From Tissierellia bacterium (GTDB lineage Bacteria > Bacillota > Clostridia > Tissierellales > Tissierellaceae), in contig JAAYNS010000100.1 in NCBI GenBank assembly GCA_012520755.1, positions 1 to 40,815 of the forward strand: 40,815 nucleotides of DNA, read 5' to 3'. The notes under the pieces are model-generated. The model was given only the letters and a program-made list of their open reading frames with translations. It made no database searches and was not told where the DNA came from. The translations under genes were made by a program, and so were the position numbers. Shown one piece after another: positions 1 to 40,815 of the stretch; the stretch's first letter is position 1, and each line of letters starts with the position of its first letter.

Positions 1-15
1 AAGAAAGGTGATGTT

Positions 16-2850
16 ATGAGAAGAAGAATGAAAAAAATGATACTATCAATATTAGCCGCTACTAGCTTGTTTGCTTACACAGGACCTGTCTTTGCTAATG
101 AAATTGCTGTTACAATGCCTGCAACTATATATGAAACTTCTAGTTCAGAGAATATTGCTTCAGGTGTTGTACATGAACATATACTAAGATTTACTAATGA
201 TGGCTGGTGGAACATAAATGTTACAAGAGTCGATTTAACTAATCCTTATGTTGAAATTAAGGGACTTATTAATCCTGATGGAATACCTAAGAGAAGTACA
301 GTCAGTAACTTAGTTGATACTTATAATGCTGTAGCTGCAGTAAATGCTGATTACTTTAATTATCAGCCTGTAGCATCTTCCCTGGGACCACTTATAAATA
401 ATGGAGAACTAATTTCAACTTCACACTTTAATTTTGCACAAGCTCTCCCTACTTTCTTCTTAGATAGTAATAATAATGCATCTATAACTTATTTAGATAA
501 TAAGATGACTGCCCTTAACAATTCTAAAGGGACTCAAGCTTTTATTGGTGCAATTAATAAGGTTGACACTTATTTTAGCGAAGTAAAACTTCTTAATAAG
601 TATTGGGGAGATAAGTCTCCAGGGAATACTTATCGTCAAGATCTAACAGAGATATTAGTTGTAAATGGTATGGTTGTTGATAAAAGGATAGGTGGAGACC
701 CCTTTACTATACCTACTACTGATAATTCATACGTACTATCAGTAAGAACAAATGCCCTAGATTCCTTTGAAATAGGAGATCAAGTCTCCCTGGAAATATC
801 AACTACTCCAGATGTAAATGATATTAAGTTTGCTATCGGTGGTGGCAGTATAGTTCTAAACAATGGGCAAACAACTCTTACTAATATTATTAATAAAGGT
901 CTTGAACCTCGTACTGGAATAGGTATCAATAGAGATAGTAGTGAAATAATATTAGTAACTATTGATGGTAGAGGCTCTTCATTTGTAGGGGTAAGCCAAG
1001 AAATGTTAGGTGCTATATTAAGAGAACTTGGGGCCTATAATGGTATGAATCTTGACGGTGGCGGTTCTACTACAATGGCTATTAAAGCTAAAGATCAAGA
1101 AAAAGCTACAGTTGTCAATAAACCTTCTGAAGGAAGTCAACGATCTATAGTAAACTCTGTTGGGGTATTTTCAGATGCACCAGTAGGAAAACTATCCTAT
1201 ATTAGAATAAGCACTGACGAAACAAAAATGTTTGAAAATACTACTAGGTATTTTAATGTTAAAGGATATGACGAAAATCATAATCCACTTGCTCTTAATG
1301 AAGATCGCATCACCTTCTCCACATCAGGTATAGAAGGCTCATTTGAAGGAAATAAGTTTAGAGCAAGCTCATCAGGAAATGGGAAAATTATAGCTAAGTA
1401 CAATGGAAAAACTAGTGAAATAGATATAGAAGTATTAGGTCCTGTTGTTGATTTAGAAACTAATAACAAGGAAATAAATATTGATACTAATAGTCAATAC
1501 ACTTTTGGTGACTTCTATGGAAAAGATAAAAATGGTACAAAAGCAAAAGTATATATGGATGATATTGTCTTCAATATTCTCGGAAATATAGGAGAAATCA
1601 GAGATGGATCCTTCTACAGTGTAGATCAGCCTACAGGCGGTGCAATCTCAGTTTATCTTGGCAATAGTGTTGAGAACATCTTAGTTTCAGTTGGTTCACA
1701 AGCTCAATTTGTATCAGGTTTTGAAACATTAGAAGGTATAAATCCTTCCTCATATCCTGATACAGTCACAGCTAATTTAAGTTTAAGTGAAGACAAGTAC
1801 CAAGGAAATTATAGCTTGAACTTAAACTATGATTTCACTCAAGCTACAAACACTAGAGCTGCCTATATAAACTTTACTGAAAATGATAAACCAGGTATTA
1901 CTTTAGAAGAAAAGCCACAAAAACTTGGACTTTGGGTAAAAGGAGATGGAAATGGCATCTGGTTAAGGGGCACCATAAGGGATGCTAGTGGTAAGGAACA
2001 TATATTGGATTTTATCAAGTCATTAAGTTCTAGTGAATGGCAATATGTTACTGCTGATATACCGAAAACAGTATCTTATCCAATTACTCTAGAAAGAATA
2101 TATGCGGTAGAAACGGATGCTAACAAAATTCCAAGTGGAAGTATATTATTAGACGAATTAACAGCTTATTATCCAACACCTATTGGAAATTTAGAATTGC
2201 CTACTCCGACTGTGGTTGAGGATGAATTAAGAACAAAACAAGACCTTGATAAAAATGGTTTTTCATTTGTAGTTACAAGAGAACCAAAGGGACTGGAAGA
2301 AATAGTAGGTCTTGATACTATTAGTAGAATAAAATCAATAGTTTCAGATAGTGCAATTACCGTACTATTAAATGGTGGCTCTGAAGATTTCAAAAATGAA
2401 TTAGGCAATAACTCAATAGTTGACACCACTAATGCATATAGTGTAACTAAACACACGGACACTCTATTCTTCAATATTAATTCATCAAATGGTGGTATAA
2501 GAGCTACTGATTCAAGCCAATGGGCTAAGCTAATTAATGATCTGGAAAATAGAACTGAAACAAATTTTGTACTCTTCCTACCAACACCTATATTTGGTTC
2601 TAATGGTTTTAAAGATACACTAGAAGCAGACCTCCTACATTCAAAACTTGTAGAGGCCAAGGCAAAGGGCAAAAATGTATTTGTAGTTTATGGTGGAAAC
2701 AATACAAATAGTGATTTAATCGATGGTGTAAGATATATTAGTTTAAATACTAATCAAATAACAAGCAGTGAAGATTTAAAGAATATTGCAGTAGTTGAAT
2801 TTGTAGTAAATGCCAACAAAATAACCTATGAAATAAATAAACTATATTAA
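16..2850 (+). CDS. Secreted phosphodiester glycosidase (NAGPA-domain) surface protein
   Basis: The 944-residue protein starts at an ATG preceded by AAAGGTG; a second ATG (MKKM) lies four codons in. A signal peptide is visible (basic MRRRMKK, hydrophobic core, likely cleavage after PVFA near residue 27). Residues about 40-390 form the NAGPA/DUF2233 phosphodiester glycosidase domain, with the hallmark segments VTIDGRGSSF and MNLDGGGSTTMAI. This family cleaves sugar phosphodiesters in eukaryotic mannose-6-phosphate uncovering and is common on bacterial surfaces; the bacterial substrate here is unknown. Residues about 395-555 look like Ig-like/bacterial surface repeats, and about 565-725 like a beta-sandwich carbohydrate-binding module (ITLEEKPQKLGLWVKGDG). 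The last 200 residues resemble a phosphoesterase-like fold, but I cannot find a complete set of metal ligands. No SLH or LPXTG anchor is visible. It converges with mbl across a shared terminator. The domain call is firm; the biological role is not. Confidence 0.85.
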   Translation: MRRRMKKMILSILAATSLFAYTGPVFANEIAVTMPATIYETSSSENIASGVVHEHILRFTNDGWWNINVTRVDLTNPYVEIKGLINPDGIPKRSTVSNLVDTYNAVAAVNADYFNYQPVASSLGPLINNGELISTSHFNFAQALPTFFLDSNNNASITYLDNKMTALNNSKGTQAFIGAINKVDTYFSEVKLLNKYWGDKSPGNTYRQDLTEILVVNGMVVDKRIGGDPFTIPTTDNSYVLSVRTNALDSFEIGDQVSLEISTTPDVNDIKFAIGGGSIVLNNGQTTLTNIINKGLEPRTGIGINRDSSEIILVTIDGRGSSFVGVSQEMLGAILRELGAYNGMNLDGGGSTTMAIKAKDQEKATVVNKPSEGSQRSIVNSVGVFSDAPVGKLSYIRISTDETKMFENTTRYFNVKGYDENHNPLALNEDRITFSTSGIEGSFEGNKFRASSSGNGKIIAKYNGKTSEIDIEVLGPVVDLETNNKEINIDTNSQYTFGDFYGKDKNGTKAKVYMDDIVFNILGNIGEIRDGSFYSVDQPTGGAISVYLGNSVENILVSVGSQAQFVSGFETLEGINPSSYPDTVTANLSLSEDKYQGNYSLNLNYDFTQATNTRAAYINFTENDKPGITLEEKPQKLGLWVKGDGNGIWLRGTIRDASGKEHILDFIKSLSSSEWQYVTADIPKTVSYPITLERIYAVETDANKIPSGSILLDELTAYYPTPIGNLELPTPTVVEDELRTKQDLDKNGFSFVVTREPKGLEEIVGLDTISRIKSIVSDSAITVLLNGGSEDFKNELGNNSIVDTTNAYSVTKHTDTLFFNINSSNGGIRATDSSQWAKLINDLENRTETNFVLFLPTPIFGSNGFKDTLEADLLHSKLVEAKAKGKNVFVVYGGNNTNSDLIDGVRYISLNTNQITSSEDLKNIAVVEFVVNANKITYEINKLY

Positions 2851-2853
2851 AAC

Positions 2854-2887
2854 AGAAAAAGATTTAGGGTCTCCTAAATCTTTTTCT
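2854..2887. terminator. Bidirectional terminator between the NAGPA-domain gene and mbl
   Basis: A perfect 15-bp inverted repeat (AGAAAAAGATTTAGG / CCTAAATCTTTTTCT) has a 4-nt loop. A and T runs on both sides would act as U-tracts for either strand. It sits exactly between two convergent genes and touches the mbl stop codon. Confidence 0.9.
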
Positions 2888-3912
2888 TATCTATATCTAG
2901 ATGCTCTTCCTTCATCCGAATTCTTTTCTAGTACCTCTACCCAATCAAGGGACTTCCCTGTTCCAATGGCAACACATTCTACAGCATTTTCAGCAACTTT
3001 AGTGGTAATACCTGTTGTCTTTTGGATAAGCTTGTCCATTCCATAAAGAAGGGATCCGCCACCAGTCATCAGTATACCACGAGTGCTAATATCAGCTGCT
3101 AATTCAGGAGGTGTTTTTTCTAGAACCTCATGGATAGTTTCAATTATTTCTTGAACAGGTTCTTTTAATGCCTCCAGCATATCTGAAGATCCTACTTCAA
3201 CATTCATAGGAAGCCCTGTAAGTAGGTTTCTCCCCTTTACATTCATGAATTTCTCTTCATCATATGGATATGCGCAACCTACATTTAACTTTAGTTCTTC
3301 TGCAGATCTTTCACCTATCATCATATTATATCTTTTTCTAATATATCTGGTAATGGCATCATCACAATCATCACCAGCAATTTTTATGGATTCACTTAAG
3401 ACAATGCCCCCTAAAGAAATAACTGCTACATCTGTAGTTCCACCGCCTATATCCACTATCATATTGCCATTTGCCTCTGTAATATCTAGTCCTGCTCCTA
3501 TAGCAGCAGCAATTGGCTCTTCAATTAAGTAAGTCTTACTTGCTCCAGCTTCATTACTCGCCTCTATTACCGCTCTTTTTTCTACTTCGGTAACTCCACT
3601 AGGAACACATATTATCAATCTTGGTTTTAAAATCATTCTGCCTAAAGCTTTTTGAATAAAATATTTTAACATTCTTTGAGTAATATCATAATCAGAGATT
3701 ACTCCATCCTTTAGTGGACGTAAGGCAACAATATTTCCAGGGGTTCTACCAAGCATTTTTCTAGCATCTTCACCTACAGCTAAAAATTTATTAGTATATT
3801 GATCTATAGCTACAACAGAAGGCTCTTTTAAAACAACTCCTTTTCCTTTGATATATACTAAAATACTTGCTGTTCCTAGGTCAATTCCAACATCTGTTCT
3901 TAGAGCTGCCAC
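2887..3912 (-). CDS. mbl: MreB-like rod-shape protein Mbl
   Basis: The 341-residue MreB/Mbl family actin homologue polymerises under the membrane and guides peptidoglycan synthesis along the cell cylinder. Actin-fold signatures are clear: VGIDLGTASI (phosphate 1), MIVDIGGGTTDVAVISLGG (phosphate 2) and ILMTGGGSLLYGMDKL (adenosine motif). Length is normal for the family. The start is GTG at 3912, chosen because AAAGGAGGG lies 8 nt upstream; an overlapping ATG is out of frame. Mbl is preferred over MreB because the gene follows spoIIID, as in Bacillus subtilis, and no mreC/mreD is adjacent. Here a radical SAM cassette separates spoIIID from mbl. A sigma-A-like promoter of its own is visible upstream. 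Confidence 0.93.
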   Translation of the reverse strand: MAALRTDVGIDLGTASILVYIKGKGVVLKEPSVVAIDQYTNKFLAVGEDARKMLGRTPGNIVALRPLKDGVISDYDITQRMLKYFIQKALGRMILKPRLIICVPSGVTEVEKRAVIEASNEAGASKTYLIEEPIAAAIGAGLDITEANGNMIVDIGGGTTDVAVISLGGIVLSESIKIAGDDCDDAITRYIRKRYNMMIGERSAEELKLNVGCAYPYDEEKFMNVKGRNLLTGLPMNVEVGSSDMLEALKEPVQEIIETIHEVLEKTPPELAADISTRGILMTGGGSLLYGMDKLIQKTTGITTKVAENAVECVAIGTGKSLDWVEVLEKNSDEGRASRYR

Positions 3913-4002
3913 ATTATCCCTCCTTTGATACCGTAATTAATAAATTCTACATAAATATCCAAAATCCTTTTTATCTAGAACTATTTAAGTATTCCATATC
4001 AT

Positions 4003-4031
4003 ATATTATCAAATATAACCATGGAAGACAA
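4003..4031 (-). promoter_or_regulatory. Predicted sigma-A promoter for mbl
   Basis: On the minus strand TTGTCT and TAATAT are separated by 17 nt, about 90 nt upstream of the mbl GTG. It lies downstream of the precursor-peptide terminator, so mbl can be transcribed separately from the RiPP cassette. Confidence 0.55.
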
Positions 4032-4112
4032 TGTAAAATTACGTTTAATCGTAGACTATTCATAAATTTTTCATAATTAATAAGCCTGAACAATAAAATG
4101 TTTTCTTCTAAA

Positions 4113-4147
4113 AAAAATCTACCCATTTATTTTAAGGGTAGATTTTT
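4113..4147 (-). terminator. Terminator of the radical SAM/precursor operon
   Basis: AAAAATCTACCC / GGGTAGATTTTT form a 12-bp stem with an 11-nt loop, followed on the minus strand by a T run. It begins 12 nt after the precursor-peptide stop and closes the cassette. Confidence 0.85.
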
Positions 4148-4158
4148 AATAATTCAAT

Positions 4159-4302
4159 TTACCAAGGCCTGCAATAGGGGCCACAACCATTAACAGGTCC
4201 ACAGTCATCTGGGTAACAACCATCTGTATCCAGTGGATAACAACCGCTAGTCATATGTATTTCCTCTTCTACAACATCCTCAATAGTTAGAAGCTCAATC
4301 AT
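4159..4302 (-). CDS. Cys-rich RiPP precursor peptide (47 aa), substrate candidate of the adjacent radical SAM enzyme
   Basis: This gene is too short for the ORF track. It reads ATG to TAA as 47 codons and starts 2 nt after the maturase stop; GGGGGTG in the maturase end serves as ribosome-binding site. The acidic, hydrophobic N-terminus (MIELLTIEDVVEEE) looks like a leader. The C-terminal half begins about residue 20 and holds all five cysteines (C21, C29, C34, C40, C44). Every cysteine is in a C-x-P motif: CYPLD, CYPDD, CGPVN, CGPYC, CRPW. Two are Cys-x3-Asp, the spacing that radical SAM/SPASM enzymes of the ranthipeptide class (such as PapB on PapA) join as Cys-Asp thioethers. I do not recognise a named precursor family. 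No exporter, protease or immunity gene is adjacent. The ORF, its spacing and the terminator behind it are seen directly; the substrate role and bond type are inferred. Confidence 0.85.
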   Translation of the reverse strand: MIELLTIEDVVEEEIHMTSGCYPLDTDGCYPDDCGPVNGCGPYCRPW

Positions 4303-4304
4303 GT

Positions 4305-5513
4305 TTACACCCCCAATCCATTTATAAATTCATCTATATCATACCACTCCCCATCATATGGGTTGTATGTACAATACCATGGTTTCTCTCTTAAATCTCC
4401 ATTAAGGGAATCAGGTCGACAATCATGGCAAGCATAACGATATTCGCAATGCTTACATTCATTCACTTGATCTTTCGTAAAGTCTATAAGATTATGCTTG
4501 ATAATATCTTTTAACTTGTCTTCTTTAATATTCCCATGTTTTACCCTTCTCTCCATAACACAAGGATAAACATTTAAGTCCACATCAATATATAATCTAT
4601 TTGAAAAGCAATTATGTCCTTGCATATTTTTTTCTATAGCCTTGGGAGTTATCTTTTTTTGAAAATGTTTCTTAGTAATTAATTTTTGTTTTAGTAAATC
4701 TTTATCGTATAGGTCCAAATTCGCTCTTCCTGACAACCTTACAAAATCATATCCAGACTTAGGATGAAGAGTCCCAATATGGTTTTCACCAACTTCTATA
4801 TCTTTCATTCTTACATTTGCAACACGGAAAGGAATTTCATTTTCTTTTAATAGTTCTATTGTGCATGTAAGATTATTATAGGACCCCATTGACTTTGTTA
4901 CCTTATCATGTTCAGAAGGAATATTAGAGTAAAGAGACAAAGCTACTTGGCTAATATTATTATCAATTAACTCCTTAATATCATTGTCCTTTATCAATGT
5001 GCCGTTAGTAAATATTTCAATAAACTCAAACTTATTTTTTATATACCTTAACATTTTAGATAGCTTGTCCCCAAGAACATAAGGCTCCCCTCCAATTAAT
5101 TGGATGCGCCTTACCCCCATATCTTCTAACATATCAACGGCATAACAAAAATCCGAGAACTTCATTATGCTATTTGAATACTCATGATATTCAGCCTCAT
5201 TATAACAATGAATACAACGAAGATTACAAGACTTGGTAACTTCAATCCATGCAAATGTTATGTTTGCCTTTTTTATGATTGCTTTATTAAACGCCTTATT
5301 TTCTATTGTTAGAATTTCATAATCCAAAAGTTCTTTTAGAAAAGTATTTTCAGACATAGAAAGCTCTTTTTCCTTTGGTGATAAAAAATGATTAATCATA
5401 TTTAAACCTGATTGATTAATGGAATAAAGACGCCTTTTTTTCAGATCATAAATACAATGTTTTTTTGCACCTTTAACAACATGAATATGATTATGTAAAT
5501 AATAGGTATCCAA
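4305..5513 (-). CDS. Radical SAM/SPASM peptide maturase
   Basis: The 402-residue enzyme should use a 4Fe-4S cluster and S-adenosylmethionine to modify a peptide in the cytoplasm. The radical SAM motif is C96-x3-C100-x2-C103 (CNLRCIHC), followed by GGEP at 141-144. A C-terminal SPASM domain carries seven cysteines (C302, C318, C353, C356, C362, C365, C381) in the C..CxxC-x5-CxxC..C pattern that binds auxiliary clusters. Residues 1-80 (VVKGAKKHCIYDLKKRRLYS) resemble the N-terminal region of other SPASM peptide maturases and may bind the leader. The start is TTG at 5513, supported by TATGGAGG 7 nt upstream. The Cys-rich precursor follows after 2 nt. A sigma-A-like promoter precedes it, and terminators flank the pair. 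A thioether-forming (ranthipeptide-like) enzyme is the best guess; other SPASM chemistries are possible. Confidence 0.9.
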   Translation of the reverse strand: MDTYYLHNHIHVVKGAKKHCIYDLKKRRLYSINQSGLNMINHFLSPKEKELSMSENTFLKELLDYEILTIENKAFNKAIIKKANITFAWIEVTKSCNLRCIHCYNEAEYHEYSNSIMKFSDFCYAVDMLEDMGVRRIQLIGGEPYVLGDKLSKMLRYIKNKFEFIEIFTNGTLIKDNDIKELIDNNISQVALSLYSNIPSEHDKVTKSMGSYNNLTCTIELLKENEIPFRVANVRMKDIEVGENHIGTLHPKSGYDFVRLSGRANLDLYDKDLLKQKLITKKHFQKKITPKAIEKNMQGHNCFSNRLYIDVDLNVYPCVMERRVKHGNIKEDKLKDIIKHNLIDFTKDQVNECKHCEYRYACHDCRPDSLNGDLREKPWYCTYNPYDGEWYDIDEFINGLGV

Positions 5514-5531
5514 CTTTCAACCTCCATAGAA

Positions 5532-5560
5532 TTTATATATCGAATTGTAAAATTAGACAA
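5532..5560 (-). promoter_or_regulatory. Predicted sigma-A promoter of the radical SAM cassette
   Basis: On the minus strand TTGTCT and TATAAA are 17 nt apart, about 20 nt upstream of the TTG start. The -35 hexamer matches that of the predicted mbl promoter. I see no sigma-E, F or G pattern here, so expression is more likely vegetative than sporulation-specific. Confidence 0.45.
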
Positions 5561-5635
5561 CAATAATTCTACCAAAAAATACATTTAAATTTATTATACA
5601 TAATCATAGGTCCAGTTACAACAAAAACATGAAAA

Positions 5636-5656
5636 AGGTCCCAGCCCCTGGAACCT
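5636..5656 (-). terminator. Terminator of spoIIID
   Basis: AGGTTCCAG-GGG-CTGGGACCT (minus strand, 9-bp stem with one G-U pair) is followed by TTTTTC. It overlaps the spoIIID stop codon and insulates spoIIID from the radical SAM cassette. Confidence 0.85.
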
Positions 5657-5912
5657 ATTCAGCTTTTACAGTCTCATATTTTAATTTAGTTGCTTTCCCG
5701 CCTCTTATATGACGTTCGGCTTTGTTAATTTCTAAAATTTCCTTTACCATAGATGCCACAAGAGGGTTTATCTTTGGAAGACGCTCAGTTACATCCTTGT
5801 GTACAGTGCTCTTACTAACTCCAAATACTGAAGCTGCTTGTCTGACTGTAGCCTTTTCACTAAGTATATATTTGGCAATCTCTAAAGCTCTTTCCTCTAT
5901 ATAATCTTTCAC
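5655..5912 (-). CDS. spoIIID: Sporulation transcriptional regulator SpoIIID
   Basis: The 85-residue DNA-binding protein tunes the sigma-E regulon in the mother cell and helps switch on sigK. The helix-turn-helix VRQAASVFGVSKSTVHKDVT is followed by the family-diagnostic ERLPKINP and the basic tail RHIRGGKATKLKY. Length is close to the 93 residues of B. subtilis. The start is GTG at 5912, with AGAAGGGGG about 8 nt upstream. It lies 50 nt after the spoIIQ-like gene, with a sigma-E-like promoter in that gap and its own terminator behind it. Confidence 0.96.
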   Translation of the reverse strand: MKDYIEERALEIAKYILSEKATVRQAASVFGVSKSTVHKDVTERLPKINPLVASMVKEILEINKAERHIRGGKATKLKYETVKAE

Positions 5913-5948
5913 CTTTTTAACCCCCTTCTATTTAAGGACTTTTAATAC

Positions 5949-5979
5949 ATACTTATGCGTATTTACTCAGTAATAGAAC
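5949..5979 (-). promoter_or_regulatory. Predicted sigma-E promoter of spoIIID
   Basis: On the minus strand GTTCTATT and CATAAGTAT are separated by 14 nt. This fits the mother-cell sigma-E pattern (ATATT, 14-15 nt, CATAnnnT). The -35 lies in the end of the spoIIQ-like gene. The same -35 octamer and spacing recur upstream of spoIID. Confidence 0.6.
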
Positions 5980-6757
5980 GTGGATCAATCTTTAAACCAT
6001 CTTTACTTACTTCATAATGTAAATGTGGCTCCATTTTCATTTCAATTTTTGCAGTATCGCCTACGACACTTATGGAATCTCCAGCATTTACATTAACCCC
6101 GGCTTTTACCATTTCTTTAGTTCCTAAATTTGAGTATTTTGATTCTAAACCATTGCCATGATCAATAATTATACATATTCCCCATAAGTCATCCTCAATT
6201 ACTTCCTTAACCGTGCCACTTAAAGGGGCTTTTACCTCTGCTCCTATAGGAGCTTTAATATCAATTCCACCATGATATCTCCATTCATCTAGTGTGGTAG
6301 AATATATCAATTTTTCGTCTGAAAAACTTGTTATAATTTCCCCATCTACAGGCAAGAACCTTGCCTTCTCTTCATCCATTACTAAGTTCTTGTCTTCATC
6401 ATCATCTTCTTCCTCATAATCATCTATGAACTCAATCCTTTCTATCTCTTCAGTTGATGTTTCAACAACTTCATTTTCATTTACTAGTTCATCATCTAAC
6501 TCATTATTATTGAGTATTTCTTCATTAGGGACTCCATCTATATGTGATACCTCGATATTCTCAGGAGTTGAAGCCTTTTCATAATCTTCATTTTCTATTT
6601 CTTCTAGAATTACTAACTCTTCATCTGCTCCATTCCTAGCCTCCCTTAGTTCACTTGTTGAAACATATATTGTTCCTGCTGCCACTACACAAACACAAAT
6701 AAAAAGAATGAGTAAAAATCCATTTTGCCTTAAAAAAGTTATAATTTTTTCTTTCAC
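5963..6757 (-). CDS. spoIIQ: SpoIIQ-like M23/LytM endopeptidase-domain engulfment protein
   Basis: The 264-residue protein has an N-terminal membrane helix (residues 13-30), a long Asp/Glu-rich linker (about 45-130) and a C-terminal M23 peptidase (LytM) domain. In B. subtilis, SpoIIQ in the forespore membrane pairs with SpoIIIAH to form the channel between the two compartments. Here the zinc ligands look complete: H162-x3-D166 in HGGID and H245-x-H247 in HLHYEV. This resembles clostridial SpoIIQ rather than the degenerate Bacillus protein, so peptidoglycan hydrolysis is plausible. Position between spoIID and spoIIID matches the Bacillus order. A sigma-F-like promoter precedes it. The alternative is a general M23 peptidase, but context favours SpoIIQ. 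Confidence 0.85.
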   Translation of the reverse strand: MKEKIITFLRQNGFLLILFICVCVVAAGTIYVSTSELREARNGADEELVILEEIENEDYEKASTPENIEVSHIDGVPNEEILNNNELDDELVNENEVVETSTEEIERIEFIDDYEEEDDDEDKNLVMDEEKARFLPVDGEIITSFSDEKLIYSTTLDEWRYHGGIDIKAPIGAEVKAPLSGTVKEVIEDDLWGICIIIDHGNGLESKYSNLGTKEMVKAGVNVNAGDSISVVGDTAKIEMKMEPHLHYEVSKDGLKIDPRSITE

Positions 6758-6777
6758 TTCTCCACCTCCAATAGTAG

Positions 6778-6806
6778 TATTATTTCCACAATGTAGAAAT
6801 TAATAC
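6778..6806 (-). promoter_or_regulatory. Predicted sigma-F promoter of the spoIIQ-like gene
   Basis: On the minus strand GTATT, then 14 nt, then GGAAATAATA. The -10 fits the forespore sigma-F pattern GGnnAnAnTR; the -35 matches GYATA at four of five positions. Spacing is slightly short. It lies just upstream of the ribosome-binding site TTGGAGGTGG. Confidence 0.45.
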
Positions 6807-6913
6807 ATATGGCGGAAAATATTTAAATAATTTTTCTCTAAGTAATATATAAAAGAAATCTAAGCTCATGATAAAAAGAACAGTAAGAGTATTTTTTAGT
6901 GTTCTTATAAAAA

Positions 6914-6935
6914 AGATAGGAGTTTCCTCCTATCT
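6914..6935 (-). terminator. Terminator of spoIID
   Basis: The minus strand has AGATAGGAG-GAAA-CTCCTATCT followed by TTTTTTAT. The stem overlaps the spoIID stop codon, so the spoIIQ-like gene downstream needs its own promoter. Confidence 0.85.
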
Positions 6936-7973
6936 AATTTCAACTCCCGAATAATAATGCTCAAGGATTTCTAAATAATTACTCCCCTTATTAGCCATGC
7001 CATTTGCTCCCCATTGACTCATTCCAACTCCATGACCATAGCCATAAGTAGTTATATCAATAATGTTTAAATCCTTATCATAAGCTATAATAAAATTTGT
7101 TGAATTAAGTCCAAATAATTCCCTAAATTTTGTGCCATCTATTATTACATTACCAATTGCAATTTTCTTGATTCTTCCACTATTAGTTTTCTCAATAAGC
7201 TTTATTTTCTCATAGAAATTTTCTAGGGTTATAGCTGCATTAGAATAATTTTCGCTTATTTTATTAACAAATTCATCCCCAGTCATAGTAGTAATGCTCT
7301 TGAACTTAGGTGATTCTTCTTCAAAAGGACTAATAACAGATTTTAGATATGGTAAATCTTGCGAGTAAACATTTACAACATCCTCAGTCATTCCGCCACT
7401 TGTAGAATGATAAAGGGGTTCTATGATTTGTCCTTGGTAATATATTAGTATTCCTTTTGTAGACTCTACAGCCTCTGAAATTTTACTCCAATATTTTTCT
7501 TCCCATTCCTCACCATGTATTTTTTTTAGTTCATCTAAGGATAAATATGCTTGACAGTGAACCCCTATACATAATGGGGCTTTTTTATGATCAGGATGAC
7601 CTTCTTGGTCGTATTTTATACTTCTACTTACTGCATAAGTCCTGGCGGCTATTGCCTGAGCTTTTAAAGCTTCAATGTGAAATTCTGCTGGCATCTCTGC
7701 AGATACCACTCCCTTAATATACTCTTCTAAGTCAAGTTCCAACACCTTATCATTGTAGGGGTTATAAACTCTTATAGTATCTATAAGGTTTTTCCTATTG
7801 TTTTTAGCTTGATCTGATATTATGATTTTAGCTGGTTCCCTATTGTTATTATCAAAGCCTTCCCCTGATACAGCGTTCTCTCTAGGTACAAAATTAATGG
7901 TCTTAACAATAACTGTTGGCATAATAATAGTTATTATCAAGACCGAAAACAAGTAAATCACTAATCTTCTCAT
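6930..7973 (-). CDS. spoIID: Stage II sporulation protein D (peptidoglycan lytic transglycosylase)
   Basis: The 347-residue SpoIID/LytB family protein is a mother-cell membrane enzyme that cleaves septal glycan strands during engulfment, together with SpoIIP and SpoIIM. It has an N-terminal membrane anchor (LVIYLFSVLIITIIMPTVIV). The catalytic glutamate region is VVSAEMPAEFHIEALKAQAI, with E93 matching the catalytic Glu88 of B. subtilis. It also carries the conserved YHSTSGGMTEDV and GYGHGVGMSQWGANGM motifs. Length is typical. The ATG start at 7973 is supported by a GGGGA-rich upstream sequence. A sigma-E-like promoter lies 30-58 nt upstream, and murA is the next gene upstream. Confidence 0.95.
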   Translation of the reverse strand: MRRLVIYLFSVLIITIIMPTVIVKTINFVPRENAVSGEGFDNNNREPAKIIISDQAKNNRKNLIDTIRVYNPYNDKVLELDLEEYIKGVVSAEMPAEFHIEALKAQAIAARTYAVSRSIKYDQEGHPDHKKAPLCIGVHCQAYLSLDELKKIHGEEWEEKYWSKISEAVESTKGILIYYQGQIIEPLYHSTSGGMTEDVVNVYSQDLPYLKSVISPFEEESPKFKSITTMTGDEFVNKISENYSNAAITLENFYEKIKLIEKTNSGRIKKIAIGNVIIDGTKFRELFGLNSTNFIIAYDKDLNIIDITTYGYGHGVGMSQWGANGMANKGSNYLEILEHYYSGVEIR

Positions 7974-8002
7974 ATCATCCCCTCATCTCCCCAGTATAAT
8001 AA

Positions 8003-8031
8003 ATACTATGAATGAGGATTAGCTAATAGAA
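8003..8031 (-). promoter_or_regulatory. Predicted sigma-E promoter of spoIID
   Basis: On the minus strand TTCTATT, 14 nt, CATAGTAT. It has the same -35 core and spacing as the predicted spoIIID promoter, which is independent support because spoIID belongs to the sigma-E regulon in Bacillus. Confidence 0.6.
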
Positions 8032-8049
8032 CAGAAATAGTTCTTGTGT

Positions 8050-8070
8050 CAATTCACAGTTCACAATTGT
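8050..8070. repeat. Heptad repeat copy (AATTCAC type)
   Basis: The sequence caattcacagttcacaattg reads as AATTCAC-AGTTCAC-AATTGTT. It is a short copy of the degenerate 7-bp repeat family seen in other gaps of this window. An inverted partner lies at 8231-8270, and the murA terminator is between them. Confidence 0.6.
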
Positions 8071-8144
8071 TTAGGTCATTCTATCGGGTTAAAACCCTTG
8101 CTTCTACAACTTGATAGCAAGCTAGGCCACCTTAGAATAACAAC

Positions 8145-8181
8145 AAAAAAGAGAAGATTCTTAGAAAAATCTTCTCTTTTT
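8145..8181 (-). terminator. Terminator of murA
   Basis: AAAAAGAGAAGATT / AATCTTCTCTTTTT form a 14-bp stem with an 8-nt loop and an A/T run on each side. It lies 90 nt after the murA stop, between murA and spoIID. Confidence 0.85.
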
Positions 8182-8230
8182 ACTATTATAATAATTGCAA
8201 ATTATTAATTATCTAATTTTATTTTGTTTT

Positions 8231-8270
8231 AATTGTGCATTGTGAATTGTGAATTGTTCATTATTGCATT
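8231..8270. repeat. Heptad repeat array (AATTCAC type, inverted)
   Basis: On the minus strand it reads CAATTCA-CAATTCA-CAATGCA-CAATT, preceded by a more degenerate unit. It abuts the murA stop codon. The core CAATGCACAATT recurs at 16922-16948 and 19881-19929. Confidence 0.7.
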
Positions 8271-9542
8271 TTAAACATTCACTAATTCAAAACTTTTTCT
8301 ATAAATTTTTGCTCCTAAATCGCTAAACTTTTTCTCAATACCGTCATATCCTCTATCTATGTGATAAATATTGTCTATTTCTGTTACCCCATCGGATACT
8401 AAACCTGCTAAAATTAAAGCTGCTCCTGCTCTTAAATCTGTAGCCTTAACAGGTGCTCCTGTTAAACTGCTAGTTCCTTGTACTATGGCAGATCTGCCAT
8501 CAATTTTCACATCTGCTCCCATTCTCTTTAATTCATCAACATGCATAAATCTGTTTTCAAATACTGTTTCAATAGCAACGCTTGTTCCCTTACATATGGT
8601 CATCAAGGCCATAAATTGCGCTTGCATATCAGTTGGAAAACCAGGATATGGCAAAGTTTTTATATCAACTGCTTGTAAATTGTCAGTGCCTATTACCCTT
8701 ATGCTATCTCCATTTTCTATAACTGTACAACCAATTTCTTTCAATTTTGCTATAACCGGCTTTATATGATTTGAAATAACATTTTCTACAACAATATCGC
8801 CATTAGTAATTGCAGCGGCTACCATAAATGTACCTGCTTCTATTCTGTCTGGAATAATTTGATGTCTTCCACCAGCTAGTTTTTTAACTCCTTTAATTCT
8901 AATAGTCGAAGTTCCTGCTCCTTTAATATCTCCACCAAGTTTATTCAAGAAATTAGCTAAATCTACAATTTCTGGTTCCATGGCTGCATTGTCAATAATG
9001 GTTTCTCCTTCTGCCAATACAGCAGCCATCATAATATTTTCAGTTGCTCCCACAGAAGGAAAGTCTAGATAAATCTTATCTCCAATTAATTTGTCTGCAA
9101 ATGCACTTATATTACCATGATCTACATCAATGACAGCTCCTAATGCTCTAAAACCTTTTAAATGTAAGTCTATAGGCCTAGTCCCTATAGCACATCCTCC
9201 TGGTAAGGAGTTTTTTGTTTTCCCTAAGCGTGTCAAAAGTGGCCCCATAACCAAAAAGGAAGCCCTCATCTTACTCATTAATTCATAACTAGTTTCATAA
9301 TTATTGATATTAGCAGAATTTATTTTAATAACATCTCTGTCTAAATATTTGACTTTTGCTCCTAGGGATGTTAATACCTCACACATTATTTCTACATCTT
9401 TTAACTTAGGAACATCTTCAAGTATTATATCTTCTGTCCCCAATAAAGAAGCAGCTAATATTGGTAGTGCCGAGTTCTTAGCTCCACTTACTCTAACATT
9501 ACCCTTTAAGTGAAGGCTTTTCTCCACCATTATTTTCTCCAA
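8271..9542 (-). CDS. murA: UDP-N-acetylglucosamine 1-carboxyvinyltransferase MurA
   Basis: The 423-residue cytoplasmic enzyme transfers enolpyruvate from PEP to UDP-GlcNAc, the first committed step of peptidoglycan synthesis. The active-site loop PGGCAIGTRPIDLH contains the PEP-binding Cys117 that fosfomycin attacks. AKNSALPILAASLL near the N-terminus and FPTDMQAQFMALM near residue 300 are also typical. The start is TTG at 9542, with GGAGGAG 5 nt upstream; the family usually begins with MEK, which this start gives. An ATG four codons later is a weaker alternative. The ywmB-like gene ends 15 nt upstream, as in Bacillus ywmB-murAA, so the two are probably co-transcribed. Confidence 0.96.
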   Translation of the reverse strand: MEKIMVEKSLHLKGNVRVSGAKNSALPILAASLLGTEDIILEDVPKLKDVEIMCEVLTSLGAKVKYLDRDVIKINSANINNYETSYELMSKMRASFLVMGPLLTRLGKTKNSLPGGCAIGTRPIDLHLKGFRALGAVIDVDHGNISAFADKLIGDKIYLDFPSVGATENIMMAAVLAEGETIIDNAAMEPEIVDLANFLNKLGGDIKGAGTSTIRIKGVKKLAGGRHQIIPDRIEAGTFMVAAAITNGDIVVENVISNHIKPVIAKLKEIGCTVIENGDSIRVIGTDNLQAVDIKTLPYPGFPTDMQAQFMALMTICKGTSVAIETVFENRFMHVDELKRMGADVKIDGRSAIVQGTSSLTGAPVKATDLRAGAALILAGLVSDGVTEIDNIYHIDRGYDGIEKKFSDLGAKIYRKSFELVNV

Positions 9543-9557
9543 ATTATCTCCTCCTAT

Positions 9558-10334
9558 TTAATAGCCGCTGGTTATTATAGGTGTTCCAATCCAAATAAGA
9601 GTTTTATTATCATATTCATTATATCTTAATGCAATATTAAGATTAATTCTATCTTCACCAGCTAATATATATTCTTCAATTTTATCAGTATAAGCTGTAT
9701 AAGAGATTAATTCATTATCCTCATAAACATCTACTATTTTGCCATTTATATTATGTAAAAGCTTTGGGAATATATTTTTAACATACTCCCCACTTAATTT
9801 ACCATTAATACCACCAATAATGCAAGTACTAATTTCTACATTTTTCTCATATTTGTTAAATAAACTTTTCACCGTTAATATTATATCATTAATTTCATTA
9901 TCTTGCTTGTTATTTATCAAATTAATATACAAGTAAGTTTCGCTTTTTTCATTTTCTACATTTAAATATGAACTTAAAATAATAGTCATAGGATTTAATT
10001 TTTCATCGAACCCAAAATAACTAACTTGTCTATAATTATCTTCTAAAATTTTCTCTTTGATATAATTATTAGTTGAAACTTCTGTATACTTTGTCCCTTC
10101 TTTACCTATTAGTCCAAAGTAAACTATTAATTCTTCACCAAGATCGTCTAGCTCTTCCTCAGATAAAAAACTCTCTACTATAATACCATTAGCATTAAAA
10201 TCCCCTTCAATAAATTCTCCACCAATATCCTTTAATATGATTGATAGAACATCATCTTCTTCCAAATAAGTAGCAGATGTTAAAATTGGTAATAAACATA
10301 AAATTATAATTACGAATAATATATATTTTTTCAT
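9558..10334 (-). CDS. YwmB-like secreted protein
   Basis: The 258-residue protein has a signal peptide (KKYILFVIIILCLLPILTSA). The C-terminal segment INLNIALRYNEYDNKT and the closing GTPIIT resemble the YwmB family (TATA-box-binding-like fold), whose function is unknown. Support is mostly positional: the gene lies directly upstream of murA, as ywmB does in B. subtilis. It is AT-rich, with no catalytic motif I can identify. The ATG at 10334 follows GGGAGGG with good spacing. The family call is moderate; a role in the cell envelope is a guess from location. Confidence 0.7.
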   Translation of the reverse strand: MKKYILFVIIILCLLPILTSATYLEEDDVLSIILKDIGGEFIEGDFNANGIIVESFLSEEELDDLGEELIVYFGLIGKEGTKYTEVSTNNYIKEKILEDNYRQVSYFGFDEKLNPMTIILSSYLNVENEKSETYLYINLINNKQDNEINDIILTVKSLFNKYEKNVEISTCIIGGINGKLSGEYVKNIFPKLLHNINGKIVDVYEDNELISYTAYTDKIEEYILAGEDRINLNIALRYNEYDNKTLIWIGTPIITSGY

Positions 10335-10359
10335 TTGTACCCTCCCAGAATTTTATTAA

Positions 10360-10434
10360 TTAAGGGAAAGGTCTTTTGTAAAAAATGTAAAGGGGGACAA
10401 AACATTTCAACAAAAAAATACCCTTCCCTTATAA
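10360..10434. repeat. Imperfect inverted repeat upstream of the ywmB-like gene
   Basis: AAGGGAAAGG near 10362 and CCCTTCCCTT near 10421 can pair around a 50-nt AT-rich interval that contains aaagggggacaaaac. It occupies the likely promoter or leader of the ywmB-like gene. The role is unknown. Confidence 0.4.
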
Positions 10435-10516
10435 TAAAAGTATTACCAAAGAAGGATACCTTAATACCTGTTTTTTATTAAAATTGATTTTTAAACAATG
10501 CATTGATACCAAGTAA

Positions 10517-10610
10517 AGGCTTATGATGATAGAACTACGCTCACTATTTCAGACTTGAAGAATTCTATTCAAGTCTTCAAATGTTCACTCCATTCTATTA
10601 TCATAAGCCT
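10517..10610. repeat. Nested inverted repeat in the ywmB-mnaA gap
   Basis: The outer arms, AGGCTTATGATGATAGAA (10517-10534) and TTCTATTATCATAAGCCT (10593-10610), pair with one mismatch over 18 bp. An inner hairpin, AGACTTGAA / TTCAAGTCT (10551-10576), lies inside. There is no clear U-tract, so it is not a standard terminator. It lies in a 323-bp gap without a gene; the rest of the gap holds AT-rich sequence and a heptad array. Confidence 0.75.
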
Positions 10611-10613
10611 AAT

Positions 10614-10655
10614 TGTTAGTTCTTAATTCTTCACTATTCACTGTTCGTTGTTCCC
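10614..10655. repeat. Heptad repeat array (AACAGTG type)
   Basis: On the minus strand it reads AACAACG-AACAGTG-AATAGTG-AAGAATT-AAGAACT, a degenerate 7-bp period. It directly follows the mnaA stop codon and abuts the large inverted repeat. Confidence 0.6.
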
Positions 10656-10657
10656 TA

Positions 10658-11764
10658 TTACTTATTCTCTAAAAGTATTTCCACTATTCTTTCTGAAGCC
10701 TTGCCATCACCATAAGGATTAACTGCCTTTGCCATCTTATCGTATTCGGCTTCATTGCTTAAAAGCAAATCTAAGTTTTCATATAGGCTATCATATGAAG
10801 TTCCAACAAGTTTAGCTGTTCCCGCTTCTACACCTTCTGGTCTTTCAGTTTCTTCCCTTACTACTAAAACTGGTTTACCTAATGTAGGGGCTTCTTCCTG
10901 CAAACCACCAGAATCTGTAACAATTATATGGCATTTTGCCATTAAATTTGTAAAGGGTTCATAATCTAGTGGTTCAATTAAATGTATACGAGAATTGTCA
11001 CCAAACACCTTGTAAGCTACATCTCTTACCTTAGGATTTAAATGCATAGGAAATACCACTTCAACATCCTCATACTTTTTCACAATATCACTTATTGCAG
11101 AAAATATATTTTCCATTGGCTTACCTATATTTTCCCTCCTATGAGATGTTAGGAGTATTACATTTTTACTTTCATAATCTATGTCATTTAACTCTTGTAT
11201 ATTAAAAGTATAATCTTCCTTAATTGCATACTGAAGAGCATCTATTACAGTATTACCTGTAATAAATATATCTTCTTCTGGATAATCTTCTTTAAGTAAA
11301 TTTTGTCTGTTTCTTTCAGTTGGAGCAAAGTGATAATTTGCTAAAATTCCTGTTAGTTTCCTATTTGCCTCTTCCGGATATGGTGAATAAAGGTTTCCAC
11401 TCCTAAGCCCAGCTTCCACATGACCAATTTTCACCTTCTGATAAAATGCAGCTAATGCTCCTGCAAATACTGTTGTTGTATCACCTTGAACCAATAAAAC
11501 ATCAGGTTTTTCTTTTATTATTACCTCTTCTAGGCCTATAATAGCCTTTGTTGTTATTTCAGTTAAGCTTTGACCAGATTTGAAAATATTAAGATCATAA
11601 TCTGGCACTATATTGAATAAGCTCAACACTTGATCAAGCATTTCTCTGTGTTGAGCAGTTACACAAACAATAGTTTCAATTTCAGGTTCTTTTTTAAGAA
11701 CTTTTACTATTGGAGCCATTTTTATTGCTTCTGGTCTAGTTCCAAATACGCACATTACTTTCAA
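10658..11764 (-). CDS. wecB: UDP-N-acetylglucosamine 2-epimerase (non-hydrolysing)
   Basis: The enzyme interconverts UDP-GlcNAc and UDP-ManNAc for wall glycopolymers (MnaA/WecB). Family motifs are all present: FGTRPEAIKMAP, QHREMLDQ, QGDTTTVFAGALAA, HVEAGLRSGN, PEEANR, TSHRRENIGK and DSGGLQEEAPTLGKP. The ORF track starts at a GTG (11773), but the Shine-Dalgarno AGGAAG overlaps that codon. The TTG at 11764 has it 8 nt upstream and gives the typical start MKVMCVFGTRPE, so I place the start there (368 aa). The tagO-like gene ends 12 nt upstream, so the two form an operon for ManNAc-containing polymer, possibly the ligand for SLH proteins (inference). Confidence 0.94.
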   Translation of the reverse strand: MKVMCVFGTRPEAIKMAPIVKVLKKEPEIETIVCVTAQHREMLDQVLSLFNIVPDYDLNIFKSGQSLTEITTKAIIGLEEVIIKEKPDVLLVQGDTTTVFAGALAAFYQKVKIGHVEAGLRSGNLYSPYPEEANRKLTGILANYHFAPTERNRQNLLKEDYPEEDIFITGNTVIDALQYAIKEDYTFNIQELNDIDYESKNVILLTSHRRENIGKPMENIFSAISDIVKKYEDVEVVFPMHLNPKVRDVAYKVFGDNSRIHLIEPLDYEPFTNLMAKCHIIVTDSGGLQEEAPTLGKPVLVVREETERPEGVEAGTAKLVGTSYDSLYENLDLLLSNEAEYDKMAKAVNPYGDGKASERIVEILLENK

Positions 11765-11776
11765 AAATATCACTTC

Positions 11777-12805
11777 CTATTTTTTCTTAGTTCCAAAGAG
11801 CCCTAGTTTAAGCCCCACTATTACAGTAACTACAAATAATATTACTGACAAATAGACAGCTTGATTACTGTTGGCTTTTGCAATTATAACAGCAAACAAT
11901 ACAAAAACTGCTGATATCCCATATAATATCATTACCGTTTTTCTTTGAGAATAGCCTTTTGCTAACAATCTATGATGTAAATGTCCTTTATCTGCTGTTG
12001 TTATAGATTTCCCATTTAATATTCTTCTACAGATAGCAAAGGTTGTATCAAATATTGGGACTCCTAATATCATTATTGGGACTATTACTGCGATGGTTGC
12101 CACACTCTTCATTACACCTTCTATGGATATGGCTGCAAGCATGAAGCCTAAAAATAGTGCACCAGTATCTCCCATAAATATTTTTGCAGGATTAAAATTA
12201 AATGGTAAAAATCCCAAGCAAGCACCTGCAAGAATAGAAGACATTATAATAACATTAGTATAACCAAATTTCCCAGCTACAATAGCAAATGAAAGGCTTG
12301 AAATCATAGCAACACCTGCTGCTAAGCCATCAAGTCCATCGATTAAATTTATAGTATTGGTAATTCCAACTACCCAAAACAATGTAATAGGTATGGACAA
12401 GTAGTTTAAGTAAAATATTTCATTTACAGTTGAAAAAGGGTTTGTTATAAAATCAACTTTTACATCTCCGATTAACAAGCAAATTCCACCTAAGAGCTGG
12501 AAAAGCATTTTTAATCTAGGGCTTAAACCTCTTAAATCATCAATTATACCTGAAATCAATATTAAGGTTCCACCTAAGAGTATTGATATTAGTGTTTTAT
12601 CCACTGGCAAAAACATAAGGCTTGATATTATAACTCCCATATATATAGCCAATCCCCCTATTAAAGGCATTGGCTGTTTATGTATTCTCCTATCATCCTT
12701 TGGTATATCAATAGCACCAATCTTGAATGCCAATTTCATTACTAAAGGTGTAGAGAAAAATGCCAAAAAAATCGCTACAAAAAATGGAATAATTATTCCT
12801 CGCAT
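11777..12805 (-). CDS. tagO: Undecaprenyl-phosphate GlcNAc-1-phosphate transferase (WecA/TagO type)
   Basis: The 342-residue polytopic membrane protein of the MraY/WecA family has about ten hydrophobic helices. It transfers GlcNAc-1-phosphate to undecaprenyl phosphate, starting teichoic acid or other secondary wall polymers. Diagnostic cytoplasmic motifs are PLIGGLAIY, GIIDDLRGLSP, NLIDGLDGLAAG, FMGDTGALFLGF and the WecA-type DKGHLHHRLLAKG; the last separates it from MraY. Its partner wecB/mnaA follows after 12 nt. Start ATG at 12805 follows AAAGGAG at a slightly long spacing. An upstream sigma-A-like promoter is possible, after a hairpin behind upp. Confidence 0.93.
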   Translation of the reverse strand: MRGIIIPFFVAIFLAFFSTPLVMKLAFKIGAIDIPKDDRRIHKQPMPLIGGLAIYMGVIISSLMFLPVDKTLISILLGGTLILISGIIDDLRGLSPRLKMLFQLLGGICLLIGDVKVDFITNPFSTVNEIFYLNYLSIPITLFWVVGITNTINLIDGLDGLAAGVAMISSLSFAIVAGKFGYTNVIIMSSILAGACLGFLPFNFNPAKIFMGDTGALFLGFMLAAISIEGVMKSVATIAVIVPIMILGVPIFDTTFAICRRILNGKSITTADKGHLHHRLLAKGYSQRKTVMILYGISAVFVLFAVIIAKANSNQAVYLSVILFVVTVIVGLKLGLFGTKKK

Positions 12806-12844
12806 TAATATTCGCTCCTTTAAGCTTTAGGAAAACCATTTACA

Positions 12845-12872
12845 CTTATAGAGTTTACCCCTTATTTTGCAA
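12845..12872 (-). promoter_or_regulatory. Possible sigma-A promoter of tagO-wecB
   Basis: On the minus strand TTGCAA and TATAAG are 16 nt apart. An overlapping alternative is TTGTAT-18-TAAACT. Both lie within 80 nt of the tagO start. Confidence 0.35.
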
Positions 12873-12902
12873 CTAATACAACTTGTATAGTAGTAATTTC
12901 AA

Positions 12903-12925
12903 GAGGAACAGATGACCTGTTCCTC
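12903..12925 (-). terminator. Hairpin behind upp, possible weak terminator
   Basis: GAGGAACAG / CTGTTCCTC form a perfect 9-bp stem with a 5-nt loop, starting 5 nt after the upp stop. The following minus-strand sequence TTGAAATT is a poor U-tract, so readthrough is likely. Confidence 0.5.
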
Positions 12926-12929
12926 CTAC

Positions 12930-13601
<672 letters not shown>

Positions 13602-13607
13602 TCACAA

Positions 13608-14045
13608 CTAGCAATCTATATCACTAATTTTTTTTACTCTTCTTTCATGCCTTCCACCTTGAAATTCACTTTTTAGCCAAACTTCAACTATTTCTAGCGC
13701 TAAATCTATACCTAAAACTCTTCCACCAAGGGCAAGCATATTAGCATTATTGTGTTCCATACTCATTCTTGCAGAATATGTATCTGAACATAAAGCACAT
13801 CTGATTCCCTTTACCTTATTGGCTACTATTGATATGCCTATACCAGTTCCACAAACCACTATTCCTCTGTCAACTTCTCCTGCCATAACTCCCTCAGCAA
13901 CAGCCTTTCCAAAGTCAGGATAATCTACAGAATCCTTGCTTTTTGTTCCATAGTCCACATACTCAATATTATTATTTTCTAAATACTCTCTAATATGTTC
14001 TTTTAATTCAAACCCACCATGGTCACTACCAATGCCTATTTTCAT
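13608..14045 (-). CDS. rpiB: Ribose-5-phosphate isomerase B
   Basis: The 145-residue RpiB/LacAB family enzyme interconverts ribose-5-phosphate and ribulose-5-phosphate in the pentose phosphate pathway. GSDHGGFELK (D8, H9), GIVVCGTGIG with catalytic C65, and MEHNNANMLALGGR with H98 all match the family. Length is typical. ATG at 14045 follows GAGGAGG-like sequence. A short degenerate heptad repeat lies in the 54-bp gap to ywlE. Confidence 0.95.
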   Translation of the reverse strand: MKIGIGSDHGGFELKEHIREYLENNNIEYVDYGTKSKDSVDYPDFGKAVAEGVMAGEVDRGIVVCGTGIGISIVANKVKGIRCALCSDTYSARMSMEHNNANMLALGGRVLGIDLALEIVEVWLKSEFQGGRHERRVKKISDIDC

Positions 14046-14070
14046 TAGTTTTCCTCCTCTTAATTTAGGT

Positions 14071-14099
14071 TACAGCTAACAGGGAATAAGGAATAGCTA
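14071..14099. repeat. Short degenerate heptad repeat
   Basis: GCTAACA-GGGAATA-AGGAATA-GCTATTA reads in a 7-bp period between rpiB and ywlE. It resembles the AACA-type array at 16749-16784 but is short, so the assignment is tentative. Confidence 0.35.
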
Positions 14100-14549
14100 T
14101 TACTTATTAGCTATCTTCTCAATTATCGCTTCTGAAGCTTTATATATCTCATCTCTGGTCTTTTCATATCTATATATGTTGCCACCAAAAGGATCTGATA
14201 TATCTGTGTATTTTCCATATGCATATTCATTATATAAAAAAGTTTTATTCCTTGCATTTGCAAATCGTTTGATTAGGATATCCTTATGAGAACTTGTCAT
14301 AGTTAAAATTATATCCGATTCATCTACCATATAATCATTAACCAAACTTGATCTGTGATTGGATATATCAATACCCATATCCTTTAAGATACTGACTGAA
14401 TTATCAGAGGCACTATCTCCAACAAAAGCCATAATCCCTGCAGATCTAACCTTTATATTTAAATTCTTTTTATCTGCTAGATATTTTAATATTCCTTCAG
14501 CCATTGGACTCCTACAAGTATTGCCTGTACAGACCACTAAAATTTTCAT
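14100..14549 (-). CDS. ywlE: Low-molecular-weight phosphatase, predicted protein-arginine phosphatase YwlE
   Basis: The 149-residue protein has the LMW-PTP P-loop C7-x5-R13 (VCTGNTCRSPMAEG) and the general acid D119 in SDPFGG. Position 11 is threonine, as in YwlE. In that family Thr at this place selects phosphoarginine, whereas tyrosine phosphatases usually have Ile/Leu. It would therefore reverse McsB-type arginine phosphorylation that marks proteins for ClpCP; mcsB is not in this window. It starts 9 nt after ywlC and is likely co-transcribed with it. Specificity rests on one residue plus synteny. Confidence 0.88.
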   Translation of the reverse strand: MKILVVCTGNTCRSPMAEGILKYLADKKNLNIKVRSAGIMAFVGDSASDNSVSILKDMGIDISNHRSSLVNDYMVDESDIILTMTSSHKDILIKRFANARNKTFLYNEYAYGKYTDISDPFGGNIYRYEKTRDEIYKASEAIIEKIANK

Positions 14550-14558
14550 AACTCACCT

Positions 14559-15608
14559 CTAGACATTAATTAACTTTCCTCCCGATGCTTTCATCATCCT
14601 ATTCATAATTGCACTTCCTATATGGTCAGTTTCTACACCCTCAGCAAGAATTACATCTACTTTCTCATCATCAAACATTCTAAGAACTTTAAATAGATTT
14701 GCGGCAATAGTAGTCATATCTTTTCGAGAGCCAACTGTTAAAACTGTGCCTTTATCATACATACTTCTTGTTTCTATTGTTGCCATTATTCCTACTTTCT
14801 TTCCTTGACTTATATATTCCTCAGCTTGATTAAGGATATTCTTTATTACATTATCCTTGCTTCCTGTAAAAACATACATATCAGCTTTAGGTGCATAGTG
14901 GGTGTATTTTTGACCTGGTGATTTTGGAATAATTGAATCATCTACAATAATAGTTCCTAAATCTTGAAGAATATCTGGTATAAATTCTTTCAAATTTTCA
15001 AATGTAACCCCGCCTGGCCTTAAAATCATAGGGGCTTCTCCAGTAAGATCAAGAACCGTTGATTCTAATCCTACTCCAGTTTCCCCACCATCTATTATCA
15101 TATCTATCTTTCCTGATAAATCATTTATAACATGTAATGCATTAGTAGGACTTGGTCTTCCTGATAAATTAGCTGATGGGCCTGCTAGTGGTACACCTGC
15201 TTGGCTAATTAACTCTAAAGCTATTTTATTGTTTGGCATCCTAATGGCTACAGTTTCAAGCCCTCCTGTAATCACATATGGTACAATTTCACTCTTCTTA
15301 AAAATCATGGTCAAAGGTCCAGGCCAATATCTATTAATACACTCATAGGCAATATCTGGTACCTCTAAGACTAATGTTTTTAATTGGTCAATACTACTTA
15401 TATGTAATATCAATGGATTGTCTTGGGGACGTCCCTTAGCCTCGAAAAGTCCTTTTACTGCTTTTTCATTTAATCCATTAGCTCCCAACCCATACACAGT
15501 TTCTGTAGGAAAAGCTACAATTTTACCCTCTTTTATGAGATTTGCAGCTTCTTTAATAAGATTCACATCAATTTGGTCATGGTCAATTCGAATGACTTTT
15601 GTTTCCAT
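14559..15608 (-). CDS. ywlC: L-threonylcarbamoyladenylate synthase (Sua5/YwlC)
   Basis: The 349-residue protein forms threonylcarbamoyl-AMP from threonine, bicarbonate and ATP, the first step of the t6A37 tRNA modification. The N-terminal YrdC domain (1-210) has AFPTETVYGLGANG, KGRPQDNPLILH and AGPSANLSGRPSPTN. The C-terminal Sua5 domain (about 225-349) makes it the long Sua5 type rather than TsaC. Start ATG at 15608. It lies between prfA, which ends in a terminator, and ywlE. Confidence 0.94.
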   Translation of the reverse strand: METKVIRIDHDQIDVNLIKEAANLIKEGKIVAFPTETVYGLGANGLNEKAVKGLFEAKGRPQDNPLILHISSIDQLKTLVLEVPDIAYECINRYWPGPLTMIFKKSEIVPYVITGGLETVAIRMPNNKIALELISQAGVPLAGPSANLSGRPSPTNALHVINDLSGKIDMIIDGGETGVGLESTVLDLTGEAPMILRPGGVTFENLKEFIPDILQDLGTIIVDDSIIPKSPGQKYTHYAPKADMYVFTGSKDNVIKNILNQAEEYISQGKKVGIMATIETRSMYDKGTVLTVGSRKDMTTIAANLFKVLRMFDDEKVDVILAEGVETDHIGSAIMNRMMKASGGKLINV

Positions 15609-15631
15609 ATTTCACCCTTCTTTATATAAAA

Positions 15632-15654
15632 AATAGAGGGCACTACCCTCTATT
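15632..15654 (-). terminator. Terminator of prfA
   Basis: AATAGAGGG / CCCTCTATT form a 9-bp stem with a 5-nt loop, followed on the minus strand by TTTTTTATAT. It overlaps the prfA stop, so ywlC needs its own promoter or readthrough. Confidence 0.8.
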
Positions 15655-16723
15655 ATTCCATTTGTTGTAATTTTTGAGCTTGATCTGTAGTGATAAGGGT
15701 TTCTATCATTTCATCTAAATCTCCGTCAATAAAGCTATTTATCTTGTGCAATGTCAAATTAATCCTATGATCAGTAACCCTACCTTGAGGAAAATTATAT
15801 GTTCTGATTCTTTCTGAACGATCTCCTGTACCTACTTGACCCCTCTTCATGTCTGCAATTTCTGCATTTTGTTCTGACAATTTCATGTCATATAGTCTAG
15901 ATTTTAATATCTTCATTGCCTTATCTTTATTTTTTAATTGACTCTTTTCATCCTGGCATGATATAACAATTCCAGTAGGTATATGAGTTAGTCTAACAGC
16001 TGAATCTGTTGTGTTTACAGACTGACCACCATTTCCTGATGAACGGAAAACATCTACTCTTATTTCATTTGGATCTATGTCAATATCAATATCTTCTGCT
16101 TCTGGCAATACAGCAACTGTTGCTGTAGATGTATGAATTCTACCACTTGCTTCTGTCTCTGGAACCCTTTGTACCCTATGGACTCCTGATTCATATTTTA
16201 AACGACTATAGGCACCTTTACCATTTATCATAAAGATAACTTCCTTATAACCACCTATGCCTATTTCATTAGTATTCATAATGTCAACTTTCCAATTATT
16301 TCTCTCAGCATATCTGACATACATTCTAAACAATGTCCCAGCGAATAATGCTGCTTCGTCTCCTCCTGCACCGCCCCTAATTTCTACAATAACATTTTTG
16401 TGGTCATTAGGATCCTTAGGAAGTAACAATATCTTAAGTTCTTCTTGGTACTTTTCTAAATTTTCTTCAAGAATTTTTACTTCTTCTTTAACTAGTTCCT
16501 TCATCTCATCATCAAGCTTTTCATAAAGCATTTCTTTCGAGTCCTCAAGTTGCTTTTCTGTTTCTTTTAATTCTCTATATTTCAAAACAATAGGCTCTAA
16601 ATCGGCATGTTCTTTCATAACTCTTTGCCATTCTTCACGATCTTCATTGATAAGATTAGGGTCCATGATCTTTTCTTCAAGCTCTTTAAATTTTTCTTCA
16701 ACAAAAGCTAAATTATCTGACAC
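15653..16723 (-). CDS. prfA: Peptide chain release factor 1
   Basis: The 356-residue RF1 reads UAA/UAG and triggers peptide release on the ribosome. The GGQ motif is at 232-234 ([17 protein letters not shown]). The RF1-type stop-codon tripeptide is the PET of [15 protein letters not shown] at 188-190. The N-terminal helical domain (1-100) is highly charged. Length is typical. PrmC, encoded upstream, methylates the GGQ glutamine. A strong sigma-A-like promoter lies about 165 nt upstream, giving a long leader that carries two heptad-repeat arrays. Confidence 0.97.
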
Positions 16724-16748
16724 TAATATACAACCCCTTCTAATATTT

Positions 16749-16784
16749 CAGTGAACAGCTAACAACGAACAATGAACAGTGAGC
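16749..16784. repeat. Heptad repeat array (GAACA type) in the prfA leader
   Basis: GTGAACA-GCTAACA-ACGAACA-ATGAACA-GTGAGCA shows five consecutive 7-bp units. It lies 25 nt upstream of the prfA start, inside the predicted transcript. Confidence 0.75.
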
Positions 16785-16885
16785 ATCTGTGTACCCATCC
16801 GCGTGGATATGAACAATTAAATATTTAGTTCCTACCAAAGTTCATCTTAACTGATTACAAACTTAATCAAATTTATCCATCTTTT

Positions 16886-16914
16886 ATTATAATATATAAG
16901 TTGACAAATAACAA
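16886..16914 (-). promoter_or_regulatory. Predicted sigma-A promoter of prfA
   Basis: The minus strand has TTGTTA, 17 nt, TATAAT. This is a near-consensus promoter in the 266-bp gap between the chromate transporter genes and prfA. Confidence 0.6.
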
Positions 16915-16921
16915 CTATAAT

Positions 16922-16948
16922 CAATTCACAATGCACAATTCACAATTA
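16922..16948. repeat. Heptad repeat array (AATTCAC type)
   Basis: AATTCAC-AATGCAC-AATTCAC-AATTAAA is a clean 7-bp period. It nearly matches the array at 8231-8270 on the other strand, including the AATTAAAAC end. Confidence 0.8.
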
Positions 16949-16989
16949 AAACCCAACCCTCTCTTATAGTCGGAATGAAGTACTGCCAG

Positions 16990-17523
16990 CTACCTTCTAT
17001 TCTTCACTTTATTAACAGCTATAGACCCTAATCCACCTGCTAAAACTAGCCATACTGGACTTATATCTAATGCTATAATTAGCACAATGCTAACAATGGC
17101 TACAAGTAATTTATCAACCCCAAATCGTGATTTCTTCCATATTTTATAAACAGCAGATAGGATTAAAGCAACTACTGCAGGCCTAATCCCCATAAATACC
17201 TTGTCAATTATTGGATTATCCCTATACTCATAAAAAAACATAGCAATTAATAAGATAGTGATAAAAGATGGTAAAATAGTTCCTAAAGCACAGACTATGG
17301 CTCCAGGATATCCCCTTAATCTATGGCCACAATAGACACTTGTATTAACTGCTACTGGCCCTGGAGAAGCTTGAGCTAATGCAATCGCATCAATAAATTC
17401 ACTTTCCTCAATCCAATTCTTCTTTTTTACAATTTCTTCTTGAATAATAGGAAGCATAGCATACCCACCTCCGAAGGTAAAAGCTCCTATTTTAAAAAAT
17501 GTTATAAACATACTCCATAGCAT
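16990..17523 (-). CDS. Chromate transporter family protein, half 2
   Basis: The 177-residue membrane protein is a single CHR domain. Family signatures include FFKIGAFTFGGGYAMLPIIQ, ALAQASPGPVAVNTSVYCG and LPSFITILLIAMF, and about five to six hydrophobic helices are present. Short-chain ChrA proteins act as pairs of half-transporters; the paralogue ends 12 nt upstream. The family exports chromate in known cases, but many bacterial pairs have no tested substrate. The pair sits between prmC and prfA, splitting genes that are often adjacent. Confidence 0.88.
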   Translation of the reverse strand: MLWSMFITFFKIGAFTFGGGYAMLPIIQEEIVKKKNWIEESEFIDAIALAQASPGPVAVNTSVYCGHRLRGYPGAIVCALGTILPSFITILLIAMFFYEYRDNPIIDKVFMGIRPAVVALILSAVYKIWKKSRFGVDKLLVAIVSIVLIIALDISPVWLVLAGGLGSIAVNKVKNRR

Positions 17524-17535
17524 AGCTTTCCCTCC

Positions 17536-18057
17536 TTAGTATAATATGACTCCTAATACTCCAGCTAAGACAATAGCTAAAATAGCATTAAAATTTTTAA
17601 ATGTAACTATATAGAATAAAAAAAGAGCAATCATTACTGACCTTAAATCTATAAAGGCAGCCTGACCTACAGACACCGCTGCTGATGCTATTAATCCTAA
17701 TACAACAGGCCTTATACCTCTAAATGCCCAATCCACATAAATCGAATGTCTAAATTTATTTATAAAATGGAAAATCAAGCTCATTACTATAAATGAGGGT
17801 AAGGTAACACCAATTGTAGCAAAGGCAGACCCAGCTATGCCAGCAACTTTATATCCTAAAAAAGTAGCTGAATTTACTGCAATTGGGCCTGGAGTCATTT
17901 CAGATATAGCAACGATATCTATAAACTGTGAACTAGAAATCCAATTATGTACTTCAATTACCTCTTTTTGTATTAAAGGAATCATAGCATAGCCTCCACC
18001 AAAGCTAAATGCTCCTATTTTAAAAAAAGTAATAAATATATCAAATAAAACCTTCAT
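17536..18057 (-). CDS. Chromate transporter family protein, half 1
   Basis: This 173-residue CHR-domain membrane protein is paralogous to the next gene. FFKIGAFSFGGGYAMIPLIQ, AISEMTPGPIAVNSATFLGY and LPSFIVMSLIFHF match the same family motifs. It lies 11 nt downstream of prmC, so it may be transcribed with prmC. The two halves probably assemble as a heterodimer in the membrane. The substrate (chromate, sulfate or another anion) is not determined by the sequence. Confidence 0.88.
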   Translation of the reverse strand: MKVLFDIFITFFKIGAFSFGGGYAMIPLIQKEVIEVHNWISSSQFIDIVAISEMTPGPIAVNSATFLGYKVAGIAGSAFATIGVTLPSFIVMSLIFHFINKFRHSIYVDWAFRGIRPVVLGLIASAAVSVGQAAFIDLRSVMIALFLFYIVTFKNFNAILAIVLAGVLGVILY

Positions 18058-18068
18058 ATAACTCCTCT

Positions 18069-18923
18069 CTATAACCTTCCCAGTACAACTCTATCTAAAC
18101 CCTGCAAATCTCTTATAATTTCTATATTAATAAAACCCCTATCTTCTAATAGCGATTTTACATATGAAGCTTGATTATAACCGATTTCAAATATCAAAAG
18201 TCCATCCTTAGCTAAAAAGTCCTTAGCCTCTTTAGTTATTCTTCTATAAAAGTCAAGTCCGTCTTGTCCGCCATCTAAGGCAAGTCTAGGTTCATAATCT
18301 TTTACTTCAGTTTGCAGGTCTTCTATATCTAAACTTGGTATATAAGGCGGATTTGATACTATTATATTAAAGCTAAGATTCTTATCATAAAAAGGTTCAA
18401 ACAAATTGCCTTTTATAAAGTCAACATTATTCAGATTAAACCTTTCCTTATTTATATTAGCTATCTTAATGGGAATATCTCCTATATCTACCCCATATAC
18501 ATTTGAATTTGGAGCATAATGGGCTATAGATAAGGAAATGGCACCACTGCCACTTCCTATATCTAAAACCTTTATAACTTCACAATGATGATTTCTACTA
18601 ATATAATCTAATACATACTCCACAAGGATCTCAGTATCTGGTCTTGGTATTAGTACACCCTCTTCTATATAAAAATCAAGACCCATAAACTCCTTGTATT
18701 TTATTAAATATTGAAAGGGATATCCACAAGCTCTTTTATTTATTATATTTCTAAACTCCTGACCTATATCAAGGGATACCTCCTCATCTCCATGGGCATA
18801 CAAATAAGAAATATCAACATTTAATAACTTGGATAGAATTAATCTGGACTCAAGTTGAGGATTGGAAAAATCTTTATCCTTCAATACTTCTACACCAAGT
18901 CTAAGGAGTTCATTTATTTCCAC
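18069..18923 (-). CDS. prmC: Release factor glutamine methyltransferase PrmC
   Basis: The 284-residue enzyme N5-methylates the glutamine of the GGQ motif in RF1 and RF2 using S-adenosylmethionine. The N-terminal helical release-factor-binding domain is followed by IPRPDTEILVEY (RPDTE at 94-98), the SAM loop VLDIGSGSGAIS and the catalytic NPPY (191-194, IIVSNPPYIPS). Its target prfA is encoded 1.3 kb downstream. The start overlaps the end of the DUF1385 gene by 10 nt, so the two genes are translationally coupled. Confidence 0.95.
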   Translation of the reverse strand: MEINELLRLGVEVLKDKDFSNPQLESRLILSKLLNVDISYLYAHGDEEVSLDIGQEFRNIINKRACGYPFQYLIKYKEFMGLDFYIEEGVLIPRPDTEILVEYVLDYISRNHHCEVIKVLDIGSGSGAISLSIAHYAPNSNVYGVDIGDIPIKIANINKERFNLNNVDFIKGNLFEPFYDKNLSFNIIVSNPPYIPSLDIEDLQTEVKDYEPRLALDGGQDGLDFYRRITKEAKDFLAKDGLLIFEIGYNQASYVKSLLEDRGFINIEIIRDLQGLDRVVLGRL

Positions 18924-19864
18924 TGGTCTGCCTCCCTATCTTCAGGTATTACAGCAATAAGAGATTTAATAGCCACTTCTATTTGTTCATCATCGGGCTC
19001 TTTAACTGTTGCAAATTTTTGAATCATTAGGCCTGGATATGATAAATAATAGGCTAAACTCGAGTCACTTTTCCCAATAAGTCTATTTATTTCATATGAG
19101 ATTCCAGCTATTACAGGAAACATCACTATTCGAATCACAACTCTAAGAACTGGATTTGGCCAGCCAAAGAATGATAAAACTAAAATACTAACTATCATAA
19201 CCATGAATAAAAAACTTGTTCCACATCTAGGATGTAGTATTGAGTATTTTTTTACATTTTCTACAGTCAAATCATCCCCATGTTCATAACAATGGATGGT
19301 CTTATGTTCAGCACCGTGATATTCAAATACTCTTCTAACATCATCAAGCTTAGCTACCCAAACTACATATATTAAGAATACTATTATTCTAATCAAGCCT
19401 TCAACAAGATTTAATATTACCGAATTGGTAATGTTTCCCTTTACAAGACTTGTAATGAAATTTGGTAAAATCATAAATATTCCAATTGATAAGACAATAG
19501 CTATAAGAAGAGTTAAAAAGACCTCTACATCTTCAGCTTTATCTTTGAAAACCTTCTGTATCCATGTTTCGCTTCCTTCTTCAATATCCTCTTCATCCTC
19601 AAAAAACTCAGCAGAATACATTAAGGCTTTTACTCCAATTGACAATGATTCAATCAAACTTATCATACCTCTTAAAAAAGGCATCCTAAAAAACTTATAC
19701 CTCATTCCAAGAGTATTTAATTTATCTACCTTAAGATCTATCTCTTTATTCGGCTTTCTTACTGCAATGGCCATTTCATTTGGCCCTCTCATCATAATCC
19801 CTTCAATTAAGGCCTGCCCGCCTATTGAAGTTTTATGAATTATTCCATCATTATTTTTCCCCAT
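18914..19864 (-). CDS. DUF1385 (YqhQ-like) membrane protein
   Basis: The 316-residue protein is of the DUF1385 family. The N-terminus GGQALIEGIMMRGPNEMAIA and the central EYHGAEHKTIHCYEH and HPRCGTSFLF are family hallmarks. Four to five hydrophobic helices lie between residues 115 and 250, so it is a membrane protein. The conserved His/Glu/Cys residues hint at metal binding or catalysis, but the function is unknown. Location between rpmE and prmC is common in clostridial genomes. Its end overlaps prmC. Confidence 0.9.
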   Translation of the reverse strand: MGKNNDGIIHKTSIGGQALIEGIMMRGPNEMAIAVRKPNKEIDLKVDKLNTLGMRYKFFRMPFLRGMISLIESLSIGVKALMYSAEFFEDEEDIEEGSETWIQKVFKDKAEDVEVFLTLLIAIVLSIGIFMILPNFITSLVKGNITNSVILNLVEGLIRIIVFLIYVVWVAKLDDVRRVFEYHGAEHKTIHCYEHGDDLTVENVKKYSILHPRCGTSFLFMVMIVSILVLSFFGWPNPVLRVVIRIVMFPVIAGISYEINRLIGKSDSSLAYYLSYPGLMIQKFATVKEPDDEQIEVAIKSLIAVIPEDREADQWK

Positions 19865-19880
19865 CTAATCACCTCCGTGC

Positions 19881-19929
19881 CAATTCATGATGCCTAATTC
19901 ACAATTCACAAATCACAATGCACAATTCA
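19881..19929. repeat. Longest heptad repeat array (AATTCAC type)
   Basis: Seven successive units are readable: AATTCAT, GATGCCT, AATTCAC, AATTCAC, AAATCAC, AATGCAC and AATTCAG. It lies in the 221-bp gap between rpmE and the DUF1385 gene. It has no spacers, so it is not CRISPR. Confidence 0.85.
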
Positions 19930-20035
19930 GCAGTCGAGTGGAATTGTGTTTTTTTATTTCGTTCTTATTTATTACCCTATTTTAATAAAATTACTTACTT
20001 TTTTAAGCAGCCTAACACCGGAATTAGGTCAACTA

Positions 20036-20071
20036 CAAAAAAGGCTAGGTGCATTTATGTGCAACTAGCCT
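20036..20071 (-). terminator. Terminator of rpmE
   Basis: AGGCTAG-x-TGCA and TGCA-x-CTAGCCT form a stem of about 12 bp, followed on the minus strand by TTTTTTG. It lies 15 nt after the rpmE stop. Confidence 0.85.
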
Positions 20072-20085
20072 AGTTGTTTAAGAAA

Positions 20086-20286
20086 CTAGTCCATATTGTA
20101 TTTCTTTTTGAATTTCTCAACACGTCCACCACGTTCAGCAAACTTTTGACGTCCTGTGAAGAATGGATGACATTCTGAACAAATTTCAACTCTTAATTCC
20201 TCTTTTACTGATCCTGTTTTGAATGTATTTCCGCAAGCACAAGTTACTGTGGCTTCTTTATATTCTGGATGAATTCCATTTTTCAT
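20086..20286 (-). CDS. rpmE: 50S ribosomal protein L31 (zinc-binding type)
   Basis: The 66-residue ribosomal protein has the C+ zinc ligand set C16-x-C18 (VTCACGNTF) and C36-x2-C39 ([10 protein letters not shown]). The closing [11 protein letters not shown] is typical. Zinc-containing L31 is the housekeeping form, which in Bacillus is replaced by YtiA under zinc starvation. The start ATG follows AGAGAGGTGAAG. It has its own near-consensus promoter and terminator, so it is monocistronic, and it follows rho as in Bacillus. Confidence 0.97.
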
Positions 20287-20343
20287 CTTGCTTCACCTCT
20301 CTTTATATCGTATCAAAAATTATCTTCATAATATAACCACTAA

Positions 20344-20372
20344 ATTATAGCATAACAAAATAATATTTTCAA
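20344..20372 (-). promoter_or_regulatory. Predicted sigma-A promoter of rpmE
   Basis: The minus strand has TTGAAA, 17 nt, TATAAT. The -35 abuts the rho stop codon, and the -10 lies about 57 nt before the rpmE start. Confidence 0.7.
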
Positions 20373-21752
20373 CTAAATCCACATTTTATTTCTCATTTCA
20401 TTAATAAAAGCATCATTACTTTTAGACTGTACCAATTTTCCAATAAATGCTTCTGTTACTTCTTGAGTTGATTGATTCCCCATTGCCTTTCTCAAGGCCC
20501 ATATCGTCTCTAATTCATTTTGTTCTAACAACAAATCTTCACGTCTAGTTCCTGATTTATAAATATCAATAGCTGGGAAGATTCTCTTTTCTGAAAGCTT
20601 CCTATCAAGATGGACTTCCATATTTCCTGTACCTTTAAACTCTTCAAAAATAACATCGTCCATCCTACTTCCAGTCTCAACTAAGGCTGTAGCCAAAACA
20701 GTTAAGCTACCTCCTTCTTCAATATTCCTTGCCGCACCAAAAAATCTCTTAGGTTTGTATAAGGCACCAGGATCTAATCCACCAGATAGAGTTCTTCCAG
20801 TTGGAGGTATAGTAATATTATAAGCCCTGGCTAATCTTGTTATACTGTCTAATAGTACAACAACATCCTTACCATGCTCAACAAGTCTTTTTGCCCTTTC
20901 CAATACAATTTCAGCTACCTTTGTATGATTTTTAGGTAGTTCATCAAATGTGGAATATATGACATCACCTTTAACAGATCTTTTCATATCTGTTACCTCT
21001 TCTGGTCTTTCATCAATTAATAATATTATTATTTCAACTTCGGGATGATTTTTAGCAATAGAATTGGCTATCATTTTTAATAATGTGGTTTTTCCTGCCT
21101 TAGGGGGGGATACTATCATACCTCTTTGACCTTTGCCAATAGGTGCAATCAAATCTATCATTCGAGTAGCGTATTCATTAGATGAGATTTCAAGATTTAA
21201 TCTTTCGGTTGGATAAATAGGTGTCAAACTTTCAAAATCCGGTCTATTAATGGCTGTTTCTGGATTCATTCCATTAACATTCTTCACATATAATAAGGCT
21301 TTAAACTTTTCTCCTGCTTTAGCTGGTCTAGTAATGCCTGTTACCTTATCCCCAGTTTTTAGTCTAAATCTTCTAATTTGAGATGGAGATATGTAAATAT
21401 CATCTTCACCAGATTGATAGTTGTTTCTCCTTAAAAACCCATATCCATCAGAGTGTAATTCTAAGATTCCTTCAGCCAAATTTATATCTTCTAAGTGTTC
21501 AATTTCTTCTGTAGCATTATCTGATAAATCATCAAAATCTATGTTAGCTAAATCTATTTTATCGTCAAAATTCTCCTCTACAAGCTCAGCTGTTTCTTCA
21601 ATATCAATATTTGGTATTGGAGATGATAATGTATTTATTATTATGTCAATAAGTTCATCCTTTTTATACTTATAAACTGCATTAATACCGTATGCCTTAG
21701 CTATTTCCCTAAGCTCCAAAAGAGTTTTTCCTTCTAACAACTCTTCGTTCAA
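20373..21752 (-). CDS. rho: Transcription termination factor Rho
   Basis: The 459-residue hexameric RNA helicase ends transcription at unstructured RNA. Residues 1-40 form the SAP-like Rho_N domain ([20 protein letters not shown]). Residues about 45-92 are an acidic insert absent from the minimal E. coli form. An OB/cold-shock RNA-binding domain follows ([14 protein letters not shown]). The ATPase core has Walker [10 protein letters not shown] (215-223) and Walker [17 protein letters not shown]. The start is TTG at 21752, with only a modest ribosome-binding site. It is transcribed away from pfp. Such acidic inserts are known in several Firmicutes Rho proteins. Confidence 0.96.
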
Positions 21753-22052
21753 TATCTTCTCACTCCCTTCAAACTATAATTATACAACATCTTGTCAATT
21801 TTTCATAATAACTAATATTATTAACAAAATAATGCCTTTTAGTCTTAATATATAGTTATTATTTTTGCCTAGTCCCATTGTAACACAATAAATAATTCTA
21901 AGCCATATATTCAATATAAAAACATTCTCACCATTGCTTGCTTTAAATAGTTCTGTTTTTACCCCAATATTGAATTAGTATGAAGCATTTGATATGATTA
22001 GGGTATTAATGAAGATGAAAAGTAATATTCTAATTATAGGAGGATAGATATT
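21753..22052. other. Divergent intergenic region between rho and pfp
   Basis: The 300-bp AT-rich gap carries the pfp promoter on the plus strand. On the minus strand I could not assign a rho promoter; TTGACA and TATAAT are present but only 8 nt apart. No small ORF or stable hairpin stands out. Confidence 0.6.
21970..21998 (+). promoter_or_regulatory. Predicted sigma-A promoter of pfp
   Basis: TTGAAT and TATGAT are separated by 17 nt, about 55 nt before the pfp start, which has a strong AGGAGG ribosome-binding site. Confidence 0.55.
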
Positions 22053-23279
22053 ATGAATAATATAGGAAAAAAAGGTAAATTATTAATCGCCCAAGGCGGT
22101 GGACCTACAGCAGTTATAAACCAGTCTTTAGTTGGCGCTGTATTAGAGGCTAGAAAGTTTCCACAAGTTACTAGGATATATGGAGCCCTACATGGTGTAT
22201 CAGGGATACTAAATGAAGACTTTATAGATTTGACTCAAGAAACAACTCAAAACCTTGAATCAGTAGCTTGTACCCCTTCATCTGCCCTTTTTTCTACTAG
22301 AGATAAACCAGATGCTAATTACTGTATTGACATGTTTAATATAATGAAAGCTCATGATATTAGGTATTTCTTCTATATCGGGGGGAACGACTCTGCAGAT
22401 ACAGTAAGAATAGTAAATGAAAAAGCAGCCCAAGAAAATTATGAGTTGAGATCAATACATATTCCAAAAACAATAGATAATGACTTACTTGTCAATGATC
22501 ATTGTCCTGGATTTGGGTCTGCAGCAAAATTTGTAGCACAAGCATTTATGGGCGTTAACCTTGATATAAATTCATTGCCTGGAGTATATATAGGTGTAGT
22601 TATGGGAAGGCACGCTGGATTTTTAACTGCCGCTGCAGCTATGGCTAAAAAGTATCCAGAGGATGGACCTCACCTAATATACTTGCCTGAAAGGCCATTC
22701 ACTATGGATAAGTTTTTATCAGATGTAAAAGAGACCTATGAAAAGTATGGCAAATGTGTAATAGCTGTTTCAGAAGGTATTTGTGATAATAAAGGTCAAG
22801 CCATCGTCTCTAAGATATCTGACTCTATTGAAAAAGATAGCCATGGCAATATACAATTATCAGGAACAGGTAGCCTCGGCGATATGCTAGCAAGAGAAAT
22901 TAAAGAAAAGCTTAATATAAAAAGAGTAAGAAGCGATACTTTTGGCTACTTACAAAGATCATTTATGGGATGTGTCTCTGACACAGACCAAAGAGAAGCC
23001 AGAGAAGTCGGTGAAAAAGCAGCTCAATTTGCTTTATGGCAAAATGTAGACGGTTCAGTTACTATTCATAGAACTGGAAATTATTCTGTGGACTACAGGC
23101 TATCAAAATTAGAAGATGTTGCAAAATACACTAAATCAATGCCTGATAATTTTATTAATCAAGCTGCTAACGGAGTAACATCTGATTTTATAGACTATAT
23201 AAAACCTTTACTAGGATCAAACATGCCTGTAGCCTATAAACTAAGAGCTCCTAGAGTAGAAAAAATTTTAAACAAATAG
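22053..23279 (+). CDS. pfp: 6-phosphofructokinase, pyrophosphate-dependent type
   Basis: The 408-residue phosphofructokinase phosphorylates fructose-6-phosphate in glycolysis. The substrate loops are FYIGGNDSADT, IPKTIDNDL, PGFGSAAKFVAQ and VVMGRHAGFLTAAA. The GGND sequence, in place of the ATP-type GGDG, and the PKTIDND lysine place it in the long pyrophosphate-dependent clade. With pyrophosphate as donor the step is reversible, common in anaerobes that save ATP. It is monocistronic, with a promoter upstream and a terminator downstream. Donor specificity is inferred from motifs; some members of this clade are mis-assigned. Confidence 0.88.
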   Translation: MNNIGKKGKLLIAQGGGPTAVINQSLVGAVLEARKFPQVTRIYGALHGVSGILNEDFIDLTQETTQNLESVACTPSSALFSTRDKPDANYCIDMFNIMKAHDIRYFFYIGGNDSADTVRIVNEKAAQENYELRSIHIPKTIDNDLLVNDHCPGFGSAAKFVAQAFMGVNLDINSLPGVYIGVVMGRHAGFLTAAAAMAKKYPEDGPHLIYLPERPFTMDKFLSDVKETYEKYGKCVIAVSEGICDNKGQAIVSKISDSIEKDSHGNIQLSGTGSLGDMLAREIKEKLNIKRVRSDTFGYLQRSFMGCVSDTDQREAREVGEKAAQFALWQNVDGSVTIHRTGNYSVDYRLSKLEDVAKYTKSMPDNFINQAANGVTSDFIDYIKPLLGSNMPVAYKLRAPRVEKILNK

Positions 23280-23290
23280 ATACTATCAAG

Positions 23291-23321
23291 ATAAAGTCAA
23301 CGATGGTTGACTTTATTTTTA
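23291..23321 (+). terminator. Terminator of pfp
   Basis: ATAAAGTCAAC-GATG-GTTGACTTTAT forms an 11-bp perfect stem followed by TTTTATCC, 12 nt after the pfp stop. Confidence 0.9.
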
Positions 23322-23386
23322 TCCATTTTGTAACTTTTTACTAGTCCTAGATATGGTAAAATACAATTACTAATGAAGCGGGGTGG

Positions 23387-24121
23387 TTGGGCTTGGAAGA
23401 TTTAATTATCTTAAAAAATCTCAAAAAAATATATAAAATGGGCGATGAAAAAATAATAGCTCTTAACAATATAAACCTTAGCATAAAAAAAAGTGAAGTA
23501 ATCTGTTTGCTTGGTACTTCTGGTTCTGGTAAAAGCACCTTGCTAAATATGATGGCAGGACTTGAAAAACCAACTAAAGGAGAAATAATAATCAATGGAA
23601 TTCACTTAGAAAAAATGAATGAAAATCGAGTAACTAAATTCAGACAGCTCAATGTTGGATTTGTATTTCAATCCTATAACTTGATTTCTACACTATCAGC
23701 TTTAGAGAATGTTAGTTTAGGACTGACATTTAAAGGTATTTCAAAATCAAAACGAGATAAAATGGCTAAGGAAATGTTGGAAAACGTGGGCTTAGGAGAC
23801 AGACTTCATCATAAGCCATCCCAGATGAGTGGTGGTCAACAACAAAGAGTAAGTATTGCCAGAGCTTTCGTTGATAATCCAAAGATTATTTTTGCTGATG
23901 AACCCACGGGAAATCTAGATACAAAAACAACCTTTGAAATAATGGATTTAATAACTGGAATGGCTAAAGAAAACAATCAAACCCTAATTATCGTTACACA
24001 TGATGTTGAAATATCCAGTTATGCCAATAGAATTGTCTACATAAGGGATGGCAGTATAGAAAAAATAAAGCAAAATGAAATAATAACACAGGGGGAAATG
24101 GCAAATGAAGCGAATCTTTAG
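23387..24121 (+). CDS. ABC transporter ATP-binding protein (MacB/LolD type)
   Basis: The 244-residue ATPase energises the adjoining MacB/FtsX-type permease. Walker A is LGTSGSGKS (residues 42-50). The Q-loop (FVFQSYNL), signature MSGGQQQRVSIARAF, Walker B IIFADEPTGNLD and H-loop VTHD are all intact. The DEPTGNLD and LNMMAGLEKPTKGE segments fit the MacB/LolD/FtsE subfamily. The start is TTG at 23387 or 23393, behind a GGGGTGG sequence; an upstream ATG is out of frame. Its 3' end overlaps the next gene by 17 nt, indicating a tightly coupled three-gene operon. Confidence 0.93.
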   Translation: MGLEDLIILKNLKKIYKMGDEKIIALNNINLSIKKSEVICLLGTSGSGKSTLLNMMAGLEKPTKGEIIINGIHLEKMNENRVTKFRQLNVGFVFQSYNLISTLSALENVSLGLTFKGISKSKRDKMAKEMLENVGLGDRLHHKPSQMSGGQQQRVSIARAFVDNPKIIFADEPTGNLDTKTTFEIMDLITGMAKENNQTLIIVTHDVEISSYANRIVYIRDGSIEKIKQNEIITQGEMANEANL

Positions 24122-26108
24122 TATGTTTATGGCATTCATGATAGTCCTTACATTAGTACCAAGTACTAGTTTTGGTCAAGGTGGATTGTTTATAACCAGT
24201 CCCAAAACTATAAATGCAATATCAGGAGACTCTATAAGAATACCTATTACAATTGAAAACTTTTCTTATGATTACTATGATAATCTCTTAGTTATGTTGG
24301 AAATAGAAAACCCAGAATATGTCTATCTTCCAGACTCTGCTAGTAAGAAGATAAGCATCGATGAAGATGACGATGCAAGGGTCCGTTTTGATTTGGAGAT
24401 TGATGACTTAGCGCCAAGAGGTACCTATAAAGTTGATGTAACCCTTGTTGATGGAGATTATGGAGATATACTTCAAAGGGAAACAATATACATACGGGTT
24501 ACCAGCAATCCAGCTGGCTTAAATATTTCTAGACTGGATATTTTACCTGATAAAACAGTGCATCCAGGTCAAAAGTTTAATATAGGCATCGAACTTGAAA
24601 ACTTAGGTGATGTATTGGCTGAAAATATTTCTGTTACATTAAAAGGCTTGTCTGAAGATGGAATATCCTTAGCTAATGGTTCAAGTACCCAAAGGATTCA
24701 ATCTATACCAGGAGGATACAAAAACTATGCTGCATATCAATTGGAAGCATCCAAATCACTAAAACAAGGTAATTATCCACTTGAGTTAGAGATAAAATAT
24801 AATGGAAATATAACAGAAATTCATGATATTAATATAAATGTACAAGTTGATCCAGACGCAAAATCAAATCTAATTTTTGAAGACTTAACCTTCCCTTCAG
24901 GGACAATAGGTCAAAACAAAGAAGTTAATATAGATTTTAATCTTAGAAATCAAGGACAAACAGAAGCTAAAAACATCTTGATAAATGCTAAAAGCCTAGA
25001 AATTAATGGATTGGTTCCAAAATCTCTTAGTCAATTTAAAATAAGCTCAATATTGCCTGGAGAAGCAATACCTGTTAGTTTTCAATTTCTGACAACAAAT
25101 AATAGCGAAACTAGAAATTATCCAGTTGAATTAATAGTGGAGTACGAAGATGAATTAAGCCCCCCTAATGAAAGATATAGCATTAACCAATTTGTGGGAG
25201 TATTTGTAGATTCAGCAGATTCAAATCAGTCTAAACCAAAGCTAATTATTGACAAATACAATTTTGAACCCTCTCTAGTAGAGGCTGGTTCTAATTTTAC
25301 AATGAATTTATCCTTTTTTAATACTAATAGTAGTAAGGCTGTTAAGAATATAAAAATTTTCTTAACCTCAGATGAAAGAACAGATTCAGATAGCAATTCT
25401 GCTGGTGGATCCGTATTTACACCTGTAGATAGTTCAAATACTTTCTATATTGATAATATTCCACCTAAGGGTAGAGTTGAGAAGAAGATTACCATGTTTA
25501 CTGTTCCTGATGCTAAGGCTAAGACATATACTCTAACTGCAAATTTTGAATATGAAGATTCAAAGGCTGAAGAATACACTGCCACTGAATTGATAGGGGT
25601 ACCAGTTGTCCAACAATCAAAGCTTGACGTAGGAGAAGTAAATGTCTATCCCGAAGCCTATGTTGGCCAGTCTACTCCTGTATCTCTAGAATTCTACAAC
25701 ACTGGAAAAGTTACCCTATACAATATGATGGTTAAAATAGAAGGAGACTTTCAGACAGAGAATGGTCAATACTATGTAGGAAATTTCCAAAGTGGAAATA
25801 GTGAGTATTTTGAAGGATATGTAATACCTAGTGATGTTGGTGAATTAACAGGTGAAGTAGTCTTTACCTATGAAGACTCCACAGGTCAAAATCAAGAAAT
25901 AAGAAAAGACTTTACCCTAAATGTAATGGAAATGATGATGCCAGAGTTTCCAGATGGGATGCCTTATGAAGAATTCCCAGAAGAAGGGGGTTCATCTGCT
26001 CCGAAAATAATTGGAGCTATAGTAGCTGCAATAGCAATTGCAGCAGGCGTAATAATATACAAGAAGCGAAAGAAAAAACAATTAGAGGCATTAGAAATAG
26101 ATGAATAA
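24105..26108 (+). CDS. Membrane-anchored surface protein with repeated NEW3/CARDB-like domains, partner of the ABC transporter
   Basis: The 667-residue protein has a signal peptide (RIFSMFMAFMIVLTLVPSTSFG). About five beta-sandwich repeats follow, each with a segment such as NLGDVLAENISVTLKGL, NQGQTEAKNILINAKSL or NTGKVTLYNMMVKIEGD. These resemble NEW3/CARDB domains (COG1361-type). A C-terminal membrane helix (IGAIVAAIAIAAGVIIY) and a basic tail complete it. It overlaps the ATPase gene upstream by 17 nt and the permease gene downstream by 8 nt. It occupies the position where Gram-negative MacAB systems encode the periplasmic adaptor. I infer an extracytoplasmic adaptor or substrate-handling role; the substrate is unknown. 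Confidence 0.8.
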   Translation: MKRIFSMFMAFMIVLTLVPSTSFGQGGLFITSPKTINAISGDSIRIPITIENFSYDYYDNLLVMLEIENPEYVYLPDSASKKISIDEDDDARVRFDLEIDDLAPRGTYKVDVTLVDGDYGDILQRETIYIRVTSNPAGLNISRLDILPDKTVHPGQKFNIGIELENLGDVLAENISVTLKGLSEDGISLANGSSTQRIQSIPGGYKNYAAYQLEASKSLKQGNYPLELEIKYNGNITEIHDININVQVDPDAKSNLIFEDLTFPSGTIGQNKEVNIDFNLRNQGQTEAKNILINAKSLEINGLVPKSLSQFKISSILPGEAIPVSFQFLTTNNSETRNYPVELIVEYEDELSPPNERYSINQFVGVFVDSADSNQSKPKLIIDKYNFEPSLVEAGSNFTMNLSFFNTNSSKAVKNIKIFLTSDERTDSDSNSAGGSVFTPVDSSNTFYIDNIPPKGRVEKKITMFTVPDAKAKTYTLTANFEYEDSKAEEYTATELIGVPVVQQSKLDVGEVNVYPEAYVGQSTPVSLEFYNTGKVTLYNMMVKIEGDFQTENGQYYVGNFQSGNSEYFEGYVIPSDVGELTGEVVFTYEDSTGQNQEIRKDFTLNVMEMMMPEFPDGMPYEEFPEEGGSSAPKIIGAIVAAIAIAAGVIIYKKRKKKQLEALEIDE

Positions 26109-27408
26109 GATAGATTTAATACGAATGGGTGCTAAAAATCTGTGGAGAAGAAAATTAAGGACTTTCTTAACTGTTTTAGGTGTTATTATAGGAACAACTT
26201 CCATAATCGTAATGCTTAGTCTTGGTTTTGGACTTTCACAAGGCTTTGAAGATCAAATGTCTCAATGGGGTGATCTTACTACTATAAATGTCTATGAAAG
26301 ATGGGTAGACCCTTCTATGCCAAAGCAAGAACAAGTAAAATTAGACGATGCTGCCGTTGCTGAATTTAAAGCTATTCCTAATGTTACTGCAGTAAGTCCA
26401 ACTATTGAAACATATGGAGCAATTATAAATGGAAGATATGTTTCTCAGATCCCCATTAAAGGAATTGATCCTAACTCAATGGCAGAGTTTGGATTCGAAG
26501 TTGCTGAAGGAAGACTCCTAGAGAGTTCTGATGAGTTAACAGTAGTATTTGGTGGTAGGATGTCCCAACAGTTTTGGGATCCTAACTCTAGGGTTTGGAG
26601 AGAGCCGAAGATTGATTTAATGAAAGACAGAATGTCTCTAACTTTAAATCCAAATTATGGCTATGAACAACCTGGAGGGGATTCACCAAATTACAAAGAG
26701 TACAAGATAAAAGCTGCAGGAGTTTTAGTTGAAGGAAACTGGGAAACAGATTATGGAGTTTACATGCCTATCAAAGAAGTACTAAAGTTAATTAAAGATA
26801 AAGAAAAAGCTGAAGGCGCTCGACCACAAGCCGGTAATAGAAACCAATCTCAGTACCAGAATATTAATATAAAAGTAAATGATATGAAAAATGTTCAGGA
26901 TGTCCAGCAAACTATAAAGGATATGGGTCATGAAGCCTATAGCTTAAATGAACAGCTAGAAACTATGAAGCAAACTGCTGGCATTATCCAAGGAGTATTA
27001 GGTGGAATCGGGGCAATTTCTCTCTTAGTAGCAGCCATAGGGATTACAAACACAATGGTTATGAGCATCTATGAAAGAACAAGGGAGATTGGTATTATGA
27101 AGGTAATAGGAGCCTCCCTAAAGGATATAAGGAGCCTATTTCTATTTGAATCTGCTTCCATAGGAATGTTTGGTGGAATAATAGGGGTTGCATTTAGTTA
27201 TCTACTATCTTTTATCCTGAATCAATTTGGATCATCATTCTTAGGAAATTTTTTTGGCATGGGTGGAGAATCCAAGCTATCAATTATACCAATATGGCTT
27301 GTATTCGCCGCTATAGCCTTCTCAACACTAATAGGAATTATCTCAGGATACGGCCCAGCCAGAAGAGCAATGAACCTATCTGCATTAGATGCTATTAGAA
27401 CGGAATAA
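26101..27408 (+). CDS. MacB/FtsX-family ABC transporter permease
   Basis: The 435-residue membrane protein has the MacB layout. One N-terminal helix (residues about 20-45) is followed by an extracytoplasmic MacB_PCD core of some 240 residues and a C-terminal FtsX domain with three helices. KNLWRRKLRTFLTVLGVIIG at the start and NTMVMSIYERTREIGIMKVIGAS in the loop are classic. The ending GYGPARRAMNLSALDAIR is also typical. Such permeases act by mechanotransmission to export peptides, lipoproteins or drugs, or to signal. It is the last gene of the operon and is followed by a terminator. Confidence 0.92.
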   Translation: MNKIDLIRMGAKNLWRRKLRTFLTVLGVIIGTTSIIVMLSLGFGLSQGFEDQMSQWGDLTTINVYERWVDPSMPKQEQVKLDDAAVAEFKAIPNVTAVSPTIETYGAIINGRYVSQIPIKGIDPNSMAEFGFEVAEGRLLESSDELTVVFGGRMSQQFWDPNSRVWREPKIDLMKDRMSLTLNPNYGYEQPGGDSPNYKEYKIKAAGVLVEGNWETDYGVYMPIKEVLKLIKDKEKAEGARPQAGNRNQSQYQNINIKVNDMKNVQDVQQTIKDMGHEAYSLNEQLETMKQTAGIIQGVLGGIGAISLLVAAIGITNTMVMSIYERTREIGIMKVIGASLKDIRSLFLFESASIGMFGGIIGVAFSYLLSFILNQFGSSFLGNFFGMGGESKLSIIPIWLVFAAIAFSTLIGIISGYGPARRAMNLSALDAIRTE

Positions 27409-27422
27409 ATGAGATCGAATAT

Positions 27423-27464
27423 AAAAAGAACTAGTAATTTTCTTAAGAGTTGCTAGTTCTTTTT
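27423..27464. terminator. Terminator after the ABC operon, probably bidirectional
   Basis: AAAAAGAACTAG / CTAGTTCTTTTT form a 12-bp stem around an 18-nt loop. A/T runs on both sides could also stop minus-strand transcripts leaving the liv remnant. Confidence 0.8.
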
Positions 27465-27485
27465 ATAAAAAGGTTTAATTATGTA

Positions 27486-27554
27486 TCAATTACCTAAATA
27501 AGCTTTCTTGACTACATCATTACTCCTAAGATTCTCAACTGTATCTTCAATTAC
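27486..27554 (-). pseudogene. 3' remnant of a branched-chain amino-acid ABC transporter ATPase gene (livF or livG)
   Basis: In the reading frame shifted from the upstream livJ-like gene, the minus strand encodes VIEDTVENLRSNDVVKKAYLGN followed by TGA. The ending of the type V-x-x-AYLG is the hallmark C-terminus of LivF/LivG ATPases. No other part of the ATPase gene, and no permease gene, is present. It is therefore the tail left by a deletion that removed the middle of a liv operon. Confidence 0.75.
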
Positions 27555-28681
27555 GCTATAAGAGTTCCTGTCACAGTTTCAAAGTCCTTAAGGTCTCTGA
27601 TAGCGTCACGCATTTTTACAGGATCAGTGCCAACTTCACCAATTACCTTAAACAAAACTTCAAATGCATCATATACTGATGCCCCTACCATATCAGGAAT
27701 TATACCGTATTTCTCCGTATAAGTTTGAATGTAAGCCTGTGTAGACTCATTTTCGGAATCTCTGTTCATGTTAGTTGTAAGCATTACCCCCTCAGCATTT
27801 TCGCCAGCTATTTCTAAGAACTGGAATGAATCTATCCCTTCAGTTCCAAGTATAGGAATATCTAGACCTAATTTCTTTGCTTGTCTGACAATTTCTGAAC
27901 CATGGGCATAATAATTAGCTATATATAACAAATCAGGCTTAATTTCTTCTTTAATCTTTGTCGTTACTGGTGCAAACTCCTTATCTGCCATAGCAAACTT
28001 ATCTAATGATACTATTTCAGCACCATGGGCTTCTGCATATGCTGTAAATGATTCAGATAGTTCCTTACCGAAATCAATATCAACTGCAATTATTGAAATA
28101 CGCTTAGCATTAAGCATTTCAACAGCTACTTTAGCACCAGCAGTTCCTTGAACTGAACCTGCAAACGATTGTGAAAATATAAAATCACCTGAATTAGTTA
28201 CATCAGGGTGTATTGCATATCCTGAAAGCATAGGAATTCCCGCTTCTTGAAATATCGGAGCTGCAACTCTTGTAGGCCCAGAATAACTCCCACTTACAAC
28301 AGCTACAACATTATCTTTGGTTGTAAGTTTTTGTGCTATATTAACAGCTTGTTTTGTATCAAGTCCATCATCATATTTTATTAATTCAACTAATCGACCG
28401 TCAATTCCACCCTTTTTATTAATTAATTCTACTGCTAGTTCTGCAGAATTAGCTACACTCAATCCATCAGCAGCTGCAGGACCTGTTATAGGAGCAAAAA
28501 ACCCAATTTTAATAGGATCTTTGTTTTCCTCTGGAGCAGGTTCTTTTGTTGTGTTTTCTGCAGGTGCTGCCGCTTCCTCAACAGGTGCAGAAGTTTCAGG
28601 CTGTTTTTGGCATGCTGAAAAAGCAAAAACCAAAATAATAGATAAAACTAATGATAATAATGTTCTAAACCTTTTATTCAT
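27551..28681 (-). CDS. livJ: Branched-chain amino-acid ABC transporter substrate-binding lipoprotein, C-terminally truncated
   Basis: The 376-residue LivJ/periplasmic-binding-fold type I protein has a lipobox (VFAFSAC) and an Ala/Pro/Glu-rich linker to about residue 55. The ligand-binding body follows, with GFFAPITGPAAADGLS, INKKGGIDGR, VSGSYSGPTRVAAP and VYDAFEVLFKVIGE. It stops at DLKDFETVTGTLIA. Family members normally continue about 25-35 residues past the VTG motif (Phe-Asp-x-x-Gly-Asp type strand and tail), so the last strands are missing. The DNA just beyond encodes the end of a Liv ATPase in another frame. No permease or ATPase genes follow, so the protein is probably a non-transporting remnant, though it could still be exported and bind ligand. 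Confidence 0.85.
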   Translation of the reverse strand: MNKRFRTLLSLVLSIILVFAFSACQKQPETSAPVEEAAAPAENTTKEPAPEENKDPIKIGFFAPITGPAAADGLSVANSAELAVELINKKGGIDGRLVELIKYDDGLDTKQAVNIAQKLTTKDNVVAVVSGSYSGPTRVAAPIFQEAGIPMLSGYAIHPDVTNSGDFIFSQSFAGSVQGTAGAKVAVEMLNAKRISIIAVDIDFGKELSESFTAYAEAHGAEIVSLDKFAMADKEFAPVTTKIKEEIKPDLLYIANYYAHGSEIVRQAKKLGLDIPILGTEGIDSFQFLEIAGENAEGVMLTTNMNRDSENESTQAYIQTYTEKYGIIPDMVGASVYDAFEVLFKVIGEVGTDPVKMRDAIRDLKDFETVTGTLIA

Positions 28682-28948
28682 ATTTTCTCCCCCTCTTTAA
28701 ATCGGGTAGTTAATATTTGTGATTAACTTTTTCAGGTCATCTTATTCACATTAAATATCTATTTTTGTCCTCACTTAATAAAGTGTAGTATTCCATCTTA
28801 TATAAACAATGGATTTACTCACTTTATAATAATATTGTAACCACTAAGGACAATAGCTTTAATATGAACTTCTATTTTATATTTATGTGGACGTGTCCAC
28901 TTGTATGCATCTAATATATATTTGACTTACACGAATGGATAAAAAAAG
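28682..28948. other. Gap upstream of the livJ-like gene
   Basis: This is the larger part of a 358-bp stretch without a gene (28682-29039). It contains a GGGGGAG ribosome-binding site next to the livJ start, AT-rich sequence without a convincing promoter, and the GTGGAC palindrome listed separately. I see no small ORF. Confidence 0.6.
28887..28900. promoter_or_regulatory. Interrupted palindrome GTGGAC-GT-GTCCAC, candidate operator
   Basis: Perfect 6-bp half sites with a 2-bp spacer stand out as a G/C island in AT-rich DNA, about 205 bp upstream of the livJ-like start. The distance is long for a simple repressor site. No regulator gene is adjacent. Confidence 0.35.
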
Positions 28949-28981
28949 AAGAGACATATTATTAACGATAATATGTCTCTT
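28949..28981 (-). terminator. Terminator of the large SLH gene
   Basis: AAGAGACATATTAT / ATAATATGTCTCTT form a 14-bp perfect stem with a 5-nt loop. On the minus strand it is followed by CTTTTTTTATCC. It lies about 60 nt after the SLH gene stop. Confidence 0.9.
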
Positions 28982-29039
28982 CGTATATCTATCTGTGGTT
29001 TTTTTAAATGGGTATTGATAATTAGAACTTGTTTCTTCT

Positions 29040-30956
29040 TTATCTTATAGTAATTTCTGTAACTATGAATTTATACCCATCATAGTAGCCAAATACTAAA
29101 ACCTCTTGATTTCTTGATAGGTCATCAAAATCCCCTTTAGATCCTCTGTAAGTAATTATAGTATCATCTTCATCAATTGATATAGTCAGTTCATCACCAT
29201 AAGCATATTGGCTAAGATCAGAGCTTACTATTTCTATATCAACTTCTTCTCTTCTTGAATTAACCCTTTTTATTGTTCCCCTAATCATTGACTCAGCACC
29301 ACGAGAATCTGCTTCTAGTTCAATAATCTCATTGCTTCCAATTACTGCCTCTACATAGTAGCCTACATTTAGACTAATAACACTAGCATCTTTATCATCA
29401 ACTTCAATTTCAGCATTTTGAGCTAATGCATATGTCTCTTCTTTATCAGTCTTAATATTTTTTATGGTAATCTCTGTACCACTGTTTAATCTTGTAGCTA
29501 TCCCAGTTATATAGCCTTCAATTTCAGCCTCTACTACATCTGCGTCAATATCTACCACAAGACCGTCTTCCATTTCTATAACCACTTCATCTCCTGGTCT
29601 TAAGTCTTTGAATTCGGCTCTCTTGCCGTTTCTATAGATATCTACATCTTCATCTAATTCATATTCTACCTTTACACCTTTTGATGCTTCAACAGTTATA
29701 TAGTATATAGTCTCTCTTGATTTCACATCGGAATCTAATTCTACTATTATACCTTTTATTTTTCCACTCATTTTTGTTGCATCAATTTCTACAACAGAAT
29801 TGTTTTCAATATATAGTATTGCCTTATCCCCTTGATTTAGATCCTTAAGGTTTGCATTTGTACCATCTAGTTTAATATCTGCATTGTTTATTACTATTAG
29901 TTCAGCACTTCTATTTGAATTGCCTTCCTTATACTCAATGGTTATTCTATTAGTAATAGGTGTTACGCTTTTTATTGTACCTTCAATTTTTGATTCAAGT
30001 GTTTCAACATCTACTCTTACAGCAGAATTACTACCATCCTTTACCGTAACTTCTACTGTTTGTCCCTCAAATAGACTAGCTACTGTTGTCAACTTCCCAT
30101 CTAATCTAATAGCAGTTGTAGTATCAACTAAATAAGTAGTTGATGACCCTGATTTTGCCTCTACAGTAATAAAGGTATTTGTTCCAACTTTAGATATTTT
30201 TGTTATTGTACCTACTATAAGGTTTGTACCTGTTTCTTTTGGTAGCTCTGGTGTTGTAGGAGTTTGTGGGTTTTTATTTAGATACTCATAAGCCACTGAC
30301 ATCATCTTTGCCATTTGCTCTCTTAAAAGTGGAGAGTTTGGTTCAAAATATCCGTTTCCTGTACCACTAGCACTTAATACTCCAGCCTCGATTAATACAT
30401 ATATTAATTTGTGATATGCAGAGTTAATATCTTTCAAATCTTTATAAGTCAATACAACAAATGGCTTGCTATTAGCTTCTTTTTCCAATCCCATTGCCTT
30501 AGCCATATAAATACTTACATCTAATCTACGAACTCTCATTTTTGTTCCGACTGTTATCATTCCCAAAGATGATGCTTGTCTTAACTCAGCTTCACTAATG
30601 ACACCTTCATATAAACATTTCATAACAGCTTCTTGCGCCCAAGTTGGCACACCTAAATCATTAACCAGTTTATTGTACTTAGTTTTGCTTTCATTTACCT
30701 CAGCCGTACTCATGTTCAACAGTTTAGATAATAGTTGCATAGTCTCTAAATATGTCAAGGTCTCTCTTGGTTTAAATGTTCCGTCAGGATAACCATTGAT
30801 GACTCCCTGTTTAGACATATCTTCAATATAGCTATAAGCCCAATGTGTGTCTGGAACATCCTTAAATGTTGCTGCAAAAGTAGGCATTGAAGGCATTATC
30901 ATAAAAACCGTTAGAACTAAGGCAACTGTCCTTAGAAATCTCCTTCTAAATTCCAT
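29040..30956 (-). CDS. S-layer homology (SLH) domain surface protein with tandem beta-domain repeats
   Basis: The 638-residue secreted protein has a signal peptide (FLRTVALVLTVFMIMPSMPTFA). Three SLH modules follow (about 30-230): FKDVPDTHWAYSYIEDMSKQ with GYPDGTFKPRETLT, then two more divergent copies, the last with GNGYFEPNSPLLREQMAKMM. These bind secondary wall polymer. After a Pro/Thr linker come about five repeats of 65-80 residues with patterns such as IEGTIKSVTPITNRITIEYK and IKGIIVELDSDVKSRETIYY. They are acidic beta-rich modules, possibly OB-like. Function beyond surface attachment is unknown. It lies 93 nt after pyrG and ends in a strong terminator. Confidence 0.9.
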   Translation of the reverse strand: MEFRRRFLRTVALVLTVFMIMPSMPTFAATFKDVPDTHWAYSYIEDMSKQGVINGYPDGTFKPRETLTYLETMQLLSKLLNMSTAEVNESKTKYNKLVNDLGVPTWAQEAVMKCLYEGVISEAELRQASSLGMITVGTKMRVRRLDVSIYMAKAMGLEKEANSKPFVVLTYKDLKDINSAYHKLIYVLIEAGVLSASGTGNGYFEPNSPLLREQMAKMMSVAYEYLNKNPQTPTTPELPKETGTNLIVGTITKISKVGTNTFITVEAKSGSSTTYLVDTTTAIRLDGKLTTVASLFEGQTVEVTVKDGSNSAVRVDVETLESKIEGTIKSVTPITNRITIEYKEGNSNRSAELIVINNADIKLDGTNANLKDLNQGDKAILYIENNSVVEIDATKMSGKIKGIIVELDSDVKSRETIYYITVEASKGVKVEYELDEDVDIYRNGKRAEFKDLRPGDEVVIEMEDGLVVDIDADVVEAEIEGYITGIATRLNSGTEITIKNIKTDKEETYALAQNAEIEVDDKDASVISLNVGYYVEAVIGSNEIIELEADSRGAESMIRGTIKRVNSRREEVDIEIVSSDLSQYAYGDELTISIDEDDTIITYRGSKGDFDDLSRNQEVLVFGYYDGYKFIVTEITIR

Positions 30957-31049
30957 GTCTAGTCCCCCTTTTGTTTTGTATTTATCTACCTATTTATATA
31001 ATATAACAAAAAAACCATATTTGTTGTTACATTTTGGTGACATTAAACA

Positions 31050-32654
31050 TTAATCTCTATTTTTTATACTTGCAGCTATGAAACCTTTAAACAATGGATG
31101 TGCTTTAGTTGGTCTTGATTTAAATTCCGGACGAAATTGTACACCTATAAACCAAGGATGATCTTTTAACTCTACCATTTCAACTAAAGAGTCATCAGGA
31201 GTCACTCCCGAAACAATCATACCATTTTGTTCCATTTTTTCTCTAAATTCGTTGTTGAACCCATATCTATGTCTATGTCTTTCATAAATGACTTGGTCAT
31301 TATAAAGCTCCATAGCCTTTGTAGCTTCTTTTAGCTTACAAGGATGGGCCCCTAGTCTTAGTGTGCCTCCAATATTTTGCACATCTGTTTGATCAGACAT
31401 TAGATCAATTATTGGATATGGTGTATTTTCATCAACTTCTGTAGTATGGGCATCTTTTAAGCCTAATACATTTCTAGCAAATTCTACAGCAGCTAATTGC
31501 ATACCAAGGGATATGCCTAAATATGGTATGTTATTTTCCCTTGCATATTGTATAGCACATATTTTGCCTTCTATCCCTCTACGACCAAATCCATCGGGAA
31601 CAATAATTCCGTCAACATCAGCAAGGGCATCATGACAAGTATCCAAATCTAAATCTTCTGAATGAACCCAGTCAATTTCAACTTCAACATTATTTGCAAT
31701 TCCTGCGTGACTCAAAGATTCAGCAACAGAAAGATAGGCATCTTTTAATTCAACATATTTTCCAACTAATGCTACTTTTACCTTGCCCATAGGGTTATTA
31801 ACCTTATCAACTATTGAATTCCACTCTCTTAAATCTAGGTCATTGCATTCCAAGTTTAAGTGTTCTATAACCTTCATAGATAAACCTTGTTCTTCTAGCA
31901 TTTGTGGTAATTCATAAATTGTTGATGCGTCAAGATTCTCTATTACTTCAGATGGTTCTAAATCACAAAACAATGCAATTTTCCTCTTTAATTCCTCTGC
32001 TAAATGTTTTTCTGCTCTGCATATCAATAAGTCTGGTTGAATCCCAAGACTTCTTAATTCTTTAACACTATGTTGGGTAGGTTTTGTTTTTAGCTCTCCT
32101 GCCTTTGATAGATAAGGAACTAATGTTACATGAATATACATTATATTTTCTCTACCCACATCGTACCTTAGCTGTCTAATAGCTTCTAAAAACGGTAAGG
32201 ATTCAATATCTCCAACAGTTCCACCTATTTCAGTTATCAGAACATCAAGTTCTCTTTCCTTTGCTGATTTCATGATTCTTTCTTTGATTTCATTAGTAAT
32301 ATGAGGTATTACTTGAACAGTCTTCCCATCATATTCCCCACTACGCTCCTTATTTAGAACCGACCAATACACCTTACCTGTTGTAATACTATTATTCTTA
32401 GTTAAATTAATATCTATAAAGCGTTCATAATGGCCTAAATCTAAATCTGTTTCTCCACCATCTTCCGTCACATAAACTTCTCCGTGTTGATAAGGGCTTA
32501 ATGAGCCAGGATCAACATTTATATATGGGTCGAATTTTTGAATAGTTACTTTTAAACCTCGACTTTTTAACAAACGACCTAAGCTAGCCGCAGTAATTCC
32601 CTTGCCTAAAGAAGAAACTACACCACCAGTTACAAAAATATATTTTGTTGCCAA
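31050..32654 (-). CDS. pyrG: CTP synthase with degenerate glutaminase domain
   Basis: The 534-residue enzyme amidates UTP to CTP. The synthase half (1-267) is intact, with [39 protein letters not shown] and [12 protein letters not shown]. The C-terminal class I glutamine amidotransferase domain lacks key residues. The nucleophile motif reads [10 protein letters not shown], with Ser382 in place of Cys; the codon is TCC. The catalytic His is Arg508 in VQFRPEF (codon CGT), although the Glu of the triad (E510) remains. The oxyanion loop reads VPDGFG instead of PGGFG. The ammonia-dependent reaction should survive; glutamine use should not. It starts at TTG (32654) with GGAGGG, behind a near-consensus promoter. 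No pyrG-type attenuator is visible. Confidence 0.95.
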
Positions 32655-32699
32655 ATACTATCCCTCCTTATTCCTTCAATAAGTATTCTTAACTATAAT

Positions 32700-32728
32700 A
32701 GTTTATCCTAATTGGATTCCTATGTCAA
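32700..32728 (-). promoter_or_regulatory. Predicted sigma-A promoter of pyrG
   Basis: The minus strand has TTGACA, 17 nt, TAAACT. The transcript would start in an AT-rich sequence without the initial G run used for reiterative control of pyrG in Bacillus, and the short leader holds no terminator hairpin. Confidence 0.65.
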
Positions 32729-32831
32729 AATTAATTTGTAATCTTAATTTAATATTTATCGCCTATATTTCATAGTATAATTATAATGTAGTATATTCCA
32801 ATAATCAAAATTTAAAGGAAGGAGAGATAAC

Positions 32832-33431
32832 TTGAAAAAAATAATAATATTTTTAGTGCTCTTATCGATGTTACTATCTGCATTAGTTCCAATCATAGCA
32901 AACGCTCAACCAGATGATTTGTTTCTCTCCTCTGGAGAGATTCTCAGATCTTTAAATGTATTACAAGGAAATAAAGATAAGAACTTAATGCTTGACAATA
33001 AACTGAAAAGACAAGATATGATTGTGCTCATGAGTAGATTGTATAAAGAGGAAAACTCCCTAAAAAATAATTTAATAAAGGCTAATTTTACTGATATTGA
33101 AGATAGTTTTTATGAAACTTATATTAATTGGGCTGTTGCCAAAGGTTTAATAATTGGTATGGACAAGGATACTTTTGGCTTTAATGAACATGTTACAGTC
33201 CAACAATTTATGACTGTATTGCTAAGAGTCTTAGGATATGATGAAGAATCAAAACTTTGGGATACAGTACCTGATATAGCAAGTAACCTAGGAATTATGA
33301 AGGACTTAAATCTAAATCCAAATTCCCACTTAACTCGTGGTCAAATGGCTGTCATGACTTTAAACACCTTAAATCTTACAATAAAAGGCAGCACCCTACC
33401 TTTAGCTGAGGCTTTGAATTTGAAAATGTAG
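32832..33431 (+). CDS. Small SLH-domain secreted protein
   Basis: The 199-residue protein has a signal peptide (KIIIFLVLLSMLLSALVPIIANA) and little beyond SLH modules. Segments ANFTDIEDSFYETYINWAVAKGLI and FGFNEHVTVQQFMTVLLRVLGY form a good SLH repeat; flanking parts (LKRQDMIVLMSRLY, LTRGQMAVMTLNTL) are divergent copies. It may bind wall polymer without a large effector domain. The start is TTG at 32832 behind AAGGAAGGAGAG. It is divergent from pyrG. The UPF0173 gene follows after a predicted promoter. Confidence 0.85.
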   Translation: MKKIIIFLVLLSMLLSALVPIIANAQPDDLFLSSGEILRSLNVLQGNKDKNLMLDNKLKRQDMIVLMSRLYKEENSLKNNLIKANFTDIEDSFYETYINWAVAKGLIIGMDKDTFGFNEHVTVQQFMTVLLRVLGYDEESKLWDTVPDIASNLGIMKDLNLNPNSHLTRGQMAVMTLNTLNLTIKGSTLPLAEALNLKM

Positions 33432-33441
33432 ACCACCAATG

Positions 33442-33470
33442 TTAACTATAAGCTTTATATTGGGTATACT
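33442..33470 (+). promoter_or_regulatory. Predicted sigma-A promoter of the UPF0173 gene
   Basis: TTAACT and TATACT are separated by 17 nt in the 72-bp gap before the UPF0173 start. Confidence 0.45.
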
Positions 33471-33503
33471 CTAATTAGAAGAAATAACGAAAGGAGACTT
33501 GAT

Positions 33504-34181
33504 ATGAAGATAACTTATCTTGGGCATTCTGCTTTTATAATAGAAGAAGGTGATTTTAAAGGAATCATAGATCCCTTTATCACAGGTAATTCCCTTTCTA
33601 ATATAAATGTAGATGAAATAACCGGTCTAAGCCATATATTTGTAACCCATGGTCACGGTGACCACCTTGGCGATACGATAAAACTAGCAGCAAATAATGA
33701 TGTGCTTGTAATATCAAATGCAGAAATCTCTAACTATCTCAAGGAACAAGGCCTTAATACCCACTCAATGCATATCGGTGGAAGGCATAGCTTTGATTTT
33801 GGTGTAGTAAAATTGACACCTGCCCTTCATGGTTCAGCTATATCAACTGAGAGTGGCCCTGTGGACGGTGGAAATCCTTGTGGATTCGTAATTGAGATAA
33901 ATGGCAAGAAAATATACCATGCTGGAGACACAGGACTTACAATGGATATGAAATTACTAGAAATTGAAAATATCGATGTGGGTCTCTTCCCAATCGGAGG
34001 AAATTTCACAATGGACATAGAAGATGCTATTAGGGCTGTAGACTTTGTAAAACCAAAGCTTGCCATCCCAATGCACTATGACACCTTCCCAGTAATAAAA
34101 GCTGACCCAAGGGAATTCGCTGAGAAGAATAAAACATGCAATACTAAGATAATGAGTATAGGAGAATCATACGAGTTTTAA
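33504..34181 (+). CDS. UPF0173 metal-dependent hydrolase (metallo-beta-lactamase fold)
   Basis: The 225-residue UPF0173/YtkL family protein has the metallo-beta-lactamase signature THGHGDHLGD (H49, H51, D53, H54). It also has LTPALHGS, AGDTGLT and the C-terminal PMHYDTFP, which complete the metal site. Length is typical (about 226). It starts at ATG with AAAGGAG upstream and ends in a strong terminator. The family has no settled substrate, so only hydrolase activity is suggested. Confidence 0.93.
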   Translation: MKITYLGHSAFIIEEGDFKGIIDPFITGNSLSNINVDEITGLSHIFVTHGHGDHLGDTIKLAANNDVLVISNAEISNYLKEQGLNTHSMHIGGRHSFDFGVVKLTPALHGSAISTESGPVDGGNPCGFVIEINGKKIYHAGDTGLTMDMKLLEIENIDVGLFPIGGNFTMDIEDAIRAVDFVKPKLAIPMHYDTFPVIKADPREFAEKNKTCNTKIMSIGESYEF

Positions 34182-34190
34182 CGAAAAGTC

Positions 34191-34226
34191 AAAAAGCCAA
34201 AAGGAATTGTTCCTTTTGGCTTTTTT
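34191..34226. terminator. Bidirectional terminator between the UPF0173 gene and ilvE
   Basis: AAAAAGCCAAAAGGAA-TTG-TTCCTTTTGGCTTTTTT has a stem of about 15 bp and U-tracts in both directions. It closes the UPF0173 gene and the convergent ilv operon. Confidence 0.9.
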
Positions 34227-34295
34227 AAAATCCGTGATTCCTTGACGACCTCACCCTAAACAGAATTATTATCATAAGACGGTGCATATTAGCTC

Positions 34296-35213
34296 TTAAT
34301 AAACAGGCGTGCAATAATGAGCATATTTTGGATTTCTTCCTTTTGTTATATCAAAGAAAAGTTCCCTAAGTTTCTTACAGACTTGACCTTCTTCTCCTGT
34401 CCCAACTATTCTTCTATCTACTTCTATTACAGGAGTTACTTCCATTGCAGTCCCACTAAAGAAAACCTCATCAGAATTATAAAGCTCTGTTCTAGCTACA
34501 CTTCTTTCTACAACCTCTATATTAAGTTCATTTTTTGCTAATTCCATTACCACATCCCTAGTAATCCCTTCAAGTATATGATCTGATACTGGAGGGGTGA
34601 TAAGTTTGCCCTTTTTCACTAAAAATATATTTTCCCCCGGTCCTTCACATACATTACCTTGTTCTGTTAAAAATATGGCTTCATCAAATCCGTTTTGAAG
34701 AACTTCTAGAGATGCCAAAGCTGAATTCAGATATGCTGCTGTAGCTTTTGTTCTAGGTGGAAGCATAGTATCTGATATTCTTCTCCAACTTGAAACTGCT
34801 GTACGCAAACCTTTTGTTTCTATATACTTATCAAGAGGATGACAATATATCAAAACCCTATTATCATCGTCTCCATATAAGCTAGGAGGTAAGTCTGTAG
34901 ACCCCTTATACACAACTGGTCTTATATATGTTGTAGTTTTAAAATTATTCTTCTTTAATAAGTCTACAGTCCAATCACACAATTCTTGTGCTGTATAAGG
35001 TATATCCATATATAATGCTTTACAGGATTGTAAAAGCCTCTCATAATGTTCCTTTAATTTAAAGCCATATAATTGCTGTTCTTCATCGTCCCAATATGCT
35101 CTTATTCCTTCAAAACATCCAAGACCATAATTAAAAGCTTTTGATCTTATATCTATACTAACTTCATTTTCATTAACAATTTCACCTTGATAAAATACAT
35201 ATGATTCACTCAT
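34296..35213 (-). CDS. ilvE: Branched-chain amino-acid aminotransferase (class IV)
   Basis: The 305-residue pyridoxal-phosphate enzyme catalyses the last step of leucine, isoleucine and valine synthesis. SKAFNYGLGCFEGIRAY near the start, the Schiff-base Lys156 in MLPPRTKATAAYLNSAL, EGPGENIFLVKKG and FFSGTAMEVTPVIEVD are characteristic of class IV BCATs. Length is typical. Start ATG at 35213, with AGGAGGAA upstream. It is the last gene of the ilv operon, 59 nt after ilvD. Confidence 0.94.
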   Translation of the reverse strand: MSESYVFYQGEIVNENEVSIDIRSKAFNYGLGCFEGIRAYWDDEEQQLYGFKLKEHYERLLQSCKALYMDIPYTAQELCDWTVDLLKKNNFKTTTYIRPVVYKGSTDLPPSLYGDDDNRVLIYCHPLDKYIETKGLRTAVSSWRRISDTMLPPRTKATAAYLNSALASLEVLQNGFDEAIFLTEQGNVCEGPGENIFLVKKGKLITPPVSDHILEGITRDVVMELAKNELNIEVVERSVARTELYNSDEVFFSGTAMEVTPVIEVDRRIVGTGEEGQVCKKLRELFFDITKGRNPKYAHYCTPVY

Positions 35214-35272
35214 TTCTTCCTCCTTGTGATAATAGGAACAATAATCTCTGTCCTCGTTATTTTCCCCTATAT

Positions 35273-36931
35273 CTATGGGATTAAAATAGCTCCAGTTGAA
35301 GCAGATGTTACCATCTTTTCATATTTAGCTAAATAACCCTTTAATTCTAATTTTCTTGGTTCCCAATCTTTCTTCCTATCATTAAGGACTTCTTCATCTA
35401 TTAAAACATTTAATTTGCCATCAATCATATCTATTTCTATTGTATCTCCATCCTTAATAAAAGCTATAGGTCCACCTAGTGCAGCCTCAGGGGATACATG
35501 GCCTATAGATGCTCCCTTGGTAGCTCCAGAAAATCTTCCATCTGTTATAAGAGCAACATCCTTATCAAGGCCCATACCAGCCAATGCAGAAGTTGGAGTA
35601 AGCATCTCTCTCATTCCAGGTCCACCCTTTGGTCCTTCATATCTTATTACAAGAACTTCTCCCTTATTTATACTACCATTCATAATGGCTTCCACAGCTG
35701 CATCTTCTCCGTCAAAGACCCTTGCAGCTCCTCTATGCTTTAGCATTTCCTCTGCTACAGCTGATCTTTTTACTACCGCCCCATCTGGAGCAAGGTTGCC
35801 TATTAATATAGCTATCCCACCCGTTTGGCTATATGGTTTATCTATTGGTGCAATAATATCATTATCTAATACCACATGACCTTTTATTACTTCAGCTAAT
35901 GGTTTGTTAGATACACTTTGAGTATCTAAGTGCAATAACCCTTTCTTAGCAAGCTCATTCATAACAGCAGCAATTCCTCCAGCTGCATTAAGGTCTTCAA
36001 TATGATTTGGACCTGCTGGCCTTAATCTGCAAAGATTTGGAACTTTTTTACTCATATCATTTATTTTTCCCAAGTCCATTTCCACATTAGCCTCATGTGC
36101 TATTGCAAGGAGATGTAAGACTGTATTTGTTGAACAACCTAAGGCCATATCTACAGCTAAAGCATTTTCAAAAGCTTTATCAGTTAGTATTTGGCTAGGA
36201 GTGATATTCTCTTTTACTAGTTCCATTATCTTCATTCCAGAAAGCTTTGCAAGTCTAATCCTCTCACTATATACGGCAGGTATAGTTCCATTGCCTGGTA
36301 AAGCAAGGCCTAAAGCCTCAGTCATACAATTCATAGAGTTGGCTGTAAACATTCCAGAACAAGAACCACAGCTTGGGCAGGCACTATTCTCATATAAATC
36401 CAACTCTTCATTTGTCATCTTTCCAGCTTGAACTGCTCCCACAGCCTCAAACATTGTACTTAAATCTATTTTTTGCCCATTTACTTTGCCAGCTAGCATT
36501 GGTCCACCGCTTATAACAATTGTAGGTATATCAAGCCTTGCCGCTGCCATCATCATGCCTGGAACTACCTTATCACAATTAGGCACCATTACCAAACCAT
36601 CTAAGCCATGAGCCCTAGTTACTATTTCTATACTGTCAGCAATAATCTCTCTGCTTACTAGGGAGTATTTCATGCCTTCATGATTCATAGCTATACCATC
36701 ACATACAGCTATGGCTGGGAACTCCAATGGAGTTCCCCCTGCCATTATTACACCTTTTTTAGCAGCTTCTACAATACTATTAAGATGTGTGTGTCCAGGT
36801 ACTATTTCATTAAAGGAGTTTACTATCCCTATTAAAGGTCTATCCATCTCTTCATTTGTTAATCCTAATGCCTTCATTAGGGATCTATGAGGGGCCTTAG
36901 CTAATCCCTTCTTAACACTATCACTTCTCAT
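35273..36931 (-). CDS. ilvD: Dihydroxy-acid dehydratase
   Basis: The 552-residue iron-sulfur enzyme dehydrates 2,3-dihydroxy-isovalerate and -methylvalerate to the 2-oxo acids. Cluster and active-site motifs are present: [59 protein letters not shown] and the C-terminal [20 protein letters not shown]. Length is typical. Start ATG at 36931 with GAAAGGTAGG upstream. A 167-bp structured spacer separates it from ilvC. Confidence 0.96.
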
Positions 36932-36977
36932 TTTATCCTACCTTTCTATTCAAGGATTATAACAAGATTTCAATGAC

Positions 36978-37100
36978 GGTTTTGCACACTTGCAAAACCT
37001 ACCCGAGCGTTTCAACGAGGCAGGAGATATGCTCATCGCCTGTTTTACAATAAACCGGGTACCCTCTATTTGTAGAAATAGAGAGATTTTTAGCCTCGTT
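36978..37100. repeat. Structured inverted-repeat element between ilvC and ilvD
   Basis: Several hairpins are packed together: GGTTTTGCA-CACT-TGCAAAACC (36978-36999), AACGAGGC (37014-37021) pairing with GCCTCGTT (37093-37100), an imperfect CAGGAGAT/ATCGCCTG stem, and CTCTATTT-GTAG-AAATAGAG (37061-37080). The last long-range arm overlaps the ilvC stop codon. It is richer in G/C than neighbouring gaps and lacks a U-tract. It could be an RNA processing or stability element, or a small mobile repeat. Confidence 0.7.
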
Positions 37101-38091
37101 ATTTCTTTAACCAGCTCATCATAGCTCTAAGCTTTCTTCCTACAACTTCTACTGGATGTTCAGCTTCCATTCTCTTTTTAGCATTATAAAATGGTCTACC
37201 AACTTGGTTTTCTACTAACCAACTCTTAGCAAAGCTACCATCTTGAACTTCAGCTAGTACTTTTCTCATTTCATTTCTTGTATCTTCAGTAATTATTCTC
37301 TTACCAACTGAATAATCTCCATACTCTGCAGTATCTGAAATTGAATATCTCATGTATTCAAACCCACCTTGATTTATCATGTCAACTATTAATTTCATTT
37401 CATGTACACATTCAAAATATGCACTTTCAGGTTGATAGCCAGCTTCAACTAGTACCTCGAAGCCCACCTTCATAAGCTCTGTAACTCCACCACAAAGAAC
37501 TGCTTGTTCTCCGAAAAGATCTGTTTCTGTTTCTTCTTTGAAAGTAGTATCTAATACTCCAGCCCTTGAACCACCAATTCCAGCTGCATAGGCAAGTCCT
37601 ATATCATGTGTATCACCAGTTACATCTTGGTATACCGCTATTAAACAAGGTACTCCTCTTCCATCTTGATACTGACTTCTAACTGTATGTCCTGGTCCCT
37701 TTGGAGCTATCATAAATACATTCACATCAGCTGGTGGCTTTATTTGACCATAGTGGATATTAAATCCATGAGCAAATGCTAAGTATTTACCTGGAGTTAG
37801 ATTAGGTTTTATATGGTTTTCATATAATTCAACTTGTTTTTCATCATTTATAAGTATCATAATAATATCTGCCCATGCTGCTGCATCACTTGAAGTAGCT
37901 ACCTTTAGCCCAAGTTCTTCAGCCTTTGCCCAAGATTTACTTCCTTCATATAAGCCTACTGTTACATCAACCCCTGACTCATGAAGATTTAAAGAGTGGG
38001 CATGCCCTTGACTACCAAAACCTATAACTGCTACCTTCTTACCACTTAATAAATCTAAATTACAATCTTCTTCATAATACATCTTTGCCAT
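37099..38091 (-). CDS. ilvC: Ketol-acid reductoisomerase
   Basis: The 330-residue class I KARI isomerises and reduces acetolactate or acetohydroxybutyrate. The Rossmann motif [17 protein letters not shown] is followed by the cofactor loop [41 protein letters not shown] and the metal-binding [16 protein letters not shown]. The loop has Tyr where many relatives have Arg, which could affect NADPH versus NADH preference; this is speculative. Start ATG at 38091. ilvN ends 52 nt upstream. Confidence 0.96.
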
Positions 38092-38143
38092 TTATATCTC
38101 TCCTTTTATTAGTTTAATTTTTTCTTTATTACATTTTTCTTTA

Positions 38144-38632
38144 TTACATTTTTTCTCCTCTACTCATTGCAAGAACACCTGTCTTTGCAATTTCAAGGAT
38201 TTCAAAATTATCCATCATAAGGATAAATCCTTTTAGCTTTTCCTCATTACCTGTAATTGAAATTACAAGGGAGTCAGGACCTATATCCAATACATTTCCT
38301 CTATAAATATCTGCTATTTGAATTATTTGAGATCTAGTTTCGCTATTAGCCCTTACTTTAATTAGCATTAGCTCTCTCCTTATAACTCCTTCTGCAGGAA
38401 AAACTTTTACTTTAACTACATCAATTATCTTGTATACTTGTTTTTGTATTTGATCTAATGATACTTCGTCCCCTTCAACTGTCAATGTAAGCCTTGCATG
38501 ATCAGGTATATTGGTCATTCCTGCTGTCATTTTTTTTACAAAGTAACCCCTTCTATTAAATAGAGACATAATTCGGGCAACAATTCCATTTGTATTCTTT
38601 GTAATTATTAATATTTCATATGTCTTATTCAT
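38144..38632 (-). CDS. ilvN: Acetolactate synthase small (regulatory) subunit
   Basis: The 162-residue protein has an N-terminal ACT domain (ILIITKNTNGIVARIMSLFNRRGY) that binds valine for feedback control. The C-terminal IlvN domain (ELMLIKVRANSETRSQIIQI and the Ile/Glu-rich end) activates the large subunit. Length matches IlvN/IlvH. It starts 1 nt after the ilvB stop, so the two subunits are translationally coupled. Confidence 0.95.
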   Translation of the reverse strand: MNKTYEILIITKNTNGIVARIMSLFNRRGYFVKKMTAGMTNIPDHARLTLTVEGDEVSLDQIQKQVYKIIDVVKVKVFPAEGVIRRELMLIKVRANSETRSQIIQIADIYRGNVLDIGPDSLVISITGNEEKLKGFILMMDNFEILEIAKTGVLAMSRGEKM

Positions 38633-38633
38633 C

Positions 38634-40343
38634 CTAAATTACACCTCTCTTACCTACCATCTCAGATACACTAGCACCAGCTGGAATCATAGGAAGTACA
38701 TTTACTTCCTTTTCTACTATGCAATTGATTATAACTGCTTCATCGCCTTCTATAGCTGGCCTTAAATCATTTTCTAGTTTTTCTTTTGTATCTATAGTAA
38801 TTGAATTTATACCATAGCCTTCAGCTATTTTATTGAAATCAGGGTTTACACTTAAGTCAACGAAGGAATATCTCTTTTCATGAAATATCTCTTGCCATTG
38901 CCTTACCATTCCTAAAAATGAATTGTTAATAATTACAACTTTAACAGGTAGATTATATTGCTTTATTAACATCAACTCTTGAAAAGTCATCTGAAAACCG
39001 CCATCACCAACTATTGCAACAACCTTCTTATCTGGCCTTCCAATTTGAGCTCCTATAGCAGCTGGTAGTCCATATCCCATAGTGCCAGATCCTCCAGATG
39101 TCAAGATTGAATTTGGATTGTTAAATGATATATATTGAGCAGTCCACATTTGATGCTGGCCAACATCTGTAGCCACAATTGCATTGCCAGCTAAAACCTT
39201 ATTTAGTTCTGATAGTACTTCCTGTGGCAATAATCTTCCTTCATTACTACTGCCGTAAACCATTGGATATTCTTTCTTCCAGCCTTTAACAGTATTTACC
39301 CAATCACTGTGGTCCATTTTATCTAATCTCCTGTTAAACTCAAACAATACATTCTTTAAATCTCCAACTATTGGGATATCACATTTTTTGTTTTTTCCTA
39401 TTTCAGCAGGATCAATATCTATATGAATTATGCTTGCATTCTTGCAGAACTTATCTGGATTTCCTGTAATCCTATCATCAAATCTAATCCCGGCAGCTAT
39501 AATCAGATCAGCTTCTTCTGTAGCATGGTTAGCTGCAACAGTTCCATGCATTCCTAACATGCCCAATGATAATTCATGATTACTTGGAAAAACCCCTAAA
39601 CCTAGTAAAGTTGTAGTTACTGGAATATTAGTTTTTTCTGCAAATTCAATTATTGATTTAGAAGCTCCAGCCTTTAATATACCTGCACCTGCAATGATTA
39701 AGGGTTTTTTAGCAGTTTTTATTAAGTCTATAGCTTTTTTAATCTGCCTTGGGTGCCCATGATAAGTAGGGTCATATCCAGGTAGATTTATTTCCTCTGA
39801 AAAAAGTTTTTCAAACTCATTAAATGGTATTTCCGAAATTTGTATATCTTTTGGTATATCAATTAATACTGGTCCTGGTCTACCTGTGGTAGCTATATAA
39901 TTTGCCTCTTTAATTATTCTTGGCAAGTCTCTTATATCTGTTATAAGGTAGTTGCTCTTTGTTATAGGTAAAGTAATCCCAACTATATCACTTTCTTGAA
40001 AGGAGTCCTTACCCAAGGAAGATCTTCCAACTTGGCCTGTTACAGCTAATAAAGGTACAGAATCCATATGAGCTGTCATAATTCCTGTAACTAGATTGGT
40101 AGCCCCTGGTCCTGAAGTTGCTATACATACTCCTATTTTCCCAGTTGCTCTAGCAAAGCCATCTGCTTCATGAGCTGCCCCTTGTTCATGTCTCGAAAAA
40201 TAATGTTTTATTTTTTTATATTTATATATTTCATCATATATTGGTATTACAGAGCCACCTGGATAACCAAAAACGGTATCTATCCCCAATCTATATAAGC
40301 TTTCAAGTAATATCCAAGAACCATTAACCATTTTATTATCCAA
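38634..40343 (-). CDS. ilvB: Acetolactate synthase large (catalytic) subunit
   Basis: The 569-residue thiamine-diphosphate and FAD enzyme condenses pyruvate with pyruvate or 2-oxobutanoate. VFGYPGGSVIPIYDEI, the catalytic-Glu region RHEQGAAHEADGFARATG, TSGPGATNLVTGI and the ThDP motif VGDGGFQMTFQELMLIKQYN with NNSFLGMVRQWQ are all present. These fit the anabolic AHAS type rather than the catabolic AlsS. Start ATG at 40343 with AGGAGGTAAT upstream. The ilvA gene ends 58 nt upstream. Confidence 0.96.
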   Translation of the reverse strand: MDNKMVNGSWILLESLYRLGIDTVFGYPGGSVIPIYDEIYKYKKIKHYFSRHEQGAAHEADGFARATGKIGVCIATSGPGATNLVTGIMTAHMDSVPLLAVTGQVGRSSLGKDSFQESDIVGITLPITKSNYLITDIRDLPRIIKEANYIATTGRPGPVLIDIPKDIQISEIPFNEFEKLFSEEINLPGYDPTYHGHPRQIKKAIDLIKTAKKPLIIAGAGILKAGASKSIIEFAEKTNIPVTTTLLGLGVFPSNHELSLGMLGMHGTVAANHATEEADLIIAAGIRFDDRITGNPDKFCKNASIIHIDIDPAEIGKNKKCDIPIVGDLKNVLFEFNRRLDKMDHSDWVNTVKGWKKEYPMVYGSSNEGRLLPQEVLSELNKVLAGNAIVATDVGQHQMWTAQYISFNNPNSILTSGGSGTMGYGLPAAIGAQIGRPDKKVVAIVGDGGFQMTFQELMLIKQYNLPVKVVIINNSFLGMVRQWQEIFHEKRYSFVDLSVNPDFNKIAEGYGINSITIDTKEKLENDLRPAIEGDEAVIINCIVEKEVNVLPMIPAGASVSEMVGKRGVI

Positions 40344-40401
40344 ATTATTACCTCCTTACCTTTCAAATCCTTCCTCTGTCTCCCATACAAACTTGCTATT
40401 C

Positions 40402-40815
40402 TTAGGAATGAGAATTCAGCCTTGTTATCTTAAAACCTTCCTTATTTAACTCTTCTGTTATTCTACTTATGTGCTCTTCTCCATTGGTCTCAGCTGTTAC
40501 TTGAAGTTCCACATCATGAAATCTATCAAGATTCTTAAATTGATTGTGGTCTAGCTTTATAACATTGGCATTTAATCTAGATAGTATTTCTGATACCTGT
40601 AGAAGCTGACCTGGCTTATCAGGTAAATTTACAGAAAAGCAAAATACCCTTCCTCTTTGGACCAAACCTTTATTTATCATAGATGAAATCGTCAATACGT
40701 CTATATTTCCACCACTTACTATGGATACAATCTTCTTGTTTTTCTCCTTTAGTCTCTTCAAACCAGCTAAGGGAAGAATACCTGAATTCTCTGCTACTAG
40801 TTTGTGTTTTTCTAC
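40402..40815 (-). CDS. ilvA: Threonine ammonia-lyase, C-terminal fragment (window edge)
   Basis: The ORF track starts at an internal TTG. The frame actually runs open to the window edge and adds VEKHKLVAENSGILPLAGLK before it, so the gene is 5'-partial here (138 codons incl. stop). It ends the PLP-dependent catalytic domain (VSIVSGGNIDV) and carries a C-terminal ACT domain (FSVNLPDKPGQLLQVSEILS). The single ACT domain fits the short IlvA/TdcB-like type (about 400 aa). It deaminates threonine to 2-oxobutanoate for isoleucine and is the first visible gene of the ilv operon. Confidence 0.92.
   Translation of the reverse strand, partial: VEKHKLVAENSGILPLAGLKRLKEKNKKIVSIVSGGNIDVLTISSMINKGLVQRGRVFCFSVNLPDKPGQLLQVSEILSRLNANVIKLDHNQFKNLDRFHDVELQVTAETNGEEHISRITEELNKEGFKITRLNSHS

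Follow-up and report, generated by a model that had tools for sequence, protein, structure and literature searches.

A rare radical SAM/SPASM maturase with a C-x-P-rich partner peptide between spoIIID and mbl of a Tissierellia bacterium

Thioether bonds are an established outcome for the Cys-rich precursors of several radical SAM RiPP maturases, and the CteB leader is known to dock onto the RRE in the form of a beta strand (PMC8326336). In CX3D motifs, PapB connects Cys with Asp (PMC9413430). Here, we analyse a two-gene cassette of a Tissierellia bacterium within a window of 40,815 nt (i.e., the whole stretch of DNA studied, contig JAAYNS010000100.1). With SCIFF/CteB (TIGR03974) the cassette shares the two genes, the Cys-rich precursor and an enzyme with RRE-like, radical SAM and SPASM parts, but it differs in its maturase clade, in the C-x-P signature of its peptide and in being accessory while SCIFF is near-universal. 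Like PapB/PapA (freyrasin), it shows a repeated Cys motif within one peptide and multiple predicted thioethers; PapA, however, has CX3D where the precursor studied here has C-x-P. The CcpM/CLI_3235 systems likewise feature a small Cys-rich clostridial precursor and a related N-terminal domain, but their candidate precursors, where seen, are rich in C-x-C, contain 0-1 C-x-P and carry an MKKLGKK-type leader. The SPASM region of Grasp-with-SPASM aligns to maturase residues 279-392, whereas the spoIIID-mbl interval holds no ATP-grasp gene.

The maturase is encoded on the minus strand at 4305-5513 (402 aa, TTG start behind GGAGG). Two bases past its stop begins the precursor ORF (4159-4302, minus strand, ATG start behind GGGGGTG), which encodes the 47-aa peptide MIELLTIEDVVEEEIHMTSGCYPLDTDGCYPDDCGPVNGCGPYCRPW. 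SpoIIID (5655-5912, 146.8 bits vs. a cut-off of 111.5) forms the upstream and MreB/Mbl (2887-3912) the downstream flank, and the neighbouring genes in the window include neither an exporter nor a protease or immunity gene. ORFs, domains and flanks confirm the initial annotation of a radical SAM/SPASM plus precursor cassette between spoIIID and mbl, and the reported lack of those three gene types beside it is borne out as well. The pair is a small accessory operon between two housekeeping genes. Its GC content carries no strong foreign signal (maturase 30.5% vs. 33.7% for the window).

With regard to expression, a sigma-A-like promoter (TTGTAA-17-TATAAT, 10/12 consensus score) is located at 5593-5621 on the minus strand. 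Promoter-like matches are as frequent as in shuffles (13 found vs. 11.8 expected), and the conservation of this one in the sister species described below, i.e., as TTGATA-17-TATAAT, is better evidence for a promoter than its consensus score. An intrinsic terminator follows 3' of the precursor (4112-4147, minus strand, -15.8 kcal/mol, z -4.5; -16.4 kcal/mol in the sister species), while the spoIIID terminator (5630-5656, minus strand, -14.5 kcal/mol, z -2.2), which is present at the empty site too, shields the cassette from spoIIID. Sister-species conservation and folding thus uphold the annotated combination of an own sigma-A-like promoter and terminators on both sides. Between promoter and maturase start, we also observe an inverted repeat ATTGT-N11-ACAAT (5540-5560) that is retained in the sister species and could be an operator.

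The maturase shows the Pfam domains Radical_SAM (E 3.5e-16) and SPASM (E 2e-6). Its CNLRCIHC motif covers residues 96-103, and seven SPASM cysteines (C302, C318, C353, C356, C362, C365, C381) do not vary among the aligned relatives, which agrees with the radical SAM site and seven-cysteine SPASM domain annotated before. The SPASM domain bears a KPWYCTYNPY tail, and an RRE-like domain occupies about residues 1-70. In the AlphaFold model (mean pLDDT 80.5), the N-terminal part consists of three strands and two helices and is followed by the radical SAM barrel and the SPASM region. The top PDB match of the model is CteB, i.e., an RRE- and SPASM-containing RiPP maturase (E 1.2e-14), followed by SkfB, TigE and SuiB; since the TM-scores to solved structures are about 0.5, the domain arrangement is uncertain. 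Profile comparison of the N-terminal domains gives a probability of 94% for CcpM maturases and no match for SCIFF. Taken together, the locus presents the general features of radical SAM RiPPs, i.e., the motif, the SPASM domain, the RRE-like domain and, linked to the enzyme, a precursor whose leader and core are conserved.

We also compared the maturase with NCBIfam models, none of which comes near its cut-off. Among the 25 best families (weakest shown 46 bits), it reaches 64 bits for the sactipeptide model AlbA (NF012164, cut-off 850), 62 bits for Grasp-with-SPASM (TIGR04193, cut-off 175), 60 bits for CcpM/CLI_3235 (TIGR04068, cut-off 500) and 56 bits for PapB (NF047865, cut-off 340). The SCIFF model TIGR03974 (cut-off 425) is not among these 25 best, and neither is Clo7bot (TIGR04334), whose reference sequences themselves score below the family cut-off. 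In the tree, the family, its more distant members L074 and L075 (found by profile) and L016 form one maturase clade with 100/100 support, separate from CcpM, SCIFF and Clo7bot-like maturases. The phylogeny suggested by the initial annotation has thus placed the enzyme in a clade distinct from CcpM and SCIFF and in no characterised class among those testable. The cassette is real, functional-looking and outside every family for which the test was conclusive.

Membership in SCIFF is refuted by the model scores and by the different, well-supported parts of the tree. The same genome holds a separate canonical SCIFF maturase (contig C193, 687 bits vs. a cut-off of 425), i.e., the cassette is additional to SCIFF. 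One could still regard the pair as a SCIFF relative, that is, as a conserved clostridial two-gene signalling ranthipeptide, given its two-gene layout and a divergent HTH/TPR regulator beside the locus of Clostridium sp. Cult1. This is very unlikely in view of the genome's own SCIFF maturase, the separate clades and the different distributions: SCIFF exceeds its cut-off in 10/13 relatives, while a relative of the cassette occurs in 3/249 genomes of the order. The proposed resemblance to SCIFF therefore holds for the two-gene layout alone and fails for the enzyme lineage.

The family scan covered one genome per species for 85,462 species. Relatives were found in Tissierellia, Clostridia, Lutispora, Oscillospiraceae, Synergistaceae and Bacteroidales, with the family maturase in single copy in each genome checked. 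A search of viral contigs and phages gave zero relatives, and one of plasmids gave distant matches only (below 30%). Judged by these data, the enzyme-peptide pair is a rare, widely scattered family outside all described peptide classes tested.

To localize the cassette among relatives, 22 orthologous spoIIID loci including the window were compared (two distant paralogues excluded). It is present in the window and in the sister species G003 (locus L006, a Tissierellia bacterium), whose maturase is 86% identical, while mbl is directly adjacent in 17 loci. For the remaining 3/22 (L047, L048, L054), mbl was not seen within the fetched flank, for which other insertions or contig ends are possible reasons. 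The site is empty in two congeners. In one of them (G002) it is clean, i.e., the spoIIID terminator is immediately followed by the conserved region upstream of mbl, and the missing segment corresponds to 4041-5631 (minus strand, about 1.6 kb, boundaries good to ~20 bases). Inspection by eye showed neither a target-site duplication nor a transposase at the insertion. The two carriers are sisters (mbl identity 89.5% vs. 80-82%), and the cassette has diverged between them about as much as the neighbouring genes. Thus, a single event would suffice for the occupied site, with gain and loss indistinguishable. The third of the 3/249 carriers in the order has its copy at an unrelated site. The cassette is hence accessory. 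The initial annotation had named as its refutation a cassette that is universal in this interval of the order and belongs to a characterised class; the data contradict the former and show no characterised class among those testable.

The precursor combines a leader starting MIELLT... with the core units CYP, CYP, CGP, CGP and CRP. That is, all five of its cysteines are part of C-x-P, a number reached in 0/200,000 shuffles of the peptide. Ten family peptides together hold 50 C-x-P units vs. 8.2 expected (maximum 19 in 20,000 shuffles of the cores). The share of cysteines in C-x-P is similarly high in Lutispora (7/7) and Synergistaceae (5/6 and 6/6); the exceptions are isolated cysteines of the leader and a CC pair. 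Outside Bacteroidales, 1-3 small C-x-P ORFs adjoin every family maturase save the IS-broken L017, whereas of 4,964 ORFs at 76 control loci, only one has at least three units. Most Bacillota peptides have a leader starting with M[IL]E[LM]. Within four Bacteroidales loci, a small ORF just upstream of the maturase ends in RCCP[GH]EYI followed by 1-2 further residues, i.e., the partner has a single CCP unit only. The distant L074 maturase adjoins a 161-aa ORF (3225-3710) with 28 C-x-P units in QCRPCPPS repeats, which raises the question whether long repeat proteins can be substrates of these enzymes. Also beside the L075 maturase, a long Cys-Pro repeat protein is found (797-1366) with a masked stretch inside the repeat.

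Pfam and NCBIfam searches with the precursor gave zero matches. Literature searches, mostly covering journals without subscription, found nothing on C-x-P in radical SAM RiPPs. What is new is the maturase clade with its shared C-x-P partner signature, while the parts it is built from are those of known radical SAM RiPPs. An uncharacterised maturase clade is thereby tied to a one-line substrate rule across three phyla, and its two-gene form is easy to reconstitute.

Comparing window and G003, the maturase shows a dN of 0.063 and a dS of 0.253 (dN/dS about 0.25). For the precursor, all three replacements are in the leader (positions 11, 15, 16), while the core counts 4 silent changes and 0 replacements and is thus under purifying selection. 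Given dN/dS and the unchanged core, maturase and precursor both behave as real genes.

Overall, we consider it fairly probable that the maturase, guided by its RRE, modifies every C-x-P unit with thioethers as the most likely products and, less certainly, that the peptide has an accessory role in signalling or competition. That the maturase modifies its partner peptide at all is very probable. The peptide would be made ribosomally and then modified post-translationally: the RRE-like N-terminal domain would bind the short leader, and the radical SAM centre, helped by two SPASM clusters, would act once per C-x-P unit and connect the sulphur of each cysteine with a carbon nearby, most likely by a thioether. 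With up to five such bonds, the tail of roughly 30 residues may become a rigid peptide, which would presumably be exported.

A strict ranthipeptide overlaps with this explanation and narrows its chemistry, i.e., PapB-like thioethers would connect Cys to side-chain carbons of Asp, Asn or Glu, with Pro only setting the turn. C21 and C29 are indeed within CX3D (CYPLD, CYPDD) and C34 within CX3N, and D is the commonest residue at +3 of the C-x-P units (19/50), with D/N/E frequent at +4. On the other hand, no acid follows shortly after C40 or C44, the maturase scores far below the cut-off of the PapB model, and L016 as well as the L074 repeats are mostly without acids yet keep C-x-P, such that we treat this version as a tentative alternative. 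Potential acceptors vary, i.e., Asp, Asn and Glu are frequent behind the motif but absent from the L074 repeats, and a single Cys-Asp rule can therefore not cover all peptides. Since the acids are variable and Pro is conserved across the family, the +2 proline may be a conformational requirement or an acceptor. A bond new to RiPPs that requires this proline, e.g., a Cys-to-Pro or Cys-to-x crosslink per C-x-P unit (up to 28 per protein), is rather unlikely. The peptide could also bind metal unmodified while the enzyme acts on another substrate, in line with the high Cys density and the long L074 repeats. Precursor and maturase, however, co-occur in Bacillota, Synergistota and Bacteroidota, and no second candidate substrate common to the family loci is seen next to the maturases, which leaves this reading highly improbable.

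The biological role is the least certain part. An accessory signalling or competition peptide, useful to some strains, suits the patchy carriage and the broken copies (L017, L008) better than a housekeeping or sporulation role. A sporulation-specific role was rejected as the main reading, since relatives lie at other loci and also occur in non-sporulating groups; the location next to a sporulation gene looks incidental. The link to sporulation raised in the initial annotation is weakened by these relatives at unrelated loci, among them Bacteroidales and Synergistaceae. The signalling or intracellular role that it also considered may still apply. Patchiness and broken copies also resemble an antagonism trait, e.g., a sactipeptide-type bacteriocin with an unlinked transporter, and the nearer models and structures include AlbA, StsB and SkfB. 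We nevertheless doubt that the cassette encodes one, given the AlbA score of the maturase, the missing exporter, protease and immunity gene next to the window cassette and a leader without double-glycine.

Several loci of relatives show further features. In Clostridium algifaecis, the maturase gene is split by an IS21-like element with IstA-like and IstB-like ORFs (L017:3099-6984). The Cult1 copy is adjoined by its divergent HTH/TPR regulator (L008:4655-5788), and its maturase is truncated, i.e., it is short of about 24 residues at the N-terminus and of about ten more at an internal position. Two Bacteroidales maturases (L014:4368-9900, L015:4521-10874) are flanked by an RyR-domain/zinc-ribbon protein and by WD40 or TIR-NACHT proteins, where the WD40 neighbour has a TIR-like N-terminus. 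This is possibly a conflict-system setting, and the vicinity of TIR, RyR and NACHT genes raises the question whether some peptides belong to conflict systems. At another Bacteroidales locus (L012:1521-3510), the maturase is accompanied by another radical SAM protein and by one more small Cys-rich ORF, DCSDSFRNCYGCQGDCSGNCTGTCEGC.
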